The notes beneath the pieces are model-generated. The model saw nothing but the letters and a program-made list of their open reading frames with translations. It ran no database searches and had not been told where the DNA came from. A stretch of DNA of 5,466 bases from Bifidobacteriaceae bacterium (lineage in GTDB: Bacteria; Actinomycetota; Actinomycetes; Actinomycetales; WQXJ01): contig JAISCU010000361.1 in the NCBI GenBank assembly GCA_031265345.1, forward strand, positions 1 through 5,466. Reading direction: 5' to 3'. This document shows positions 1 through 5,466 of this stretch, one piece after another. Each line of letters begins with the position of its first letter. Position 1 is the stretch's first letter. The position numbers were made by a program, and so were the translations under genes.

Positions 1-119
1 CGCAGGCGGAATCGGGAGGCCTGACGCCCCCAGATGCGAGAGCCGGCCGAGACAGGTCCGCAGCCCACCTCGTGGGTCTGGTTCTGCGAGAATGGGAGCC
101 GAGGAAAGGAGCGCCGTGA
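1..119 (+). CDS. 3' end of an unidentified gene (partial)
   Basis: From base 3 an open frame runs in from the left edge and ends at TGA 117-119. It gives about 38 residues with G/C-rich third positions, ending in LVLREWEPRKGAP. I do not recognise the protein. Support for it being a real gene tail is contextual. Its stop overlaps the ATG of the next gene (TGATG, 117-121), and a strong AAAGGAG ribosome site for that next gene (105-111) lies within this tail. This is the usual arrangement of a translationally coupled operon. Two other frames are also open here, so the call is tentative. Confidence 0.35.
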   Translation, partial: QAESGGLTPPDARAGRDRSAAHLVGLVLREWEPRKGAP

Positions 120-329
120 TGGTCTACCGAGGCGATGTGCTGCCGGTCGGCGCGCTGCTGGAGCACGCGCTGGCCGTCGCCGCCGTGGGCCGCAGATCCC
201 GGCCGCCGGACGGACGCCTGGTATCCGGACGTGCCCGCGATCTTCCGGGCGGAGGCGGAACGCGACAGCCCGCCAGCGTTCCGGCGTCGCGGCATCTGGA
301 TCACCGCCCGCTCACTGGAGCGGGCATGA
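119..329 (+). pseudogene. small (~70 aa) operon gene with apparent frameshift
   Basis: ATG at 119 follows AAAGGAG (105-111) with a 7-nt spacer. The first frame reads MVYRGDVLPVGALLEHALAV and is then lost. The sequence after about base 187 makes better sense one frame over, as DAWYPDVPAIFRAEAERDSP, then PPAFRRRGIW, to TGA 327-329. Dropping one G from the GGG run at 187-189 joins the halves into one roughly 70-residue product with consistent G/C third positions. Its stop overlaps the ATG of the nucleotidyltransferase remnant (ATGA, 326-329), which supports a genuine gene pair. The family is not recognised. The joined reading is inference. A sequencing error in the G run would look the same. Confidence 0.4.
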
Positions 330-562
330 GCGCACCAGGCGGTCGCGTATTGGACGGGCGGGCGGTGCTCAGCCTGTTCGCGGAACTGGCCGACAGGCTC
401 GAAGCAGAGGGGCTGCGCGCCCGGCTATTCGTGGTCGGCGGCGCCGCGATGGCGTTGGCCCGCTGTAGTGCCACGCACCCCATCCCCGGTGTCAGGGCAA
501 TCCTCCTGGGACGTCAACGTGAGTTGCGCCGTCTCGCCCGGGGCACAATCACCCAGTCCTGA
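326..562 (+). pseudogene. truncated nucleotidyltransferase (AbiEii/DUF6036-like) N-terminus
   Basis: ATG 326 has GGAG at 317-320 and overlaps the preceding stop as ATGA. Residues 1 to about 46 run through LFAELADRLEAEGLRARLF and then VVGGAAMALA. This is the start of small DNT/MNT-fold nucleotidyltransferases that often serve as toxin or abortive-infection partners: a helix, then a strand leading into the GG motif. In the family a D-x-D metal-binding pair follows roughly ten residues after GG. Here the sequence becomes RCSATHPIPGVR and runs unrelated to the stop at 560-562. The catalytic acids and the rest of the fold are missing, so this is a truncated, presumably dead copy. The break is near base 460. 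The exact family name is less sure than the GG-type nucleotidyltransferase assignment. Confidence 0.55.
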
Positions 563-1019
563 TGGTCCTACCCGAGCCCCCGGTCGCGCTCGCCTGAGTA
601 AGCAGCCGGGCCGTGGCTGACCAGCACGGCGGTCGCAGCGGCGACAATGCGGTCCCCGATTCGGCGCACGGGGCCTCCCTTGGGTCCTCTTGCCGGTCCG
701 TGACCGGTCCGCGTTCACGGTGTCCGTCGTGGGCAGCCCGCGAGATCAGTTCGTCCAATCGTGGGCCCCGGCCGCTGTCGGCGACAGTCCTCCATCTTGG
801 GTTGAGGACAATCTGCACGATGCCGCCGGGCGTCTCTCCGCGCCAGCCCAGTTCGGCCGCGGTTGGTGTTGTCCGGCCAAACCACGCCCCAGGCCTTCAA
901 TGGGTGCGTCTGCGCAGGTCGGCATTCGAGTCCGAGCCGTCTAGGGAGCCGTCTGAGGGCCCGAGCAGGTCGCGGGCACGCTGCTGCCATTTGCCCCCCC
1001 TTGCCCTGGAGCAAGTCGG
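470..1019. other. 550-nt stretch without a confident gene
   Basis: Nothing here is recognisable as a whole gene. The clearest protein-like text is on the minus strand, from about 870 down to about 650. One frame reads AELGWRGETPGGIVQIVLNP and then RWRTVADSGRGPRLDELI. It has a GTG at 818 but no good ribosome site, and a stop lies just upstream near 897. A neighbouring frame upstream reads KAWGVVWPDNTN. This could be the remnant of a frameshifted gene, or chance openness in G+C-rich DNA. No RNA gene or clear promoter was seen. Confidence 0.3.
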
Positions 1020-1394
1020 ATGAATCCGGTCGCCATCAACCCGGGCAGCCTCGGCCGCCACATCCCGCCGGGCGCGGGCGCCCAGGATGCGTTGTCCGCG
1101 CCGATCCCGACTCGCGCCAAGGTGTCCGACGCCGTCCGATCCCGCTACGCCTTCCTCGCCGACCTCGACTGCGGCGAGAGGATCATCGCGCGGGCGCGCG
1201 AACAGGCCCGACGCTTCGCGCTGAAATTGCTCGCGGGCCTGCCCGGCGGCGGTCGTCGCAGTTGGAGGCCGGGTTCGCGGCTGTCGAGTCCCCGCGAGGC
1301 CTGGGCCGCCTTAGCCGGCGGTTCTCATCGTCACGGGTTGGCCGCGTCAATTTCGACCACTCGGTCGATCAACCAACGCTCGATCAGGGTCTGA
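1020..1394 (+). CDS. hypothetical protein, 124 aa
   Basis: I do not recognise this protein. ATG 1020 is preceded by GGAG (1008-1011) with an 8-nt spacer, a good ribosome site that decides the start. Codons for residues 1-75 have strongly G/C third positions, including the stretch VSDAVRSRYAFLADLDCGER followed by IIARAREQARRFALKLLAGL, which predicts charged amphipathic helix. After about base 1245 the codon bias weakens and another frame (SQLEAGFAAVESPRG) looks more coding-like. The C-terminus may therefore be frameshifted or replaced. The ORF ends convergently, overlapping the 3' end of the antitoxin gene by 64 nt, which is unusual for intact neighbours. There is no signal peptide or membrane segment. 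The N-terminal two thirds are probably real; the tail is doubtful. Confidence 0.45.
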   Translation: MNPVAINPGSLGRHIPPGAGAQDALSAPIPTRAKVSDAVRSRYAFLADLDCGERIIARAREQARRFALKLLAGLPGGGRRSWRPGSRLSSPREAWAALAGGSHRHGLAASISTTRSINQRSIRV

Positions 1395-1576
1395 CGGTCC
1401 ACGCCCTCCGCGTCGGCCTCGGAATCGATCAGGGCCACCAGGCCAGCCGACAGCAGGACACTGACCCACTGGTCGTCGGCGTCGCGGGTACCGGTCGAGA
1501 GATCCATGTATTGGTAGAGTTCATCGCTTCCTTGGTCGAACAGTCGATCAAGTTCTTCAGCGTCGATTTCTTTCAT
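1331..1576 (-). CDS. BrnA/CopG-like ribbon-helix-helix antitoxin
   Basis: This is the likely antitoxin of the adjacent BrnT-type toxin, 81 aa, ATG at 1576. Residues 1-35 are acidic (EIDAEELDRLFDQG, then YMDLSTG), matching the toxin-wrapping N-terminus of such antitoxins, which typically carry an FD-x-GED/E and DLS pattern. Residues 37-43 (WVSVLLS) form the DNA-binding beta strand. Residues 45-58 and 60-73 (DRQTLIERWLIDRV) are the two helices of the ribbon-helix-helix fold, close to the family's VTRQSLIKVWIAERL. The first 20 nt overlap the end of the toxin gene. A GAGGGAGG site lies about 12 nt upstream, inside the toxin gene. In this family the antitoxin dimer neutralises the toxin and represses the operon. 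No paired operator was identified here. The sequence appears intact, unlike the toxin's N-terminus. Confidence 0.75.
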   Translation of the reverse strand: MKEIDAEELDRLFDQGSDELYQYMDLSTGTRDADDQWVSVLLSAGLVALIDSEADAEGVDRQTLIERWLIDRVVEIDAANP

Positions 1577-1888
1577 TGTATAGTCGCGCCTCCCTCTGGG
1601 TCGCTCGTCGTACAGAAATCAGGCGCACGACCTCCCCGCGCGGCATCCGAAAGGCCGCGTAGATCCTTCCTTCCAGCCGCGCAAGGCGTGAGAACCGAGG
1701 TTCCGACGGATGACCGGCAGCGAGATCGAAGCCCAACCGGTCCCTCCACAGGAGCTTGGCCCTCTCGAAATCGATCCCGTGTTTCGCCCGGTTGGCCTGG
1801 CCCTTTTTGGCAGATCGTACTCGAAGGTGGTCGCGGCGTCGCGCGGCCACGATCCGTGAGGACCGCCCCATTCGCCCCGGCCGCCCAT
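1557..1888 (-). CDS. brnT: BrnT-family ribonuclease toxin, frameshifted near N-terminus
   Basis: The C-terminal part is clear BrnT: ANRAKHGIDFERAKLLWRDR, then FSRLARLEGRIYAAF and VVRLISVRRATQREARLYNE, the usual small RNase fold with its KHG motif and final R-rich helix. The expected first strand (FEYD) lies in a different frame, opened by ATG 1888. Its ATG overlaps the stop of the DUF4417 gene (TGATG). That frame reads to ATTFEYDLPK and meets an A5 tract (T5 at 1804-1808 on the + strand), after which the BrnT frame continues. A one-A loss, a two-A gain, or -1 slippage at the tract would restore FEYDLPKKGQANRAKHG. The BrnT frame is itself open from ATG 1895, giving about 112 aa with an Arg-rich, non-family N-terminus. 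The toxin could thus be dead, variant-tipped, or made by frameshifting. It ends at TGA 1557-1559, 20 nt inside the antitoxin gene. Confidence 0.7.
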
Positions 1889-2517
1889 CAACCATTACCC
1901 GGAAGACGCTCCGCGATCCGCTGATCTCGGACGTAGGGCACAACGACCAGATCACCGTAGTCCCACATCTCATCGAATGGCTCCCCGTAACAGACCACGA
2001 CCTCAGGCCGAACCACCCTGAACAACTCCCCATAACCGCGCATGAATGCCTGAGGAACGTCACGGCAACCGACCGTGGAAACCGACACCACGGAGCCGAC
2101 TTCAATCCCGGCGAAACAGAAATCAAAGCTCTTGCCGCCGCTCCACGACACGGTCGGGATCACCGTCATGCCCCGAGACTGCCAATACGCCCCACACCAA
2201 CGGTTCCGGAGCGTGTTGACAAGCTGGAGCATCACTGGCATGTCCATCCACAAGCTAAAGTCTGGCGACAGAACCTGCCGGTATTGAGCCAGTTCCGGGA
2301 CATGGGCTGCCGGATCGTTCCACACCTCGTCGAACTTCTTGTCGTCCTCAAGGAAGTGGACTGTGGCCGCCGTGTGGCGCGTCTCGGCCTTGACCGTGTT
2401 GCTGTACCGAATGAGTTGCAGGTCACTCAGAACCACATCCTGCTGACTGATCAGCGGCATATCATAGCGTCCCACCAATGGCAGGCATTGCTCGAAATAC
2501 CATTCGACCAGATGCAC
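1888..2517 (-). CDS. DUF4417 domain protein
   Basis: 209 aa, GTG at 2517, with an in-frame stop just upstream that limits the start. The body matches DUF4417: VHFLEDDKKFDEVWNDP (residues 53-69), VLSPDFSLWMDMP (82-94), NTLRNRWCGAYWQS (101-114), VIPTVSWSGGKSFDFCF (119-135), GSVVSVSTVG, then a C-terminal VVVCYGEPFDEM strand. These are the conserved blocks in the usual order and at the usual length, so the gene looks complete. The family's biochemical role is not established to my knowledge. It is frequent in phage and mobile-element DNA. There is no signal peptide or membrane helix, so it is probably cytoplasmic. Its stop overlaps the toxin ATG (TGATG), implying co-translation with the toxin-antitoxin pair. 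Upstream ribosome-site match is weak, and a TAGACT element sits 6 nt before the GTG, suggesting a leaderless message. Confidence 0.85.
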   Translation of the reverse strand: MHLVEWYFEQCLPLVGRYDMPLISQQDVVLSDLQLIRYSNTVKAETRHTAATVHFLEDDKKFDEVWNDPAAHVPELAQYRQVLSPDFSLWMDMPVMLQLVNTLRNRWCGAYWQSRGMTVIPTVSWSGGKSFDFCFAGIEVGSVVSVSTVGCRDVPQAFMRGYGELFRVVRPEVVVCYGEPFDEMWDYGDLVVVPYVRDQRIAERLPGNG

Positions 2518-2523
2518 CGCCCA

Positions 2524-2529
2524 AGTCTA
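2524..2529 (-). promoter_or_regulatory. candidate -10 element for the DUF4417-toxin-antitoxin operon
   Basis: On the minus strand TAGACT fits the actinobacterial -10 pattern TAnnnT and lies 6 nt before the GTG start. That spacing is typical of leaderless transcripts and agrees with the lack of a convincing ribosome site. No good -35 is seen 17-18 nt upstream. The 48-nt palindrome begins about 28 nt upstream of this element. Confidence 0.3.
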
Positions 2530-2556
2530 CCCGCGCCGCGACCGGCTTCGCCGCCT

Positions 2557-2604
2557 AAGGGCTGTCCATGCCAAGCCGCATGCGGCATAGCATGGACAGC
2601 CCTT
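2557..2604. repeat. 48-nt near-perfect palindrome
   Basis: Two 15-nt arms, 2557-2571 (AAGGGCTGTCCATGC) and 2590-2604, are exact reverse complements. They share a centre with an inner 12-nt palindrome GCCGCATGCGGC (2575-2586). Only two of 24 base pairs mismatch (2572/2589 and 2574/2587). It has no real loop and no U tract, and it sits between the 5' ends of divergent genes. It is therefore not an obvious terminator for either. It could be an operator, a cruciform or REP-like element, or a mobile-element relic. Confidence 0.85.
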
Positions 2605-2627
2605 TGCCGCCTTGCCCGGAGAAGCCC

Positions 2628-2663
2628 CTGGCCGTCGGCCAGTGCGGGCTCGGTCTAGCCGAG
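2628..2663. repeat. two short hairpins beside the palindrome
   Basis: CTGGCC-GTC-GGCCAG spans 2628-2642 (6-bp arms, 3-nt loop). CTCGG-TCTAG-CCGAG spans 2649-2663 (5-bp arms, 5-nt loop). With the 48-nt palindrome they make three hairpins within 107 nt, in a gap with no convincing gene. Short G+C-rich hairpins are common by chance at this composition, so the tandem arrangement is only suggestive. Confidence 0.45.
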
Positions 2664-2817
2664 GGTCTTCTGCGACCAGCGCGTCAACAGCCCCGGTGAG
2701 CCCTGTCTCGGACACTCAAACCACTCGACGGCTGCGGCTGCTCCACCGTCGCAACGCTCTGACCTACGGAAACGCCGTCAGGCGAGCCATAGGGATGCCA
2801 CAAGAACGGGGTTCCTT

Positions 2818-3240
2818 TTGACACGGCTCTCAATCATTGCCCCGAAGGCTGCGGAGCTATATAACCGCTGGTCAGGGCAGGTGTGCGGGTGGGATGACGG
2901 GTGCTTGGACGGGCCGTTGGAGTCCCCTGTCGGGGCGGTTGAGGGGAGGTATGTAACACCTCGAACATTCCTCCCCCCTGATCTGACACTCAAACTGGCT
3001 GCCGACTACGAGGCCGGCGCGACGGCCCGTGGCCTCGCCCGCGAACACGGCATCCACCGCACCACCGTGGTCCGCCACCTTCGCCGGGCGGGCGTCGTGA
3101 CCAGGCAGCGGCGCATGGCCGACTCACAGGCCCTGGTCGACCGGGCGCGGGCGCTTCACGCCGAAGGCCGGTCGCTGCGGGCCATCGGATTGGAACTCGG
3201 CATCTCTCATCCGTCCGTCAAGCGGTTGTTGGACATCTGA
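2818..3240 (+). CDS. tandem helix-turn-helix protein, recombinase-associated type
   Basis: 140 aa from TTG 2818, the first possible start after the in-frame stop at 2656-2658. Two helix-turn-helix motifs are visible. The first is at residues 69-92 (ARGLAREHGIHRTTVVRHLR), preceded by LAADYEAG. The second is at 118-140 (SLRAIGLELGISHPSVKRLL). This pairing resembles the DNA-binding tails of, and small proteins beside, actinobacterial serine recombinases, so a role in site-specific DNA binding is inferred. No catalytic recombinase domain is present. Residues 1-50 match nothing I know, have weaker coding bias and contain an inverted repeat, so the true start may be internal. The best evidence for coding is residues 50-140. 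It is divergent from the DUF4417 operon and 320 nt ahead of the methyltransferase. Confidence 0.65.
   Translation: MTRLSIIAPKAAELYNRWSGQVCGWDDGCLDGPLESPVGAVEGRYVTPRTFLPPDLTLKLAADYEAGATARGLAREHGIHRTTVVRHLRRAGVVTRQRRMADSQALVDRARALHAEGRSLRAIGLELGISHPSVKRLLDI
2943..2976. promoter_or_regulatory. nested inverted repeats, possible operator
   Basis: GGGGAGG (2943-2949) and CCTCCCC (2970-2976) are exact complements around 20 nt. Partly inside lies AGGTATGTAACACCT (2947-2961), an imperfect palindrome with 5 of 6 arm pairs matching. It sits just before the helix-turn-helix coding part of the 2818 gene. That would suit an autoregulatory site if translation actually begins downstream of the TTG, but no ATG, GTG or TTG is in frame right after it. 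Confidence 0.25.
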
Positions 3241-3560
3241 GCCCGGATGCCGTAGCTGAGGCCATCGCTGACTGGTCCGGACGATGCTGTCCGGACTCGT
3301 CGGCCATCCCGCCGCCCAGTCCCGATCCGGCGACCGGCGTCTCTGGCGATGCAGTCCGCGCGGCCGCGCGATGGTGGTGTTCGGCGCGCACCTTCCCGGC
3401 ATGCGCAGACGGATCACAATCGCTGACGAAACAGGTTTTCCGGGTACCGACCGGTTGCTCCTAGGCGGGTTTACAGCACGCGGGCAGTTCGCTCAGATGA
3501 GGTCGGACGCGGGCGACGCAATCGTCGGCGGTTGCGAGCTTGTGGCGGGCTGGTAACGCT
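3241..3560 (+). other. 320-nt gap with a possible small ORF
   Basis: No recognised gene. One frame is open from ATG 3284 (or ATG 3371) to TAA 3554-3556, ending four bases before the methyltransferase GTG. From 3371 it would give a 61-aa protein beginning MVVFGAHLPGMRRRITIADE. Third-position bias is moderate and neither start has a ribosome site, so it may be chance. If real, its position would couple it to the methyltransferase. A TTTACA at 3470-3475 has no good -10 partner. Confidence 0.25.
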
Positions 3561-4226
3561 GTGACCAGCGGCAATGTTGAACGGCGCCTCAAATGCGGGT
3601 CGCTCTTCAGCGGATACGGCGGCCTTGATCTGGCGGTCGAGGAGGTGTTCGGCGCCCGCACGGTCTGGTTCGCGGAGACCGACCCGGCCGCCGCGAAAGT
3701 GTATTCGAGCCACTGGCCCGGGGTCCCCAACCTGGGCGACGTCACCATGGTCGACTGGGGCGGCGTGGAGCGGGTGGACGTGCTGTGCGGAGGCTTCCCG
3801 TGCCAGTCGGTTTCGGTCAGTGGCTTGCGCCATGGCCTGGCCGAGGGCACGCAGTCGAACCTGTGGGCCGAGATGGCGACCGCGATCTCGGCCCTGCGAC
3901 CGCGGTGGGTCGTAGCGGAGAACGTGCCAGGTCTGCTCAGCGCACCAGCGGCGCGGCACCGGCCAAAGAAAGAAAGGGGACCGGGCGATGGGGGATTCGG
4001 GGACGGGTCGGGCGCCGTTCGCGGTGTGGGAGCCCGCGCTTGGGGTTTGGAGGACGAACCAGCCGGATCTTCTCGCGCGATGGGAGCGATATTGTCAGAC
4101 CTGGCCGGCCTGCGGTACGACGCGGGATGGGTCAGCCTACCGGCTGCCCGCGTGGGCGCTCCGCATCTCAGGTGGAGGGTTTTCCTTCTCGCGTGGCCGG
4201 CTGTTCCGGACCCCGACGGCGTCTGA
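3561..4226 (+). CDS. C5 cytosine DNA methyltransferase, alpha subunit (motifs I-VIII)
   Basis: It would form the catalytic half of an enzyme moving a methyl group from S-adenosylmethionine to C5 of cytosine in DNA. Numbering from GTG 3561 (221 aa), the motifs run: motif I at 14-23 (SLFSGYGGLD, AdoMet binding), E39-T-D41, GD 59-60, motif IV GGFPCQS with catalytic Cys81, ENV motif VI at 120-122, and motif VIII at 199-211 (GAPHLRWRVFLLA). It then stops with no recognition domain and no motifs IX-X, which lie in the overlapping next gene. A TTG at 3540 would add seven residues. Neither start has a strong ribosome site; GTG puts motif I at the usual distance. An unusual Gly/Arg-rich insert of about 45 residues (roughly 125-172) separates motif VI from the motif VIII region. 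No restriction gene is nearby. The type resembles phage and actinobacterial orphan methyltransferases. Confidence 0.85.
   Translation: MTSGNVERRLKCGSLFSGYGGLDLAVEEVFGARTVWFAETDPAAAKVYSSHWPGVPNLGDVTMVDWGGVERVDVLCGGFPCQSVSVSGLRHGLAEGTQSNLWAEMATAISALRPRWVVAENVPGLLSAPAARHRPKKERGPGDGGFGDGSGAVRGVGARAWGLEDEPAGSSRAMGAILSDLAGLRYDAGWVSLPAARVGAPHLRWRVFLLAWPAVPDPDGV
3972..3987 (+). promoter_or_regulatory. internal ribosome binding site for the beta subunit
   Basis: GAAAGGGGA (3972-3980) with core AAGGGG at 3974-3979 is followed by 8 nt and then ATG 3988. It lies inside the alpha gene, encoding its Lys/Glu/Arg/Gly insert. A purine-rich tract with correct spacing supports independent initiation of the beta reading frame. 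Confidence 0.55.
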
Positions 4227-4656
4227 CAGCGCCAGGGGCGGCGAGACCCTCACGAAAGTCAGGGAGCGCGGCGGCCAGGTCGCGTTGACGCATCAGTTGG
4301 TCGACCTGGCGGTACGGCGCTCCGCGATGAAGGACCCGGAAGAGGCGGCCGGGTGGTGGGGCGAGTACCAGCCTCAGGTTGGGCAGTGGGAAAGGGTCAC
4401 CGACAGATCCGCGCCCGAGCCCGCCGCGCGAGGACGGGCGGGCAGGTGGTTCTCATCGGCGGCATTCACAGAATGGGCGATGGGCCTACCCGAAGGCTGG
4501 GTCACAAGCCCTGAACTCGGATTGACCCGCGCGCAACAACTGCACACTTTGGGCAATGGTGTGGTACCTGAACAAGCTACTGCCGCGCTTCGAACGCTCT
4601 TGGCGCTCGGAGATCGGCCACCGCAACCGCGGCGAGGTGTCGGCCACTGCGAGTGA
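3988..4656 (+). CDS. C5 cytosine methyltransferase, beta subunit (recognition region, motifs IX-X)
   Basis: 222 aa in the +1 frame relative to alpha, overlapping it by 239 nt. Residues 14-54 carry VWRTNQPDLL and TWPACGTTRDGSAYRLP, the Trp-rich block (family form SETWPRSGMTRNGxAYELP) found in the C-terminal part of phage-type C5 methyltransferases. LFRTPTASD (72-80) matches the following LLPTPTASD. WWGEYQPQVGQWERV plus APEP (123-145) and FTEWAMGLPEGWVT (160-173) are the motif IX region. LHTLGNGVVPEQA (185-197) is motif X, which completes the AdoMet site. Motifs I-VIII are absent, so it cannot act alone. It presumably binds alpha and supplies target recognition; the target sequence cannot be read from this. 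Start ATG 3988 has an AAGGGG site 8 nt upstream. Precedents are M.AquI and M.EcoHK31I, whose two chains come from overlapping genes. Confidence 0.85.
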   Translation: MGDSGTGRAPFAVWEPALGVWRTNQPDLLARWERYCQTWPACGTTRDGSAYRLPAWALRISGGGFSFSRGRLFRTPTASDSARGGETLTKVRERGGQVALTHQLVDLAVRRSAMKDPEEAAGWWGEYQPQVGQWERVTDRSAPEPAARGRAGRWFSSAAFTEWAMGLPEGWVTSPELGLTRAQQLHTLGNGVVPEQATAALRTLLALGDRPPQPRRGVGHCE

Positions 4657-5201
4657 CCGCAGCGGTGGTTCTCGCGTCCGTCGAACACTGAGGCGGAGTG
4701 AATCGCTGGGCCTTGATCGCAGGGGTTGACCGCGAAGCGACTCGCGGCGGTCGACCAATAGCTTCACGGACAGTCGGCACGCCGCGCCGAACCTCGCAGA
4801 GCAAGCGAGCTTTCGTCGCGCAAGAGGGTGGCCGGCGCGGGCTCCCGTCGATGGTCTATGGGGGCTGCCTTTGGTGCCGCCGGTCTGAGTGCGATGACCT
4901 GCGAGCTTGCCGTTGATGGCGGCCAGGCCGGTGGCTCAGCTCGTCGCTAGAAACTCGTAGCTCTCACTGACTAGACAAGCCGTTCGGTTGCTGATAGTGT
5001 CTGTCGGCAGCAATACGCCACGCGGGACGGATTCGCGGGCCGATCAAGGCAAGAGTCGCCGGTGATGGGCACTCGCGGAAGGGTCTCGAATAGTTCTCAC
5101 ATGATGCGCTCGGCGTCCTGTGAGCGAGTCGTGAGGCCCGTTCTCGGCAGTCGGTGCGTGGTGAGCAGGGATTGAAGTTCGACCATGCAAAGGAGCAAGA
5201 C
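4657..5201. other. 545-nt non-coding stretch between methyltransferase and IolE-like gene
   Basis: No open frame here resembles a protein I know, and none has a convincing start. An imperfect stem at 4724-4756 (GGTTGACC and GGTCGACC arms with inner GCGA/TCGC) could end the methyltransferase transcript but has no U tract. A promoter candidate and a ribosome site for the next gene lie at the right end. This is probably where accessory DNA gives way to the metabolic gene. Confidence 0.4.
4972..5000 (+). promoter_or_regulatory. candidate sigma-70-type promoter for the IolE-like gene
   Basis: TAGACA (4972-4977; one mismatch to TTGACA), a 17-nt spacer, and TAGTGT (4995-5000; fits TAnnnT). Transcription would start near 5007, leaving an untranslated leader of about 195 nt before ATG 5202. 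The match and spacing are good, but such pairs also arise by chance. Confidence 0.35.
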
Positions 5202-5466
5202 ATGACACGGGTTGAGGATCGGATCGGCGCGGCACCGATCTCGTGGGGGGTTTGGGAGGCGAACGGCGCGACGGGCTGGACCGTCGACGCCGACACCTAC
5301 CTGGCGCAGGTCAAGGAACTGGGGCTAACAGCAACCGAGTTCGGGCCAGAGGGTTGGCTCCCGGTCGACGGGAGTGACCGGAAGGCGAAACTGGACGAGT
5401 ATGGCCTGCAGGCCCTGGGCGCTTTTGTGCCGGTTCTGCTGCACCAAGCAGACCACGATCCCTTGC
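5202..5466 (+). CDS. IolE-like sugar phosphate isomerase/epimerase (5' part, runs off the window)
   Basis: ATG 5202 follows AAAGGAG (5189-5195) with a 6-nt spacer, a strong ribosome site. The 88 visible residues read IGAAPISWGVWEANG (residues 8-22), then YLAQVKELGLTATEFGPEGW, then a YGLQALGAFVPVLLH segment. This is the first strand-helix-strand units of the xylose-isomerase-like TIM barrel. The API(S/N)WG opening and the G(L/Y)xxxExG(P) block are characteristic of inosose dehydratases and related sugar epimerases in myo-inositol or sugar-acid breakdown. The exact substrate cannot be set from the N-terminus. The protein should be cytosolic, and the metal-binding acids normally lie further on. 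The reading frame is intact to the window edge, and codon use is typical of a resident actinobacterial gene. Confidence 0.85.
   Translation, partial: MTRVEDRIGAAPISWGVWEANGATGWTVDADTYLAQVKELGLTATEFGPEGWLPVDGSDRKAKLDEYGLQALGAFVPVLLHQADHDPL

Follow-up and report, generated by a model that had tools for sequence, protein, structure and literature searches.

The window, i.e. the whole 5,466-nucleotide stretch of DNA analysed here, carries on its forward strand two genes, designated alpha and beta, which overlap out of frame. Alpha (3561..4226, + strand; 221 aa) starts with a GTG codon, located at the same place as in P0029, a 69% identical relative, and represents the putative catalytic chain of a C5-methyltransferase. 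Its residues 11-129 matched PF00145 in a Pfam search (E 2.1e-32), and residues 5-211 matched phrog_363 (E 3.4e-62). Alignment of alpha relatives placed motif I (FSGYGG) at 3606..3623, the catalytic Pro-Cys-Gln of motif IV (GGFPCQS, also aligned to M.HhaI) at 3789..3809, motif VI (ENV) at 3918..3926 and motif VIII (GAPHLRWRVF; 81.4 bits against the motif VIII profile) at 4155..4184, all on the + strand. All four are intact; alpha combines the motifs by which a C5-cytosine methyltransferase is recognized, i.e. I, IV (PCQ) and VI, with motif VIII. The motif numbers (I-X) given here to segments of both chains are those which we take them to bear.

Beta (3988..4656, + strand; ATG start, 222 aa) is read one base ahead of alpha, i.e. 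in the +1 frame, and consists of a Trp-rich block, a recognition-type region and segments of the motif IX-X type. Its N-terminal block (FAVWEPALGVWRTNQPDLL...TWPACGTTRDGSAYRLP; 4018..4149, + strand), defined by the beta alignment, is encoded by the DNA of the alpha VI-VIII segment, and in the same alignment FRTPTASD (4204..4227, + strand) marks the point where the recognition-type region begins. Two alignments located the segments that are presumably motif IX (SSAAFTEWAMGLPEGW; 4456..4503, + strand) and motif X (LGNGVVPEQA; 4549..4578, + strand), both of which are intact. Profile searches of Pfam and NCBIfam gave no match to beta, although it is alignable with the IX-X-type segments of the family. 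Most of the protein (residues 9-206) matched phrog_1008 (E 6.2e-36), which carries the annotation DNA methyltransferase and was matched by all 74 betas scanned; PF00145 was matched by one of the 74. No solved fold was matched by the N-terminal part of beta. There are 26 protein relatives of beta at an E value of 0.001 or better, and one of them, P0003, is 80% identical over 95%.

The two genes share 239 nt (3988..4226, + strand). This DNA spells GAPHLRWRVFLLA in alpha, and TWPACGTTRDGSAYRLP and FRTPTASD in beta, the last base of FRTPTASD lying one base beyond the alpha stop. Motif VIII of alpha begins 56 nt downstream of the first base of the TWP of beta. Our reading of both ORFs and of the length of their overlap agrees with the first-pass annotation of this DNA.

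Upstream of the methyltransferase genes, positions 2818-3240 (+ strand) encode a small protein in which two stretches match helix-turn-helix families (PF13936, PF13384). The opposite strand encodes a DUF4417 protein (PF14386, 5.6e-56; 1888-2517, - strand) and a BrnT-like toxin domain (PF04365, 9.4e-15; 1590-1808, - strand), the latter corresponding to residues 107-179 of ORF 1557-2126. The small ORF located behind this gene (1331-1576, - strand), for which no Pfam match was found, may encode the antitoxin of the BrnT-like toxin.

Related loci and their layouts

Searches with alpha yielded 3407 protein relatives; among the matches listed (119 besides the window), 9 are shorter than 280 aa and 110 are at least 286 aa long, most of these long relatives being about 360 aa. 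A tblastn search with beta against 50,697 phage records and 72,556 plasmid records hit 452 of the former and 10 of the latter. We collected 176 loci: 4 viral loci (by beta alone), 12 annotated phage or plasmid regions, 80 cellular loci (the best 80 of 195 by alpha alignment, beta not being used in collecting) and 80 viral loci (the best 80 of 439 by beta alignment). Members of the family were found in actinobacteria, their phages and uncultured viruses.

The beta block lies in the +1 frame of alpha in 173 of the 177 sequences (the 176 loci plus the window), including 80 of 80 cellular loci; four (L003, L004, L147, L158) are unclassified. In loci that we term two-ORF the IX-X profile match is located in the ORF of beta, as in the window, while in those termed one-ORF it is located in the ORF of alpha and beta is nested. 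There were 77 two-ORF and 83 one-ORF loci, and 13 assigned to the classes "other" (8) or without a C-terminus in reach (5), counts which are affected by the partial gathering of the 177 sequences through similarity to beta. The cellular loci comprised 67 one-ORF, 4 two-ORF, 4 other and 5 with no C-terminus. The two layouts differ in the frame to which motifs IX-X belong.

Homologues with the same two-ORF overlap are therefore at hand (77 of 177 sequences, window included), and the annotation of two phage gene pairs, Firecracker gp6/gp5 and Phanphagia 65/66, likewise shows overlapping DNA methylases. The arrangement is not peculiar to this window but widespread among its relatives. It had been argued that close homologues with all motifs in one frame would speak against two overlapping genes. 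Such homologues, about 60% identical in alpha, do exist, but they do not undermine this reading, since they keep the +1 beta frame in nested form, most of them with a Shine-Dalgarno sequence and start of its own.

The nested beta of the one-ORF variant is about 160 aa long, and no methyltransferase motif was found in the one-ORF betas, the IX-X profile match being located in the ORF of alpha. A comparison based on 51 of the 67 cellular one-ORF loci, near-copies having been removed, showed the stretch past motif VIII to be better conserved in the nested beta frame than in that of alpha. In the one such alpha that was modelled, the VIII-IX stretch is predicted to be disordered, with no ordered region.

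Seven further loci (6 phages, 1 plasmid) were chosen as partial matches to the beta of the window; six have the block in the +1 frame, each scoring above all 200 shuffles of the kind described below. L183, a Tsukamurella plasmid gene, is a true single chain with a long in-frame VIII-IX stretch and stops in its +1 frame, and a profile scan found the beta block to be absent from it.

Constraint on both reading frames

The conserved DLA.LGYDA.W of alpha, encoded by GC-rich codons, biases the +1 frame towards TWP....TR.G. The likeness of beta to its relatives could therefore be a mere echo of alpha conservation, and hence we performed shuffle tests. In the forward test the synonymous codons of alpha were shuffled, keeping the protein and codon usage, and the +1 frame was scored with a profile of the beta block. 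For the window this profile was built without the window and without its closest relative. The real beta frame scored 57.7 bits, while the shuffles averaged 20.8 bits and peaked at 52.9, and none of them (0/5000) reached it; the +1 frame was free of stops in 1942 of the 5000. The real beta frame exceeded all 100 shuffles in 173 of 173 sequences, the window among them.

In the reverse test the codons of beta were shuffled and the motif VIII region of alpha was scored by profile; its table covers the one-ORF and two-ORF loci, 160 in all. Motif VIII of the window reached 81.4 bits versus a maximum of 46.6 among 100 beta-codon shuffles, the window alpha being one of the 20 rows of this profile, and the observed score was never reached in any of the 77 two-ORF or 83 one-ORF loci. 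As a control, the +1 and +2 frames of the alpha motif I-VI region were scored in held-out test loci (171 segments, 158 tabulated). In 66 two-ORF test loci the median z was 0.18 for the +1 frame and 0.32 for the +2 frame, with stops in 64 and 61 loci, respectively; for the 82 one-ORF test loci the corresponding medians were 1.53 and 1.02, with stops in 51 and 43. The median z of the beta frame was 6.3 in 67 two-ORF and 7.7 in 83 one-ORF test loci.

Because shuffles in either direction never reach the observed scores, the identical bases are under constraint in both frames. The codon-shuffle tests thus bear out, in both directions, the earlier suggestion that motif VIII is dual-coded with the N-terminal block of the second chain, and together with the relatives of identical layout they uphold the view that the overlap is not explicable by a simple frameshift mutation.

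Two other origins of the second frame were considered and discarded. A by-product of alpha conservation is contradicted by the residue- and codon-keeping shuffles, which fall well short of the real frame, and the single-chain relative L183, devoid of the block, speaks against it; a simple frameshift or sequencing error is contradicted by the shuffle tests and by the relatives.

The distance from the TWP of beta to motif VIII of alpha, located with separate profiles, is exactly 56 nt in 172 of 173 loci. A pattern search placed motif VIII in 57 of the 77 two-ORF loci, and in these the alpha stop lies a median of 13 residues past this motif. The overlap (57 of 77 two-ORF loci) has a median of 233 nt, quartiles of 224 and 248 and a range of 206-782, and the 239 nt of the window fall within these quartiles. 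The GC content of the two-ORF loci ranges from 40 to 71%.

A candidate start of beta within alpha

A Shine-Dalgarno-like sequence for beta (AAAGGGGA; 3973..3980, + strand; duplex -7.8 kcal/mol) is located within alpha, with AAAGGGG 8 nt upstream of the ATG at 3988. Between 3916 and 4039 there is one other ATG/GTG/TTG/CTG codon in the beta frame, GTG 4024, which scores -3.6 and lies within the conserved block. A single rule, a Shine-Dalgarno score of -6 kcal/mol or stronger, was applied to all loci. It was passed by the beta start in 51% of the 77 two-ORF and 89% of the 83 one-ORF loci, by control positions in 6% and 4%, respectively, and by the beta start after synonymous shuffling in 11% and 26%. 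AGGAG is present upstream of the beta start in 67 of 76 cellular loci examined; start sites such as AAGGAG-ACGACG-ATG are read as EGDDDE in alpha.

The distance from the ENV of alpha to the beta start was obtained for 151 of 173 loci, motif VI not being found by pattern in 22. It equals 61 nt in 56 of 66 cellular one-ORF loci; among 54 two-ORF loci (phage, plasmid, uncultured-virus and window), 28 have a distance of 22 nt and 20 a distance of 4 nt. Across all classes these three values account for 128 of 151 loci, and the window, with 70 nt, lies outside the set. The start of the two-ORF 22-nt form is GTG in 25 of 28 cases and is positioned within the LLSA of alpha.

Of the 72 non-cellular loci in which the motif is present, 41 show the 22-nt distance (28/54 two-ORF, 10/15 one-ORF, 3/3 other). 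In these viral and phage loci the conserved ENVRGLLSA of alpha itself encodes the Shine-Dalgarno sequence and, mostly, the GTG start of beta; the conservation of alpha around ENVRGLLSA may be partly driven by beta.

History of the two layouts

The N-terminal part of alpha was used for a tree of 145 rows (120 columns), which represent the 160 one- and two-ORF loci after omission of identical rows and of those loci whose alpha match starts late. This tree requires 9 changes of layout, at least 3 of which are imposed by branches with good support. The closest partner of the window on it is L022, a two-ORF locus of a Bifidobacteriaceae genome (SH-aLRT 92, under the 95 mark), and both sit in a cellular group that is predominantly one-ORF (59 of 64 rows). 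In our interpretation, small indels have occurred repeatedly between the recognition region and motif IX, passing IX-X between frames while the overlap is kept. The N-terminal block of beta may have arisen by overprinting of alpha, since none of its 175 profile hits lay outside the +1 overlap with alpha (first 177 sequences, + strand of each locus).

Comparison with known systems

C5-methyltransferases composed of two polypeptides are already known, and M.AquI and M.EcoHK31I are named as such exceptions in the passages of PMC3404938 that deal with them. The large chain of M.AquI (CYCGRG) is described there as carrying motifs I-VIII, and its small chain as carrying the distal variable region and IX-X, i.e. 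the same split between chains as in the window (PMC3404938). Part of the M.AquI variable region resides in the large chain (PMC3404938). Unlike in M.AquI, the beta of the window begins 56 codons before motif VIII and draws its N-terminal block from motif VIII-coding DNA. M.EcoHK31I (YGGCCR), again according to these passages, shares with the window the presence of two polypeptides, its large chain containing motifs I-VIII, X and a predicted recognition domain and its small chain motif IX only (PMC3404938). Its distribution of motifs differs from those found here, as the window has both IX and X in beta, and the one-ORF relatives have both in alpha. The small gene of M.EcoHK31I is reportedly nested within the large one in another frame, and in this it resembles the one-ORF relatives. 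The likeness to both enzymes proposed in the first-pass annotation thus holds for the two-chain kind and for the motif split of M.AquI, but not for the motif distribution of M.EcoHK31I. M.HhaI is a single chain containing its own recognition domain, whereas the corresponding stretch of alpha is predicted to be disordered.

The phage DNA methyltransferase families concerned are phrog_363, matched by alpha, and phrog_1008, matched by the 74 betas scanned. The annotated overlaps of the phage pairs are 209 nt (Firecracker gp6/gp5) and 251 nt (Phanphagia). Their feature tables give two "DNA methylase" genes, leaving dual coding, an internal ribosome-binding site and the nested form unstated. In some records (Camerico, KHumphrey, phiBT1 and an S. 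tubercidicus plasmid, the table of the last being deliberately incomplete) beta is annotated as late-starting or is missing. The ShiLan domain is an HNH endonuclease encoded out of frame within the gene of a phage DNA methylase, and is described as a homing insertion (PMC11855218); it has in common with the window an out-of-frame gene within a phage-type methylase gene. Unlike the ShiLan domain, the second frame of the window is a conserved methyltransferase part that overlaps a catalytic motif. Among the papers searched for overlapping or nested phage or actinobacterial methyltransferases, none was found whose title or opening of the abstract describes the arrangement; the paper on the Tweety genome mentions several DNA methylases, of which two have Corndog relatives, and in its passages on the subject does not remark on an overlap (PMC2884959). 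The observation and the interpretation of the first-pass annotation are upheld and strengthened, and the family-wide scale, the nested form in complete-looking genes and the built-in ribosome-binding site are added to them.

Discussion

We consider it very likely that this locus, with both frames constrained, its motifs intact, an internal ribosome-binding site and wide conservation, encodes a two-subunit C5-cytosine DNA methyltransferase, whose beta chain is produced from an internal start and whose chains assemble into one enzyme. A single mRNA would be read in two frames: ribosomes initiating at 3561 would produce alpha (cofactor binding, catalytic Cys and motif VIII), while others, initiating at 3988 from the Shine-Dalgarno sequence within alpha, would produce beta. 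The first ~60 residues of beta would come from the DNA of the alpha motif VI-VIII segment, and its remainder would comprise the recognition region plus, in the variant of the window, motifs IX-X. The two chains would then assemble into one enzyme. The sister variant would have IX-X in the frame of alpha, with beta as a nested chain of ~160 aa. The translation of beta, its assembly with alpha, its role in recognition and the methylation activity of the product are what we infer from this arrangement.

A broader proposal, which we regard as likely, though with less confidence, is that the whole family depends on a hidden +1 gene supplying the recognition domain, whose N-terminal module was overprinted on alpha, with IX-X swapped between frames several times by indels. 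The same reading probably covers hundreds of actinobacterial genes that resemble complete single-chain enzymes, and whose seemingly single-chain product would have no recognition domain of its own.

It is unlikely that beta is a separate protein with another job (e.g. a regulator or an anti-restriction factor). Such a role would be compatible with an N-terminal part that matches no solved fold, and with one-ORF betas that have no detectable methyltransferase motif, the IX-X match being in the ORF of alpha. However, the IX-X profile match lies in the ORF of beta in the window and 76 other loci, and the alpha of the window would therefore be incomplete alone; phrog_1008, annotated as DNA methyltransferase, matches 74 of 74 betas scanned, and the modelled one-ORF alpha is predicted to have no ordered VIII-IX region of its own.

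Marginally less probable still is that ribosomes undergo a programmed shift of +1 (or -2) within the overlap, fusing alpha to beta instead of, or besides, synthesizing two proteins. A fused product would not need the start and Shine-Dalgarno sequence of beta, which synonymous shuffling loses, and the one-ORF relatives conserve the beta frame although their alpha extends to IX-X with no shift at all. These observations have to be weighed against frames that overlap by more than 200 nt, where a shift would be possible anywhere, and against the report on PRFect, which in the part concerned includes methyltransferases, without saying of which kind, in the gene pairs for which it predicts fusion by frameshifting (PMC10885494), a prediction that the present layout fits.

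That a frameshift mutation or an assembly error broke a single-chain gene, the second frame looking meaningful only through alpha conservation and GC content, is highly improbable: 110 of the 119 listed alpha relatives are indeed at least 286 aa long (most about 360) and DLA.LGYDA.W does bias the +1 frame to TWP....TR.G, but shuffles keeping alpha residues and codon usage never reach the real beta frame, the identical layout occurs in two-ORF loci with GC down to 40%, alpha ends at the same place in relatives, the +1 frame is conserved in one-ORF relatives as well, and the single-chain L183 has no block and has stops in its +1 frame.

The split and its overlap seem to be a design that is stably maintained in cellular genomes, in phages of actinobacteria and in uncultured viruses. 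As a two-subunit enzyme it would be a clear example of a single enzyme with two of its parts residing in the same bases, useful both for studies of overprinting and in gene prediction; a gene finder retaining only the longer ORF would miss beta in the 67 one-ORF cellular loci. If beta is the recognition subunit, alpha expressed alone from seemingly "whole" genes should show no activity or no specificity.

The record of phage phiBT1 (L177) may be set beside this prediction of inactivity of alpha alone. Its gene 9.1 (1885-2385) is annotated "DNA methylase may be inactive", and an unannotated +1 ORF (2003-2932), with a beta block of 58 bits and an IX-X segment of 81 bits, lies over and behind it. 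In a Microbacterium plasmid (L013) the nested beta (2959-3426) is tabulated as a hypothetical protein, and the surrounding methyltransferase ORF (2373-3737) is missing from the gene table, which is incomplete by design. The alpha of phage Poenanya (L012) is split across two frames (1489-1947 and 1871-2206), beta being open, and is apparently a broken gene. An Embleya plasmid (L014) carries an overlapping pair near a second annotated cytosine methyltransferase (1484-2702 and 3471-4567).
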